From Tubulanus polymorphus (Eukaryota; Nemertea; Palaeonemertea; Tubulaniformes; Tubulanidae): 64,000 nucleotides of DNA. Positions within the stretch are counted from its first letter, which is position 1, and each line of letters starts with the position of its first letter. Location of the stretch: positions 18,618,650 to 18,682,649 of the forward strand of contig NC_134026.1 of NCBI RefSeq assembly GCF_964204645.1, written 5' to 3'. Shown here in pieces: positions 1 to 64,000 of this stretch. Below the pieces are notes generated by a model that saw only the letters and a program-made list of their open reading frames with translations, made no database searches and was not told where the DNA came from. The position numbers and the translations under genes were made by a program.

Positions 1-11
1 ATATAAGACAA

Positions 12-938
12 CACTTTCTACACTGTGTGCCGAATGAAAGTTATAATTGTTTTAGCACACTCTAAAAACTGAGAACACGTGTGAACACAAAATTAGAACA
101 TAAAAAGTGGGACACATTTTAGAACACTTTTCCCCCAGAACACGAGAATCAGAACGCGGATCAACCTTCCAGAAGCACGTGCATCACATCTAGAACCAAC
201 AATCAGTAATATTGAACCCTTTGATATCCAAAAGGGTCGATCTGAAATTGATCCCGTAGAATTTACTCATTTCTTGTCTTTCGGGTCCATTGAGACCATC
301 GAGATATGCACATCTTGCAATATTTTCATCTTTATCTCTCATTTCTGTGTCATCATTGTGGAAACAAATGTTCAACAAATCGCTTCTCGCATAATCTGCA
401 TGGTTTTCTGGCTCCCCCTACACCCTCTTTAAATCCACCAACTTCATTTGATGCTGGTGTATCAGCAGTGTGGCACTTTCTACACTGTGTGCCGAATGAA
501 AGTTATAATTGTTTTAGCACACTCTAAAAACTGAGAACACGTGTGAACACAAAATTAGAACATAAAAAGTGGGACACATTTTAGAACACTTTTCCCCCAG
601 AACACGAGAATCAGAACGCGGATCAACCTTCCAGAAGCACGTGCATCACATCTAGAACCAACAATCAGTAATATTGAACCCTTTGATATCCAAAAGGGTC
701 GATCTGAAATTGATCCCGTAGAATTTACTCATTTCTTGTCTTTCGGGTCCATTGAGACCATCGAGATATGCACATCTTGCAATATTTTCATCTTTATCTC
801 TCATTTCTGTGTCATCATTGTGGAAACAAATGTTCAACAAATCGCTTCTCGCATAATCTGCATGGTTTTCTGGCTCCCCCTACACCCTCTTTAAATCCAC
901 CAACTTCATTTGATGCTGGTGTATCAGCAGTGTGGCAA
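12..938. repeat. Tandem duplication, two 462-bp units
   Basis: The stretch starting at position 12 restarts at 474 with a period of 462 bp, and the second unit ends near 935. By eye the two units are nearly identical, giving the same 62-residue reading frame at 190-378 and 652-840, so the duplication is recent. It lies inside the transposon-like gene on the minus strand and repeats one of its coding blocks, which would disrupt the protein. Confidence 0.93.
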
Positions 939-1926
939 ATTAATGCTCCCTTCGTATGATATTGCCCAGTGTCTAATCGAAATGTATGACCCTCATATAA
1001 AACATTTAAATCATGTACAAAATTAGACGGTAGTTTCTATCATATCTATTAATGTTGACCCTCCTTGCTACAGCGACCAGCATAATACATGGTAATCTTG
1101 ACCGGAATTAAGGGGGGTATATTACATAACATTACATAGAAAATGACTCCTTTATGCTTTTTAGTATGGTTACCAATAGGGTTAACAATTTCTATATCAT
1201 GACAATATGCTAGGAGAGCTAGGGCATTAGGGTTCCCGCTGAAAATAGGATGGGTTTTCATGAAATGGCCACCACACGTGTCACGCAAATATTCATCTTC
1301 ACTGAGATGCCCAGAATCGACAAACTTCTTTACTTCAGGCTGGTTAATCAAATTCCTAATTGTTTCAAGTAATGGAATATAATATGCAACTGAAGGCACC
1401 CTCTTATAACGGTATTTCCCTTTGTACTTTTAACTGATTTTTTTAACTGATAACCTAAGACAACTTCTACGGGTTCGATAATATCAAATACTTATTGTTT
1501 ACTGAAATACTTATTCTGAGTACGATTTGAGACCTTCAAACATATCACTTCTGAAACACTTGTCAACGCCAAGTCTTTCTTCTTCAGTTAGATTTAGAAG
1601 TTGGTTAAGGAGCCTTTCCTTTGTAATGTTGTTCAAATTATGTACCAAATGCTCGACGTTTTCAATAATGCTCAACGTAGTCTGACGAGTCAGGTTAGCC
1701 CCTTCCCGTAAGCTGAGTAAAAACTGTCCTATGTGCTTCTTGGACTATGGACTGGGTGGATTTCATTAATACAATTTTGTATTTCCATCAACTGATCATC
1801 TTCATTGAAGTTATCATTTTCTACAATGCCTAGATTTCTGTGATTTTTTTCATGTCTATGATGCTGACTTATGTGGCTCCGATAGGAAGAAAAATTTGAA
1901 TATGTAGCACCACAGACCTGACTCAT
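190..1926 (-). pseudogene. C2H2-finger DNA-transposon gene, decayed
   Basis: Read leftward, this begins with a C2H2-like finger (1729-1926, CGATYSNFSSYRSHI followed by H-x-H). A leucine-rich block follows (about 1500-1720), then a block containing YYIPLLETI and DIEIVNPIGNHTKKHK (1049-1399), then a cysteine-rich block (CRLCEKRF, about 380-440) that is duplicated by the 462-bp repeat. The order finger, YYIPLL, plus a (D/E)(V/I)E(V/I)xNP(L/I)G motif matches a repeat-borne protein family common in fish and invertebrates, which I take to be a transposase of an unclassified DNA transposon. Frame changes and stops between blocks suggest decay, although some gaps could be introns. A relative lies at 58884-59987. 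Confidence 0.5.
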
Positions 1927-1929
1927 CTT

Positions 1930-2415
1930 GAAATTTGGAGAATTTTTGTGTTTTGCAAGTAAATGCTTTTGAAAACTGGCATCATCATAACTAGTATAAT
2001 TACAAACACTACAACGCCAGCCCTTATTTACTTTACATCCAAGTGGCTAATATTAGGCACACACTTCTTGAAGTCAGATGTGAATGTTGAGATGATATCA
2101 CCCGCCGAAATTTGGCTCCACACAAAAAAAGAAGAAAAAAATGGTTTCTGTAATTCTAAATCGAATTTTGTAGAAATAGTTTAACAGTTCTAAGAAGTAG
2201 GCCGATTTTACAGTTAGGCCTGGTGTTACAATTAGGATATTTCGGCGTACACTTATCTCAAATTGATCAAATAGAACCTACAACGTATTTCCAGGAAAAT
2301 CAGAAAATGCAATGTAAATAATACGGTTTGAGGGGAGATTCATTTTAGTGGCACTGATGTCGTATCTCTCACATGCATATCTCTGTCGGTTGCTTTTTTC
2401 ATAAGGAGTTGAGAG
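1930..2415. other. No feature recognised
   Basis: This AT-rich stretch lies between the finger-transposon gene and the BEL fragment. I see no supported coding region or repeat unit in it. Confidence 0.4.
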
Positions 2416-2936
2416 TTAGTGATCTAGTAATAGATGGGGAAATCTGGCGCCGTACGGTAAAGATGAGCTTTGCACACAACTGCCACATCGAATAAGTCCC
2501 CTGTCATCGATGAAGATTTTCAGTTGTTTGACCAGGTGACCGCGTTTGAGTTTCTGATCCGTCAATTGATTTAATTCAGATTTAAAGTATGTTTCCTGTA
2601 ATTCAATGACCCATTTGTTTTCTGCTGTTTTCATTTCATCGGCGGTGAGTTCCCCGCCAATCCTATTGGCCGGGTGCCTCAGATTATGTAAATATCTGAG
2701 GAAATTAGCGGTTACACGCACGAGTTCGGTCAATTATCCATATTTTTCTGGATCAATGATCTTTAAGATACCCGCTTTCTCTTAACTGTTCATGTTGTAT
2801 CGATATGGTAGTCTCGTTGACAGTTTCATCGGTTTTAATTTCGTTATCGGCTTGAAATCGCGAGACTGGCCAATCGCCAACTTCCAACCAGTCGGGCCCG
2901 TACCACCATAGTGTTGAATTAACCAGTTATCGAGTG
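2416..2936 (-). pseudogene. BEL/Pao pol fragment (pre-integrase)
   Basis: The minus frame at 2416-2733 has the layout of the BEL/Pao segment between RNase H and integrase: a helical stretch with FLRYLHNLR, then LTADEMKTAE, then DDRGLIRCG. Upstream sequence up to 2936 reads as related pol in the same direction (NWLIQHYGG near 2900). The fragment ends abruptly near 2410 with no integrase core, so the element is truncated on this side. Its other half is at 6837-7810, beyond an inserted hAT element. Confidence 0.65.
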
Positions 2937-3528
2937 CAGGGTTCATTGTGTCACTGCTGACAAAAAGTCACTGCTATTCACTGCCAATGAAAAGTCAAAT
3001 TCACTGCCATTTGGATACCTAGTAAAGACATGTTACCAAAAGACTACGGATAGAGCCAAAACAATCAAACACCCGCTGAAGAACCAAAAAGCACCAACTA
3101 GGTATATTCGCATAATACTTCATTTATTAAACTTGAACTGCTTTTGATTGTCTTCTCATTATAAGGCTTAAAAAGCCAATTAAAATCTAAATGACATAAA
3201 GCCATAAAAAGCCATAACAACCACTTTTCTACAGTAAAAATAATACATGTTCAATATACAAGAGAAATCCAACAATAAATGAGCCAAAGATGAAAAGTTC
3301 TTGAATACACGAGTATATGTCGAGGCGTCAAGCGTACTGATGATGGCTAAAGTCTTAATGTTGCTCAATATGTACTAGTCTAATCAAGAACTTTTCATCT
3401 TTTGCTCATTTATTGTGGGATTTCTCTTGTATATTCATGTTACGCGGATATTGTGTATCATCTTGATTCGTACATGTTCAATAATACAATAAGCACATGA
3501 AACAAAATTAAAAATTTCGGTAAAAATT

Positions 3529-6527
3529 CTACACGCTATCAATGACCTTTGACTGTGTCTGTATTTCTGTTTCAACAGTTTCCAGTTCAGGTTTTTTACT
3601 CTTCACGCTTTTTCTCATTTTGACTGATTTCACTACTAGACTATGGGTTTCAGTTTGCATCTTGGTACCCAATGCCTGCTCTCCAAACAAATCTGCTTGA
3701 TCTTGCAATGAACTAATGTCTATCTCCAACGCCCTTTTCTTACTTTTCAATTCATCTAATTTCATCACTTCAAGTTTACGTTTTTGAGCTCTAGCGGAAT
3801 CTTCGTTTTGCTTTCTATTCTTATCAATATAAGCTTTGTAACGACTATGTGCAGAGCCGCAATACGATATGAGCTCAGTATTGATTTCAACATTTCTTAC
3901 ACCACCAACACTTTTCACACAATCACAAATGAATCGCAAAGCACGATATGACAGTTCAGATAAGTTATCTTCCTCAATTTGGTGGTTAACAGAAAAGCCT
4001 TGTTCAACGGCAGCTTGGCCATGAGATAACATAAGTAAGTTCTTCACTACCGGCCACAAATTACTGAAGTCATCAGTACCCATGTAATCATAATACAGAC
4101 AATCAAGCCTGTCCTTTTTCCAATCAAAATCCACAAAAACAGATTTATGTTGTGCCACTTTCATATCTACAAAATCTTCAAATTCATTTCTCAAATCATC
4201 GCAATCTTTATCGGGAACAATTTTACAGTGATTTAGTGATGAAAGTATTCTTTTGAATTTCGATTTACAAATGTCCGGATGGGAAGCTAGGTATACGGGG
4301 TCTAGACACTTCATATTTTGCACTACAGTATATCTAACAGGTGACTTAGCTTTAATTTTGACCACTACAGCAACTAGAAAAGATCTCACTCGCATTCTAA
4401 AGTCCATTGCCATTCTTTCTGAAATTTGCTTCAAAGCAAGTAATTCTTTCAGTTTTTTCTCTGCAATGTGCCCTACATCTATATCAGTATGAATACGGTA
4501 ATTGTTAGAGCTCTCAACATCAATTGCCAAAAGCTTTGACAGATTATCAGCGTCTTTCATTAGATCACCTTTAATAAATCTTTTCATTAAACTTCTTAAT
4601 ATAATGAAGAACTGAGATGCCATAAAAGGCATAAGAGGTCGATCACTTTGAAAATCAACTAGAAAAGGTCTGAGTATCTTAGCTATTGATAAGAATGCAT
4701 AAAAACGTGGAATCACAACATCATCTGATGCAGCATTCTTCACTTCAACGTACGCCTTACATGTTGGCTTTTCACTATTCTTCAATTTCGTTTCCACATA
4801 CAAAACGTATTTCTGAATAGATGTCCAAATTTCAACTGCTCTTTCCACTGCAGGAATATTATCCAGCCACCTGTGAAAAAGCAAACAATAATTGAAATAA
4901 TAAAAACTGTCAATCAAGTATTTCTGTATAATGGATTATTATGAACAGATTTACCTATGAGCGCAGAACTTCATCGGAAATATGGAACTACCGGTTACGG
5001 TTTCATAATCTTCTCTTCGAGCAGGGGAATCTTTAAACAGACTATACAGACTTCGCAATAGTGTTTCAATGTCCCATCCAGATTTAGTTGAGCCAGCCTT
5101 GAACGAATTATGCACAATATGGAGCCCACAGCTTCCAATATTGAGCAAGGTAGACTCTTTGTTGAATTCTGTTTTCACATATTCACTGAATTTGTCATAG
5201 AATGACCTGTTGACATTCGGACCGTCTAAGATATTTGAAAAAGATCGCCATAATTCAATTTGAATTGAGTAAAATGCCGCAGCATGTCAGATGCTCTAGC
5301 ATGACCGATGAAAGTTGAATCATGGTACCTTGTCACTACCTTGTTGTTGTCCCAGTATCGCAAATGTACATCCAATTGTTTTTTTTGGTTGTGATCATTC
5401 AGTGACTCGTCAAACAGCATGACGTATGGGGTACCATTAAGTTTCGACGAGAACTTTTCACGAAAGTACGGATTAATTCCAAACGAAGCAAGGTATTTAC
5501 ATTTATGTTCACTAAATGTAATTCGGTCTGCGATAACAGAGTCTGCAAACATTAGCTTAAACAAATCACGCACGTCCTCACAAGATTTGAAAGAAAAATG
5601 ACTAGTTACAGTCTTCAGAGTCCAAAGAATTTCAGTTTTTTTGACAGAGTCTTTAGAAACAAAATCATCAATAATGCTGCTGCTACTCCCGGTACTGGTT
5701 GTAGGCCTGTTATCAACAACAGACTGTACTCTAAAAAATAAAATAGAAAAATTATAACCAGTGATAAATAAATGGTCCTAAATAAATCAATTTTTGTTCA
5801 TTGAAATTGTATTATAATTATCAATCAGCCTACCCGTACATGAGTGACAGTGATCTCCACAGGTTAGCCATGTAGTGAGTAGGTTACCACATGCACAATA
5901 CTTATTATAAAATTCTGACTTATTGCCGGATTGGGATTCGAAACCAAATAAAAAAATATATGGCAGTAGTCCACAGAAAACAGCAGGGTCGATGAAAGTT
6001 AATTTATATATAGCCTCACCTAACCCTAACCCTATTCTTTCATGCATGATGTGCGTATGTAGTAGCCACGTATGGGTAGCCACTTTACTACAATTGAACG
6101 CAAATGAAAACATTAATCATTATTTAGAAGAGACGGTCATTTCAAAAGCACACACTTTCTTCCCACAGCGATTGTTGTTGAGATCTTTTTTGCCAAACAT
6201 ATCATCTAATCTAACTGTTTGAGAGACTATCGATCCACCAGATAGGTGTAGGTTACTTTTCATGTGAGACTTCAAAGCTCCCAAACCACCGGCTCCAAGT
6301 TCGTTCGATTTCATGCAAATTCTACATCTAAACTTATGAATAGAATTCGGAACATGTTCAATCCAGCTACGGTACTCCGGATGATGAAGCCACGAATCTT
6401 GAAATGTACATTTTCCCATCTTTCCACGGTGTAACGGGCCAGAGATTTTCAAAAAATCCGAACGCAAACCACCGCCATTTGCAATTTTGTGTAACAGGTG
6501 CCTGGACCAGGTAGCCATGGCAACCAT
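3529..6527 (-). pseudogene. hAT-type transposase gene, spliced, one frameshift
   Basis: The first exon (about 6120-6527) encodes a BED-like zinc finger (FQDSWL, CRIC, then H-x4-H in SHMKSNLH). The start is uncertain; a methionine just before KCTFQDSW near 6421 fits best. The second exon (4956-5730) follows a TTTTTTAG acceptor and contains LFDESLN and RYHDSTFIGHA. The third (3529-4870) ends with the hAT C-terminal region (LSHGQAAVEQGFS), followed by a lysine-rich coiled tail. A clean GT-AG intron lies at 4871-4954, and the codon crossing it is preserved. One frameshift near 5240, between the frames at 5226-5573 and 4951-5178, breaks the catalytic region. It is otherwise complete, suggesting fairly recent activity. 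Confidence 0.72.
4871..4954 (-). other. 84-bp intron of hAT-1 gene
   Basis: On the minus strand the donor is TCATAG/GTAAAT at 4955/4954 and the acceptor is TTTTTCACAG/GTGGC at 4871/4870. The reading frame continues across the join and is closed by stops within the intron. Confidence 0.8.
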
Positions 6528-6836
6528 AAAAATGAAAACTCAATAAAATTGAATTGACTCGCGACTCGTCGATGGTCACAACACCAATGAATAAAATGAA
6601 ATTGAATTGCCGTCGGCATGACATCGTCGGTATGTTTTTTTGTTCGAAACTCAACGAAATTTCTCATGACATTTTAAAATTGCCACTCTCAGACAAAATT
6701 GAACACATTTCAGAATTCACTGCCCCCTTTCCCATTTCCACTGCCTTTCTAAAAAATTCACTGCTATTAACAGCCGTGAATAGATTTTTTTCAATTCACT
6801 GCTATTTACTGCTTTCACTGCCCGCGACGAACCCTG

Positions 6837-7341
6837 CGAGTGGGTATACCACGTGTAAGTAGATCCGCTGGATTATTTTGGGTCGGTACGAAATTCAATT
6901 CCACTTTAAGATTATCTAATTTCAAAGAATTTATCTAGTGCACCCTGTTTTAAACGAAACATGGAAGTCGATTTTCACTCCTAGTCAAACTTATAGGACT
7001 ATCTCGCTGTCGGCCCAGATAATCGCTTAGCTGAAATGGTAGCATGCATTGAGCGCATTTAATGAATATCTGATCAAACAGGCCCCGACGGCGGTGGCCA
7101 TTAACTCGAGGCGTGGTAACGAGAGCTAATTAACGGGTACAACTTCTCTGTTTTTCGCTATGTTAAGTGCGTTGTTTTGACATAGATAAACGGTTGCTCC
7201 GTAGCCACGTATACTCGCTTCCACAAAACAACGTAATTCAGTATCGGTATCCTCCGGCGGCGCAGAAAAATTCTTCCGGTTAATCGCTATTTTTCTCGCA
7301 TTTTGTAGATCTCGGAACAAAGTTTTCCAATTATTGCACAT
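6837..7341 (-). pseudogene. BEL/Pao RT-RNase H fragment
   Basis: The minus frame at 7126-7341 resembles the BEL/Pao pol region just past the polymerase (ELRCFVEASIRGYGATVYL, the RNase H start seen in this family as FxDAS). The remainder to 6837 is interrupted by stops, but near the hAT border it shows ADLLTRG, a phrase typical of the end of BEL RNase H. The pol text resumes beyond hAT-1 at 2936. Confidence 0.6.
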
Positions 7342-7476
7342 TTCGTCCGGTAATAATTCATTCGATTGCTGTCGATTCGTCTTTCACCGACGTAACAACG
7401 TTGTCTATGTATATTCTTGATTTCATATCATAAGCGTACTACTATACTTTTGTATTTCGACAATCCGTTCGAATGC

Positions 7477-7788
7477 CTAATCACCCACTTCTACTATAGA
7501 TGATTGTAGATTTTCATCAGGTGTCAACGAGAGAATAGTTTGATCGAGTTCTTGTATGAGGTTTAGCTTTGTGACTGCTGATGATATGATTGCTACTAGA
7601 TTCTGAACTTCGGCTAGGCCTACTTCTGATGACCTGGATTGTAGGCCCTGGTAGACCTCCTCTGCACGATTGAGATATTTAGATAACTGCCCTCGGTGGG
7701 CCAACCGAGATGCTGTAGGACGCTTCGTTTGGTCCATTGTATTATGACGCTCAGTTTCGTCATTCGCGTGTTCTGATGTCGTCGACAT
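7477..7788 (-). pseudogene. BEL/Pao Gag N-terminus fragment
   Basis: The frame opens at an ATG (7788) three bases after the primer binding site, as expected for a BEL gag. It encodes about 103 residues, Ser/Thr-rich then helical, and stops at 7477. BEL Gag is usually several hundred residues, so the C-terminal part with the zinc knuckles is lost, and RNase H sequence follows within about 140 bp. An internal deletion therefore removed most of gag, protease and RT. Confidence 0.5.
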
Positions 7789-7790
7789 GA

Positions 7791-7807
7791 TCCTGGTCAC
7801 GGCACCA
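7791..7807 (-). promoter_or_regulatory. Primer binding site, tRNA-His-like
   Basis: Read on the minus strand this is TGGTGCCGTGACCAGGA. The first 12 bases match the complement of the 3' end of animal tRNA-His (CCA plus the GCCGTGA-type acceptor stem). It sits two bases after a CA-ended sequence that should be the end of the 5' LTR, and just before gag. Confidence 0.65.
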
Positions 7808-7809
7808 AA

Positions 7810-7928
7810 TGTGATGGAGTGACTATAACCACAGAGAGCTGACCAGATCCGAAGGTGCAAAGTCGACAAGCTTGTTGTATTTCGTGAATCTAAACAGCAT
7901 CTAACTTTATTACTACCGTACTAGTGGA
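7810..7928 (-). repeat. Probable 5' LTR end of BEL remnant
   Basis: Sequence adjoining the primer binding site begins TG in plus orientation, so it ends CA on the element strand. It should be the inner end of the 5' LTR. I found no second LTR copy, so the outer border is unknown and may extend into the 370-bp repeats to the right. Confidence 0.35.
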
Positions 7929-8570
7929 AAGCCCGTGGAAACCACAGGTGATTTTTAAACGTAGAACTTCCAACTTATTAGTTCATTACACATGAATTGG
8001 GTAGGAATTGAGTGGCCTATTATGTGGTGTGATCACCTGTGCCCATGGAGACCATATGGGATCTCGGGACCGACTAGACCTGTGCCCGAGGATACTGGGG
8101 CCCTTAATCACATACTGAAAATTTCTTCTTCCCATGGAGGCCCAAGGTAATAGAGCTATAGGTAGAAACAAATATGTAAAGTGCCGATATGATCATTTTA
8201 TAATGTATGAATTGTATGCAGTACTGAATATTTGAACCTGCCTGAAACAGAACTATAGATAGCAAACAAATGTACCGGTATGATCATTTCATAATGTAAA
8301 GCCTGTGGAAACCACGAGTGATTTTTAAACATACTACTTCTGACTTTTTTGTGAATTGAGTAGGAGTACTGTGATAACCCATGCCCGTTGAGACCATATG
8401 GGATCTCGGGACCGACTTGACCTGTAGCCAAGGATACTCGGTCCCTTAATCACATAATGAATATTTCTTCCCATGGAGGCCCTAACAGAACTATAGATAA
8501 GATATCAAAGAAATACATAAATTACCGATATGATCATTTCATTATACGCGGTACTGAAGATCTGAACCCA
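7929..8570. repeat. Diverged tandem duplication, period about 369
   Basis: Two copies start with AAAGCC(C/T)GTGGAAACCAC at 7929 and 8298. Both contain GAGACCATATGGGATCTCGGG (near 8047 and 8390) and TTCTTCCCATGGAGGCC. The copies differ by many substitutions and small indels, so this is an old duplication. No coding is seen in it. Confidence 0.8.
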
Positions 8571-8765
8571 TGGGTACATCACGTAACAGATACACCACTC
8601 TGCTGACTTCAGTAAGTGAGTTTATTGCTTTGAACCAGCAGCAGCACCTCGTAGGTTACACTAAGTGGGTTAATTGCTTTTTTATTTACTATCATCTGTT
8701 ACATTTGAAAAACTGTTTCATGACCCGGCAGTATGGTGGCTGATTCGGGCCACGCCAAGATTTTT

Positions 8766-9125
8766 CGAACACGAAAAATCTCAAAACAAACTTTATAGCG
8801 AGAAAACAAATATTAACGCGAGAAAACAAATATTTAGCGCGAGAAAACAATTCATTTTGTTTTCTTGTACTAAATATTTGTTTTCTCGCGCTAATATTTG
8901 TTTTGGCGGGGCGAGAAAACAAACTTTTGTTTTGGCGGGGTCGCCAAAACAAATATTAACGCGAGAAAACAAATATTTAGCACGAGAAATCAAATATTTA
9001 GAGCGAGAAAACAAATTATTTTGTTTTTTCACCCGAAATATTTGTTTTCTCGTGTTAATATTTGTTTTCTCGCTATCGAATTTGTTTTCTCGCTTTAAGT
9101 TTTGTTTTGGCGGGGTCGAGAAAGT
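8766..9125. repeat. Self-complementary GAGAAAACAAATATT array
   Basis: About 15 copies of a unit close to GCGAGAAAACAAATATTTA alternate with its reverse complement (AAATATTTGTTTTCTCGC), joined by GGCGGGG spacers near 8906, 8935 and 9112. The arms can fold into several alternative hairpins. The long reading frames seen here on both strands are by-products of the repeat. Confidence 0.85.
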
Positions 9126-9310
9126 AGGGCGTGTATGTCGTTACAATACAAGGTCAGTTCTGTTTAACATCTGACTGCCAAATGATACGTGTGATATACA
9201 TTGTGTGTTGCGCGTATACCGAATTTTGCGTTCTGAATTAGAGAAAAGGAAAGCTATATTAGGAGAGCTCATATCTTGGTAGATCGTGTTGTGTTTTCTA
9301 CAAGAACAGG

Positions 9311-9510
9311 ATGACCGCTCAGGTATGGAATTTGTTAAATATTCATATTTCGAAATTATCAAACTATTTGTTCTTAGTACCGTACTCTAATCCGCTTAAT
9401 CGGTTATATTTCTTTATAGAGGGCGATATCATCACACAATTGTTTAACGACGGGTTTACTAATAAGGAAATCTGCCACTCACTCACGACTTATTTTGCTT
9501 TGGCAATGAG
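9311..9510 (+). CDS. 5' exons of an HTH-like gene
   Basis: A short first exon (ATG at 9311 to CAG at 9322) is followed by GTATGG. A second exon, 9422-9510, follows an ATAGAG acceptor, keeps the frame, and ends ATGAG/GTAAGAGG, a good donor. It encodes GDIITQLFNDGFTNKEI and about a dozen more residues, the pattern of a helix-turn-helix that starts certain integrase-core genes in invertebrates. I did not find later exons, so this is a stub or an incomplete gene. The splice choice is my inference. Confidence 0.4.
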
Positions 9511-10308
9511 GTAAGAGGTTATTTGGCCGCTAAGTAAATATCATACGTTGAGGGATCGATAAGGCTAAATTATGTATTTTCGCTAAATTTTCTGGGAATC
9601 GTTCTCAAATCCTTGCTGTCTTTGCTGTGAGCGTACATTAAAACGGCGAATTTACAAACTAGGATTAAAAAGGAGATGTAACTATAAATTAAATGAAGTT
9701 GCCAGTGTTGTAGAGGTAGTAACGGTTATCTATACGTAGACATTTAATTTCTAGTGTTTCATTAATATCAAAATGTTTATCATCGTAATATCGAGAAGTA
9801 TACAATGTTTCAGTTATCATTCTGACAAGTTAATTGCTGCCAGTATGTGATATAGGTTTCTTTAATTACGGGAAGAGTACGTGGTAGCGGTAGCTGTTTG
9901 GGCTACAGAGCCATGACAAGTACATTGAGGAATCGCTATGGAATCCGTGTTCCTAGGTACGATGATGGTCCGTAATTGTTAGGAGGGGGATACATAGAAT
10001 CCTGCGTTAATTATACCTCATTTCTCTAAAACATTAAGGCCTTCTGACCATTCGGCGGAAAACCTTATTGTTATTGCCTTGATTATTATCACTGAAATGG
10101 AGTCGGATTGATTATGTTTTTATTATCCGAGATCAGTTTATCAGATGACCTGCGTGCTTTTCGGGACTGGCCAAAGTCCGAAATTCAATTTGAAAAGAAA
10201 GCGAGGCCCATGACATACCAATTCTTGAAGAATGCAATTATCGGAATTTGACGACTGGAATTTGAACAGTATATTTTTTCACGGTCCCTTTCTACAGTGT
10301 GTACTTAC
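9511..10308. other. No feature recognised
   Basis: AT-rich sequence with no supported frame or repeat. It may be intron of either neighbouring gene. Confidence 0.4.
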
Positions 10309-11510
10309 GAAGAGGCTAGGGTATTTATCAAACCACATGGTGCTGGTGACTGGAGCCCTTGAACACTTTCTGTCGCTGGGGATTCACCCTGAGCGTCTTG
10401 TTGTTGACTTAACTCACACAATTGCTGTAAAGTGGGAAAGTCGTCCTCGTCACTGCTGGTGGTACACGTGTGAAGGTATATTCTCACAGGATTTGACTTA
10501 TGAAAATCTATGTACGACTGAATACAGAACTCTTCACCTGATGGTAGGTGTTCTTTGAGTTTGTTTCCAGTAAACGTTGCAAGATATGTCGCTAAATCAT
10601 TGAGCTTTTACTTCATCCCGGATGCTTTGCCTTGAGGAAAGAACAACGTGGATATAACTTTGGTTAGTTCTAATAATTTCATTTTTTTGTCTACATCTAT
10701 GCCGTGGGAACCACCACCAAAACTCAGAGATACAGAATTGAATGATATTCCATCTTTTGAGTGTTTCCACCCGACCATGATACGTCTCGTTTGTTTTGCC
10801 GCATTCATGTTATGTTCATATTTCACTGTAGGCCTATCAACTTTCTTCGGTTTTTTTTCCATAAGCCATACGGAGTCTACTGACTACGTCTGACGTATTT
10901 TCGCCACCTAAAAAAGGTAAAGTTACACGTATACCGGGCATCAGGTTTTCATAAGAATAAGCTAGACAGTGAGCTCATGTAAATCACTTATCAACATCGG
11001 CATTGCTTTCGATGAATTCAAACAGAGGATTCGTTTAATTCAAACAGGATTTAACGAATGCGGATTGGATCCCTGGAGGACTAGTGTAGACTTACATTCA
11101 CTGTCTAAAGTCTATATCCATATTAAGTGAACATGGTGAATTAATTCAGTTACCGGTATTACAACTGAGAGTATTTATGTTGCTTAAAGTTTAATGATGT
11201 CTGTCTCCCGACTCACCCGTTTGACTTCTAACCATGTGACATCTTTGTCGTAACCGATTTCGGTCACCTATGGCACGAATACCCATAGCAATATAGTCAT
11301 CATCTGCTAAAGTCAAAACGTTGTCTATGTCTATCTATAAGGACAAAATGTTACCGAACATTTTAAGACTACGAAGGGCAAAATCATCATAATTTAATTC
11401 AATTCTCCTTGTTAATCGGAGTGTATTATTACCTTATTATCGCGAAAGACTGGGATGAACTGATCCAAGGCAAGTTCCGACAGAATGCGATTAATATTTT
11501 TCTCATCCAT
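10309..11510 (-). pseudogene. SAM-domain gene, three exons, two lesions
   Basis: Exon 1 (11433-11510) starts at ATG and ends AAG/GTAATA. Exon 2 (11217-11334) lies between TCCTTATAG and GG/GTGAGT. Together they encode a SAM domain (ILSELALDQFIPVF, then LADDDYIAMGI and GDRNRLRQRC), a protein-protein interaction fold. Exon 3 (10309-10907) follows CTTTTTTAG and encodes a second conserved block with RRIMVGWKH, FGGGSHGIDVD and LFFPQGKAS, then an acidic tail with VRIYLHTC, ending at a strong GTAAGT donor. This SAM plus GGG(T/S)-block architecture recurs in invertebrate genomes; its function is unknown. Two lesions are seen: an A8 run near 10855 that shifts frame, and a TAA at 10608-10610. It could be a recent pseudogene, or these may be sequencing errors. 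Confidence 0.65.
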
Positions 11511-12080
11511 GGCTGAATACACCTATAGCCTTCATTTGTGTGATCGTTTCGAAATTTTCAAAAAGAAAATACCTAGGGTGAATGATACATTCTTTTTATG
11601 ATTAATAATGATAATATATGGAAATCAAAGTAGAACTAGTCCACTTGGCCAGTGGTTATACAGCTTATCGTATATGCGTAACAATGGGACAATCTAGAAA
11701 ATCCATTGATTATGGATTTCTACGATCAACTGCAACCGGAGAACTTTTCTCAATTTAGATTTCAAATTTTCGATCACCTTTATACGTGGAAATGTTCTTG
11801 GATCCATTTAATATAACTGAGTCTCTTCAAATTGTTGATTATTTCCTAGTTTGGTAAATGGCCCACCACATAAATTCCAAAATACATTTTCAATGGAAAC
11901 CACACCCAAGCGATAAAACACGCCGAGATGTACCACCCGGCACATTTTTAGGGCGATACATGCAGTAACGACGAAGCAGTCGGTACAACAATTCGGTATT
12001 ATTATATATGATTATTATAAAAGATAGGGTTAAGGCATAGTATACATGGCGCGAAACAGCAACCAATCATATAAGAGAAA
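11511..12080. other. No feature recognised
   Basis: AT-rich sequence upstream of the SAM-gene start. It would hold that gene's promoter, but no motif stands out. Confidence 0.35.
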
Positions 12081-12086
12081 CTTCAA

Positions 12087-12374
12087 AGAATCATATATGA
12101 GAACCAACACATGTTGTTCTCGACAATGAGTCAAGTTAGTTTGGCTGTGTAAGGTGTAAGTCTGAAGTCTGTACATAAGAGAAAAGACAAAAAATACAAA
12201 TTCAAGTACATAATGAACTTATAGAAGTATAGACCTATAGAAGTAAAAAAATTACTTTTGAAAGTGATTTATTTATTTAACAGTTTTTTTACAGCATACC
12301 TTCCTAGTATTTAAACATCAACATGGAAAACACAACTCTCGAGGACGACATGTGTTGGTTCTCTTATATGATTC
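12087..12374. repeat. Inverted repeat, arms about 36 bp
   Basis: AATCATATATGAGAACCAAC plus ACATGTTGTTCTCGA (about 12087-12122) is matched in reverse complement at about 12338-12374 with a few mismatches, around a loop of about 215 bp. It could be a MITE, but no target duplication was found. Confidence 0.6.
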
Positions 12375-12483
12375 CAGGGCTGCCAATGTCTCCGATTTCG
12401 GCGGAGTTTGCTACGGTAAAACCAGTAGAACTCCTGTGCTACGGGAGTGGTGAAAAACTACGCTCGAGCGTCGGTCTCATTCC

Positions 12484-12625
12484 GGTACTCCGCCGAAGAG
12501 TCAATCGAATACGCCCATAATCAATTTCACTCCGGTGTTCCGTTAGAATGCCAATCGAATACGCTCAAATTTATTTCACTCCAGCGTTCCGTTAGAATGC
12601 CAATCGAATACGCTCAAATCAATTT
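12484..12625. repeat. Three-unit tandem repeat, about 50 bp
   Basis: The phrase CAATCGAATACGC recurs at 12502, 12552 and 12601, each time preceded by a version of TCCGTTAGAATGC or TCCGCCGAAGAGT. This gives a period of 49-50 bp. Confidence 0.8.
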
Positions 12626-12744
12626 TGTCATTGTTAAATCCTATCCACAGAACGGTAGTCTTTGGTTTGTGCGCATGCGCAGTTATCAATAAGCGATCAT
12701 GAAATGTGATAGTCGGAGGTTGGATTTAGTATTCACCTGTTAAC

Positions 12745-12978
12745 ATGGCGGCATCGTTGTCTGATTTGGATTTTTCGGCAAACGAATCGAATTCCGATGA
12801 TGATGAAAGCGAATCGGAAGAAGGTGAAGTAACTGCGAGGAAGAGAAAATCCAAACAAGGGACTAGTAAGGAACAACAGAATAAAAAAACCCGTGTCGCC
12901 AATCAAAAATTCAAAGCAGAATATACGTCCAAGTATCCGTGCATTGTTCCATCTCAAATATCAAATATATATATATAA
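12745..12978 (+). pseudogene. hAT transposase N-terminal fragment
   Basis: The frame starts MAASL, runs through an acidic stretch, and reaches FKAEYTSKYPCIVPS. This matches the start of the hAT-2 protein at 19481 (MAAYVES, acidic, FKAEYTANNPCNLPS). It stops in a short TA repeat before the BED finger, so only the first 75 or so codons remain. It is a diverged relative of hAT-2 on the opposite strand. Confidence 0.6.
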
Positions 12979-13069
12979 ATGTATCTCGAGTGAAATTTTG
13001 CTTACGCTTGAGATCCGCGCTCTCCATTTTTCGACAATGTATTACTAGGAATGATGCATTATGGGTAGC

Positions 13070-13205
13070 TAATTCTGAATTAACTTCGGAGATAATTCGA
13101 ATTAGTTAATTTTTCGCTAATTCGCGTTTGTGAATCAGATTTAATCATCGAATTAACTAATTCGAATTAAGCATTTTTGATTTGAATTATCACCTAAGAT
13201 AAGCC
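13070..13205. repeat. AATTCGAATTAGTTAATT palindromic repeat
   Basis: AATTCGAATTAGTTAATTTTT near 13096 is mirrored by AATTAACTAATTCGAATT near 13152, with further AATTCG and GAATTA blocks around. The layout is MITE-like, but I could not fix borders or a target duplication. Confidence 0.5.
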
Positions 13206-13530
13206 TGTATTAAGACTCTTGGTGCTAATTAATTATTGTCTTATTACCAAGCATTAATAACAGCACAAACAACCAAATGCCCTGTAGAATTTACGGCCAC
13301 ATCAGTCAGCTAACTCCTAAAAAAGGAATTCAGTCTCTCTGAGAACTCCACAATTACATGCAAAAACAAATGCTCTAAAATGTGAAGATGACGCATGTAA
13401 ACGTATGTTTCTGGCTATAAATGCATTGTCAATTTTTACAATTACTAACTGCATAGAGATATAGAAAAATTGACAAGTATATAATGTATACATACTGTAA
13501 TCTATAACTATAAGAAATCTATAGTTATAG

Positions 13531-13570
<40 letters not shown>

Positions 13571-13687
13571 CCATCACCATCACCATCACCATCACCACCA
13601 CCACCACCACCACCACCACCACCACCACCACCACCACCACCACCACCACCACCACCACCACCATCACCATCATCATCATCATCATCA
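13531..13687. repeat. ATC/ACC trinucleotide microsatellite
   Basis: An uninterrupted trinucleotide tract of about 155 bp. It runs as ATC units, then alternating ACC-ATC, then about 25 ACC units, then back to ATC, giving a symmetric pattern with the GC-rich unit in the middle. Confidence 0.97.
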
Positions 13688-13689
13688 AT

Positions 13690-14430
13690 TGACGGATCCA
13701 TTGGAGGCTTTACAGCCTATTAATATCCGCTTCGATGTCTCGCTTTAAGTTGCCATACGGCAGTAACCCAGCTTTGGCTTGGAAAAACAGCTTTGATTAA
13801 TCTTGATTAAATTCGCTTTCAAGACACAATTTACCCTTGTTGTACTAGGGCAGGCCTAGTAGTAATATACCTGATTACATTCTCAGAAAGTTTAAACATA
13901 TAAAAACTATTAATTACTCCTTTTAATAATTTTTAGAGAATTTCATGATTCATACTGTTACTGAAATCATATCTGTTGGAAATAAAGAAGTGCGCCCATT
14001 ACAGTGTGGTACTCCAGCGAAATCCGGCAACCTCCATTATAAATCAATATGAAGCAATGATCTAAAGAGGTGACAGAACACAAAGTCCCACCGACACGAC
14101 TCTAGAGTACACCATTCCTGGTGGGTGTTACTGTTAGTAAAAGAAAATAGTTTAAAAAAATAATAATAATAGTAAAGTAACTGAAATTTTCTTTATGTTA
14201 GTAATTTGTTAATTATGTTAATTATTTTTACATGATTTGTTAGTTAAAATTGATGTATTTTCTTTCCTTAGAAAAACTTTTTTTTAATCAGGAAAGATTA
14301 TTAGTATAACAAACATTAAATTGATTTCATTAGTAAAAAGTTCATCAGAAATAATCATACACATGATTAGTAATAACATGACTTCCCGACTTTTTAAAGA
14401 TTCTGTACCTACTACTTAGGGTCGCATCTC
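13690..14430. other. No gene; possible LINE 3' flank
   Basis: AT-rich sequence without coding. The right part may be 3' UTR of the LINE that starts coding at 14661 on the minus strand, but no tail repeat is clear. Confidence 0.35.
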
Positions 14431-14660
14431 TTACACAAGTGTACGTGCTATAAGTAAAAGAGATATAAATATTATAAAATTCACATTTGCGATAACACGC
14501 GCTTAAAAGTTAAGTTCATAGTCTTTGTTTTTCCAGAATTTATCAAGTCTAGCTTTGAAGGCTTCCATGGAAGGTGCATTGACTATATTCTCAGTCAGGG
14601 CATTCCAGTTGTTTACCACCCTTTGATTAAAAAAGTTTTTTTTAAAACTCTGAACTGGAC

Positions 14661-17570
14661 CTAAATTATGTAAGTTTCAGACAGGCCTCGTAACTGTCTA
14701 CCGGTACATTTTGGCAATGAGGTATTCGTATCACATGTTATATAATCATGCATGTAACTGTACACCGTAATCATATCTCCTCGGTCTCTCCTATAGTTTA
14801 AGGAGTGTAGATTCAGGGACTTAAGTCTTTCTTCATAGCTTAAGTGACGTATCGATCGGACCATTTTGTCGCCCTTCTCTGAACCTTTTCTAATTCGTAT
14901 AACTCTTTTTTCAGGGCTGGTCTCCATACAGATCGCATATTCCAGGATAGGACGGACTAAAGATTTATACAATAATGTTAGTGTTGCTGCACCCAAAAAG
15001 GAGAATGATCTTTTTAAACATCCCAATATCCTATTAGCTTTGTTAACTGCCATAGCTCGGTGATCCTGGAAGTTTAAATGCTTGTCGGTCAGGAGCCCGA
15101 GATCGTTTTCGGTCTGGACACTTTTTATCTCCACCCTATTGCCACATTACAGCATCGAGTAAGTCGTCTCCAGAGACTGTGCATTTTTCTTGTTTACATG
15201 CATGACTGTGCACATGTCAGGGTTGAATTCCATAAGCCATGTATCCGCCCATTTGGAAAGGGCATCTAGATCATTTTGGAGTATAACTGTGTCACGCATG
15301 GTGTTTATTTCTTTATAGATCATGGAGTCATCAGCATACAATAGTACTTTGCTCATCACTTGTTCGGGAAGGTCGTTTATGTAAATAGTAAAAAGTAGTG
15401 GCCCTAACACGCTCCCTTGGGGAACACCACTGGTTACGGCTAGCTCAGAAGATTATGATTCGTTGATTTTAACAGCTTGGAGCCGATCCTGGAGGAAATT
15501 TCAAATCCAGTTTAACACATTCCCTTGAATCCCACATCGTTTTAACTTAAACATTAATCTTTTATGTGGCACCCTGTCAAAAGCCTTCTTAAAGTCAAGA
15601 TATACCGAGTCGATTTGTTTGCCTTTGTCCAGAGATTCTGTCCAGTCATTCAGTGTTTCTAACAGCTGCGAAACTGTGGACCTCCCTTTAATGAATCCAT
15701 GTTGAGAGAAGTAGTGACGATATAGTGCCTCACTCAAGCAGATGTTCCATGATATGGTCCCTGATTATCGATTCCATCATTTTACAGACGCAGCTAGTAA
15801 GACTAATAGGCCTATAATTTTCGGCCATGTTCCTTTTCCCTTTTTTGAATAATGGCTTTATATGGGCAAGTTTCCAAGCTGATGGCAATACTCCTTCTTA
15901 AAGCGATTTTCTGAAAAGGAGTGTCAAAGGTTTTACTAGTTTTGGGGCTGCCTCTTTCAAGATTCTCGGGTGTATATAATCAGGTCCTGGCGATTTATTT
16001 GTGCGCAAACCTTTAAGTTTCCTTAATACCATCTCCTCGGTGATACCAATATCTGGAACCTGAGTATCCGAGGTATTAGCACACCCGCTGTTATCAAATG
16101 GGTCCTCTCTCGAGAAATCACTTCCAAGGAATTTATTAAATAACTCGGCTTTTTGATGATCCCTTTTAGTCTCGTCCGTCAAGTACGAGATGTTTGGAAT
16201 ATCTTTTTTCTCTGACCCTTTTGAATTACAGTATTTCCAAAAAGCCTTTGGATTTTCTTTTGATTCAACCGCGTCTTTTTTCAAAATTCTGTTTAGCTTT
16301 TCTCGTTGCACTTTTGGCCTCGTTGCAAGCACTTTTATATAGTTCATAGTCATCAGGGTTATGAGTTTTAAGTTATCTGCTCCACATTTTGTGTTTTTTC
16401 TTGACTTTTAACTTTGTTCCGATGTCCATCCAAAGAGGAGATTTTGATTTCCATTTACTAGTACAATAATGGTACGCAGATACCTTCGGCCTGTGTGATT
16501 TTTGAATGTAAACTCTCCCAGCATGATTGTACAGAAACTTCGTCCTCTTCCCAGTGGTCATTGGATAATGAAGTACCTAGGCATTCCCGTAATGTGTTGT
16601 AGTCGCCTCTGTTATAGTTTCTATGCTGCCGTCGAGTAGTTGAATTTACTCTGATAAGCGTTTTCACTGTGAACAAAAGACACAAATGATCACTATTCCC
16701 TAATGATGCCAAATATCCAATGTCATCAATTACCTCTGGGGTATTGGAAAAAATAAAGTCTAAAACGTTCTGCCGCTGGCCCATTCTAACTCTGGTCGAT
16801 TGCGTCACGTATTGGAAGAAATGTGCATCGTGAACGCTATCGAGAAACTTTGTTGAGGGATGTTCGTCGGAGGTTGTACTGGTCATGTTGTTCCAATTTA
16901 TTTCAGGATAGTTGAAATCCCCACAGAAAATGATCTCCTTCCCTGTTATTTTCGCAAGGGATTCTATCGTTGTTGGTAACAGGTCATTGTTAATCATTGG
17001 GCTGTTTGGGCTACGATAAATGCATCCCAGTAGTATTGGTTTTGATTTCTTTGTGCCTCCAATTTCTATCCAGACCATTTCTGTAAATTGACCTTGCATA
17101 TTAACAACATTATCTTCAGGTGAGCGTGGATTTAATTCCTTCTTTACATAAATAGCTATCCCTCGACCTCCTTCCTTGTTTTCTATGTTTGTATAAATCT
17201 CGAAATCTTCACTTCCATTGAAATTTAAATGTTGCTTAATTGACCGGAAACTTGAGAACTTTGGTTTTACTTCGGTCAATGCCATAATATCCGGCTTTAC
17301 TGATTCGACTAGATAGCTTAGCTCAGCCTTCTTATTCATAAGAGAGTCAACATTCGACTAAATACATTTCAGCTCACACTGGCACTTTGAATGGTAACTA
17401 TTTTCATTGTTTGTATTTTGATTCCGTGTAGGTTCGTCAAAGACATTTTTCACGTCAAATTTTTGAGAATTTGCAATTTTTTCATTACTGTTACTGAGAC
17501 TACTTGTTGCTTTCGACGTTTCCAAGAAAGGGCTGCTGTTGGAACGAGTTCACTATTCTTCGTACTCGTA
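14661..17570 (-). pseudogene. CR1-like LINE ORF2, broken (LINE-1)
   Basis: Read leftward, an AP endonuclease comes first (16458-17345: PDIMALTEVKPK, CGDFNYPEINW and NSDHLCLLF, the family's E, D and SDH positions). A linker follows (15898-16353), then the reverse transcriptase (15501-15737 with LDFKKAFDRVPHKRL; 15147-15410 with LLYADDSMIY, the catalytic A/ADD motif), then the C-terminal region (14661-15134, SLVRPILEYA). The blocks are in different frames with several stops, so it is inactive. Coding-like sequence continues right to 17570, where the hAT-2 inverted repeat begins, so the 5' part (ORF1) is missing here. The order EN-RT and the sequence style suit CR1-type elements. Confidence 0.85.
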
Positions 17571-18118
17571 CAGAGGTGCCAACCCCCCCCCCCCAAAAAA
17601 AAATTTTTAAGTAGCACAAACCAAAATCTTAAGTGTTTTCGATGATTTTCCTGTACTTTCAAAATTTGTTAAATTTCCAAAAATTAGAACCTGTATTTTT
17701 CAAGGAAAATAAGTAAAAGCCCCACAAAACCCAGAAATCAATATTACATCTAGTAGTAAATTTACAAAGAAGCAAAACCTTTGATTTAAGTAAAATTAAT
17801 TGTATTTACTAAAAAAAACTAATACTGCTGTAATTGATTGTCATAAATAAATCACGTGGCTACACTGGCTATGCCCACATATCAAAACTGAGACTTTTGA
17901 TTTTGTGAAGAATATATCTGGATACACATGTTATACATAATTAACATCTATGAATACAGTACATTAACCATAGAAATACTGCTGGACAGAATGATTGTTA
18001 CACATTTCATATCACTCAAGCTTCGATCACATTCTGTTTTGTAATTGCAAAAATAACTTTTAACACAACACAACAGAAAAATACCACATAATTATCTACA
18101 ATGTGGAATAATGAAAAG

Positions 18119-18358
18119 TTAGTCCTGCTTTAATGATTTAGCAGTTGCTGATTTACACTTCTTAAGCAAATCATTGCTATGGTTATTTAGATGACAGGTT
18201 CCCCCTCTTGTTTTCAGGATCATCAGCGACTCAAGAACTTTAGGAGATAGGCTGCCCCGAAAGTCTGTTTTGTTTTTCCTTATGGTGCTGAATACACGCT
18301 CACACCCAGCGTTACTAACTGGAAATAGGAGAATAGTCATCATCATCCTTGGCAGGAT
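18119..18358 (-). pseudogene. hAT-2 transposase C-terminal exon
   Basis: It contains the hAT dimerisation motif: LLFPVSNAGCERVFS, then RGSLSPKVLESLMIL. A possible acceptor (TTTATAG/GTTCAAG) at about 18366 suggests an intron separates it from the N-terminal block. hAT transposases are usually 600 or more residues, and with the two blocks totalling about 400, the middle of the protein has been deleted. Confidence 0.75.
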
Positions 18359-18509
18359 CTTGAACCTATAAATAAAAAAGAGGGCATGTTGTAAGCACTT
18401 CCATTAAAGTGAAAATAATCTGCACTTGAAGGGTTCAAATTTCAATTTTTGTCTCTCAGGAAATTTCAGCATAGTTCAGAGTAAAGAGATGTTGACTGAT
18501 TTGGTAATT

Positions 18510-19481
18510 CTAGATCACTTGTAATTTCCTCACAGCTTCACCTCGTTTCGTAGACTTGCTGATGTACCAGTAAACTTTACGCAAAATATCATTAAAGTTG
18601 AATTCGTCACTCATTGATTTCAAACCTTTTGACACAGCTAGATCAAGAAGGTGGCAGATACAGCCGGCAAGGTGCACATTAGCATGTTTTTCACGAATGA
18701 ATTTGATAGTCCCTTTGTATTTACCAGTCATGACTGCACAATTGTCGGTAACAAAACTCAAAAACTGTGTCCATTGAATATCATTAACCTCTAGTTCTCG
18801 CTCAATTATTTCATAGATAGATTTTCCGGTATGTGAAGCATTCCATATAGGTAGAGACAACAGGCGGGTTTTGAAGGTCAAACTCTGTGGTTCGAGATAC
18901 TTAACTACAATTGGGTAGTATGTGTTATTCTGTAGAGCTGATCCATCTATTCCCAAAATGAACGGATTGGCTTTGATGACACTAATGCAGTTTGTTTTTT
19001 CAACATGAGCAAGTTCTTCAACAATGTATGTTGCCTTTGTTCGAGCACATTTAAATGATTTAGCAATTTCACTGTCAGGGAACATCTTACGGCAGAGTTC
19101 ACCCATGTGGTTTGCAGCACTCAGAGCAATGTTATGCTCAACCAGGAACTCACAAAATAGTGTTTCCACCCGGATTTCTTTAGAGTTCTCCTTTTTCACA
19201 AGAAACCTATCCATTGTCTTATTACTAGAAGTTTGAGCAGCGGCAGTTTTATGCTTTGCGCTGGCAAAATGTTGTTGAATGTCGTACTTTCCACTGTGTC
19301 CAACGGAAAAGTTTGATTGACATACCGTGCAATACGCATGATTGTTGCCGACGCGACTAGGCAGATTACACGGGTTGTTGGCCGTGTATTCTGCCTTGAA
19401 TTTTTGCAGCTTACATCGCCGTTTTTCCGGAGGGCCTTCATCGTCGGAAGACAACGATTCACTTTCGACGTACGCCGCCAT
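18510..19481 (-). CDS. hAT-2 transposase N-terminal block
   Basis: About 320 residues: an acidic start (MAAYVESESLSSDDEG), then a BED-type zinc finger (CTVCQSNFSVGHSGKYDI ending H-x4-H), then the first part of the catalytic domain with FILGIDGSALQ and LSFVTDNCAVMTGKYKG, the TDN motif carrying a catalytic Asp in this family. It ends at 18510 near a possible splice donor. It is open throughout, but lacks the C-terminal half of the catalytic fold, so it cannot be a full transposase. Confidence 0.7.
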   Translation of the reverse strand: MAAYVESESLSSDDEGPPEKRRCKLQKFKAEYTANNPCNLPSRVGNNHAYCTVCQSNFSVGHSGKYDIQQHFASAKHKTAAAQTSSNKTMDRFLVKKENSKEIRVETLFCEFLVEHNIALSAANHMGELCRKMFPDSEIAKSFKCARTKATYIVEELAHVEKTNCISVIKANPFILGIDGSALQNNTYYPIVVKYLEPQSLTFKTRLLSLPIWNASHTGKSIYEIIERELEVNDIQWTQFLSFVTDNCAVMTGKYKGTIKFIREKHANVHLAGCICHLLDLAVSKGLKSMSDEFNFNDILRKVYWYISKSTKRGEAVRKLQVI

Positions 19482-19496
19482 TTTACATTTTTCATA
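18918..19496. repeat. Long direct repeat flanking LINE-2, left copy
   Basis: This 579-bp piece of hAT-2, from the codons for NNTY up to just before the start ATG region, recurs at 49880-50468 in the same direction. LINE-2 fills the space between exactly. The left copy ends TTTTTCATA at the LINE 3' tail; the right copy begins GTATGTG at the LINE 5' end. This is what a very long target duplication would look like. Confidence 0.8.
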
Positions 19497-19522
19497 TTCA
19501 ATTCAAATTCAATTCAAATCAA

Positions 19523-20065
19523 TTTATTCATCATAAAAAACAGACAAGTTTGTTGATGATACATGAATTAAAGGATTACAATATGACACATTTAACATGA
19601 TAAAATATGGATTATATACATAATGAAAAACCGACGTAATACTTTCAAATGAGGTTAACGCAAATAACAATTTACATTATCATTATCATTATCAATCAGA
19701 TGTTGACATTTCTACGAGTCGTATTATAATATGACACTACTGTTTAATTAATTATTTAATACATTGATTGGTGTATTTCGCCACATTCAGTAAATCACTA
19801 CCAGTACTTATTTGGTTATTAAAAACAGCTGACAATTCTTCAAGATTATTTATGTTTATCATATACTATCACGTTGAATGGAAAATTTATTGCACCTAAA
19901 CAGGAAATGTTCTTCATTTTCTACTAATTGACAACTTGCACAAAGACGATCGTTGGGCTCTAGACCTAAATGTCTCCCTTTTTCAATCATAAGTCCATGC
20001 GAAGAAGTCCTCAATTTGCAAACAGATGATCTCATAGAAAAGTTTATAATACATATTAAGTATTT
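19523..20065 (-). other. LINE-2 3' UTR
   Basis: A non-coding AT-rich stretch between the ORF2 stop at 20066 and the tail repeat at 19497-19522. Confidence 0.55.
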
Positions 20066-20620
20066 TTACAGATAGAAGCCTTTTTTGATTTTGTTATAGA
20101 AGATGTATCTGCTGTGATTAATGTCGTTAATTTCGGATTTCCAATAGGCTATAAAATGATTTTGTAATGACACTTTTACCAGGTTAATATTTCCTCTAAA
20201 GTTATCCCAAATATGCAAGAGCTGCAATATACACAGAAGTTCTTTAATACCTGACTGATAATTGTTAGGTTTATCTATATCACCTATACTATCCAGGAAT
20301 GATATACGTACGAGCGATTCATTTTTTGATGAACTCATAATGGAGCACCAATATTTCACAACTGAAAATAAAATGGCTATATACAGAGGAAATTGTTCTA
20401 GGTCCCCTAACATAGGGAGAACTGGAGATCTCCTGTTTAGACCTAAAATTCTGCGGTAGAACTTCATTTGTAGAGAGTGGCATTTCCATTTATTATAACT
20501 AGCACTCAGACTGTTAACTGATGCTTTTTTTAATACAGCTAAGCAAGTATATATACCCCATACTTCGGCTCCATAGGTTAAAATAGGTTTTATCATACTA
20601 TCAAATAACTGTATTTGTTG
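20066..20620 (-). pseudogene. LINE-2 ORF2 C-terminal part
   Basis: The minus frame encodes the region after the RT core, including IKPILTYGAEVWG, which follows the RT thumb in CR1/Jockey-like LINEs, and a helical C-terminus ending at 20066. It is cut off at 20620 by Polinton-1. The frame at 45149-45574 on the far side ends at the same 6-bp target sequence and is in register with this one, so the two were one ORF before the insertion. Confidence 0.85.
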
Positions 20621-20626
20621 GACAAC
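20621..20626. mobile_element. Polinton-1 target duplication, left (gacaac)
   Basis: The hexamer gacaac directly precedes the terminal repeat and recurs at 45209-45214 directly after the other end. Six bp is the known target duplication of Polinton/Maverick integrases. Confidence 0.92.
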
Positions 20627-21050
20627 AGTAATAGGGGTAATGGGCTTTCAGATCAAAGGTCGCACGCTCGAATTTATTTTTCTTTTTTTATGAGTTTCAC
20701 TCATAATTCAAATAGAAATTATTATTATTTTCATATTTTTTCATTTTTTACTCACCCTTTCAACCTTTAACCTGAAAGCCCATTACCCCTATTACTCTTA
20801 AAATATTTATATACATGAATAAAATATATATGAATAAAATATAAATTGATAGATTATTCAATATAAAAGCGTTAGTAAAAAAGTAACGAGTAATTAACGA
20901 GCTCACTTATAAATAAATATATAGATATATTTTAAACATTATTTCAATATTTATATTTGTATGAGTTAGATTTTTAAACATTGAAAGTGTGAGTAAAGTG
21001 TGATTGAAATAATTCATATATATATACATGAATAACATATAAATGAATAA
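20627..21050. repeat. Polinton-1 left terminal inverted repeat
   Basis: It starts AGTAATAGGGGTAATGGGCT and continues to about 21050; its reverse complement is at about 44692-45208. The outer 180 bp is itself a foldback: 20627-20651 pairs with 20782-20806. Inside is a unique AT-rich part with ATTACTCGT/ACGAGTAAT and GAGCTC landmarks (about 20885-20912), shared by both ends. Confidence 0.9.
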
Positions 21051-21088
21051 CTTCTAAAATCAATTTAGTAAAAAAATATGTATAATAA

Positions 21089-21742
21089 ATGGAATCAGAA
21101 CAACCACAAACTATCAATATTACAAATAACACTGGTGTTATAAACATATACTACAAGAAGTGTTCTAAATGTGAATTAGATAAATTAGCTATAACAGAAT
21201 TCAATAAGCGTAAGAATAGCAAAGATAGTTTTCAATATTGCTGTAAAACTTGTACTAAACTATATAGCAAACAATATCGAGAAGATAATAGGGAAGCTTA
21301 TAATGATTATATGACAGAATATATGAGAGAAAGATATAAAACAGATCTTAATTCTAGATTGAAACAATGTTTAAGATCTAGATTAACACAATTATTCAAC
21401 AAAGAAATGCATTCAGAAACACTATCTAATTTATTGGGTTGTTCAGATGAATTCTTAAAATCATGGATAATATATCAGTTTAATGATAAAATGAATATAG
21501 ATAATTATGGTGAATACTTTCATATTGATCACGTGTTGCCGATTTCTAAATTTGACATGAGTGATGATTATAATAAGAAGCTAATCTAGAGCTGGAGAAA
21601 TTTAAGACCTTTAGAAAAGAAGGAAAACATAATTAAATCTAATAAACTAGATTTACAGTTATATTTAGATCAACTGGATAAAGCAAAGACATTTGTTGAA
21701 TTATGGAATTCAACACATAATGAAAAATACGTTGAAGCTTAA
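21089..21742 (+). pseudogene. HNH endonuclease-like protein, one stop
   Basis: About 217 codons. An N-terminal zinc-binding pattern (CSKC and CCKTC) is followed by a basic helical region and an HNH-type core (HIDHVLPISKFD; after the stop, NLRPLEKKEN with a terminal N-K pair). HNH proteins cut DNA and occur in large DNA viruses; the role here is unknown. A TAG at 21587-21589 stands where the second Polinton copy has TGG. The copy at 60858-61511 has a different lesion, so the ancestor was intact. It is first in the rightward block. Confidence 0.72.
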
Positions 21743-22796
21743 GCGTTTAGAAAACCGGTTACTTTCGATCTATGTCAAAGGCTCCCTATATGCACTTGTA
21801 TTCGGTTAGCTGTAGGTTGTTTACAAAAAACATCTGCCACATTTTATATTCAGTTGAATGGGGCGTACCTCATTTGAATATTGATCGAATGTGCTATTTC
21901 AGTTGAAAAGGATTAATCAATTACATTACAAAGGAACATCTGTTGCTTAGACAGACATTGCCTGGTATATTGAGCGCAGTCGCATTACAACATACGAACT
22001 GAACAAACGGAATATATAGAACGTATAAGATTTCTCTCTAGAAACACAATTAGGAGTTTACAGTTATAAATGTAAGTACTGTTTTTGTTGTTATTGAGAC
22101 GTCGGGAAACGTAAAACATGTTTAAGTGTATTAATCTATATTTGAAAACTACAACTTCAAGGTAGTTTTATTCTACGCTAGATATTTATCTTTTAGATAA
22201 CAAAATGCTACGCGTAACAAGAAGACCATTGCTATTTGAACCAAGAAAGTGAATATAGGAGGATGTGGAATCAGAAATAATGGATATTTCAACTCATGAA
22301 ACTGTAGCAGTTTAGCCTTACTGTATAGGGTTTCAATGCATTACGTTTGTCGGAATTTCAATTGCGTCATTAAGCTGTTGTTAATGTCACACAGTGACAG
22401 ATGTTGTATTGTACTTTATTGATTCCTGCATTCCACGCATACCTTACCGCTCCTCTCAGGAGCGGCTTGGAATGTGGAAATCGATAATGATTGTAGAATA
22501 AAATATATGTGTTTATGAAATAGTATTTCCACCAGTCGTTTCTTTGAATTTGAATATTTTCAGTTTGAGGAATTTATAAAAAAACAATAACTTCAACTAA
22601 CCAGTGAATTCTATTATATTTTTAATATTTTCTTTTCAAAAAGAGAATACTTTATATTTTGAATAGATTCAAATAGAAATTCTTTAAATTCAAATAGCTA
22701 GTATCAGTAGTCATTACTAAAATTCTTTAACTTTAACTATTTAGTATCATTTTATAATACTTATAATATTTTTATTATTAAATTTCTCTAATATAA
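21743..22796. other. Non-coding insert-like stretch in Polinton-1
   Basis: This is about 1.05 kb, whereas the same interval in Polinton-2 (61512-61734) is about 220 bp. Sequence shared with copy 2 resumes near 22583 (AACAATAACTTCAACTA). So roughly 21750-22580 looks like extra DNA inserted only here. No coding is seen, and its base composition is less AT-rich than the rest of the element. Confidence 0.6.
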
Positions 22797-23411
22797 ATGT
22801 CAATGAAATCTAATAAGAATAGTATTGATATTGAAAAAACATTAGATGATTTAGGTATTAGTGATAATAAGGATATTCCAACCAAAATTGAAAATAATAT
22901 TCAAGTTAATAACAATATAGATTATGAATACTACTTATATTGTAAGCACCATCTTGAATTACTCATTGCTAGCGGGAAGTGTAAACAATTTTTAACTAAG
23001 ACTATTACTTTTCAAGAACTAGACTCTATGAAACCAGATAAAGTAATAAAATATTTTAAGATTTATGAAGAAGCTAGATTAGCCAGAATATATGATTCTA
23101 TTTCAGATAGCATTATAAAATGTTATTCAAAATTATGTAACCGGCTAATATGAATTGATGATGAAAATAAATTATATAGTGATTTGAAAAATGACTATTT
23201 AGTTATGACTGAATTACAAAAATGGATCGGGTATGCTTCATTTCAATTAGGATCGGTTATGACATTAATTTCTACTGGTGTCATAACATTTTCGAATATC
23301 AAACCTATGGAATATAAATCAGGTAAGAACGAAACAGATGGCGCCGTACGACACCCAAACGGTGAAACAGAAAATGAATCAGAACAAAAATTAACTAAAA
23401 TAAATGAGTGA
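22797..23411 (+). pseudogene. Conserved Polinton protein, hydrophobic C-terminal segment
   Basis: About 204 codons, beginning after CTAATATAAATG. A low-complexity N-terminus leads into a helical core (LELLIASGKCKQFL, FQELDSMKPDKVIKYFKIYEE) and a hydrophobic segment (SVMTLISTGVITF) near the end. A TGA at 23151-23153 replaces the CCA seen in copy 2. The family recurs in Polintons of invertebrates; its function is not known to me, but a virion or membrane role is possible. Its end overlaps the next gene by 8 bp. Confidence 0.65.
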
Positions 23412-23772
23412 TGGCGTTAAGAAAAAGGCTAGATCCGAGAAACAAATTAAATGGGATAGGGAATTAGGTAAAAGATCTGCAGAATTTAAAAGAGCTAAGA
23501 AAAAGAAATTAACTGATATAAATGAATCACAGAAATTATCTGATATTGATTCAAATAATAATCCATCTGATTCTAATGCTAGAAGAAATAATTACTTATA
23601 TATTACAATTGGGTTAATCACAATTATTATATTATCCGGTGTAATATATAAATATAACTATAAATCTGATTATAACAATAATGATTCCGATGATAATAAA
23701 CCTATTATACCAGAAAATAAGTCAAATCATAAAGTCATTGAAACTAAATCTAAATTATTATTAATGGATTAA
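23404..23772 (+). CDS. Small basic single-pass membrane protein
   Basis: 122 residues: a lysine-rich N-terminal half (RAKKKKL), one transmembrane helix (YLYITIGLITIIILSGVIY), then an Asn/Asp-rich tail. It is one of the few Polinton-1 genes still open, and the copy at 62337-62705 is also open. It overlaps the preceding gene by 8 bp. Function unknown. Confidence 0.7.
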   Translation: MSDGVKKKARSEKQIKWDRELGKRSAEFKRAKKKKLTDINESQKLSDIDSNNNPSDSNARRNNYLYITIGLITIIILSGVIYKYNYKSDYNNNDSDDNKPIIPENKSNHKVIETKSKLLLMD

Positions 23773-23778
23773 ATTAAG

Positions 23779-23972
23779 ATGAAAAAAAGGACAATATTTA
23801 AGAGATTTATATTATAACCCAGAAAGTGAAGTATCATATTCTAACGTTTCAGAATTATGGGGTAAAATTAAATCCGATGAAGAAAATATAAAATATAGTG
23901 AATTAAAATCATGGTTACAAAATCAACCAACATATCAAATCCACAAGAAAATGGATAAAACTTATTTAACAA
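23779..23972 (+). pseudogene. INT: Polinton-1 integrase, N-terminal piece
   Basis: It starts at ATG 23779. An A7 run just after the start (copy 2 has six As) shifts the frame. The text otherwise follows the intact N-terminus of the copy at 62712, with its helical YSNVSELW-type domain. It stops at the BEL-1 insertion after the 5-bp target aacaa. The rest of the gene is at 30826-31656. Confidence 0.85.
23968..23972. mobile_element. BEL-1 target duplication, left (aacaa)
   Basis: aacaa precedes the left LTR and recurs at 30826-30830 after the right LTR. The uninterrupted site is visible in Polinton-2 near 62899-62903, where aacaa occurs once. Confidence 0.95.
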
Positions 23973-24231
23973 TGATCTTACGATCCGATTGGTTCGTCTA
24001 TTAATCTAATAACACGACTATGCATTCTCAAGTATATATGGAATCTGCTTTATTTTAACTAAAAACTATATCTTATTTACCAGTGCGCATGCGTATCGGT
24101 AACATCTATATAGAGTATACGGTTCACTAACACTATCAAGGGTGACTGCAATTTAGTCTAAAGTTACAGGATGTGAACTGGTTTTGAACTGCTTTTTACT
24201 GTAATATGTTGTATTGTTTTTCGTCACATCA
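23973..24231 (-). repeat. BEL-1 3' LTR
   Basis: 259 bp, TGATCTTACG...CGTCACATCA in plus orientation. It differs from the right LTR near its end, where the right copy has an extra TTTATTGT-like segment. Confidence 0.95.
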
Positions 24232-24243
24232 TACCACCCCTCA
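24232..24243 (-). promoter_or_regulatory. BEL-1 polypurine tract
   Basis: On the element strand this reads TGAGGGGTGGTA directly before the 3' LTR. A purine tract at this place primes plus-strand synthesis in LTR elements. Confidence 0.7.
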
Positions 24244-24860
24244 AAAATGGGTTAAAGTTTTTTAATCACATTGTTCTATTTCAATCTTTTAATAAATTTG
24301 CACTTTCAAATTCTGATCAAAATTCAATTATTTCAGATTATGTTTATATCCAATATTTAAGATATCTTAATTGTTGTCTTCACTATAAATGTGTATATAC
24401 TGTATTTATTTAATGCTATTTAACCTAGATAATCTAAGTCTAATGAATTTCAAACTAGTCTATAGTAAACAATAGGAAACAATCACGATAGTCTGGTATT
24501 TTTCTAGTTTCATGAAGTTTATGAACATCGTCTTCTGGTGGGCTTACGGTTGTCGCTGCCTACTACAGATTAACAACAGGTGGACAGACCTGATGCTACT
24601 GCTCCATAGGGCTTACAACACTGTCTGCCACCCTCGTTTTCACGTCTTGGTACATGTTTACCTCGTCAATGGTACTTTAAACTTCTGGTTATCTTTGTGA
24701 TAAAATAATTCTACATCTACATATCTTCACCGTAACCCCGGCCAGGAGGCTTAGAGGCTGTTCATGAATGCTTAAATCATGACCTCGAGACTATGGACGG
24801 AAGAGGACGTCTTACTACCCCTTTCTTGAGCTGCAGTCTAATGACTGGTCTCAAGCCATA
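24244..24860 (-). other. BEL-1 3' untranslated region
   Basis: AT-rich, no coding. It lies between the end of the integrase C-terminal text and the polypurine tract. Confidence 0.5.
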
Positions 24861-27800
24861 CCGTATACCAATGCGTAATCACTTTCGAACGAATTCTAAT
24901 GGACAAATGTTCTTCACATTCCTTCTGAACGATATTTCTCCGATTTTAACATCCACTACCCTGACCAATTTGTCTGAACCCGGGTAGGTCTCTTGGATGA
25001 CTCCTCAATCACCAATCACGTCTCGGTAGCGATGGATCAACCAATAGCACTACATCTCCAGCTTTCATATTAGCTCTTTCGTGACTCCACTTCTTTCTAT
25101 CCGCTAAACATTTTACGATTTCATCCAACCACTTAACCCAATATTGCTTGAGAAGGTCTTGGCAGAAACGCCATCTACTTCTGAGGGAAAATGGGGTGTA
25201 GTCCACGGAGTCTGGAGTTACCGGTCCCCCTAATCTTCCAATCATGAAATGATTAGGTGTCAGCATTGGCTCTTCGTTAACATTTGAACCTGGTGCTATG
25301 AGGGGTCTAGAGTTTAATAAGCTTTCTGCTCCCGTTATAACGGTCAGTAACTCTTCGTCTGTGACATCTGCCGTTCCTATCACTGCTTTGATAGCTCTCT
25401 TCGATGACCTGATCATTGTCTCGAATACCCCTCCGAAATGGGGTGCGGCTGGTGGATTGAACATCCATTTCACCCCTTTATTGGCCAGGTTAGCAGTTAT
25501 TCTTTCATTGTCTAACTCCTTAACTAGATTTTGTATTTCTTTGTCTCCCGACACAAACGAACTTCCGTTATCCGATACGCATAGTCTTGGCCAACCTCGA
25601 CGAGCTGCAAATCTGACAAACCCATTCAGAAATGAATCTGTGTCTAATCCGAACGTCATCTCTAAATGAACTGCCCGCACTTGAAGATCGACCAGTAACA
25701 GAAGATATCTCTTGTGTCGCGCCTTACCGCGTCCTTGCTTAGTGTAGAATGGGCCAGCAAAATCTAGACCACATTCTGAGAATACGTGATTCGAAGGATT
25801 TACTCGAAAACTTGGCAATGCTGCCATCTTTTGAAGTTTTCCACCTCATTTGATCCATCGGCGACAATAAGTACAAGCATTTATCATTTTGCGGACTTGT
25901 TCTCTTCCGTGAACTATCCAATACTTGTTTCTCAGACTATTCAGCGATTAAATCCCGAACCGTGGCCGCCGTCTTCATGTTCATTTCTAATGATAAGTTT
26001 CGTCACTGGGTGATTCTTTGGTAAAATTATAGGCATTCTCGTTTCGGCCGGTAGGTACTTCGCTTTTTGTAGCCTCGAATTTGATCTCAATAACCCTTCT
26101 TCATCTAGTATTGGATTAAGGGTTACTATCGTACTTTGTGTGCACACTGGTTTGCCACTGGATAGGCAGTTGATCTCGGTTGTGAAAACTTCTCGTTGAG
26201 CTATTCGGATGATGTGATTTTTTGCTGCTACGATTTCATTTGCTGTAAGTTGTAAATCCAGGCACCTATTGACCTTCTTCGTTCTACAATTTTCCACGAA
26301 CCTTTTCACCCACGCAAATATCCTAACGAACGCGAATCGACCTCCAGTTGACGTGTTTCTGTTAAAGATTGGCAGCCATGTAGACCATGATTCACTGTTT
26401 AATCTCCAGTTTTGTTTATCTTCAAAATCTGGGTCAGGTTGCCTTATAGGAAAGATACTGCTGTCTTTCAGTTTAGTTACTGGATCTGTCTGATGTATTG
26501 TGATATTTGTATGTAATAATTCGCTTTCTTTCCTGAGTTCTTTTGTCACTGCCTGCGTCAATCTGGACTCTGTTTTTGGCCAACTGTCTCTGCTCTCTCG
26601 CAGGAACTCTGGTCCTGTCCACCACATATCATTTGTGTTAAGTAGCTCGGTGACGGTCATGCCTCTGGTGACTTTGTCTGCGGGGTTCTTGTCTTTCGGT
26701 ACGTGATTCCACTGTGACGGAGACGAATGTTCATGTATATATCAGACTCTGTCGCTACAAAAGTCTTGAAATTTCGGCTTTGATTTCTAATCCAAAAAAT
26801 GACGTCCATTGAATCACTCCAGTACTCGATTTCACTGATTTGTAGATTTCGGTTTATTCGTTGAGTTAATTCTACCCCTATATACGCTGCCATCAGTTCT
26901 AACTCGGGGATGGATAAACTTTTCGTTGGTGCAACTCGAGATTTCGATGCAATTAACTGAGTGGATACCGTGCCATCTTCGTATATACACCTCATATACA
27001 CACAAGCTGCATAGGCTTTCACTGATGCATCAACAAATGTATGCAGTCTTTTCGAAGAAATAATTCCTCGATTTTTCAGACATCTGGGTATTCTAAGTTG
27101 CTGTATTTGCTTCAGGTCTTCAACCCAGCTAATCCATTTGTTTTTCAATTCATCCGGTAGACGTTGATCCCAGTCCAAACCTTGGATCCAGGTTTCTTGC
27201 ATCAGGATTTTTGCTACGATTATTTTGGGTTAAATCAATCCACGTGGGTCAAATACAGTGGATATGGCTTGCAACAATTCACGTTTGGTTGTCACCTCTC
27301 GGTTAGGCAAATTGTTGTCATATGTCAGAGTGTCTGATCGTGGTCTCCATTTCATGCCTAATATAGAATTGGAATCGGTCTTCTCTACTTGGATTTCTAC
27401 ATCACCATTGGCTCGATCTGCTATTTCAACTCCAATTAAGGCATCAGGTTCGTTTGAAATCCACTTTCTATAGTGGAAACCGCCGGTTTCACTCACGGTT
27501 GTCAACTGTTGTCTCAATTCTTGCGTTTCTTCAATACTGTCAACTGATGTTATTGTGTCGTCCATTTAGGTATTTTCTAGTATGGCTTTAGCTGCCAGAG
27601 GATGTTCATTCTGATTTTTTCTAGCATGATGTTGCAGCACAAATTGCGCACAGCAGGGCGAGTACGTGCTCCCAAACACCAGCCTCGTAAACTCATATAT
27701 TTTTCCCCATCTATCCAAAGAAATCTGTGGTATTGGCGCTCTTCTGGTTTCAGTTTGATTTGTAGATACATTTGCGTCAAGTCGGCTGCTCTTGCTACGG

Positions 27801-28558
27801 TTCCTTGTCTAAATTTGATCAGAATGTCGAAAAGTTCATTTTGCAGTTTCGGTCCAGCATGGGCTTCATCATCCTAGGATCTATTGTGATTCTTTGCGGA
27901 TGCATCGAAGACTATTATAACTTTGGTCGTTTGACGCTGAATTCGGACCACGGGAAAGTGGGGTAGAAACCACTGAGGTTTGATTTGTTCTTCAGTTGGT
28001 ACCTCCCGCACATATCCCTTTTCTTTGTACTCTTCGATAGTGCACATAGTGCGTATACAATTGTTTTAATTCTGGGTCACTGTCTAACTTTTTCTTCAAA
28101 GTGTTCAGTCGTCTTTCCGCTAATTGTCTGTTTTCACCTAAATTCGGGGTTTCTTTCCATGGAACGCCTGTTTCGTATCTTTCGCCATCATATTTTATTG
28201 ACTTATTAAGTTGACTTAGGACTTTCCTGTTCTCTGGGGAAATCCCTGTAGCACTGCTGTCACTGATCTTCTCTATCTCCCAGAAACGCTTCAACGCTGC
28301 ATCTAGGTCGGTTATTCCTGCATAGCTGTGTGAATACATAGTATTTACTGCAATTGGTTTCATTCCTGTTTTGATTGCCGACTCAGTGTAGTTATCTGAT
28401 AGACACGTCCAACCACATGGGTACAATCGTGCAACAGGGTCTCGTGGCTTTTGTCCCGTTACCTCTTCTATACAGGTCATCAGTTCCATGAAATTCTTTC
28501 CTAGCAGTCCTTCGATGGTTGGGTTACTGCCAAGATCCGGAAACGGGATATCTCTCAA
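24861..28558 (-). pseudogene. BEL-1 pol: RT, RNase H, integrase, multiply broken
   Basis: Read leftward: 27992-28558 (pol start, overlapping gag-pro by 4 bp at 28555-28558); 27577-27780 (RT fingers, MYLQIKLKPEERQYHRFLW); 27230-27565 (RT catalytic turn MDDTIT); 26657-27202 (RNase H, TFVDASVKAYAACVY and SIPELELMAA); 25941-26660 (linker and the zinc-binding start of integrase); 25009-25827 (integrase core, GLDFAGPF, CVSDNGSSF and FGGVFE giving the D, D and E positions, then the BEL-type C-terminal domain). Stops and shifts separate the blocks. The codon just before MDD (27566-27568) is TAA, where this motif normally has Tyr, so the RT active site itself carries a nonsense change. Confidence 0.88.
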
Positions 28559-30255
28559 ATGAGGCCAATTTTTTGCAAACTTTTCCAGTTAATAACTGGC
28601 ATCTCACCGCAAACTTGATCTATCACGAAGAAAGTGCCTGCGGTTAATTGGTTTCCGTTGACGTGGAATATTTCGGCATGTGTTTTCATCACTGTAGAGC
28701 GAATTTCGGTTCCGTCCATTACTTTTACATTTATTTTCTCATTTTTTCCCTTGAGTCTCAATTCCTGTGCGACCGTTATGTTTATGTAGCTAACATCACT
28801 ACATTCATCGATTAACATGATGACTTTTCTCGAATTTCCGTTATTCTTTATGAGTACTGGCACGGCCCTCATACCTATCAGTACGGTGTCCTTGTTTCTG
28901 ACGGAGCAGTAAGAATTCGGTGAATTTTGAAAGGTTTCTGTAGGTAATTCGGGTTCTGACTTCTGAATGATATCCTTGTGCAACGATTTATGGTGGCTTC
29001 TTGGACAGTCGTTAATACCACATCTCCTGTGCGTTTTACAGTCTATACCTCTATGATTCGATTTCAGGCATCGAAAACACAGTCCATTTCGCTTAGCGGC
29101 AGTCCACCTATCGTCAATGTTCATTTTTTTCCAATCTCGACAATTCTCTATGTCATGCTTGTTTGTGGATTTACAAATTCTACATGTCTGTACACCTGGA
29201 TCGCGATGTGTGACGAACGTCCTTCGTCCACCTGTGGTCACAGTCTGTCTATCGTAACTGTTTTCCTTGAGTCCTCTAACTGTCTCTCTGGCTCTAGCTT
29301 GTCGTTTAACCACATGGGTAAGCCATATAGATAGTCCCTCAAGGCCCTCTGTTTCGAGTTCATTCTCTAGATGTTCGTAGTATTTTATAAGAAGGCTTTC
29401 TGGAACTTTCTTACATACAAGACGGTACCACGCCCCGTTCTGTAAATCTTCGATCCTGTTGCTGGCGCGTAATTTTGCCACCGCTATATTCAAGGCTTCG
29501 GACAATTTTGAGAGTCCGTCGATATTTCCTCCCTTAACTGGTTCTAATCTTTCAACTTCATCTAAATAATTTTGTAATTGGCGACATTTTCCGCCGTATT
29601 TGTTGCTCAAAATGTTTTTGGCCGCTTCGTATTCTGTTTCAGTATAGCCTAGGCCCTTAATGGAATCTTTCGCTTTACCTCGGGGACTGTTTATGAGGCG
29701 GATCATTTTTCCCGCCGGACTTTCGTCACTCTTATCAACGACCTCTATAAACGCCATCCAGTAAGTATCGAATTCCGTCTTATCCCCACTAAATTCAGGG
29801 ACTCTAATGCTTTCAAGTCGTCCAGTGGTGACCTGTCGTGTACCTCTGGCCGTCGAATCTGGAGGCGGTCTGGTCGGTCTATTAGCTTCTCCATTATGTC
29901 CTCTTGTGCTCAGTCTTCCTCGAATTGTGGCCATTTCGGTCTCAAACTCGTCGGTCATTGTCTCTCCTTCTAGGAGTGTTTTGTCGGCCTCTTTCTGTCG
30001 ATTATTTTCTAAATACAAATTTTCTAATGAATCTATTATACTAGAGACATTCATATATGATTGTTCAACCAAGGCGATATGTTGAAGTATTTCGTCGGTT
30101 ATGACGTTTTCATCATTTACCAATACAAACAGCGCATTGCGCTGCATTGATAATTTACATTTTTCCGTCTTTTTTAATCTCCGTAACTCCTTTTCATGGT
30201 CAATGGAATGCGGAGTCTGCTCTATATCGTCGTTTTCCATGTTTGGAGTCGACAT
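28555..30255 (-). CDS. BEL-1 Gag-protease
   Basis: 566 residues, open throughout. It begins with an N-terminal coiled-coil region, then the capsid-like middle (RVPEFSGDKTEFDTYW, typical of BEL Gag). Two zinc knuckles follow (CRICKSTNKHDIENC and CFRCLKSNHRGIDC). The C-terminal part is an aspartic protease (MLIDECSDVSYIN), in which the usual DxG triad position reads D-E-C, a probable inactivating change. Gag packages element RNA; the protease matures the polyprotein. The start at 30255 is about 280 bp after the primer site. Confidence 0.88.
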   Translation of the reverse strand: MSTPNMENDDIEQTPHSIDHEKELRRLKKTEKCKLSMQRNALFVLVNDENVITDEILQHIALVEQSYMNVSSIIDSLENLYLENNRQKEADKTLLEGETMTDEFETEMATIRGRLSTRGHNGEANRPTRPPPDSTARGTRQVTTGRLESIRVPEFSGDKTEFDTYWMAFIEVVDKSDESPAGKMIRLINSPRGKAKDSIKGLGYTETEYEAAKNILSNKYGGKCRQLQNYLDEVERLEPVKGGNIDGLSKLSEALNIAVAKLRASNRIEDLQNGAWYRLVCKKVPESLLIKYYEHLENELETEGLEGLSIWLTHVVKRQARARETVRGLKENSYDRQTVTTGGRRTFVTHRDPGVQTCRICKSTNKHDIENCRDWKKMNIDDRWTAAKRNGLCFRCLKSNHRGIDCKTHRRCGINDCPRSHHKSLHKDIIQKSEPELPTETFQNSPNSYCSVRNKDTVLIGMRAVPVLIKNNGNSRKVIMLIDECSDVSYINITVAQELRLKGKNEKINVKVMDGTEIRSTVMKTHAEIFHVNGNQLTAGTFFVIDQVCGEMPVINWKSLQKIGLI

Positions 30256-30537
30256 CTTTTCTTTTTGATCTATGTATTCGATATTCTATATTTCTATTTC
30301 AATCATTCGGACATTCGAATATTTAATGACTGACCTGTTGTTGCGGAATACATGTATATCCATTTGTAACTGTGCTTCTTTTCCTATGAATCTGTTAATT
30401 CCGAATAATCCTCTTTTTCAGTTCTGTATTTCCGTTGACTCTATTCCGGTTCACCGATTTCGAATATAAATCAGCGTTTCTATTCTGATTTGCAGATTTC
30501 GAATATAAATCTGCGCGTATCTATTAATTTCTATCTT

Positions 30538-30555
30538 TCCCGGGTTTCGGCACCA
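30538..30555 (-). promoter_or_regulatory. BEL-1 primer binding site (tRNA-Phe)
   Basis: TGGTGCCGAAACCCGGGA on the element strand, three bases from the 5' LTR. It is the exact complement of the 3' 18 nt of animal tRNA-Phe as I know it (acceptor GCCGAAA). Confidence 0.85.
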
Positions 30556-30558
30556 TTA

Positions 30559-30825
30559 TGATCTTACGATCCGATTGGTTCGTCTATTAATCTAATAACA
30601 CGACTATGCATTCTCAAGTATATATGGAATCTGCTTTATTTTAACTAAAAACTATATCTTATTTACCAGTGCGCATGCGTATGGGTAACATCCATATAGA
30701 GTATACGGTTCACTAACACTATCAAGGGTGACTGCAATTTAGTGTAAAGTTACAGGATGTGAACTGGTTTTGAACTGCTTTTTACTGTAATATGTTGTAT
30801 TGTTTTATTGTTTATCGTCACATCA
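30559..30825 (-). repeat. BEL-1 5' LTR
   Basis: 267 bp, matching the left LTR. It should carry the element promoter, but I cannot point to a clear TATA box. Confidence 0.95.
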
Positions 30826-31656
30826 AACAAGAAAAGTAATGGTTTCATATATCGATCAACAATGGCAAGCTGATTTAATTGACATGAAGAACTTAGAAGA
30901 ATACAACAAAGGATATTTCTGGATACTGAATGTTATAGACATATTCAGTAGATACGCATGGTCAATTCCAATCAAAAATAAAACTGGAATAGAAGTGACA
31001 AATGCTTTTAAATCTATATTTAAAGAAGCTATTCCAGATAAGATACAATTTGATGAAGGTAAAGAATTTTATAACAAACATTTTAAAAAACTATTATCTG
31101 ATAACGATGTAGAGTATTTTTCAACACATTCAGATGAAAAAGCATCTATTATAGAAAGATTTAATAAAACATTGAAAACTAGAATGTGGAAATATTTAAC
31201 TGCTAATGAAACATATAAATATATCGATGTGTTAGATGATTTAGTGAAAGGTTATAATAATTCTAAACATAGTTCTATAAATATGAAACCTATACAAGCT
31301 AGAAAAGAAGATAATTCAGAAATAGTTTGGAATAATTTATATGGGGCGTTTGTTACACATGATTTCGGCGAACCTAGATTTAAAATAGGACAACATGTAA
31401 GAATATCTAAATATAGAAAAACATTTTATAAAGGTTATACTCCAAATTTTACTGAAGAAATATTTAAAATTAAAAAGATAATATTAACCAAATCATTTGT
31501 TCATAAATTAGAAGATCTAAAAGATGAAGAAATATTAGGTTATTTCTATGAACAAGAATTATCACTTGTACCAAACCCAGATGAAATAGAATACAAAATA
31601 GAAAAAGTATTAAAAACAAAAACTCTTAAAGGAAAAAAGATTTATTTATATTTGAA
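30826..31656 (+). pseudogene. INT: Polinton-1 integrase, catalytic part
   Basis: A retroviral-type integrase core: WQADLIDM (first Asp), IQFDEGKEFYN (second Asp) and ASIIERFNKTLK (Glu) make the DDE triad. A C-terminal DNA-binding region follows (RISKYRKTFYKGYTPNFTEE). A deletion of about 85 bp between two AAAG words (after 31640) removes the chromodomain-like tail still present in copy 2 (63718-63800) and the start of the ATPase gene. The frame therefore runs into ATPase sequence and ends at 31672. Confidence 0.9.
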
Positions 31657-32242
31657 CCGCATAATATGTTAGTTACTGGAGTAACCAATTGTGGTAAAAC
31701 ACATTTCATATTAGATTTGTTAGAAACTATATATAAGAATCATTTTGATAATATAATATTATTCTGTGCTACTTATGAAATGAATGAAACATATAATAGA
31801 GATATAGTTAAGATGAAAAAGTTTATTATATTAAATCCTAAAACATTAAAAGAAAATTTAGATAATTGTATTAAAATAGCAATTGATACTTATAAAGGAT
31901 TAAATACATTATTTATCATAGATGATTGTGCAAATTTACATGATTCAAAAGTGAGAGAAAGTGAGTTATGTTATTTAGCTTTCCCTGGGAGACATTTTGG
32001 GATAACAACATGGGTTTTAAATCAAAAATATAATTCAATTGTTAAAGACTTTAGGGAGAATATAAGATTTCTAGTTTTATTTTATAAAAAAAGATAGAAA
32101 ATCTATGCAACAATCATTGGAAGAAAATCAAATTATACCTACTGAATTACATGATGAATATATGAATAAATTAAAGAATAATAAAGGTTCAAAATTATTA
32201 CTGAGGCTTCAATTTCCATATGAATATAAGTTTATAGAATAA
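31657..32242 (+). pseudogene. ATP: Packaging ATPase (FtsK/A32-like)
   Basis: Walker A is GVTNCGKTHF and Walker B is LFIIDDCANL, with the viral DNA-packaging ATPase spacing. A conserved GRHFGITTWVLNQKY follows (sensor region). The true start is lost in the deletion that also trims the integrase; 31666 is the first remaining ATG. An A-run near 32085-32092 shifts the frame, and the C-terminal text then goes on to a TAA at 32240-32242. In Polintons this enzyme is thought to pump DNA into capsids. It is the last gene of the rightward block. Confidence 0.88.
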
Positions 32243-32270
32243 AATCCTAATTTGAAATATTATAGAAACT

Positions 32271-32376
32271 AATTTATATATCTATGTACTAGACGTACTT
32301 AAGAATCCAAGATTCTTGCTAAGAAAGTAAGAATTCTTAGATTCTTACGTACGTCTAGTACATAGATATATAAATT
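32271..32376. terminator. Palindrome A at the convergence point
   Basis: Perfect 28-bp arms, 32271-32298 and 32349-32376, contain CTATGTACTAGACGTAC. The loop holds a second small foldback (AAGAATC/GATTCTT). It lies just beyond the ATPase stop and may act as a two-way transcription end signal. Confidence 0.75.
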
Positions 32377-32504
32377 ATTAAATGAATTATATAAAAATGA
32401 ATAATTATGTTTTCTCTTAATAAAAATAAAAATAGATTATATTATAACTATTTCTATACTTAGATTAATAATTTTATGTTTTTAATTTTTATTAAAACTA
32501 TTAT

Positions 32505-32602
32505 ATATATCTATGTACTAGACGTACGAGTAAGAAAGTAAGATTTCTTGGATTCTTGGATTCTTACCAAGATTCTTACGTACGTCTAGTACATAGATAT
32601 AT
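32505..32602. terminator. Palindrome B at the convergence point
   Basis: 23-bp arms, 32505-32527 and 32580-32602, identical in sequence to the arms of palindrome A. It lies 20 bp beyond the stop of the leftward zinc-finger gene. The arm sequence thus occurs four times in about 340 bp, in alternating direction. Confidence 0.75.
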
Positions 32603-32621
32603 AAATTAGTTTTATAATAAT

Positions 32622-33823
32622 TTATTCTAATTTTGTTTCTAATACATTTATAAAATCATCTCTGTTTATATCTAATTCATCTAAAGTATTAGGTATATTT
32701 ATTAATTTTAGTCGAGCCATCTTAACATAATAATTAGTAGGTATATTAGCTTTTTCTCTTAATTTTTCTAAGTATTCATCAAAATCATCATAATCAAAAT
32801 CAAAATGATTTCTGAAATTATTTATCAAATAACTTAAATCTATTTTTCTAAAATATAATAATTTATATATTTGTTCAGGATTATCTTCTGCATAAGCTAA
32901 TAATTTATCAAATAACAACTTATAGAATATATAATATTGGTTAGTTTTAGGATTAAAATATTTGATATATTTCTTTGGGTTATTTAACAATGGTATCATA
33001 CTCACCATTTTATAAACATTAACTAGATGTAATTTTGATTTATAATGAGTATTTTCATCAACAGGTTCAATTTTCTTATTACAATATTGACACGTTTTAT
33101 TTCTTTCTATTTCTTCTAATTTCTTTTCATATTCTTCTAACACCCTTTCATTTTCCATATGCGCTTGAGATTTTTTATGTTTAGAAAAATTACTTTTAGA
33201 AATATCTAAATCACAAATGTTACAATGTTTTTTAGAATCATCAATTATTTCATTATGTGTTATATCATTATCATTAGTTTCAATTGGGTTAACATTATTT
33301 ATTACATTATCTGTTATATTATCTATGGTATCATTTGTTTCAATTGTATTAACATTATCTTTTATATTACTAACTGATATATTATTATCATTATTATTCT
33401 TTTCTTTTTCTATATGTTTCTTTGATTTCTTATGTGATGCCCAATTTTTATATGATATATATTTCTTACATACATCACAATATTTTTGATTATAATCTTT
33501 TTTTGATTCAATATCATATGTAGAGGGTATATTATAAGATGTAGATGCTGTTACATCTTCTATTTTAGTTTCAATATTATTACTATCTTCTATTTTAGTT
33601 TCAATATTATCTTCTATTTTATATTCAATATCATTCTTATCTTCTATTTTAGGTTCAATATTATTTTCTTTTTTTGTTTCAATATTCTTATCTATTTTAC
33701 TTATTCTATATTTGAATTGATTAAAGTATTCTCCAAAATATTGTATTCATCATAAGGTAATATATAATATATATCTGATATCATTTCACTTGGAGTTTGT
33801 ATTTCATATATTCCACCTTCCAT
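32622..33823 (-). pseudogene. Zinc-finger protein with KIED repeats
   Basis: It starts at ATG 33823 and ends at 32622, about 400 codons, with a frameshift near 33735-33745. After a short N-terminus come several KIED(x)IE repeats (about 33570-33690), a first finger (CDVCKKYISYKNWASH), an Asn/Thr-rich spacer, a second finger (CNICDLDISKSNFSKH), a third pair (CQYCNKKI with H-x5-H), and a helical C-terminus. Fingers ending HxxxKSxxH resemble those in the element's DNA polymerase. It is probably a nucleic-acid-binding protein and is last in the leftward block. I know no named family. Confidence 0.65.
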
Positions 33824-33911
33824 TTAATATAAGATTTTTTATTAAAGTTAAAATTTTAATATTTCATAACACTTAATACATAACACTATTTAATTGAGAA
33901 TTTACAATATT

Positions 33912-35120
33912 TTATTGCGCGTCAGATATAATATGAATCTGCATTTTAAAATTTAAGCTTCCTTTTTTCTTTTTCATGAATAATTGTATTCCATCTTTAG
34001 TGTTCTGTAATTTTTTCCCAGAACCATGTAATAAGTTATCCTCTGATGTTCTAAGATCTAACCATAATGCATATTTATTACCGGTATAATAATCAATTTG
34101 ATTAATATTACAATTTTCAGATGATTTTACTTTTTCATTCATAAAATGTTTTCTAATTTCTGGCCATTGATCTATCATTCTCATTCCTTGACAAAATATT
34201 TTATTTGCTATTCCTTCGATAGTTATATCTACTTTTGATATTTCAGGATTATAATAATTATCAACTTTTATTGCACCATTAGAATATGTTGCAATGGTAA
34301 AAAATATTAATATACCTTTAATAGATCTTCTTAGGAAGTTAATATTCTCATTAATAATTTCATCATTTGCATTAATAGTTACAGTTTTAAATTTATCAAC
34401 ATAATCATATAATAATGAAAATCCTTGATTGTATTGAGTTTGAATTATACTTGAAATATTTTCATCAGTTACTGTATCATATTCTAAACATATATTCGAT
34501 AATTTATAACCCATATCTTTAACAACGCTAGATAATACAATTTCATTTACAAGAGCAAATGTTATTTCTAATATAACGTCTTCTTGAATTGCGTATTTAT
34601 ATAAAGGCGCATTATTATTTATCAATTCAAAGTCTAATGGAATTTTATATTTGCTTCCATAAATCTTTTTTATCAAATTATCTGCGGTACGAGTTACTAT
34701 TGCGTCATTAGCTCCTGATCTTAATTTATTTTGGTTTTCTGATTGGATTCCTTGAAATATCATATTATTTCTATTTTCTTTAGTTAACCATAAATCTTTA
34801 TAATGCATAAATAAATTATAATCATCTAATGAGAAAACTGTTTCTGGACCGATCTTTATAGTTAATTTTTTAATCAAATATCTTCCAACATTATCAACAA
34901 CATAATTATTATTATTACCGGTTACTTTTATATCAGCTGATAAATAAATACTATTTGGAACATAAAAAGTATTTTGTGTTAATCGAGGAATTCTAACATA
35001 TAAAGTTTCATCGGGATTAATATTTGAAGGGTTATGAGTAATTATATGATGTTATCTTTCTGTTTTAATAGCATTAGATATTCTAGAAATCTTAGAAGGA
35101 CTTATATAACTCCCACTCAT
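33912..35120 (-). pseudogene. MCP: Putative major capsid protein
   Basis: About 402 codons from ATG 35120. The pattern SGANDAIVTR...YKIPLDFELINN fits the region leading into the jelly-roll of Polinton/adintovirus capsid proteins. beta-rich segments follow, ending in a short basic tail. A TAA at 35052-35054, 23 codons in, is the only break; everything after it is open. It is preceded by the late-type start junction. Assignment rests on sequence style and position, so fold prediction should confirm it. Confidence 0.58.
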
Positions 35121-35170
35121 TTATTTAACAAAAAAATTAATTATTTATTTTTGATTATGTTTATTTTTTA

Positions 35171-36068
35171 TTATTTTTTCTTGATATTTTTTGATATCAT
35201 ATTCACTAACCCAAAAATAATTGTACTTACAACTGTAATTAAAAATAAAATAATATGTTCAGCAGCAAAGTTAAGAATGTTTCCTGCAGATTTCAATATA
35301 AAACCAACAATTGATGCAATAATTCCTGGTAAAGCTGCAGCAGATTTTTTAGATAGTTCCCATAAATATTTTGCTAATTTCTTTAAACCATCTTTAACTT
35401 TATCTTGTATAGAATTATTACCTGGGGGTTTATCCGGTTTATTGGGAGTAGGAGTAGATTTCAGTGAATTTGATATAGCTAAACCTATTGTTGTGAATAC
35501 CATAGTTACAGCTGTTAGAATTGAAAGAATTGTTATTCCTTCAAACTTAAATAATAATTTTATTCTATCTTTCAATGATATGTCAGAATTTGGTTTTAGT
35601 ATTAACTCTTTAACAACAACTTTTAATCTATTAATACAATAATCATATGATTTTAATGATAATTTCATTTTTTCTTTCTGAAATTCTATGTTATATTCTA
35701 AATCATCAATTTCTTTTTCTAAATATGCATTTCTTTTTTTAAATTCAATTTCTTCAATAATTTTAAATTCTCTATCTAATTTTAATTGTTCTAATTCTTT
35801 TCTGGTGTCAAATAATTTATTTTCTAAAGGTTTAATTTTATGATATCTAATTTTTTTCGCACGCAATTTTATCGGCTTCATTTCGTATACTTAATATTTC
35901 TCTAATCGTTTTTTCAGAAAACATACTTAAAGCTTCTATTTCTTGATCTGTTGCATCAAGTAATCCATTTAGTAAAAGTTTTTCAGTTTGAACTCCTCTT
36001 GAATTAGGTTTTCCAGAAGGTGTTTCTGTTTCTAAATTATTTTGGATTGTTTCAAATAATTCATTCAT
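35171..36068 (-). pseudogene. Coiled-coil, triple-membrane-segment protein
   Basis: Two overlapping frames, 35847-36068 (73 aa) and 35171-35881 (236 aa), probably one gene split by an A-run (near 35850). The first has a short acidic start. The second has a long charged coiled coil (about residues 20-80), a hydrophobic segment (TILSILTAVTMVFTTIGLAI), a Pro-rich hinge (TPTPNKPDKPPGN), and two more hydrophobic segments at the C-terminus (ALPGIIASIVGFILK, IILFLITVVSTIIFGL). This layout recurs in invertebrate Polintons. A virion-membrane or entry-type role is possible but not shown. Confidence 0.62.
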
Positions 36069-36097
36069 TCTTTGTTATATACTCTTTTATTTTTATT

Positions 36098-36610
36098 TTA
36101 TTTTTGTGTTACATTTTCTATTTCATTATTAATACTTATTTTTTTAATTCTATCTGGTTCTAATTTTTCCAAAGTTGATTCTGCTAATATTTTGTTTTGA
36201 TATTTATAAGAGATATTAATATAATAATCTTCTTTCAAATTATAATCTTTATTCAAATGATAATAATATTCGCCATTTAAATATTTTAAATCTTGTACTA
36301 AAAGTCTAGCACCTCTATCATTTATATTATATCCAGAATCTTTAAATATCGGTTTCAATTTATAAATATTTTCATTATGATCTAGATTTTTCTTTAATAA
36401 ATCTGGATTTAAATTTTCAGAATTTATACTTGATCTAGTTCCTCTATCAAACTCATCTGTTGATGGGGCTTTGGAACCACTATCTGCTAGATTAGAATTA
36501 TATGCTGATTCATCATCATTATCAATATTAGTTTCATTAGAATCAGGTTGTGGTTCATCACTTATACTGGGGGTGCCACCAAAAGTATCCATTGGAATAT
36601 CTTCTTCCAT
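36098..36610 (-). CDS. Acidic low-complexity protein
   Basis: 170 residues. The first half is acidic and Ser/Asn-rich, likely disordered, and the second half is more ordered (GARLLVQDLKYLNGEYYYHL). It is open and preceded by the late-type junction, with the TAA of the upstream gene as part of that motif. No family recognised. Confidence 0.6.
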   Translation of the reverse strand: MEEDIPMDTFGGTPSISDEPQPDSNETNIDNDDESAYNSNLADSGSKAPSTDEFDRGTRSSINSENLNPDLLKKNLDHNENIYKLKPIFKDSGYNINDRGARLLVQDLKYLNGEYYYHLNKDYNLKEDYYINISYKYQNKILAESTLEKLEPDRIKKISINNEIENVTQK

Positions 36611-36626
36611 TTATATAATAAAAAAA

Positions 36627-37211
36627 TTAAAATTTAAAATATAATATTCCTCCTATAACAATTCCTATACAAGTTAAAGCTAATTTAGCATTTTCATGGG
36701 ATTTATTATCATTATCAGTTTTAATTATTTCATGTTGAATATTATCAGTTTTAATATTTTCTGATGTATTGTAATCTTTTATTTTATCATTATTTAATTT
36801 AATATTCTTAGTTTTAGTTTCTGTTGATTGAATATGTTTTTTATTTTTTTCACCTTCCATTAATTTTGGAGCATTGATAATCTTTTTATTTATATCATTT
36901 AATCCAAATGAATTATTTATTGTTGCAGTTTTAATTAAATTATTATAACCAATTATATTTCCCATCTTACTATCCCATGATACTAAATCATTAGAAATAT
37001 TTAATAGATTAGGGCCTATACAATAATTAAGTCTTACATGAGATTTATCTAAATAATTTTGATATCTTACAATGTTTTCTGGAATCGATCTATTTTTATC
37101 ATTATAAATGGAATCTTCAAATAATACTTTGAATTGTTTCTGCGCATCAAATGAAGTACTTTCATTTCCAACTATTGGCGATCTTGTTTCAACTGGGCAC
37201 CTAAAATACAT
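36627..37211 (-). CDS. Polinton protein with C-terminal membrane anchor
   Basis: 194 residues, ordered N-terminal part (VRYQNYLDKSHVRLNYCIG), a Lys/Asn-rich spacer, and a single C-terminal transmembrane helix (LALTCIGIVIGGILYF). It is one of the few open genes. The start at 37211 lacks the usual ATAAATG context, so a different start is possible. Function unknown. Confidence 0.6.
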   Translation of the reverse strand: MYFRCPVETRSPIVGNESTSFDAQKQFKVLFEDSIYNDKNRSIPENIVRYQNYLDKSHVRLNYCIGPNLLNISNDLVSWDSKMGNIIGYNNLIKTATINNSFGLNDINKKIINAPKLMEGEKNKKHIQSTETKTKNIKLNNDKIKDYNTSENIKTDNIQHEIIKTDNDNKSHENAKLALTCIGIVIGGILYFKF

Positions 37212-37236
37212 ATCAAATAAGTTCTAATAGATTGAT

Positions 37237-37932
37237 TTATTCTTTGTATACCTGATTTTTAAAACCTTCACCATTTTCTAAAATGAAATTAACCCAACCA
37301 TTATTATTATCAATTTTATAATTATGATATGCTCCAATTCTATGCATATAATCAATTCTTTTTATTTTATACTCTTCACCAATACCTTGCAATTTACCAT
37401 GCGCTCTAAAATCGGAATTAATATTTATATTAAATTCATTACATATTTTATAAAATTTAGATAGATTAATGTTATTATCCAATTCTTTAAAATATTTAGA
37501 TCCGGGTAAAGGACATTCTAATTCATTTAATATTATTCTGATTTGAAAATATGTGTGAAATCTAAATATTGTGTGAATTAATTTTAAATCAGAATACTTC
37601 AAATTTTTATCTAAGTTATTTAAATTATCATTCCAACTTATACCACAACCAGTTGTTGCACAATAAACAGCAAAATTTAATTGATTCTGCCAATATTTCA
37701 TATTAGATTTTACTTTATATATATGATATTCATCTCGAGTAAAAGTAACTTCATATGTATTAAATATATTTTCCATTTTAGAAATAAAAAACTGTGATTC
37801 AGTAACATAAATTTCTAAATTAGTTAATGAATTTAAAACTAAATTTTTATATGTAATATTTTTTTAAAAATCTATTGTAGGAATATTATATTTAATTGAT
37901 TTATTATATTGGAAAGCTTTTGGAAACCCCAT
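37237..37932 (-). pseudogene. Conserved Polinton protein, one stop
   Basis: About 231 codons from ATG 37932, preceded by TATATAAATG. A TAA at 37864-37866 interrupts it 22 codons in. The main part has YEVTFTRDEYHIYK, NFAVYCATTGCGISWND and ECPLPGS. This Trp/Cys-rich pattern recurs next to capsid genes in invertebrate Polintons, so a structural role is likely, but I cannot name it. Confidence 0.62.
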
Positions 37933-37948
37933 TTATATAACTAAAAAA

Positions 37949-38380
37949 TTAATAATTTATTAATTCTTTTAATAATTTATCTTGTTCTTCAACTGTTATA
38001 TGGCCATTTAAACTTATTATATAATCTTGTGTATTCTTTAATTTATTAATTTCTTTTATATTAGTTTTAATTTTTTCTTTATTACTTTTTATATTTAATT
38101 TTGAACTTATACCGGTTAAAACACTTGAACTTAATCCTAACACACCAATTGATATAGCTCAAGGTGTTAATGGACTGAATATTGCTAGAAATGTTATTAC
38201 AGAACTAATTGTAACTGAACCACTAATAATAAAATATATAATTTTAGATTTTAAATATTTTTTCTGTTTTATCTTCAAGTCATTTTCAAATTCTAATATT
38301 TGTTTTTCTAAATATATTTTTAATTTAGTTTTATTTATATCATGAGGAATAATATCAATATTATCAACTTAATCATCCAT
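37949..38380 (-). pseudogene. Small two-helix membrane protein, two stops
   Basis: 144 codons from ATG 38380. TAA is found at codon 4 and a TGA about codon 74. It has a charged N-terminal coiled coil, two hydrophobic segments (IIYFIISGSVTISSVITFLA and ISIGVLGLSSSVLTG), then a charged C-terminus. Preceded by the late-type junction. No family recognised. Confidence 0.55.
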
Positions 38381-38399
38381 TTATTTAGCAAAGAAATTA

Positions 38400-38820
38400 C
38401 TAATTAGTAAATTTATATGCTACAAATATAACAATAACTGTTCCACCTAAAATCCAAATTATTTCATATTTCTGTTGTTCTTTACTTGGAGTATAATAAT
38501 CTGATATTGTAGGTTTATGTAGATGTAATTTTTCTTTATTGGTTACCGCGTTATATAAACTCATTGCATCATCAACTGATTGGAAATCTCTATGTGATCA
38601 TCTGATCATATAATTCCTTGTTAATATAATCCATATAATTTTGTCTCTTTTCTCTATATTCTTCTGCAGTTTTATTGTATTTCTCTAATGCTAAGTTATG
38701 TCTTTTTTGTTCTGTTACTGAACCATTTTTATCAATATGTTTAGATAAATATCCACCACCAGTAAATGCTAAAGCGTTAACAATTGCCGATCCTATAATA
38801 GTTATAATTGCAGAAGGCAT
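38400..38820 (-). pseudogene. Small membrane protein, frameshifted
   Basis: It begins with a Gly-rich hydrophobic segment (AIITIIGSAIVNALAFTGGG), then a charged coiled coil (HNLALEKYNKTAEEYREKRQ). After a frame change near 38590 it continues to a Pro-containing loop (PTISDYYTPSKEQQKYE) and a C-terminal transmembrane helix (WILGGTVIVIFVAYKF), with the stop at 38400. This N- and C-terminal anchor layout recurs in Polintons of corals and molluscs. Confidence 0.6.
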
Positions 38821-38844
38821 TTATTTAATGAAAAAATTACGCAT

Positions 38845-39065
38845 TTATATGGGAGGAATATATTTTTGTTTTTACAAATAATCAATGGTTAAATTAGATA
38901 AAGTAACTGCTAACGTTAATTTTAAAATATCATTTATATCAAATCTATCAACATTAACACTTCCCATTTTAAATACTTTTTTAATACCATTGAATAACCA
39001 ACAGTTCCAACTGATAGTAATGCTCCATTATATAATCCAGTTATTATCCACTTATTATCACTCAT
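38845..39065 (-). pseudogene. Very short membrane protein, broken
   Basis: About 72 codons from ATG 39065. A hydrophobic N-terminal helix (WIITGLYNGALLSVGTVGYS), one frameshift near 38960-38975, then DINDILKLTLAVTLSNLTIDYL, a TAA, and QKYIPP before the final stop. It is too short for many gene callers. Similar small proteins lie in the same place in other Polintons. Its start lies 4 bp beyond the stop of the gene before it. Confidence 0.5.
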
Positions 39066-39069
39066 TTAT

Positions 39070-39423
39070 TTATAAAAAAAAATTACTATCTTCAAAATAT
39101 TTAGTTAACTTATTTATGATTAATTCAACATTTATTTCATTACTAGTTTCCTTTGTATATATTTCAATTATTATTTTTTTAAGATCATCGATGATAAAAT
39201 CTTCATCTAATTCATAAAATCTTTAAGATTCTCTAATTAAATTAGTAATCTTTTCTACATTTAAAGTTTCTTTATCTATTGTTGTTTCATACTCAAATGT
39301 TATTTCATTAGAAAATGCAATATTTTTAATATGTATAATTACATCAGTAATGTTAAATTTCATTTCTTTCTCACGTTTAAAATCAAACCCAAAACATATA
39401 CTCGGTCCAACAGTTATATTCAT
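39070..39423 (-). pseudogene. Acidic small protein, one stop
   Basis: 117 codons from ATG 39423, with a TAA at codon 67 (39220-39222). The N-terminal half is beta-like (FDFKREKEMKFNITDVIIHI) and the C-terminal half acidic and helical. Start preceded by TATATAAATG. No family recognised. Confidence 0.52.
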
Positions 39424-39439
39424 TTATATAGTGAAAAAA

Positions 39440-40197
39440 TTACTCTTTACATCTTATAACTAATTCATAAATTACAGGAAAGTTATTCAAATCAATTAAA
39501 TATCCATTATGATTTCTTATTTCTAATTTAAAATTATTAAATTGAGGAATACAAGGTTTAAAATCACATTCAGCTAAATTATAATTTATTTGCGTTCCAA
39601 ATTGTTTAACATTTTTTAATGATAAAATATTTAATATACTAAAATTACATGTTGTATCTTTAGTTGCTTCAAATGTTTTTGTAGGATCAATTAAATTGCA
39701 ATAAATATAAATGTATAAAAGGTATTATATTTGAAATGCCTTCTACGTTTACTGTAACAACATCTGGTGCAATTCCTAGCAATTTAGCTAATGGTTTTTT
39801 TTCCTATAAATGCATGTTGACTTTCATCAAATACCTTTATTTTAATTTTATTTGTGCTATCACGTTTTATAAATCTAATTAAAAATTTATCATCTTTTCT
39901 AATTTTCAACCGTGCTCTTCGATTAATTTCTTGAGATAATGTTTCTAAATTATATAATCCTGGTTTTAAAATTAGATGAAACCATTTATTTACATTTCTA
40001 ATATGAATTAAAAAAGTATTATGTTCAATAGTTTTATTCGATATATTGTAAAAAGAATTACATAAACTTATATTAACTAATTTTAAATCTACGCAATTTT
40101 TATATTCTCTATCTAATTGAACTAATAAATTATGTGATTTATAATTTGTAAGTTTTGTTGAATCAACAAATATTCTGTATTCTTTTAATTCCGCCAT
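39440..40197 (-). pseudogene. Putative minor capsid (penton-like) protein
   Basis: About 250 codons from ATG 40197, with two frameshifts (near 39790 and 39705). The pattern YRIFVDSTKLTNYKSHN, LKLVNISLCNSFYNIS, then after the shifts YCNLIDPTKTF and FPVIYELVIRCK, resembles single-jelly-roll minor capsid proteins of this group, where a Y(I/C)xCxLIDP phrase recurs. The call is by sequence style only. Structure prediction would settle it. Confidence 0.45.
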
Positions 40198-40214
40198 TTA
40201 TTTTACATATTTTC

Positions 40215-40568
40215 TTATTCGAAATCTATTTCATGGTGCCCCTTTTCATTCTTACCTTTGTATACGAAATAGAAATCACCAGAACATTATTCTTCTAAAT
40301 TTTCACTTGATAATCTATGAAATCTATCTGGTAAATATGTTCTGAATTTATATGTATTTCCTTTTAATCCTTCATATTCTAAGTGTATAACTAATTTATC
40401 TCCATATTTGTTAGTAACTGTAACAATATCTGTAATTAGATATTTCTTATGGATTGTTAATTCTTATAACTTCTTAAATTTATAATCTACTGATTTGACA
40501 TTTGAAGTATCTTTTATTCTATCTAGAAATAATTTGTTGTTCTCACTGTTTGCTTGTTTACTCTCCAT
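40215..40568 (-). pseudogene. Small conserved protein, two stops
   Basis: 118 codons from ATG 40568, preceded by TTATTAAAATGGA as for the polymerase. TAA at 40464-40466 and 40287-40289. The core is KKYLITDIVTVTNKYGDKLV, then TYLPDRFH and DFYFVYKGK. Small proteins with this YPV/YG/LPxRF pattern recur in invertebrate mobile elements. It may bind nucleic acid (beta-rich), but no function is established here. Grouped with the polymerase by start context. Confidence 0.55.
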
Positions 40569-40597
40569 TTTAATAACATATTTTTATTAAAATTTGA

Positions 40598-43500
40598 TTA
40601 ACACGTTAGAATTCTTTTCATAATCTCATGCTCTTTTGTTTCTTCTCTTTTGAACTTTAGATATTCATCTAAATTGCAACCATATGCAACTGTATGAATT
40701 CCGTCATCTAAAATATATCTTTTATCATCAAATGGATTCAAACTAACCTTTTCAATTTCTTCAATAAACATTTCATGATCTTCTGATCTTAAACATTTCA
40801 TCTTATGTTTTCTAACTTCTTCATTGAATATACAATTGATGTAATCTTTGAAATGAATATTCTTTTCTACCACACTTTTGGTTATTCCATTCAATTTCTT
40901 TGATTCATGAGTTTTAGTTTTATATGAATACATTTTGGATCTAATACCAATGAATTCAATCATTTCTTCACCACCTAATTCATCTTTGAATTTACCGGGT
41001 CGCTTTTTATTATCATTGCTAAACAATTAATGATCTTTAGGATAATTACTGAAATCAAAATGATGTTTTAATGTTTTTAAATCATCAGTTATGTTATTAG
41101 TTTTTATCTTTAATATGTAACTGTCAGTATCAAAATATAAGATTTCTATATGTTTTTCTCCAAAATGAGGTTGTAATACATTATAATAGAATTCATACAT
41201 TAATAACTTTGATAATTCTAAAACTGAAGCACCAACATAAATTGGTTTATTAAATTCCATAGATGTTCTTCTCATTTTAACTGCAGCTAAATTTTCATCA
41301 AATATTCTGTTACCTATAAATTTAGGATATGTTTGTAAATGCCTTATCCTTTTGCCATTACTAACTAACTCAATATCATTTCTATTTCTAATATTTTCAC
41401 AAGTCTTACCATAGAATGCATTATTCATTAACTTGAAGAAATCTTTCTCAAAATCAGTTTTAGCTTCAGTTCTCTGTTTGGTGTTAAAATCTATATATTT
41501 TTCTAACCACTTAGATTGACTAAATGAAATATATCTATGTACTTTTTTTTTAGGATCATTCCTTGTTTTAGATATAACTTTAACATTCTATAATGTACTA
41601 CATAATTATATTAACTTCCTGAGTTACCATTAACTTTTCTGTATGAATATGATTTTCGGGTTTAATTCTTTTTTGATAATTTGATAATTCTTCATGTGTT
41701 ACAGTTTTATGTTCGGGGCAGTATGCTAGATTTCTAGATTTAAATTCAATATGTTCAGGATATTCTAAATCTACAACAAAGAAGTAACCAGTATCTGAAT
41801 CATCTGCAATATCTAGGATTCTTTTCTTCCAATCAAATTTATCATTATTTTCATGTTGTAAAACTTCACTTATTTCAAATACTCCATAAGGTTGTGGTTC
41901 CATCATTGCCCAACGATACAAATTATTTGCATCTATATATAATAACTTATATCCAGGGTTATCATTTACATTGAAATATCTATCACCTAATACACCTGAA
42001 ACTCCTCCTCTTATAGATTTTTCAAATAATAATAATTGATCTATATTTGTTAACAAGTCCATTTTTATATCTGTAAATTTTAATCCACAATCCCATGTTA
42101 AACCTGGACTAGAATAACAATGACATGGATCAATATTAAAATATTTTAGGTTTACATCTCTAAACCTTTCAAATATATCCGATAATAATAATACATCTGA
42201 TTTTAAATATAAATCTACCAATTGTCCATGATTTTTCATTTTGAAATGATTCCAAATATTCAATGTTCTATTATATACTTCATCTTTAACATATTCATTT
42301 TTTAATTCATCATAGAATTGTTCTTTCAATAATTCAGTTATATTAAAATCATTATGATTTTTATAGAAAGAATATGGAATTGCGCCTTTATATCTCATTA
42401 ATTGAAAATCATCATTATTTGGATAGTGTTGTTTTAATATTTTTAATTCATCATCAACTAATGATTTTGATAAGTTATCTAATGAACTATTTAAAAATCT
42501 ATATGAATCTATAAATCTTAGACACCCAAATTGGAATGATATATAATTCTCAGATGTTCTAGCTAACATTTTAAATTTATAAGTTGGTATTTTATCTTTT
42601 GATCTATTTGAATTTAATCTTTCTATTTCATTATTAATTTCTTCTATTTTATGACATAACTGTTTGATAAATAAATGTGCATAAATTCTGATAGATTATG
42701 AAATATAACTGGTACAAAGTTAATTTTCTTAGCTTGTAAATTGCAATTCTCATGCGCAGCGCCTCTAAACTTTCCGTTCAAATGATCATGGTCTCTTACT
42801 TTTTTATCTTTATAATTAAATATCTTTTCACAATAATAACATTTACCTGCAAACACAAATTCTTCTTTATATTCTTCTGTCATTATAATTTCTATATTTG
42901 TATTCAATAATTTGCTAAATCTTATTTCATGTTCAATTAATAAGTCACAAAAATGATTGATAACATTTTCATTTCTATAATGATAATATTCACTTTCAAT
43001 TAGTTCTGGATAATCAGATTTTATATATAACCCGAAAGCAGCAGCTGATTGATGAATCTTTTTAATTGTATTTGTTATTGGTGGTTCTTCTGAAAAATCA
43101 TTTTCATTAGAATTTAATTTCTTTCTTTTATAATATATTTCTTTTCTATCTTGATCAGTTAATTCTTTATTTAATGATTCAAAATCTCCATATATTACAA
43201 ATGGTACTTTATTTTTGTAATCATATTTTTTGAATTCTAATATTTTATCTTTTTCATTTGGTAAAACTAATTTACAATAATCATGATTTTCACATAATTG
43301 TTTATGATTTAATAATGTACTTTCATTTCTGAATCTATGTAAACATTTTCTACAAAGATATATTTTATGGTGATCATTTTCTGATTTCAAAAATAAATCG
43401 ATTTGTTTAATCCACATATAATGATTTTCATAATATAGTATATCTATAACATCATTTGAATCATAATCTTTTGATAGGTATAAAGGTTCTAATGTATAAT

Positions 43501-44629
43501 GTTTTATATTGTTGCCTTTTGTTTTTGGTAATTTGATTAAATCAAATATATTTATTCTTAAATTATTATCTCTTTCTATTTTTGGGATATTTTTAATTGT
43601 AACAGGATACTTATCTATCTTATAATTATTTTCAAATGGTTTATAATGAGTTAATCTACAAATATTATCAGTTGCAGGATGTAAGCAACTAATTATTGCC
43701 CATAGAAAACATTTATCATCAAAATTTTGTACATTTATAACAGCATTAGTTTTAAATGGTAATTTGATATAACTCGATGCTTCAATATCTGGTTCTTTAT
43801 AATATGATACATTATTTTCATCAATTGGTTTTGATTTAGTTAACTTATTATATTTTGTGTTATAAACATGTAAAGTCATAAATATTATTTCATCAAATAT
43901 TAAACCAGATCCTTCAAAATATTTCTCTTCTATTTTAGTTTTTACTTCATTATAACATTTATCTAATTTATCATCTATATGTTGTTTAGATATAATATGT
44001 TGTGAATGAGAATTTATATTATATATTGGTTTATCTTCAGATTTTATAAACTTTACTTTAGAAGATATACTAATTTTAGGGTATTCAACATCAGTTATTA
44101 TTTTTATAATATTTTTCATATTTTCTACATGTTTTTTATTTTCTTCTAATGTTTTTCCTTTATGAAATTTGAACTCAATAGCTGCTGGACCAATATCACT
44201 TTTAAATGCTTCGGTTATCTCTATATCTTTTTTATTATCTAATGAATTAATATAATTTCTTACATCTTCCATGTATGGTCTTTTATTGTTTAATTTATTT
44301 CTTATTCTTTTAATTGTCTTATGTTTCTTATCATTGTCATTATCAAAATAATTTTCACCTAAAATATCATTATTCATATTTCTAATATGACTTTTAGATT
44401 TTAAATGTTCATTACAATATCTTTTATCACTGAATGATTGATTACATGTATCACATTTATATATTTCTTTTTCATTCTTTAATTCATCTAATTTAGTTTC
44501 TAATATATCATCTTCATATTCTAATTTCAATATATTCTCTAAATGTGTTTTAGTTTTATTGTGTCTTGCTTTTTGGGATTTATCTAGATTGATTTTACAT
44601 GTTGAACAGTAGTACTTATTTGCTTCCAT
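40598..44629 (-). pseudogene. POLB: Protein-primed family B DNA polymerase
   Basis: About 1,340 codons. Start chosen at ATG 44629 (TAGTATTAAAATGGAAGC context), though the frame is open to 44677. Two C2H2-like fingers (YCSTCKINLDKSQKARH, YKCDTCNQSFSDKRYCNEH) open it, and a third lies near 43310. Exo I is YGDFESLN (about 43180). Pol A is LLYIDANNLYRWAM (about 41930), Pol B is NNAFYGKTCEN (about 41415) and Pol C is YFDTDSYILK (about 41130), in the right order. Breaks: frameshift near 42685, shift near 41600, TAA at 41027-41029. It would copy the element from its ends. Confidence 0.93.
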
Positions 44630-44691
44630 TTTAATACTAAATTTTTTTTTTAAATTGATTTGACACATTTTATTCATTTATATTTTATTCA

Positions 44692-45208
44692 TTTATATGT
44701 TATTCATATATATATATATATGAATTATTTCAATCACACTTACTAACACTTTTAATGTTTAAAAATCTAACTCATACAAATATAAATATTGAAATAATGT
44801 TTAAAATATATCTATATATCTATTTATAAGTGAGCTCGTTAATTACTCGTTACTTTTTTACTAACGCTTTTATATTGAATAATCTATCAATTTATATGTT
44901 ATTCATATATATTTAATCATGTATATAAATATTTTAAGAGTAATAGGGGTAATGGGCTTTCAGGTTAAAGGTTGAAAGGGTGAGTGAGTAAAAAATGAAA
45001 AAATATGAAAATAATAATAATTTCTATTTGGATTAGGAGTGAAACTCATAAAAAATGAAAAATAAATTCGAGGGTGCGAGAATTATTTTTCATTTTTTAT
45101 GAGTTTCACTCCTAATTCAAATAGAAATTATTGTTATTTTCATATTTTTCATTTTTTATTAGCTCGACCTTTCGACCTTCGATCTGAAAGCCCATTACCC
45201 TTATTACT
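44692..45208. repeat. Polinton-1 right terminal inverted repeat
   Basis: Reverse complement of 20627-21050. The outer 270 bp (44939-45208) is a large foldback: AGTAATAGGGGTAATGGGCT near 44939 pairs with the terminus at 45208. This outer hairpin is about 90 bp longer than on the left because of an internal duplication of the ATGAGTTTCACTC block. Confidence 0.9.
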
Positions 45209-47796
45209 GACAACACTGAGATTTTGAAAACCTGGCATTGAGAATAGGTTGAAAATTGCTCGTGATGCCTTTTTATTTAAGCATTCTTGTATGTCATCTA
45301 ATTTACCGTTACAGTGTATACTAAATCCTAAATAGTAAGAAGATTTACAGCAGTTCAAATTCTGATGGTTGACGGTGAATACATCTTCACTAAATAATTT
45401 TCCGGCTCTGTCAAATATCATTACAGAGCTTTTACTAGTATTTATCTCAATACCCCAGTATTTACAGTACTCTGATAATTTGTGGAGTGCATTTTGCAAC
45501 CCTGATTTCGAGCGCGAGAAAATGGCCAAGTCATCAGCATACATGAGGCATGGTATCAGTTTATCTCTTAACATTGGTGCGTCGCATTCATCAAAAATTT
45601 TCCTTATGCCGTTTATAAAGAGGTTAAATAATAGTGGACTCAGGATGTTAACCTATTTTAACTGGAAAGGAGTCAGATAAACCGGTATCATTCTGCACCT
45701 GTGACGTAGCATTACAATACATATTTCTGATTACTTTTTAAAAAAGACCATGAATGCCATTCTGTATGAGATTAATAAACATTGCATCATGAATAACTCT
45801 GTCAAAAGCACATTTAAAATCTATAAAAGCACAGCAGAATTTCTGTTTTCGTTTCCTAGTATTTTTATCAACTATTTGTTTCAGGGTGAACAGATGATCA
45901 GCAGTGCGCGAGTTTTGCTTAAATCCTATTTGATTTTTAGCTATGAGATTATAAGTTTCGATATATTTAGCTAACCTATTGTTCAAGATAGAACAAAAGA
46001 GTTTACCTAAACAGCTAGTTACAGTAATACCTCGATAACAACTAGGGTCATTCTTGTTCCCTTTCTTAAACAAGGGTGTTACAATACCCCGAGACCATTC
46101 ATTTGGAAATTCTCCGGTTGTTCAAATTCTGTTAAATAATTTCAATAAGATATCTTTCATATTTGGAAAAGTAAATTTCAGTAATTCGTTTGGGATGGAA
46201 TCAAACCAGTGGCTTTCTTTAATTTTAGTTTTTTGATACATAATTCAATTTCTGCGATAGTTATGGCAAAATCCAATTCACTGAAAGTGGTCTGACTGGA
46301 TTCAAGTTGATTAAGAGTTAGACGTAGTGAATCGGTTCTTTCAGCTTGCTGTGGCCCAGGAGAGCTGAGCTGCTTAAAGTGCTTGGACCATTGATCTAAA
46401 CCAATGTTGGATTTGCTTTGTTTGGAATTTTTCAGATTTTTGATTCCATTCCAGAATGCTTTACTAGATTTCTGATTATTTTTATCACCATTCATTTTAT
46501 CAATAATATTATTTACATAAATTTGCTTCTTTTGCCTAATTAACTTTCCATATTTTTTCCGTTCCTATTAATACTCCTTCATTTTACTTTTTGATAATGT
46601 TCTGGAGATAGCTTTGGCCCGTTTGTTAAGGGCTGACCTGCCTTCGTGGCACTCCTTATCAAACCATTTGTATTTAGAAAGGTACTTTTTCGGACCCTCT
46701 CTACGTATCTGTAGGGATCTCTTAGCTATACAGACATAAATATTGCTACATGCTTCAAGTAGGGATGCTGGAGTTTCACATTTTAAACATTCTGTAATTT
46801 TGGTAGTTATTACATGATTTTGGAGTGACTGTGATACCAAATTAGCACTATCTTCATTCCATATATATTTCGTTGGCTTATTATGAATATTATAGGTGTT
46901 GGGTAGTTCTATTGAATTGTATGTTTGGAATGGTTTGTTTGCATTGAGAAATAGTGACACTACACAGTGGTCAGAGTAAACAGAAAGGTCTTCTACTTTC
47001 AAGGATAAAATTTGATTCTGCAGGTCTTCGCTGCATATAAAATAGTCAACTGTGCTACATTATACTTGAAGCATGTAGGTTTGCCAAATAGATCCCTAGA
47101 GTACGACCATTCAATATTTTGAGGTTACTATCAGTACATAAATCGATTAACTTCTTTCCAAATTTATTAGTTATCATATCCGACGCGTATCTCTTGGAAC
47201 ATTTGTCGATTGTAACCAAGTTATTCAGTTCTTCAATTAAACATTCTTCATCGATATAGTCCTTGAGATTGGCACATCTGGCGTTAAAATCTCCACATAA
47301 CATTACTTGACCCTTTGATTTAAAATCACAGATATCATTATGTAACTCCTCAAAAGGATCTATATCCGAGGCTTTATAGATTGGCGAGTTAATTGGAGGA
47401 ATGTACACTGACCCAAGGAATACATCTTTCTTATTACCATCTTTGAAAATTTTTTTATCAATTCTTATCCAGATAACAAAATTATTTGATTTAATATACT
47501 TGATTTTTTATGTACAGGTCCTTGACAGCGATGGCAATGCCACCAGAGCCACTAATAGCTTTTAAACTCGTTTTCCTATCCGACCTCCACACTGTGTAAC
47601 CGTTCAAATGGAAATCATCGTTCTCACTTAGGTGTGTTTCTTGTAAACATATAATATCAAAATTTTTATCAAGGATTTCTACTTTATTTGTAATGTCGAG
47701 GGTTTTAGATTGCGCACCGTTAACATTCCAAGAACCTATCAGTATGGAGGATTGATTGGAAAGCATATTTATATAAAATTCATACAATAATAACAA
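45149..47796 (-). pseudogene. LINE-2 ORF2: endonuclease and RT
   Basis: Read leftward: AP endonuclease (47055-47796: LIGSWNVNGAQSK, IICLQETHLS, MLCGDFNAR); linker (46568-47002); RT start (45738-46495, with AFIDFKCAFDRV); RT core (YADDLAIFSRS, with the Asp pair of the active site, near 45530). Frames change near 47480, 47040, 46540, 46120 and 45700. The last frame runs to the Polinton border at 45208, then reads nonsense into the terminal repeat. The rest is at 20066-20620. Confidence 0.88.
45209..45214. mobile_element. Polinton-1 target duplication, right (gacaac)
   Basis: The hexamer gacaac follows the end of the terminal repeat; it is the same as at 20621-20626. Confidence 0.92.
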
Positions 47797-47859
47797 AAAA
47801 TACAGAATTAAAAAAGATTAATATTACCACAGGATTACAGGTACATAAATTTCAGCTTA

Positions 47860-49730
47860 CTATAATCTCCCAGATATCGAGATGTCAGCACGACAATTAC
47901 GTAAGGATCGGATTAGGTTGGACGCTATTATAGAAGAGCCTTCTCTTGATAAATGGATGGTGTCGCGAAATAGATGCGGAGACAAATGTCCTTTTCTTAT
48001 TAGATTATCATTGTTTTGGTAACATATATACATATGAGTATCGCGCATAAAATTTTTCACGTATCTGTTAAAGTCCACTACTTTTGCGTCAAAGTCTTTT
48101 TCTTGTGCAGGCGTGAGTCCAGAAATAATAACTTTAACACCATAGTAGGTCATCATTTTAACTGCGATATCAACCAAATCATAAGCTTTAGCGGCTACAT
48201 CTTCTATTGAGTGGCACTCCCTCAGGTCGTTGGTACCGCAATGAAGAATCACAACTTTATGTTGACCCGAGTAGGACCGTGCCCATTCGTATAGCTTGTC
48301 AATTTTAGATATTCGTACGTGATCTACCCGAGCGTTTATATTCTGACAGAGCCGCTTCGTATCCACATCAGAATAGATGGAGTCTGATACCAGAACAACA
48401 GGCACCGATTGGTCATGCATAGATGTGCGTCTCGGTAGCACGTTGTTTCTATTATCGTTAACTGGATTCAAGCATGATTTTGTCGCAATGTTACTGTTGG
48501 TCAATGATTTCAAAATATCCGCACGCATGTTATCAACAGACTTTTCGATTGAGTTCCCGAGCACAACAATTTCGTCTTGTATTCTCAGGCCAATCTCTTG
48601 AGACTCCATATTGAGCTCATGTTGCCTACCGAAGTTATATATTGAGTCTTGTTGTAGGCTTTTGTAGGAATCGACGAGTGTGCGGAGACTGTCGGATATA
48701 CCCGTTTCATTTGGTTTCTTTGTTTGTACCCTGTTGATAGTTGTCTGCGCGTTTTCAATCTTCTCCATCATAAGCTGAGAATCAGCTATAAGTGATCGGA
48801 TGTTGTGATTGATGTGATCTCTGTCACCGAGTCAATTGGTCTACAGCTTCGGCTTCACGGTTGAGGGGCGGTGCCATATTGGAGACAGAACATTCCATCC
48901 CTTGCATTATTTCAACGAGAGATCCACACAGCGGACATTCATTAGTCGCGTTGTTTGTACGGACATTATCAGATTTCTTTGTTTTACTTTCAGGGACAGA
49001 TTTGGTTGTTGAAGTGGTTGACGCAATATCATCTACAATTACATTTGATGCGGTCAATTCGTCGGGTACTTCATGAACAATAGTTTCTGAATCCTGTACA
49101 CTATTCACTTTATTTAGCAACATTTTGAATTCACGTTCGGACCAGTACACGATGTGCTGTCCTTGCACTGTGACGGTGTGCGTGGTCGGATAAACATGAA
49201 TAGTATATATAATTTTGGGAATAACTGTGTTTTCGGACACTTGAGTCATAACATCATCAAGATCTTCGTTGTCGGTCCAGCTGCATAGGAACTGGTCTGA
49301 TAATTCCAGATATGTATAATACCGTTCACGTAGTGCCACTAACCATAAGTAAACTCTCAAATCATTCTTTATCTGAAATGCGAGCATTCTAGCAGCCAGA
49401 TCGTAAATGTTAGGATTTATCTCTTCAACAGGGGCTTTACTTTCCCTTCGATTTTTTTGGAATAACACGTTTGTATTGTTCCATTTCTTCTTCGCCTAAC
49501 TGTAAGTCATCATTTGATGTGGCAGAGTTCAGTACATTAAATAGAACTTCAGTAACGTGGGGTTGCTTTTCCACAGGTACTACAGGCATTACAGGAGCCG
49601 GGTCGTCAATTATTGGGACTGTTTCTTCAGCTTTGGTATCACTTCCGGTTGTCGACATGGGGGCCGCCATCTTGCAAGTAAAATCAAACAGCTTAACGAG
49701 GCAACTTTGTACCAAGAATATTTGCATCAA
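47860..49730 (-). pseudogene. LINE-2 ORF1 with SGNH hydrolase domain
   Basis: Three frames in order: 49437-49730, 48824-49468 and 47860-48771. The first two give a Pro/Glu-rich start and a domain with TIHVYPTTHTVTVQGQHIVYW, then CPLCGSLVE, a zinc-binding pair. The third begins with a coiled coil and then an SGNH/GDSL-type hydrolase: VVLVSDSIYSD (nucleophile Ser), VILHCGTNDL (Asn block) and FRDTIHLSREG (DxxH). Esterase domains in ORF1 are known in CR1/L2-type LINEs and may act in RNA or lipid handling. Shifts join the frames near 49460 and 48790. Confidence 0.75.
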
Positions 49731-49879
49731 ACGCGTCCAACAATACCTCTACGATTATCATCAATGTTTTCTCCGGATCTAGTATTTTACTACCGTACCA
49801 GTTTTTCAGTTCGTTGCCGCTTACTTGACTTAGAATAACGTAAAAATTACGAGCGATATCGTAACTACCGCCGTTCAGC
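49731..49879 (-). promoter_or_regulatory. LINE-2 5' end
   Basis: The region from the ORF1 start to the border with hAT-2. A short open frame (49693-49908) crosses the border and mixes LINE and hAT codons. It may be an extra N-terminal part of ORF1 (LDPEKTLMIIVEVLLDAFDA). The internal promoter of the LINE should be here. Confidence 0.4.
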
Positions 49880-50760
49880 GTATGTGTTATTCTGTAGAGC
49901 TGATCCATCTATTCCCAAAATGAACGGGTTGGCATTGATGACACTAATGCAGTTTGTTTTTTCAACATGAGCAAGTTCTTCAACAATGCATGTTGCCTTG
50001 TTGAAGCGTTGTTCGAGCACATTTAAATGATTAAGCAATTTCACTGTCAGGGAATATCTTACGGCAGAGTTCACCCATGTGGTTTGCAGCACTCAGAGCA
50101 ATGTTATGCTCAACCAGGAACTCACAAAATAGTGTTTCCGCCCGGATTTCTTATTAGTCCTCCTTTTTCACAAGAAACCTATCCATTGTCTTATTACTAG
50201 AAGTCTGAGTAGCGGCAGTTTTATGCTTTGCGCTGGCAAAATGTTGTTGAATGTCGTACTTTCCACTTTGTCCAACGGAAAAGTTTGATTGACATACCGT
50301 GCAAGACGCATGATTGTTGCCGACGCGACTAGGCAGAATACACGGGTTGTTGGCCGTGTATTCTGCCTTGAATTTTTGCAGCTTACATCGCCGTTTTTCC
50401 GGAGGGCCTTCATCGTCGGAAGAAAACGATTCACTTTCGACGTACGCCGCCATTAAACATTTTTCATAGGTGGCGCTAGCCAACGGACAGCGTCTTCCAT
50501 CGTTACCGCAGCGGGTTCTGAGCGGCAATGCACGAGGTCATCACACTGACATTACGCAACTAACTTCAAGCACGTTCATATCAAACAATAACACGTTTAT
50601 TTTTCAAAAAATGACACTTATTTATTTTACGTAACATAATTTTTTCCCTCCCGTATTTTAACTTTTAAAAAAACGTAAAATTTTCAGAAAAACGTACTCC
50701 CGTAAATTGAGGTTCGTTTCCGTAGCAATTACGGAAAATACGTACAGGTTGGCACCTCTG
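49880..50760 (-). mobile_element. hAT element 2, right (5') part
   Basis: It holds the second copy of the 5' end of the hAT-2 gene (49880-50468) and the upstream non-coding region ending with GGTTGGCACCTCTG (50747-50760). The reading frame at 50154-50528 repeats the acidic start and BED finger. Further in it is broken by an 8-bp insertion near 50005 and small deletions, so this copy has decayed more than the left one. Confidence 0.65.
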
Positions 50761-51128
50761 AGAGACCCATGAGCTTTTGTTTTTTACCTTCCCACTTCAG
50801 TTTAGGCAGAATATCTTCCAGAAACTTCTGACGCCTTGGTGATTTGCTGAAGAATAGGTAAGTTTCATTAACTGAATCAATCATGTTCCTAATAGCTGGT
50901 AATCTACAAGCAGCTGCAATAGCCAAATTCAGTCGATGGCTTCCACAATGCACATACAATGCTTTAGGGGCATTTGCTTTAATTAAGCCATGTACTCCTT
51001 TCACAGCTGAAGACATCGCAGAGGCACCATTGTATGATTGGCCACTTAAATACTTGATGTCAAGTCCATTAGAATTAAGAATGTCCATTATTGCTGTTGA
51101 AATAGACTGCCCAGTGGTTCGTTTCTAA
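50761..51128 (-). pseudogene. hAT-like transposase fragment (hAT-3)
   Basis: The minus frame contains YLSGQSYNGASAMSS, LYVHCGSHRLNLAIAAACR and FFSKSPRRQKFLEDILPK. This is the D-G-A-x-x-M and H-C-x-x-H-x-L-N-L series seen in hAT transposases of the ZMYM/DUF4371-like group, different from hAT-1 and hAT-2. It stops where the hAT-2 terminus begins at 50760, so hAT-2 may have inserted into it. A 46-bp piece of it recurs at 53039-53084. Confidence 0.65.
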
Positions 51129-51294
51129 TAGCAGAATTCAAAGAATGATTCCACTATCTGTGCATTTCCAGCATCGCCTTCATTTTTAATGACTTCACAT
51201 TTTAGTTGTCATGGTCCCGTAACCATGGATACCTTGGCAGTTTGAATTTCAAAAGCAATGTGTTGCCTGCATTTGGAGAGGAAATCTGCACAAA

Positions 51295-52281
51295 TTGTAC
51301 GATGAAGTTGAACAGACACCGGGGAAACCAGGTCCCAGGGCTGCAACACAGAATGTTGGCTTCCAGGTCGGACTGCAGGACTGTCCGATAGGCAACAGTC
51401 GGGCACGGTATCTGTTGGCAACGACGAACGTTCATCCGCCAGTGAGAAGTGGTATGCAGAAAACCGCCAACAGAGTAGGCAACGCCATCGCAGAGCTGAA
51501 CGAGAGTGACATGAGTGATCGCCGAGATGAATGTAAGCGAGTGATCGTACTGAGGGGACTCGCGGCAGACGTACCAATAAATGTACAGGTCGATTGTCGA
51601 TACAACAGTATAAGTATCGCCGGGCGACGAAAGATGGGACAAAACGCCTCTCAAGCAATTGGTATCTGTCGGGAGGACCAATCCGACAAGCATGTGATCA
51701 TCGGAGCCTACCTACAGACGAAACTCTGTCCAACTGGTCAACGCCTACGTAATAAATGACAACAGGTCACGTGTCCAGGAGGACACCCGAACTGTACAAG
51801 CAACAGGGCGCCTCAAGAACCCCTCAGTGAGAGAGCTATCGGACAGCAAATCAGCAGTGATCTAAGTGAGTCAGGTCTGCACCTAAAACACGCAACCAAT
51901 GACTGAGACAGTCAGGATGGTGACGCTGTTGAACGTTTGGCGGATACTGTACACTTAGGACTGAGCCAATTCTGGGCAGGTATGAAAGCTAACTTTTCTG
52001 ATGATATGATTCCACCCGGAGTGGATAAACAACAAACAAAGAAGATGTTCGCGCTCGATGTTATAAGTCGATGCCACGGCGTATACAATGAGTTGCACTG
52101 CCAAAATGCTGGTAACATTGATATCATAAGGAAAAAAATACCACGTATCATTGATGTTACGATCCAGTGCTATAGCGGAGACTGTCGGAATTGTAGTAAG
52201 ACTGTGGTTTTATGTGGAGGTGGAAGGAAGACTTGTTGGTGGTACCGATCGCATTACCTATCAACGTATGGTTTGTCGTGA
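51295..52281 (+). pseudogene. Mutator-like transposase-domain protein, two stops
   Basis: One frame with TGA at 51757-51759 and 51904-51906. It holds PINVQVDCRYNS (Asp near a strand), then DQSDKHVIIGAYLQTKLC, a CPGGHPNC pair after the first stop, VHLGLSQFWAGM, DVISRCHGVYNEL and CYSGDCRNC. This order matches a repeat-borne protein common in molluscs and corals, often labelled Mutator-like. The 3' end is cut near 52281. Function as a transposase is inferred. Confidence 0.55.
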
Positions 52282-52684
52282 TATCGGCTACGCATCACAG
52301 ACAGTGACAAATCAATACTCAGGAAAGTGATCGAAATAAAATTTGGTACGGACAATTAACTCACCACACGACTAAATACGAATACGAATAGATGCGAGTC
52401 TGCGAATCGATCTATCAGCGTTTCACTTCCGAAGTACGTGAACTACGCTAGGAATTCAGCTGGCCGTCTGGCGTCAACAATACACAGATTAAATAAATAA
52501 CGCTGGCGCGAATTCAGCAGCCAAGAAGCTAGTGTTCGTCGCAGCGTCCGTTCACCCGTCGAACGGAGCTGGAAAAACTCTGAAACAGATAGAGCGCGAA
52601 AGTCTATATCACAGGAACAGACAACAAACAAAATACCCACGACAGGAGGCATACTGACCTAATTGTGGTCTCATGCCAGTGGCG
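52282..52684. other. No feature recognised
   Basis: Unique-looking sequence between the Mutator-like fragment and the foldback. TGACCTAATTGTGGTCT near 52657 recurs in the foldback loop at 53084. Confidence 0.4.
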
Positions 52685-53598
52685 TCAGTGGAGCTCAGAC
52701 CACTATTCCAAAGTCTTCTATATCCTATAGTAAACGCATTAACGTGGTTTTCGCCCCACATACCCAACCTAACTTTTATAGATGTCCCCCAACACCAGGT
52801 ACACCCGTACATTGGAGCCGAATTTCGCAGGGAGTCCCCAATGTGTTTAGTACTATCACTCCATTGAAAATAGTTCCAAGAAATCCGTGATTTTATTATC
52901 AATTTGTCTCACAGTACCTATAGATTTTATACATATAACATTTTACCGTCACGTCTTCTATTTGTGTAACCATGGCAACTTAAATGGGAAACCTGCAGTT
53001 GATTTTAGGTACTATTTTTGGGGTCCTGCACTACGCGTCTTCAGCAAATCACCAAGGCGTCAGAAGTTTCTGGAAGATATTCTGACCTAATTGTGGTCTG
53101 GCATCAGACCACAATTAGGTTAGTAGCTCGAAGATGCGTAGGGCCGGACCCCAAAAATAGTACCTAGAGTGAAGAAGAGGTCCCCTATAAATGTTGCCAT
53201 AATTTCTGCAAATGGGATAGGTAACGAATTTCGGTTATATGTATGAAATCCATTGATCCTGAGAGACAGCTTGATGATGAAATAAGGGATTCCCTGGACT
53301 TTTTTTGCTTGGAGTAAGGGTACCAAACACGGTGGGGGATTCCCTTAGATATTTGGCTCGGATGTACTGGCATACCTGTACTGGGATACCCCTCCTTTCT
53401 AAAGGTTTGATTATTTCAAAAGTTAGGTTGGGTATGTGGGGCGAAAACCACTTCAATGCGTACCTAAGATGCTGGCCTATGAGCCATAAGCAGGATTTCC
53501 CCTGAATTTACGCGCTTATATATGAACTAAACTCTCGAATTTCTTGTTTTTACTATAGGATATAGAAGATTTTGGAATAGTGGTCTGAGCTCCACTGA
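52685..53598. mobile_element. Foldback element
   Basis: The left arm (52685 to about 53043) starts TCAGTGGAGCTCAGACCACT, and the right arm (about 53128-53598) ends with its reverse complement. Inner pairs include AGGTACTATTTTTGGGGTCC (53008) with its complement at 53147-53166, and CGCCCCACATACCCAACCTA with the matching stretch near 53427-53446. The arms differ by substitutions and indels. The loop holds a short perfect palindrome (TGGTCTGGCATCAGACCA area) and a captured piece of hAT-3. There is no coding, so it is non-autonomous. Confidence 0.82.
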
Positions 53599-53635
53599 GA
53601 AGAGTGATCAGAGGTTTAGGGTTTAGTGCCTAGGG

Positions 53636-53712
53636 GGTGGATGGCTCAATAGGATAGAGCACTGCGCTAGTACTCATCATGTGCTTGGGTGTTCGATTCG
53701 CAATTTTTGGCC
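53636..53712 (+). repeat. tRNA-derived SINE-like sequence
   Basis: GATGGCTCAATAGGATAGAGC resembles the D-arm with box A, and GGTGTTCGATTCGC, 45 bp later, resembles the T-arm with box B. The stems are imperfect and no proper acceptor pairing is seen, so a tRNA-derived repeat is more likely than a working tRNA gene. Confidence 0.5.
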
Positions 53713-55485
53713 CCAACCACATGATGAGTGAGACATTCTGAAGCTAGTAGAACAGTGATTTGTAATTCGTTCCAACTAACAGATATTCGGTTTCACTTAG
53801 TTCAACTAAGGTCGACTAACTCCGATAACCGAAGTTTACCCAGGTTAGGCCTACTGACTGACTTGGCCTGCTATACTATTTCAACTTGTCAAGCAAAGTT
53901 GGAGCTGTAGTACACACCGGCAAAGAGGATTAGGATTTTCTAGATAAGAAAAGGAATTTAAAGTTCATACGCACCTGACTTAGTTGAGAAGCCGATGACG
54001 AACGAGTGAGTGAACGTCGACGATAATGCTGAATCGATGGCGGGGATATCTTGATGGCTCATAGGCTGGCTTTCTGAATCAAAATCCATCCTTGACACAA
54101 CAGTGATTTCACGGTTCCTGATTTCACAGCGCACATTCACAGATCCACGCCACACGACTTCCTTGCACACAATGTGTTCGTTCAGGTGTGGTTATTAGGT
54201 CAGATTTCATCACAGCCCAGAAGTTCACCGCGCACAACGGATACGGTCATGTATTGACAGGTGCAGACGTGCATATCGGTTTTAACAGCTCGATTAAAAT
54301 ACAGACTTACATTATTTCCCGTAAAACGGCAACACTGGGTTTACCCAGGTATTTGACCCCCGATGCAACCGATTAAATCTGTTTTTACCAGGTGTCTTCC
54401 GAATGACAACAGAAAAACGGAAAAGTATTAACCTGCTATTTCCGGAACTTACAATTTTATTTTGTTTTTACGGAACTAATAGAAACAGAATCCCACGGAT
54501 ATTCAGTTAATAAATGCATAAATCGAAAAATGATGAATAAATCCTTTTTAGGATGTAAAAATGTTGAGGATTTATTGGACTAGCCTGAAGTATACGGAGC
54601 CACCTTAATTATTATTTACAGTGTGTGTTTGAAGTGACAAGTTCCTTCAACCAATATCTTAGTGAAACACTAGATGACCGTTGCCAGTGATCGATTCACT
54701 CTTAGAATTGTTTATACACATGAGTGTTGCTAGCGATTAATTTTCAGATTTCATCCTGCAACAAATTAAATGCAAAATTCGCCTTCTGCCCATTTCCCAG
54801 ATTTTAATGCCTTAGTTCTTTCCCCATGGCAATTTTGCCAGTTTTAGCTGAAGTTCAGAGATATTCCCATATTTCATAACACCCAAATTATTTATAACAC
54901 CACATAAACCATTAATTTACAATGGTGCATTGACTGTATTTTTTCAATTAAGATTTTCAAAGCAATTACTATTGAGCTTACCTTTGGACAAACTCCAATG
55001 TTTTGGAAACACTTTTCGGGTACACTATGTTAAATAACTAAACACCATCTTCATGGCATCTTTCAAACATTTCAATTCATCACACACCACTATACCATTA
55101 ATGATGATGTAAAAAGCAGATGAATCGAAGATTGTCTCTCCTACAAAGGATTCATTAATCAATTTATTCATCTTATCATCTATTTTGTGTAGATTATTAT
55201 GACTATATTACTCAGGATGTTAGTTTGAGTATGTTGATTTTTGCATGAAATTTTTATATAAATTCTAATAAGTTGAATTAAGAAGTAATTATCTAGGGTT
55301 CCTTTCACGTTACAAATGCAGTTTTCGTATTTTTCGACCTCAAGTTTTATTGGGAGTCCAAATATTTATCTGTCCGAAGGACGACCGGAAACTTCGGACT
55401 ATAGTGAACCTTGCAACTAATGAGCCCTCCTCCTTTTTGACAAGAGTTGTTTTGATCACTATTCAAAGGACATATTTTTCAGTTA
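53713..55485. other. No gene recognised
   Basis: About 1.8 kb without a supported frame, though short frames exist on both strands. Parts around 54190-54375 have higher GC and may be an old exon or repeat, but nothing is identifiable. Confidence 0.4.
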
Positions 55486-55658
55486 CAGTAGACTACGCCC
55501 AAGTCGGATCTGATCAACTCGGATAACCGTTCCACTCAGATGTTTATCGAAATATTTTTTTGACACTATTTAAAAATACAAAACATCCAACTCGGATATT
55601 ACTCAAGTCGGACACATTTTTACGGTCCCAAAACATCTGATTTGGGTGGAGTCTACTG
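55486..55658. mobile_element. Tc1/mariner-pogo-type MITE
   Basis: 173 bp. Its ends are CAGTAGACTACGCCCAAGTC and the near complement TTGGGTGGAGTCTACTG, with TA directly outside both (55484-55485 and 55659-55660), the target duplication of this superfamily. No coding. Confidence 0.85.
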
Positions 55659-55660
55659 TA

Positions 55661-56241
55661 TATATATTAGAATTCACTTATTACTGCTACGAATGGTGTT
55701 GTTGGTTTGTTAATATCTCTCTCTATTTTCTCTCTGTTACTGTCAATCTGAAAGGTGTACACAAATCTTGAAAATGGCAAAATGTGCAAGTTGGATCACA
55801 TCTGACCTTTGCATCTTATCTAACTGAGAATTCTGACTTACGTATAAAATTACAGAATACAAATGTTGAGACTTCATTCCTATAAAGCATCAGTATGAAT
55901 GACTCGTACGGATCTGACACAAGAACCAAGGGCGACATATGATTCATTTGGTCAAAATAAGATCATTACTCATATGCAACAAATTCAGAGAAAAGGCTTC
56001 TCAAAGACATAATGTACATTAACAGCAGTGATGTGGCTCTTTTGTTTTTTTTTCATGAATTCAAATATGCGGTTAGCCATGTTAAATAAACATCAATTGA
56101 TGTATCTGTTAACATTTCAAAATGATTGAAGAAATGTTCTTTTTCAAATAAGAAAGGAAAATTATCCTTTATCAATTTCACACTTTCACACTCGAGAATC
56201 ATTTTCCGCTGTAAAAGATGTTTCCTTCATCAGTTTATCAA
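55661..56241. other. No feature recognised
   Basis: AT-rich stretch without a supported frame or repeat. Confidence 0.4.
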
Positions 56242-56469
56242 CTAATTCTCTATTTCTGATCTCCTTGAAAAATTCATCAATAAGAACCTTCCTTTTTGCC
56301 AACATTTCTGTTTTATTTTCAACACTTTTTGGCAAAAAATGGCATAACCGTAACGATTAACTGTCTTTGTTTTCTTCTTTGACACTTCAACGAACCCCTT
56401 CGTTGATGTTGATAAACCTCGCTTGTTACCACGTTTTTCGTTAGCTATTCTGTTGAGGACTGATGTCAC
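56242..56469 (-). pseudogene. Unrecognised basic fragment
   Basis: 75 residues, Lys-rich (EKRGNKRGLSTSTKGFVEVSKKKTK). It could be a piece of the transposon gene at 58.9-60.0 kb on the same strand, with introns between, but I cannot show this. Flanking stretches contain possible acceptor and donor sites. Confidence 0.3.
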
Positions 56470-57074
56470 TAAGGAAGCGCAACCACCTACTACAGGATCC
56501 GCAAATGAGTTTGGTGATTCCTCGCATATGCGTTGGCAGATAGAAATTACAGCATCTTTTTTTCGGTTTAAGCAATAACGATGAACATTTTTTGAGGATT
56601 TTTATCAGTCTGGATTTTTATCATAGTAAGTCGCTCCGTGTAATTTGGTCTCCTCTTTTCACGCATTGTTCGAGTTATTTCATAAGGAAATTTATCATAT
56701 GGGATAACAAATGAATGAGTCCACCGAAACGACAACGGACTTGGACTTGGGCTGCTAAATGATGAATCAGTATCTGTATCCTCTGAAAAATTGATCGTTA
56801 TTATTAATTGATCTCAAATGTACTGAAAAAAGTCATGTGATATTCAGGTATTAAAGATTCCATACTCCATTAAAATAAAGACCATATGATAGGACAATTG
56901 TTTGATACCAGAACTTAGATTAGTAACAGTTGTAAGAATTTGCAGTGACAATGGGTAAGGGGTGCTTACTCTAAATTATACATGGAAACTGTGGAATGCA
57001 AACTGTCAAGAGAATTTTATCTAAACTGGACTCCTATAAAACAATCAAAACCCCACCCGAGGTAAGATGATATC

Positions 57075-57450
57075 TTATAGACCTCATTAATTCATACAGC
57101 ATCCTCCCTCTGCAGGGATTCGAACCTGATGGCATCGCTACACTCAGCCACGGCACGAACCCCTGCCACACTATGACTAGACCGGGTGCGCAGGTACATG
57201 CGCAGATTTGCCGCACGAAAACTTGCGGCACCTATCAGATTATTCGTTGTATAATCGCTGTGGTAATTGTCACGGAAGAACTATACATGGGAAAACCCGG
57301 GTTAAAATAAAACGGGATTTCTGATTGGCTAATAATGACATCATCTAACCTGCGCACTCGGTCTAGCGTGGCAGGGTTTTGTACCGTGGCAATCTCCATG
57401 CCATCAGTTTCGAATCCCCGCCGGGGGGATGATCATACAGAGGGAGTTTA
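57075..57450. repeat. Foldback of tRNA-like SINE arms
   Basis: The left arm (about 57100-57205) on the minus strand reads CCGTGGCTGAGTGTAGCGAT, then GGTTCGAATCCCTGC, i.e. box A- and B-like. The right arm (about 57340-57450) has the matching series on the plus strand (CCGTGGCAATCTCC, then AGTTTCGAATCCCCGC). CTGCGCACTCGGTCTAG and its complement pair near the loop. So two SINE copies stand head to head, or the repeat is a foldback. Confidence 0.6.
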
Positions 57451-57722
57451 TACTTACCCTGAGAAGAACAGAGAGTTTCTTTGGTACTCGTACTACATGT
57501 CATAGCTGGATCATCTTCCATTTACATTTCTTTTGGACACAAAAGCATCAATCTGGTTCGCAGAGGGTATCTCCACTAATATGTCATCTTCATCGACGGG
57601 CGTCCCATCATCTTCAGTAACAATCGGTATATCATTATCATGCACAACTGGTACAATATTCAACTTCTTTCGTGCTGCAAGGAAACATGAATTCTATAAT
57701 CAAAAACAAGAAGCTAACTTAA

Positions 57723-57907
57723 GGCCCTTCAAAGTTGATAACTTGTTTCTCATCAAATCGCGAAGTCGCCCGCGTCACTCCCGAAAGAAAAAAATGAAAA
57801 TAAAATAATATAGTCCGAAACCCGCTCATAAACAAAAAATTCGCCCGCCGTTGTCAGCTCTAGAAAAGAGGTTTGGATGAGAAACAAGGTATCAACTTTG
57901 AAGGGCC
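57723..57907. mobile_element. PIF/Harbinger-type MITE
   Basis: 185 bp with 30-bp inverted ends GGCCCTTCAAAGTTGATAAC... and ...TATCAACTTTGAAGGGCC, flanked by TAA on both sides (57720-57722 and 57908-57910). GGCCC ends and a TWA target duplication are typical for this superfamily. Confidence 0.85.
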
Positions 57908-57910
57908 TAA

Positions 57911-58883
57911 CAAGAAAAGGTACAAGTCAAATCAAATGCCCGCCTTTTGTTTTTCGATGAGGCTTTCCAATAATTTATTTTGATATCATGGTTTTCCCCA
58001 TTACGTCAGAAGCCCCGAAATTCCTTCATATTCCAAAACCAGCCACCACATTCACTTGTAGAGACGACGCCCCAATCAAGGTCATTGCAATTTTACATGC
58101 ACGGGCTAAGAATTTTCCTGCCAAAAAGTTTTTCGAGAAACTTTAACAAAGCTGACAATGTCATCGACGGAGGTTCCGCATGTCTTCAATCGCATCAATT
58201 ATACGTCGTTTAGGCAGAGAACCAATGAAACAAATGGTGACATAAAAAACGTACCGCGATTTTACATAATTGGGTCATTGCCAACTCCATTATCGCTACC
58301 AAAGGTAAACCAAAAAACCTGCAGTGATAATTATGAAGTTCATCAATAACTTCAGAGCCATCAATAGGCTAATGATTAAAATTTTAATCATGATGATAGC
58401 TGAGCTTGGATATGCTTGCCAATAAACACTGCAGGTTTTTCATTATTAATAATAACGAAGACAACGTACAAAAAGAATACAGAAGACAAACACTACCTTT
58501 CTCAATGATTTCAATGAGGTTAGTTGCCACGATCATACACTTTTTCGTACGGGAGCTGTTCCAAATTTTGTACAACGGCATGTTTTGAACCTGTAAGTAT
58601 CAAAATCTTTTTGTATTATAAGATTCCAAAAGTTCGACAAGAGTACAGTTAAGATCTATCTTGTAACAAACCTTTAATAAAAACTGAATTTAGAACTGTG
58701 AGCCACTGTGAACCAATCCTACTCCAAAATTGAATGGTGAACTGCGAAAAGCTGTTTTCCTTCTAAGTTGTATACGACTAATGGAAATTTATCAATTAAG
58801 GAACTCCAATCACAACACTTGATAATATTAGCATCTATGTTTCCAACAATTTCAAATAACCCCAGTTCTTCACAAAATTCTGC
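57911..58883. other. No gene recognised
   Basis: Short frames only. Could include introns of the minus-strand transposon gene to the right, or of a plus-strand gene (58158-58349), but neither can be supported. Confidence 0.4.
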
Positions 58884-59987
58884 CTAAACAACAGATACTA
58901 GAATATGGACTCTATCAGAATCTACCAGCATGTTTCTTATTTGACCCAATGTCAGACAACCAATATCTTTTTCTAAAACAATATATAGTCCAGTTGTGTA
59001 CAAAATATTCGTCACACTTACAGATTCAGCCATTAGGATGGATCCATTGGAGTGGTTACCGCATTGTTTTATGATACGAACAACTGCATCATTATGCATA
59101 TCCATGTGGAGAGAAATAGCTTTTTCAACAGTAAAAGAATGGCCAAACATATCAACCTCGTGTGTTACCAAACAAAATCTGCAGAAATGAGGAACAGTAC
59201 TGAAGTTTTCTGCAAATCCACCAACAGTCCTAAATTATCCCCAATTGTGGATAGAAGGACACATTTAATATTTTTTTGTATCAACTGAATTGATGGGAAC
59301 ATCAATACCATCTTTTTCCATCTTTAACAAATCATTTATCAATGGCCGCAGAACTTTATTAGGAGTAAAGTTTTTAAAATCATTTTCCCTGATTAATCCT
59401 ATTAATTGAAGGGAATCGACATTTGACCTAAAATGTGGTTGGATGTTTGCAACATTAAAATATATACCAATCAGCTTATGCTTTTTAGCAGCAGATCCTA
59501 AAGGATTAGCAATTTCAAATCCATCCTGATAAATCATGAGACAAACTGGATTGTCCTTATCTTGAACCAAACATAAGTCTTTGTTAATTTGACCATCTAA
59601 GACATCAGAAAAGATATTAGGATTTTACCTTTTTAATTAACATTGGTTTTGCATGGCATCTCGATGAAACAGTAGCCTCAACGAGTCCACTATGGGAACA
59701 TAATAAAAATAACGCTCAACGTTATCAGAATCGCGTCCTAATTTGACAGCTTCTGGGGAAACAAAGTTAAAATATTTTTTATAATATTCGTTTCGTAGAT
59801 AACCAGTTTTCAAAAGGCCTGTCTCCTCATTGTGAACCACATTAAAAACGTCATTTCTAAAACTTGTTTCAATTATTTCATCTAAATTTTCAGTATTTAT
59901 AGTTCCATTTTGAAGTTGTTCCGAGGTATATATACCTCGGAACAATTCAGGTTGTCTCGAGAGTTTTCCGAGGTATTCGGAGTCCAC
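58884..59987 (-). pseudogene. DNA-transposon gene, relative of the 0-2 kb gene
   Basis: Three minus-strand blocks. 59637-59987 holds a leucine-rich start and YFYYVPIVDSLRLLF. 59265-59570 holds YQDGFEIANPLGSAAKKHKL and IYFNVANIQPHFRS. 58884-59171 holds a block with MFGHSFTVEKAI. The YYVPIxxSL and E(I/V)xNPLGSxxxKHK motifs match the gene at 1049-1399, so both belong to one family. Gaps between blocks may be introns (TTTTTGTATCA near 59270) or decay. The C2H2 start is not seen here. Confidence 0.5.
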
Positions 59988-60409
59988 TGTATTAAACTAT
60001 GGAGTCAAAATTGTTGTTTGCACTGCGAATATTTATTGAAAGTATTAAGAATTTCTTATTATGACAAACCGTATAAAAATCGGTTTCGGAAACGTCATTA
60101 CAGGACATGCTAGAAAAGAGAGAGCAGACCATTTTAGAGAGCATTTTAGGGGAAACTTTGGAGAACTATCGCACTGATGATTTTTGGCTCTCAGGTTAAA
60201 TTGTATCTTCTTGTGTGTGGGATTTACAACGAAAAATTTGTTAAATATATATTGTTGAAATTAAAGTTGAGTATCATCATGTTTCTGTGTTCGTGGTCGA
60301 CTTTCTCGCCAGGGACCGGTGTTTGCAATAGGGAAGAACGACAAGAGAGAAAGGGACCGCGGAATTTACATTGAATTCAGTTCATATCCATTTAACTGCA
60401 GCAATGGTC

Positions 60410-60845
60410 AGTAATAGGGGTAAATGGCTTTCAGGCCAAAGGTCGAAGGGTCGAGCTCGTAAAAAAAATGAAAATAACAATAATTTACAGTTGAATTAGT
60501 CGCGCGCACTCCTAATTCAACTGTAAATTATTGTTATTTTCATTTTTTACTCACTCGCCCCCTCAACCTTTAACCTGAAAGGCCATTACCCCTATTACTC
60601 TTAAAATATTCATATACATGGATAAAATATTTATGAATAACATATAAATTGATAGATTATTCAATATAAAAGTGTGAGTAAAGTGTGAGCTCTTATAGAA
60701 TAGATATATAGATATATTTTAAACATTATTTCAATATTTATATTTGTATGAGTTAGATTTTTAAACATTAAAAGTGTTTGTAAAGTGTGATTGAAATAAT
60801 TCATATTTAAATCATTGAACTTCTAAAATCAATTTAGTAAAACAA
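60410..60845. repeat. Polinton-2 left terminal repeat
   Basis: The outer 190 bp (60410-60599) is a foldback, as in copy 1: the first 25 bp pair with 60575-60599. The loop differs in sequence from copy 1 (TTTACAGTTGAATTAG instead of the GAGTTTCACTC block), although the foldback form is kept. The inner part (60600-60845) matches copy 1 closely but lacks the ATTACTCGT block. Confidence 0.88.
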
Positions 60846-60857
60846 TTTGATATTAAA

Positions 60858-61511
60858 ATGAAACCAGAACAACCACAAACTATCAATATTACAAATAACA
60901 CTGGTGCCATAAATAAATACTACAAGAAGTGTTCTAAATGTGAATTAGATAAACCATTTACAGAATTTAATAAGCGTAAGATTAGCAAAGATAGTTTTCA
61001 ATATTGTTGTAAAACTTGCACTAAACTATATACCAAACAATATCGAGAAGATAATAGAGAAGCTTATAATGATTATATGACAGAATATATGAGAGAAAGA
61101 TATCAAACAGAGCTTAATTTTTGATTGAAACAATGCTTAAGATCTAGATTAACACAATTATTCAACAAAGAAACACATTCAGAAACATTATCTAATTTGT
61201 TGGGTTGTACAGAATCATGGATTATATTTCAATTCGACGATAAAATGAACATAGATAATTATGGGGATTATTACCATATTGATCATGTGTTACCAATATC
61301 GAAATTTGATATGAATGATGAATACAATCAAAAGCTAATCTGGAATTGGAAAAACCTGAGACCTCTTGAAAAGAAGGAAAATATTAGGAAAGGAAATGAA
61401 CTAGATTTACAGTTATATTTAGAACAGTTAACAAAGGCAAAGAAATTTATTGAATTATGGAACAATGATCCAAATAATGAACAATACGTTGAATCTTTAA
61501 TGAGTGGTTAA
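60858..61511 (+). pseudogene. HNH endonuclease-like protein, copy 2, one stop
   Basis: 217 codons from ATG 60858 in a GATATTAAAATGAAA context. The CSKC/CCKTC and HIDHVLPISKFD...NLRPLEKKENI pattern is as in copy 1. A TGA at 61122-61124 stands where copy 1 has AGA (Arg); the TGG lost in copy 1 is present here. First gene of the rightward block. Confidence 0.72.
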
Positions 61512-61734
61512 AGAATAATAGGATTTAAATAAGATATGATAAAAAACAATAACTTCAACTAGCTAGTGAATTCTCTTATATTTTTAATATTTTCTTTTAC
61601 AATTCTTTTCAAAAGAGAATACTTTATATCACAAATAAAAAATACTAAAAAACAATAACTAATACTAAAATTCTTTACCTTTAACTAACAAGTATTAAAA
61701 TATTATATTTTTTTCGCTTTTTTCTCCTATATAA

Positions 61735-62344
61735 ATGTCAAAGAAATCTAATAAGAATAGTATTAATATTGAAAAAAACATTAGATGATTTGGGTATAAG
61801 TGATAATAAAGATACAGTTGTAACTAATTGTGCTCAAGTTAATTGTAATATAGATTATGAATACTATTTATATTGTAAGCATCATCTAGAACTATTGATT
61901 GCTGGAGGGAAATCTAAGGATTTCTTGGGAAAAATAATAACTTTTCAAGAATTAGATTCTATGAAACCAGATAAAGTAATAAAATATTTTAAGATTTATG
62001 AAGAGTCAAGATTAGCCCGAATAAATGATTCTATTTCGGATGGTATTGTCAAATGTTACTCTAAGTTATGTAACCGGTTAATACCAATTGATGATGAAAA
62101 TAAATTATATAGTGATTTGAAAAATGACTATTTAGTTATGACTGAATTACAAAAATGGGTTGGTTACGCTTCATTTCAATTAGGATCGGTTATGACATTT
62201 ATTTCTACTGGTGTCATAACATTTTCGAATATCAAACCTATGGAATATAAATCAGGTAAGAACGAAACAGATGGCGCCGCACGACAACCAAACGGCGAAA
62301 CAGAAAATGAATCAGAACAAAAATTAACTAAAATAAATGAGTGA
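61735..62344 (+). pseudogene. Conserved Polinton protein, copy 2, frameshift
   Basis: Start ATG 61735 (CTATATAAATG). An A7 run at about 61775-61781, against six As in copy 1, shifts the frame after 13 codons. The rest (61769-62344) is open and keeps the helical core and the SVMTFISTGVITF segment. Overlaps the next gene by 8 bp. Confidence 0.68.
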
Positions 62345-62705
62345 TGGCGTTAAGAAAAAGGTTAGATCTGAGAAACAAATTAAATGGGCAAGAGAATTAG
62401 GTAAAAGATCTGCAGAATTAAAAAAAGCTAAGAAAAAGAAATTAACTGAAATAAATGAGTCACAGACTTTATCTGATATTGATTCAAATAATAATCCATC
62501 TAATGCTTCTAATGCTGGAAGTAATAATTACTTATATATTACAATTGGATTAGTAACAGTTATTATATTATCCGGTGTAATATATAAATCAAAATTCAAA
62601 TCTGATGAAAAAGATGATTCCAATGATAATAAACCTATTATACCAGAAAATAAGCCAAATAATAAAGTCATTGAAACTAAATCTAAATTATCATTAATGG
62701 ATTAA
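62337..62705 (+). CDS. Small basic single-pass membrane protein, copy 2
   Basis: 122 residues with a Lys-rich N-terminal half, one transmembrane helix (YLYITIGLVTVIILSGVIY) and an acidic/Asn-rich tail. Open in both Polinton copies, while neighbours are broken. Confidence 0.7.
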   Translation: MSDGVKKKVRSEKQIKWARELGKRSAELKKAKKKKLTEINESQTLSDIDSNNNPSNASNAGSNNYLYITIGLVTVIILSGVIYKSKFKSDEKDDSNDNKPIIPENKPNNKVIETKSKLSLMD

Positions 62706-62711
62706 AATAAG

Positions 62712-63800
62712 ATGAAAAAAGAACAATATTTAAGAGATTTATATTATAACCCAGAAAGTGAAGTATCATATTCTAACGTTTCAGAATTATGGGATAAAAT
62801 TAAATCTGATAATGAAAATATAAAATATAGTGAATTAAAATCATGGTTACAAAACCAACCAACATATCAAATCCATAAGAAAATGGATAAAACTTATTTA
62901 ACAAGAAAAGTTATGGTTTCATATATCGATCAACAATGGCAAGCAGATTTAATTGATATGAAGAACTTAGAGGAATACAACAAAGGATATTTCTGGATAT
63001 TAAATGTTATAGATATATTCAGTAGATACGCATGGTCAATTCCAATCAAAAATTAAACTGGAATAGAAGTAACAAATGCTTTTAAATCAATATTTAAAGA
63101 AGCTATTCCAGATAAGATACAATTTGATGAAGGTAAGGATTTTTATAATAAACATTTTTAAAAACTATTATCTGATAACGATGTAGATTATTTTTCAACA
63201 CACTCAGATAAAAAAGCATCTATTATAGAAAGATTTAATAAAACATTGAAAATTAAAATGTGGAAATATTTTACTGCTAATGAAACATATAAATATATCG
63301 ATGAGTCTATAAATATGTTAGATGATTTAGTGAAAGGTTATAATAATTCTAAACATAGTTCTATAAATATGAAACCTATACAAGCTAGAAAAGAAGATAA
63401 TTCAGAAATAGTTTGGAATAATTTATATGGTGCGTTTGTTACATATGATTTTGGTGAACCTAAATTAAAAATAGGACAACACGTTAGAATATCTAAATAT
63501 AGAAAAACATTTTATAAAGGTTATACCCCTAATTTTACTGAAGAAATATTCAAGATTAAAAAGATAATATTAACTAAACCTTTTGTTTATAAACTAGAAG
63601 ATCTAAAAGATGAAGAAATATTAGGTTATTTCTATGAACAAGAATTATCACTTGCCCCAAATCCAGATGAAACAGAATACAAAATAGAAAAAGTATTGAA
63701 AACAAAAACTCTTAAAGGAAAAAAGTATTCTTTGGTGAAATATAAAGGGTATGATGATAAATTTAATGAATGGATTTATCTAGTAAAATTAAAAGAATAA
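62712..63800 (+). pseudogene. INT: Polinton integrase, copy 2
   Basis: Starts at ATG 62712. An N-terminal helical domain, then the DDE core (WQADLIDM, IQFDEGKDFYN, ASIIERFNKTLK), then a basic DNA-binding region, and a C-terminal chromodomain-like tail (YSLVKYKGYDDKFNEWIYL, 63724-63780). TAA at 63054-63056 and a second TAA at about 63159-63161 break it. The tail probably binds chromatin marks and guides insertion, as known for chromodomain integrases. Confidence 0.9.
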
Positions 63801-64000
63801 ATGAATAAAGATTTATTTATATTTGAACCGCATAATATGTTAGTTACTGGAGTAACCAATTGTGGTAAAACACATTTCATATTAGATTTGTTAGAAACTA
63901 TATATAAGAATCATTTTGATTATATAATATTATTTTGTCCTACTTATGAAATGAATAAAACATATAATAGAGATATAGTTAAGATGAAAAAGTTTATTAC
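63801..64000 (+). CDS. ATP: Packaging ATPase, copy 2, 5' part
   Basis: Starts at ATG 63801 directly after the integrase stop (GAATAAATGAATAAAG, so stop and start nearly touch). It includes the N-terminal residues missing in copy 1 and the Walker A motif GVTNCGKTHF. The frame is open to the window end, where it is cut off. Confidence 0.88.
   Translation, partial: MNKDLFIFEPHNMLVTGVTNCGKTHFILDLLETIYKNHFDYIILFCPTYEMNKTYNRDIVKMKKFI

Follow-up and report, generated by a model that had tools for sequence, protein, structure and literature searches.

A Polinton-like element of the nemertean Tubulanus polymorphus carries, ahead of seven different genes including that of the major capsid protein, a short conserved block organized like the late promoters of poxviruses. 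Our best explanation, to which we assign a probability of roughly 50%, is that these blocks are Nucleocytoviricota-type (poxvirus/asfarvirus) late promoters; their predicted reader is the RNA polymerase of a co-infecting large DNA virus, in which case the Polinton would be a virophage-like satellite.

Polinton copies in the window

More than 100 copies of the element are found in the genome. It is about 17 kb in size, integrated, and possesses a Polinton polymerase and integrase; two copies are represented in the window, i.e. the whole stretch of 64,000 nucleotides that was analyzed (Table 1). Several hallmarks of the Polinton/Maverick group are present: a family B DNA polymerase of the putatively protein-primed type, recognized by a PF03175 profile match on one piece; a retrovirus-like integrase (PF00665); an A32-like packaging ATPase (PF04665); and terminal inverted repeats, seen between the right end of copy 1 and the left end of copy 2, together with a length in the range of 15-20 kb. 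This length is based on 12 inward-facing block pairs spaced 15.6-19.3 kb apart. The capsid protein is probably of the double jelly-roll type according to the predicted fold of its relative P0001, whose top PDB matches are the capsids of iridovirus and PBCV-1. Capsid relatives from other hosts (P0001-P0010) are 57-73% identical. When a more divergent capsid family was sought in the genome with the queries P0045 and P0007, a single family was returned, with 50-60% identity. Among the element proteins scanned, neither an adenovirus-type protease (Pfam hits) nor an RNA polymerase was seen.

Table 1. Features of the two Polinton copies, given as positions in the window.
Feature	Position	Strand	Remarks
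Integrase and A32-like ATPase, copy 1 (left part missing)	30839..32240	+	PF00665, PF04665
Major capsid gene	33912..35120	-	Stop breaks window copy; 188 protein relatives
Late-type block before capsid gene, 33 bp	35121..35153	-	T5-N5-7-TAAATG in 36/36 open copies; pi 0.015
Late-type block	36611..36632	-	T-run, 6 bp, TAAATG
Late-type block	37933..37954	-	T-run, 7 bp, TAAATG
Late-type block, T-run broken by one C (TTTCTTT)	38381..38402	-	6 bp, TAAATG
Late-type block	38821..38842	-	T-run, 7 bp, TAAATG
Late-type block	39066..39088	-	T-run, 5 bp, TAAATG
Late-type block	39424..39445	-	T-run, 7 bp, TAAATG
Early-type block before gene 40568	40569..40599	-	AATCAA 24 nt before TATTAAAATG
Family B DNA polymerase gene	40598..44629	-	Broken; PF03175 on piece 41598-42569, 41 bits
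Early-type block before DNA polymerase gene	44630..44660	-	AATCAA 24 nt before TATTAAAATG
Terminal repeat, right end of copy 1	44718..45001	-	90% identical, inverse orientation, to 60537-60806
Terminal repeat, left end of copy 2	60537..60806	+	Inverse match to 44718..45001
Early-type block before first gene inside copy 2 left terminal repeat	60827..60857	+	AATCAA 24 nt before TATTAAAATG
Eighth late-type block, copy 2 (start 61735)	61701..61734	+	T-run, 8 bp, TAAATG; ~220 bp from upstream ORF

Two classes of start signal

A T-run, a short spacer and TAAATG precede all seven of the minus-strand starts at 35120, 36610, 37932, 38380, 38820, 39065 and 39423. The initial annotation had described this signal as a T-tract followed by 2-4 bases and a motif, which is correct for all seven except in detail: the T-run at 38380 is interrupted, and at 39065 a single base separates the T-run from TAAATAAATG. 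Its statement that stop and start are 16 bp apart at 36610, 37932 and 39423 is accurate as well, and the matching gaps in the sister copy L122 also measure 16 bp. Nearby starts that lack the block (37776, 37211, 36067 and 35881) belong to fragments of decayed genes, and the T-run missing at gene 40197 in the window is present in sister copies. Several further starts are also without a T-run, and together with gene 40197 of the window we count them against helper-read late promoters.

The late promoter of vaccinia is described as a T-containing core, 5-7 bp and a TAAAT(G/A) that overlaps the start codon (PMC5294985). The blocks of the element show the same arrangement: a T-run is followed by a spacer of 5-7 bp at the seven starts (8 bp at 61735), and the TAAAT(G/A) is positioned at the start codon. 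Their T-runs of 5-9 T, however, do not reach the length of the vaccinia core, described as roughly 20 bp, a difference that likewise counts against helper-read late promoters. ASFV late promoters are reported to have a TATA initiator (PMC7163114). Unlike in vaccinia and ASFV, the block here lies in a Polinton that is integrated, measures about 17 kb and showed no RNA polymerase among its proteins scanned, and the initiation site is a predicted one. Outside Nucleocytoviricota, the cytoplasmic linear elements of yeast (pGKL) combine a TAAAN initiator with 5' poly(A) leaders; in contrast to the present element, they are cytoplasmic and come with an RNA polymerase gene of their own (PMC6211774).

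A separate signal had been claimed for the starts at 44629, 40568 and 60858. It is indeed there and longer than proposed, AATCAA being placed exactly 24 nt upstream of TATTAAAATG in all three cases. Genome-wide, this early-type pattern has 395 matches. Eight other occurrences of TATTAAAATG, in the window and in the loci L054-L125, all lack AATCAA, some of them being the same site in overlapping loci. The gene at 60858 in copy 2 had been named HNH; its early-type block is real, but no Pfam match to either of its two pieces speaks for that identity. The homologue of gene 40568 in locus L123 has a T-run type block instead, and gene 40197 differs in its T-run between the window and sister copies: the class of start signal is not fixed per gene.

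Conservation across copies and chance expectation

Independently of the window, we applied a rule for poxvirus late promoters taken from the literature (T5, 5-7 bp, TAAAT[G/A]). It matches 11 times in the 64 kb: at six of the seven starts (39065 twice) and four times elsewhere, the start at 38380 being missed because a C interrupts its T-run. Non-element DNA of the window (46.3 kb) contains one match. In the region 32300-44900 (both strands), nine matches compare with a mean of 1.84 in 300 dinucleotide shuffles. The late pattern has 4007 exact matches in the genome and its reversed form 5; among the matches listed, 94 of 100 sites have a neighbour on the same strand within 5 kb.

The variation analysis comprised 36 distinct copies whose capsid gene is open over 415 aa. 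All DNA compared belongs to a single capsid family of a single genome, a restriction that we also count against helper-read late promoters. Diversity in the 33 bp before the capsid ATG is about 9-fold lower than at fourfold sites of the gene (pi 0.129) and 19-fold lower than in the adjoining upstream spacer (0.287). Conservation at the capsid start thus goes beyond general AT-richness, and the block is strongly constrained across copies.

These results bear on two further readings. That the blocks are chance AT-rich sequence, alike only through the recent common descent of the copies, is very improbable in our view. The element is AT-rich, the shuffles reach up to seven rule matches, and the sample is a single capsid family; against this, the block is common to seven different genes, at the capsid gene it is far less variable than other sites of the same copies, and controls with reversed patterns are nearly empty (5 vs 4007 for the late pattern, 0 vs 395 for the early-type pattern, and 0 vs 219 for sites where TAAAT lies three bases off the ATG with T-run and spacer kept). 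The last of these counts also concerns the suggestion that the block is not a promoter at all, i.e. that the T-run terminates the preceding gene, or that T-run and AT-rich leader aid the restart of ribosomes on a polycistronic message. The T-run directly after the stop at the three starts with a 16-bp gap would suit such a function, and ASFV is reported to have poly(T) terminators (PMC7163114). Yet TAAAT is separable from the ATG at the 219 sites, and the block stays at the start even at distances of 50 bp (35120) and about 220 bp (61735) from the upstream ORF, and also beside a divergent neighbour (L122). With the block kept across such long gaps and TAAAT separable from the ATG, we have set the terminator and translation readings aside as improbable.

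A candidate late factor and the question of a helper

Sister copies of the element contain an open frame in which the C-terminal domain of the late transcription factor 3 of poxviruses (Pox_VLTF3, PF04947) is recognized; the protein occurs in at least 97 scored copies among the matches listed. C-terminal pieces score 27.5-29.7 bits in five out of five cases (curated cut-off 25), covering model positions 83-165 only, and the reversed control is negative. A scan of the full-length protein did not list PF04947, only the C-terminal half of the model being matched. Homologues were absent from the protein database at E 0.001, and also at E 10 with alignment A2, and comparison with PHROGs, PDB and NCBIfam gave no VLTF3 match. 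In five open copies the gene is weakly constrained (pi 0.027 at positions 1 and 2 vs 0.034 at fourfold sites). The window DNA has no match to the domain; among the matches listed, VLTF3-like genes lie near two of nine integrase-next capsid loci and near none of 44 window-type loci. Absence from the window, partial match, lack of database relatives and weak constraint are all counted against the helper-read late-promoter explanation.

No helper virus was found, and the genome candidates scored included no canonical VLTF3 (best 30 bits); both results count against the same explanation. Viral contigs searched with a capsid fragment, the capsid alignment A1, a polymerase piece and an integrase yielded no relative. 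The late pattern occurs in 52 viral contigs, once in each and never in arrays, which we read as chance; PF04947 was absent from the seven of them that were scanned. The only hit of A1 among the genome contigs scanned was a distant capsid on a contig labelled as archaeal MAG, and the phage collection gave none.

If the blocks are helper-read late promoters, transcription would begin within TAAAT, leaving the message nearly leaderless; slippage may then add a 5' poly(A) leader, as is the case in vaccinia. Genes with TATTAAAATG would be expressed first, the VLTF3-like protein would direct the late class, and the late-gene RNA polymerase would be supplied by the helper virus, because none was seen in the element. 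The resemblance to the early/late split of large cytoplasmic DNA viruses, pointed out in the initial annotation, stands as far as two conserved classes of start signal are concerned, one with poxvirus-late anatomy according to cross-copy conservation and the literature rule; the early and late timing is presumed. Similarly, the view that the element has its own transcription signals is better supported than that of a system of its own, because the window DNA lacks the VLTF3-like gene and the element proteins scanned include no RNA polymerase.

Small elements of this kind have precedents. Mavirus and other endogenous virophages are described as sharing late promoter motifs with their giant-virus helper (PMC8547959), and a pacmanvirus transpoviron as using those of its helper (PMC11788076). 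The present element resembles them in its size and in genes with late promoter motifs of the giant-virus type; it differs in its animal host, a poxvirus-like motif instead of TCTA, the lack of a known helper and the VLTF3-like protein encoded by some copies.

A different reader of the late promoters, the nuclear RNA polymerase II of the host, redirected by the VLTF3-like factor of sister copies, would make a helper unnecessary. The VLTF3-like gene sits within the element itself, and integration and integrase imply a nuclear phase. Mriyaviruses, moreover, are reported to retain VLTF3, to encode no RNA polymerase and, in their authors' opinion, to replicate in the nucleus (PMC11253617); in combining VLTF3 with the lack of RNA polymerase genes they are like the present element, and in their size of 35-45 kb and the lack of a DNA polymerase and a Polinton integrase they are unlike it. 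We nevertheless regard host transcription as rather unlikely: an RNA polymerase II message starting at TAAAT would have almost no leader, and the VLTF3-like gene is missing from the window and, among the matches listed, from the vicinity of the window-type capsid loci.

The combination of a giant-virus late code (promoter and late factor) with the lack of an RNA polymerase could mark this animal Polinton as the virophage of an undiscovered large DNA virus of animals or as a surviving remnant of the transition from Polintons to giant viruses, a suggestion that we make tentatively and at less than even odds. Adintovirus-like elements of Amoebidium, described as Polinton-related and about 30 kb long, have VLTF3, capsid genes and a family B polymerase; they differ from the present element in being larger, in a Dam methyltransferase and in their protist host, and the portion of the account available to us does not mention promoters (PMC11244446). 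In a literature judged mostly from titles and abstract openings, we found no description of late promoters in animal Polintons. VLTF2 and VLTF3 were stated in 2024, in the mriyavirus paper, to have been previously undetected outside Nucleocytoviricota (PMC11253617). The presence of a VLTF3-like gene next to that of a Polinton polymerase would be relevant to the hypothesis that giant viruses arose from Polintons. The promoter code common to the gene cluster around the capsid gene indicates the type of polymerase to seek, which makes the idea of a helper testable, and it bears on the mode of transcription of animal Polintons and on their possible behaviour as viruses. If the helper prediction is true, the element would be a virus-dependent virus of animals.

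The late-type block and its distribution

The late-type block is composed of a T-run, a short spacer and TAAATG at the start codon. The stretch concerned takes up most of a damaged Polinton, the first of two in the window (C2:18618650-18682649 of the 267.8-Mb genome). Pfam recognizes a family B polymerase, an integrase and an A32-like ATPase among the element's proteins; the window also holds DUF1759, a domain of the BEL/Pao retrotransposons of animals, so the host is likely an animal.

Features of the two Polintons in the window and of related loci (L handles: other loci and copies)
Feature	Position	Remark
Late-type block at seven gene starts	35120, 36610, 37932, 38380, 38820, 39065, 39423	T-run to TAAAT: 6, 6, 7, 6, 7, 5, 7 bp
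Eighth late-type site	61735	T-run to TAAAT: 8 bp
TAAATG without T-run	40197, 33823, 62337, 63801	
Neither T-run nor TAAATG	62712	
Open frames without late-type block	37776, 37211, 36067, 35881	
Early-type block	44629 (polymerase), 40568, 60858 (first gene inside the other terminal repeat)	TATTAAAATG, preceded at exactly 24 nt by AATCAA
Third start form, sister type (integrase, ATPase)	L066, L075-L078, L123:5119, L123:6247	A-rich stretch before ATATATAAATG, no T-run
Second Polinton	starts near 60537	
Zinc-finger gene adjoining the capsid gene	32622-33823	Homologues: L086, L093, L100, L101, L106
Stretch between ATPase and zinc-finger gene	32280-32605	Two inverted-repeat stretches with TATCTATGTACTAGACGTAC
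Distant capsid relative	L001:115-592	Contig filed as Diapherotrites archaeon MAG
Intein-like insert, polymerase gene of sister copies	L122:6922-9403, L120:1824-3231	Near YFDTDS motif; translations judged by eye

The initial annotation had assigned the block to seven starts, and all seven carry it. The four open frames without it look like pieces of decayed genes. In the sister copy L122, the equivalents of 37932, 37776 and 37211 are joined in a single 442-aa open frame, and those of 36610 and 36067, with the initial portion of 35881, in a single 337-aa frame; both frames begin at motif-bearing starts. Read as such pieces, they leave the stretch from 39423 to 35120 with the block at 7/7 gene starts. 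L122 has it at six of the seven equivalent starts; the equivalent of 39065 was not recovered there, and sites with the window's spacing occur among the matches listed in other copies. The block is kept at the start even where the upstream open frame ends at a distance, 50 bp for 35120 and about 220 bp for 61735, and also, in L122, next to a divergent neighbor.

The gene at 35120 is the capsid gene: a protein database search gave 188 relatives of its product, and a double jelly-roll is predicted for one of them (P0001; 73% identical, mean pLDDT 83.7). In the PDB, this model is most similar to iridovirus and PBCV-1 capsids (TM about 0.6), with mavirus and Sputnik behind; Nucleocytoviricota capsids, and not mavirus, Sputnik or adintovirus ones, are its closest structures. 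Among 1664 candidates, the genome search scored 132 capsid copies. The relative on the archaeal contig is probably eukaryote contamination. Copies of the adjoining zinc-finger gene share their N-terminal part, but their C-terminal halves come in at least three kinds, as would be seen if the module is exchanged or diversifying, and the inverted-repeat stretches beside it look like small palindromic insertions. On the large contigs C1-C12, element sites among the matches listed begin several Mb in (first late-pattern match on C1: 11.68 Mb), as if chromosome ends were poor in insertions.

Chance, constraint and the kind of signal

The late-type block goes beyond chance and beyond shared descent. 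A rule taken from the vaccinia late-promoter literature has 9 matches in 12.6 kb of the element, against a mean of 1.84 over 300 shuffles, none of which gave more than 7. Genome-wide, a longer late pattern matches 4007 times, its reverse 5 times, and 94 of 100 sites among the late-pattern matches listed are clustered. Of 60 capsid-gene loci (L054-L113), one without a recognizable start (L079) was dropped, leaving 54 distinct sequences; the 36 with an open 415-aa capsid gene, all belonging to a single capsid family of one genome, were used for the variation test. According to the initial annotation, conservation no stronger than general AT-richness across copies would speak against its reading; at the capsid start the copies show otherwise. 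Nucleotide diversity in the 33 bp before the capsid ATG is 0.015 (95% 0.005-0.027), or 0.034 (0.008-0.082) with the boundary column -34, versus 0.129 (0.092-0.170) at fourfold sites. It is 0.029 for first and second codon positions, and 0.287 (0.204-0.371) in the 26 columns immediately before the block, whose alignment is less certain. T5, 5-7 bp and TAAATG are kept in 36/36 copies.

Judged by sequence, the block has a poxvirus-like anatomy. In the vaccinia late promoter, as described in a review (PMC5294985), a core of roughly 20 bp containing some T residues is separated by 5-7 bp from TAAAT(G/A), where initiation occurs; the T-runs here are shorter than that core. The homologue of gene 40197 in sister copies carries a T-run, 6 bp and TAAATA ahead of the ATG, a form with 219 matches in the genome versus 0 reversed. 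The start codon need not be part of the TAAAT box, a point in favor of transcription rather than translation. Most of these sites, among the matches listed, have ATG-TTA-TAA a short way before the start codon; a message that begins at TAAAT would bypass this triplet series.

The second class proposed in the initial annotation also holds. The blocks of the polymerase gene and of the first gene at the other end sit immediately inside the terminal repeats, within sequence that is similar at the two ends; that of 40568 lies elsewhere. The early pattern matches 395 times in the genome versus 0 reversed. Among the matches listed (75 of 100 used), 12 inward-facing pairs lie 15.6-19.3 kb apart (two share one partner) and 2 outward-facing pairs fall in this range, a pattern that one inward-pointing block at each element end would yield. 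The start class is not fixed per gene: in L123, a T-run block precedes the homologue of 40568.

Candidate transcription machinery

In the element proteins that were compared with Pfam, no RNA polymerase was recognized, and an element of about 17 kb would have little room for one. The main rival reading is that host polymerase II reads the late block with a VLTF3-like factor, for which mriyaviruses, as described, provide a model. A whole-genome search with the Pox_VLTF3 profile gave 63 matches, the best at 30 bits and all above the cut-off, whereas 14 control genomes gave none; in a later search with the same family, one control genome, Bacillus subtilis, gave a match below the cut-off. The protein, encoded in sister copies (432-441 aa; 97 copies scored among 1178 candidates, 87-100% identity) has C2H2-like fingers, a CPQC...CxEC ribbon and a C-terminus corresponding to the second half of the VLTF3 model. 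C-terminal pieces match VLTF3 in 5/5 cases and a reversed piece does not; the family is missing from the full-length scan, the protein database search found no relative, and five open copies show weak constraint. On one side of the gene is the polymerase, with which it is convergent, and on the other the 40197 homologue, from which it diverges, with the divergent 40197-type block 37-134 bp away in 30/37 copies on C1-C4 (93 of the 100 listed block sites used). The window DNA has no match to the domain, and among the matches listed the gene lies near 2/9 capsid loci of the integrase-next type, 0/44 of the window's type and 0/7 untyped.

VLTF3 has a precedent in the Polinton-related elements described from Amoebidium (PMC11244446). 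Yeast linear elements, as characterized in PMC6211774, have TAAAN initiators but encode their own polymerase. In our literature search, no paper was found that describes a poxvirus-like late block at all gene starts of the capsid cluster in an animal-type Polinton.

By analogy with mavirus and a pacmanvirus transpoviron, as these precedents are described, a large co-infecting virus likely supplies the RNA polymerase for the late block. The polymerase and end genes would be expressed first and the capsid cluster later, from TAAAT starts, its messages possibly bearing 5' poly(A) leaders like those reported for vaccinia late messages (PMC12722222).
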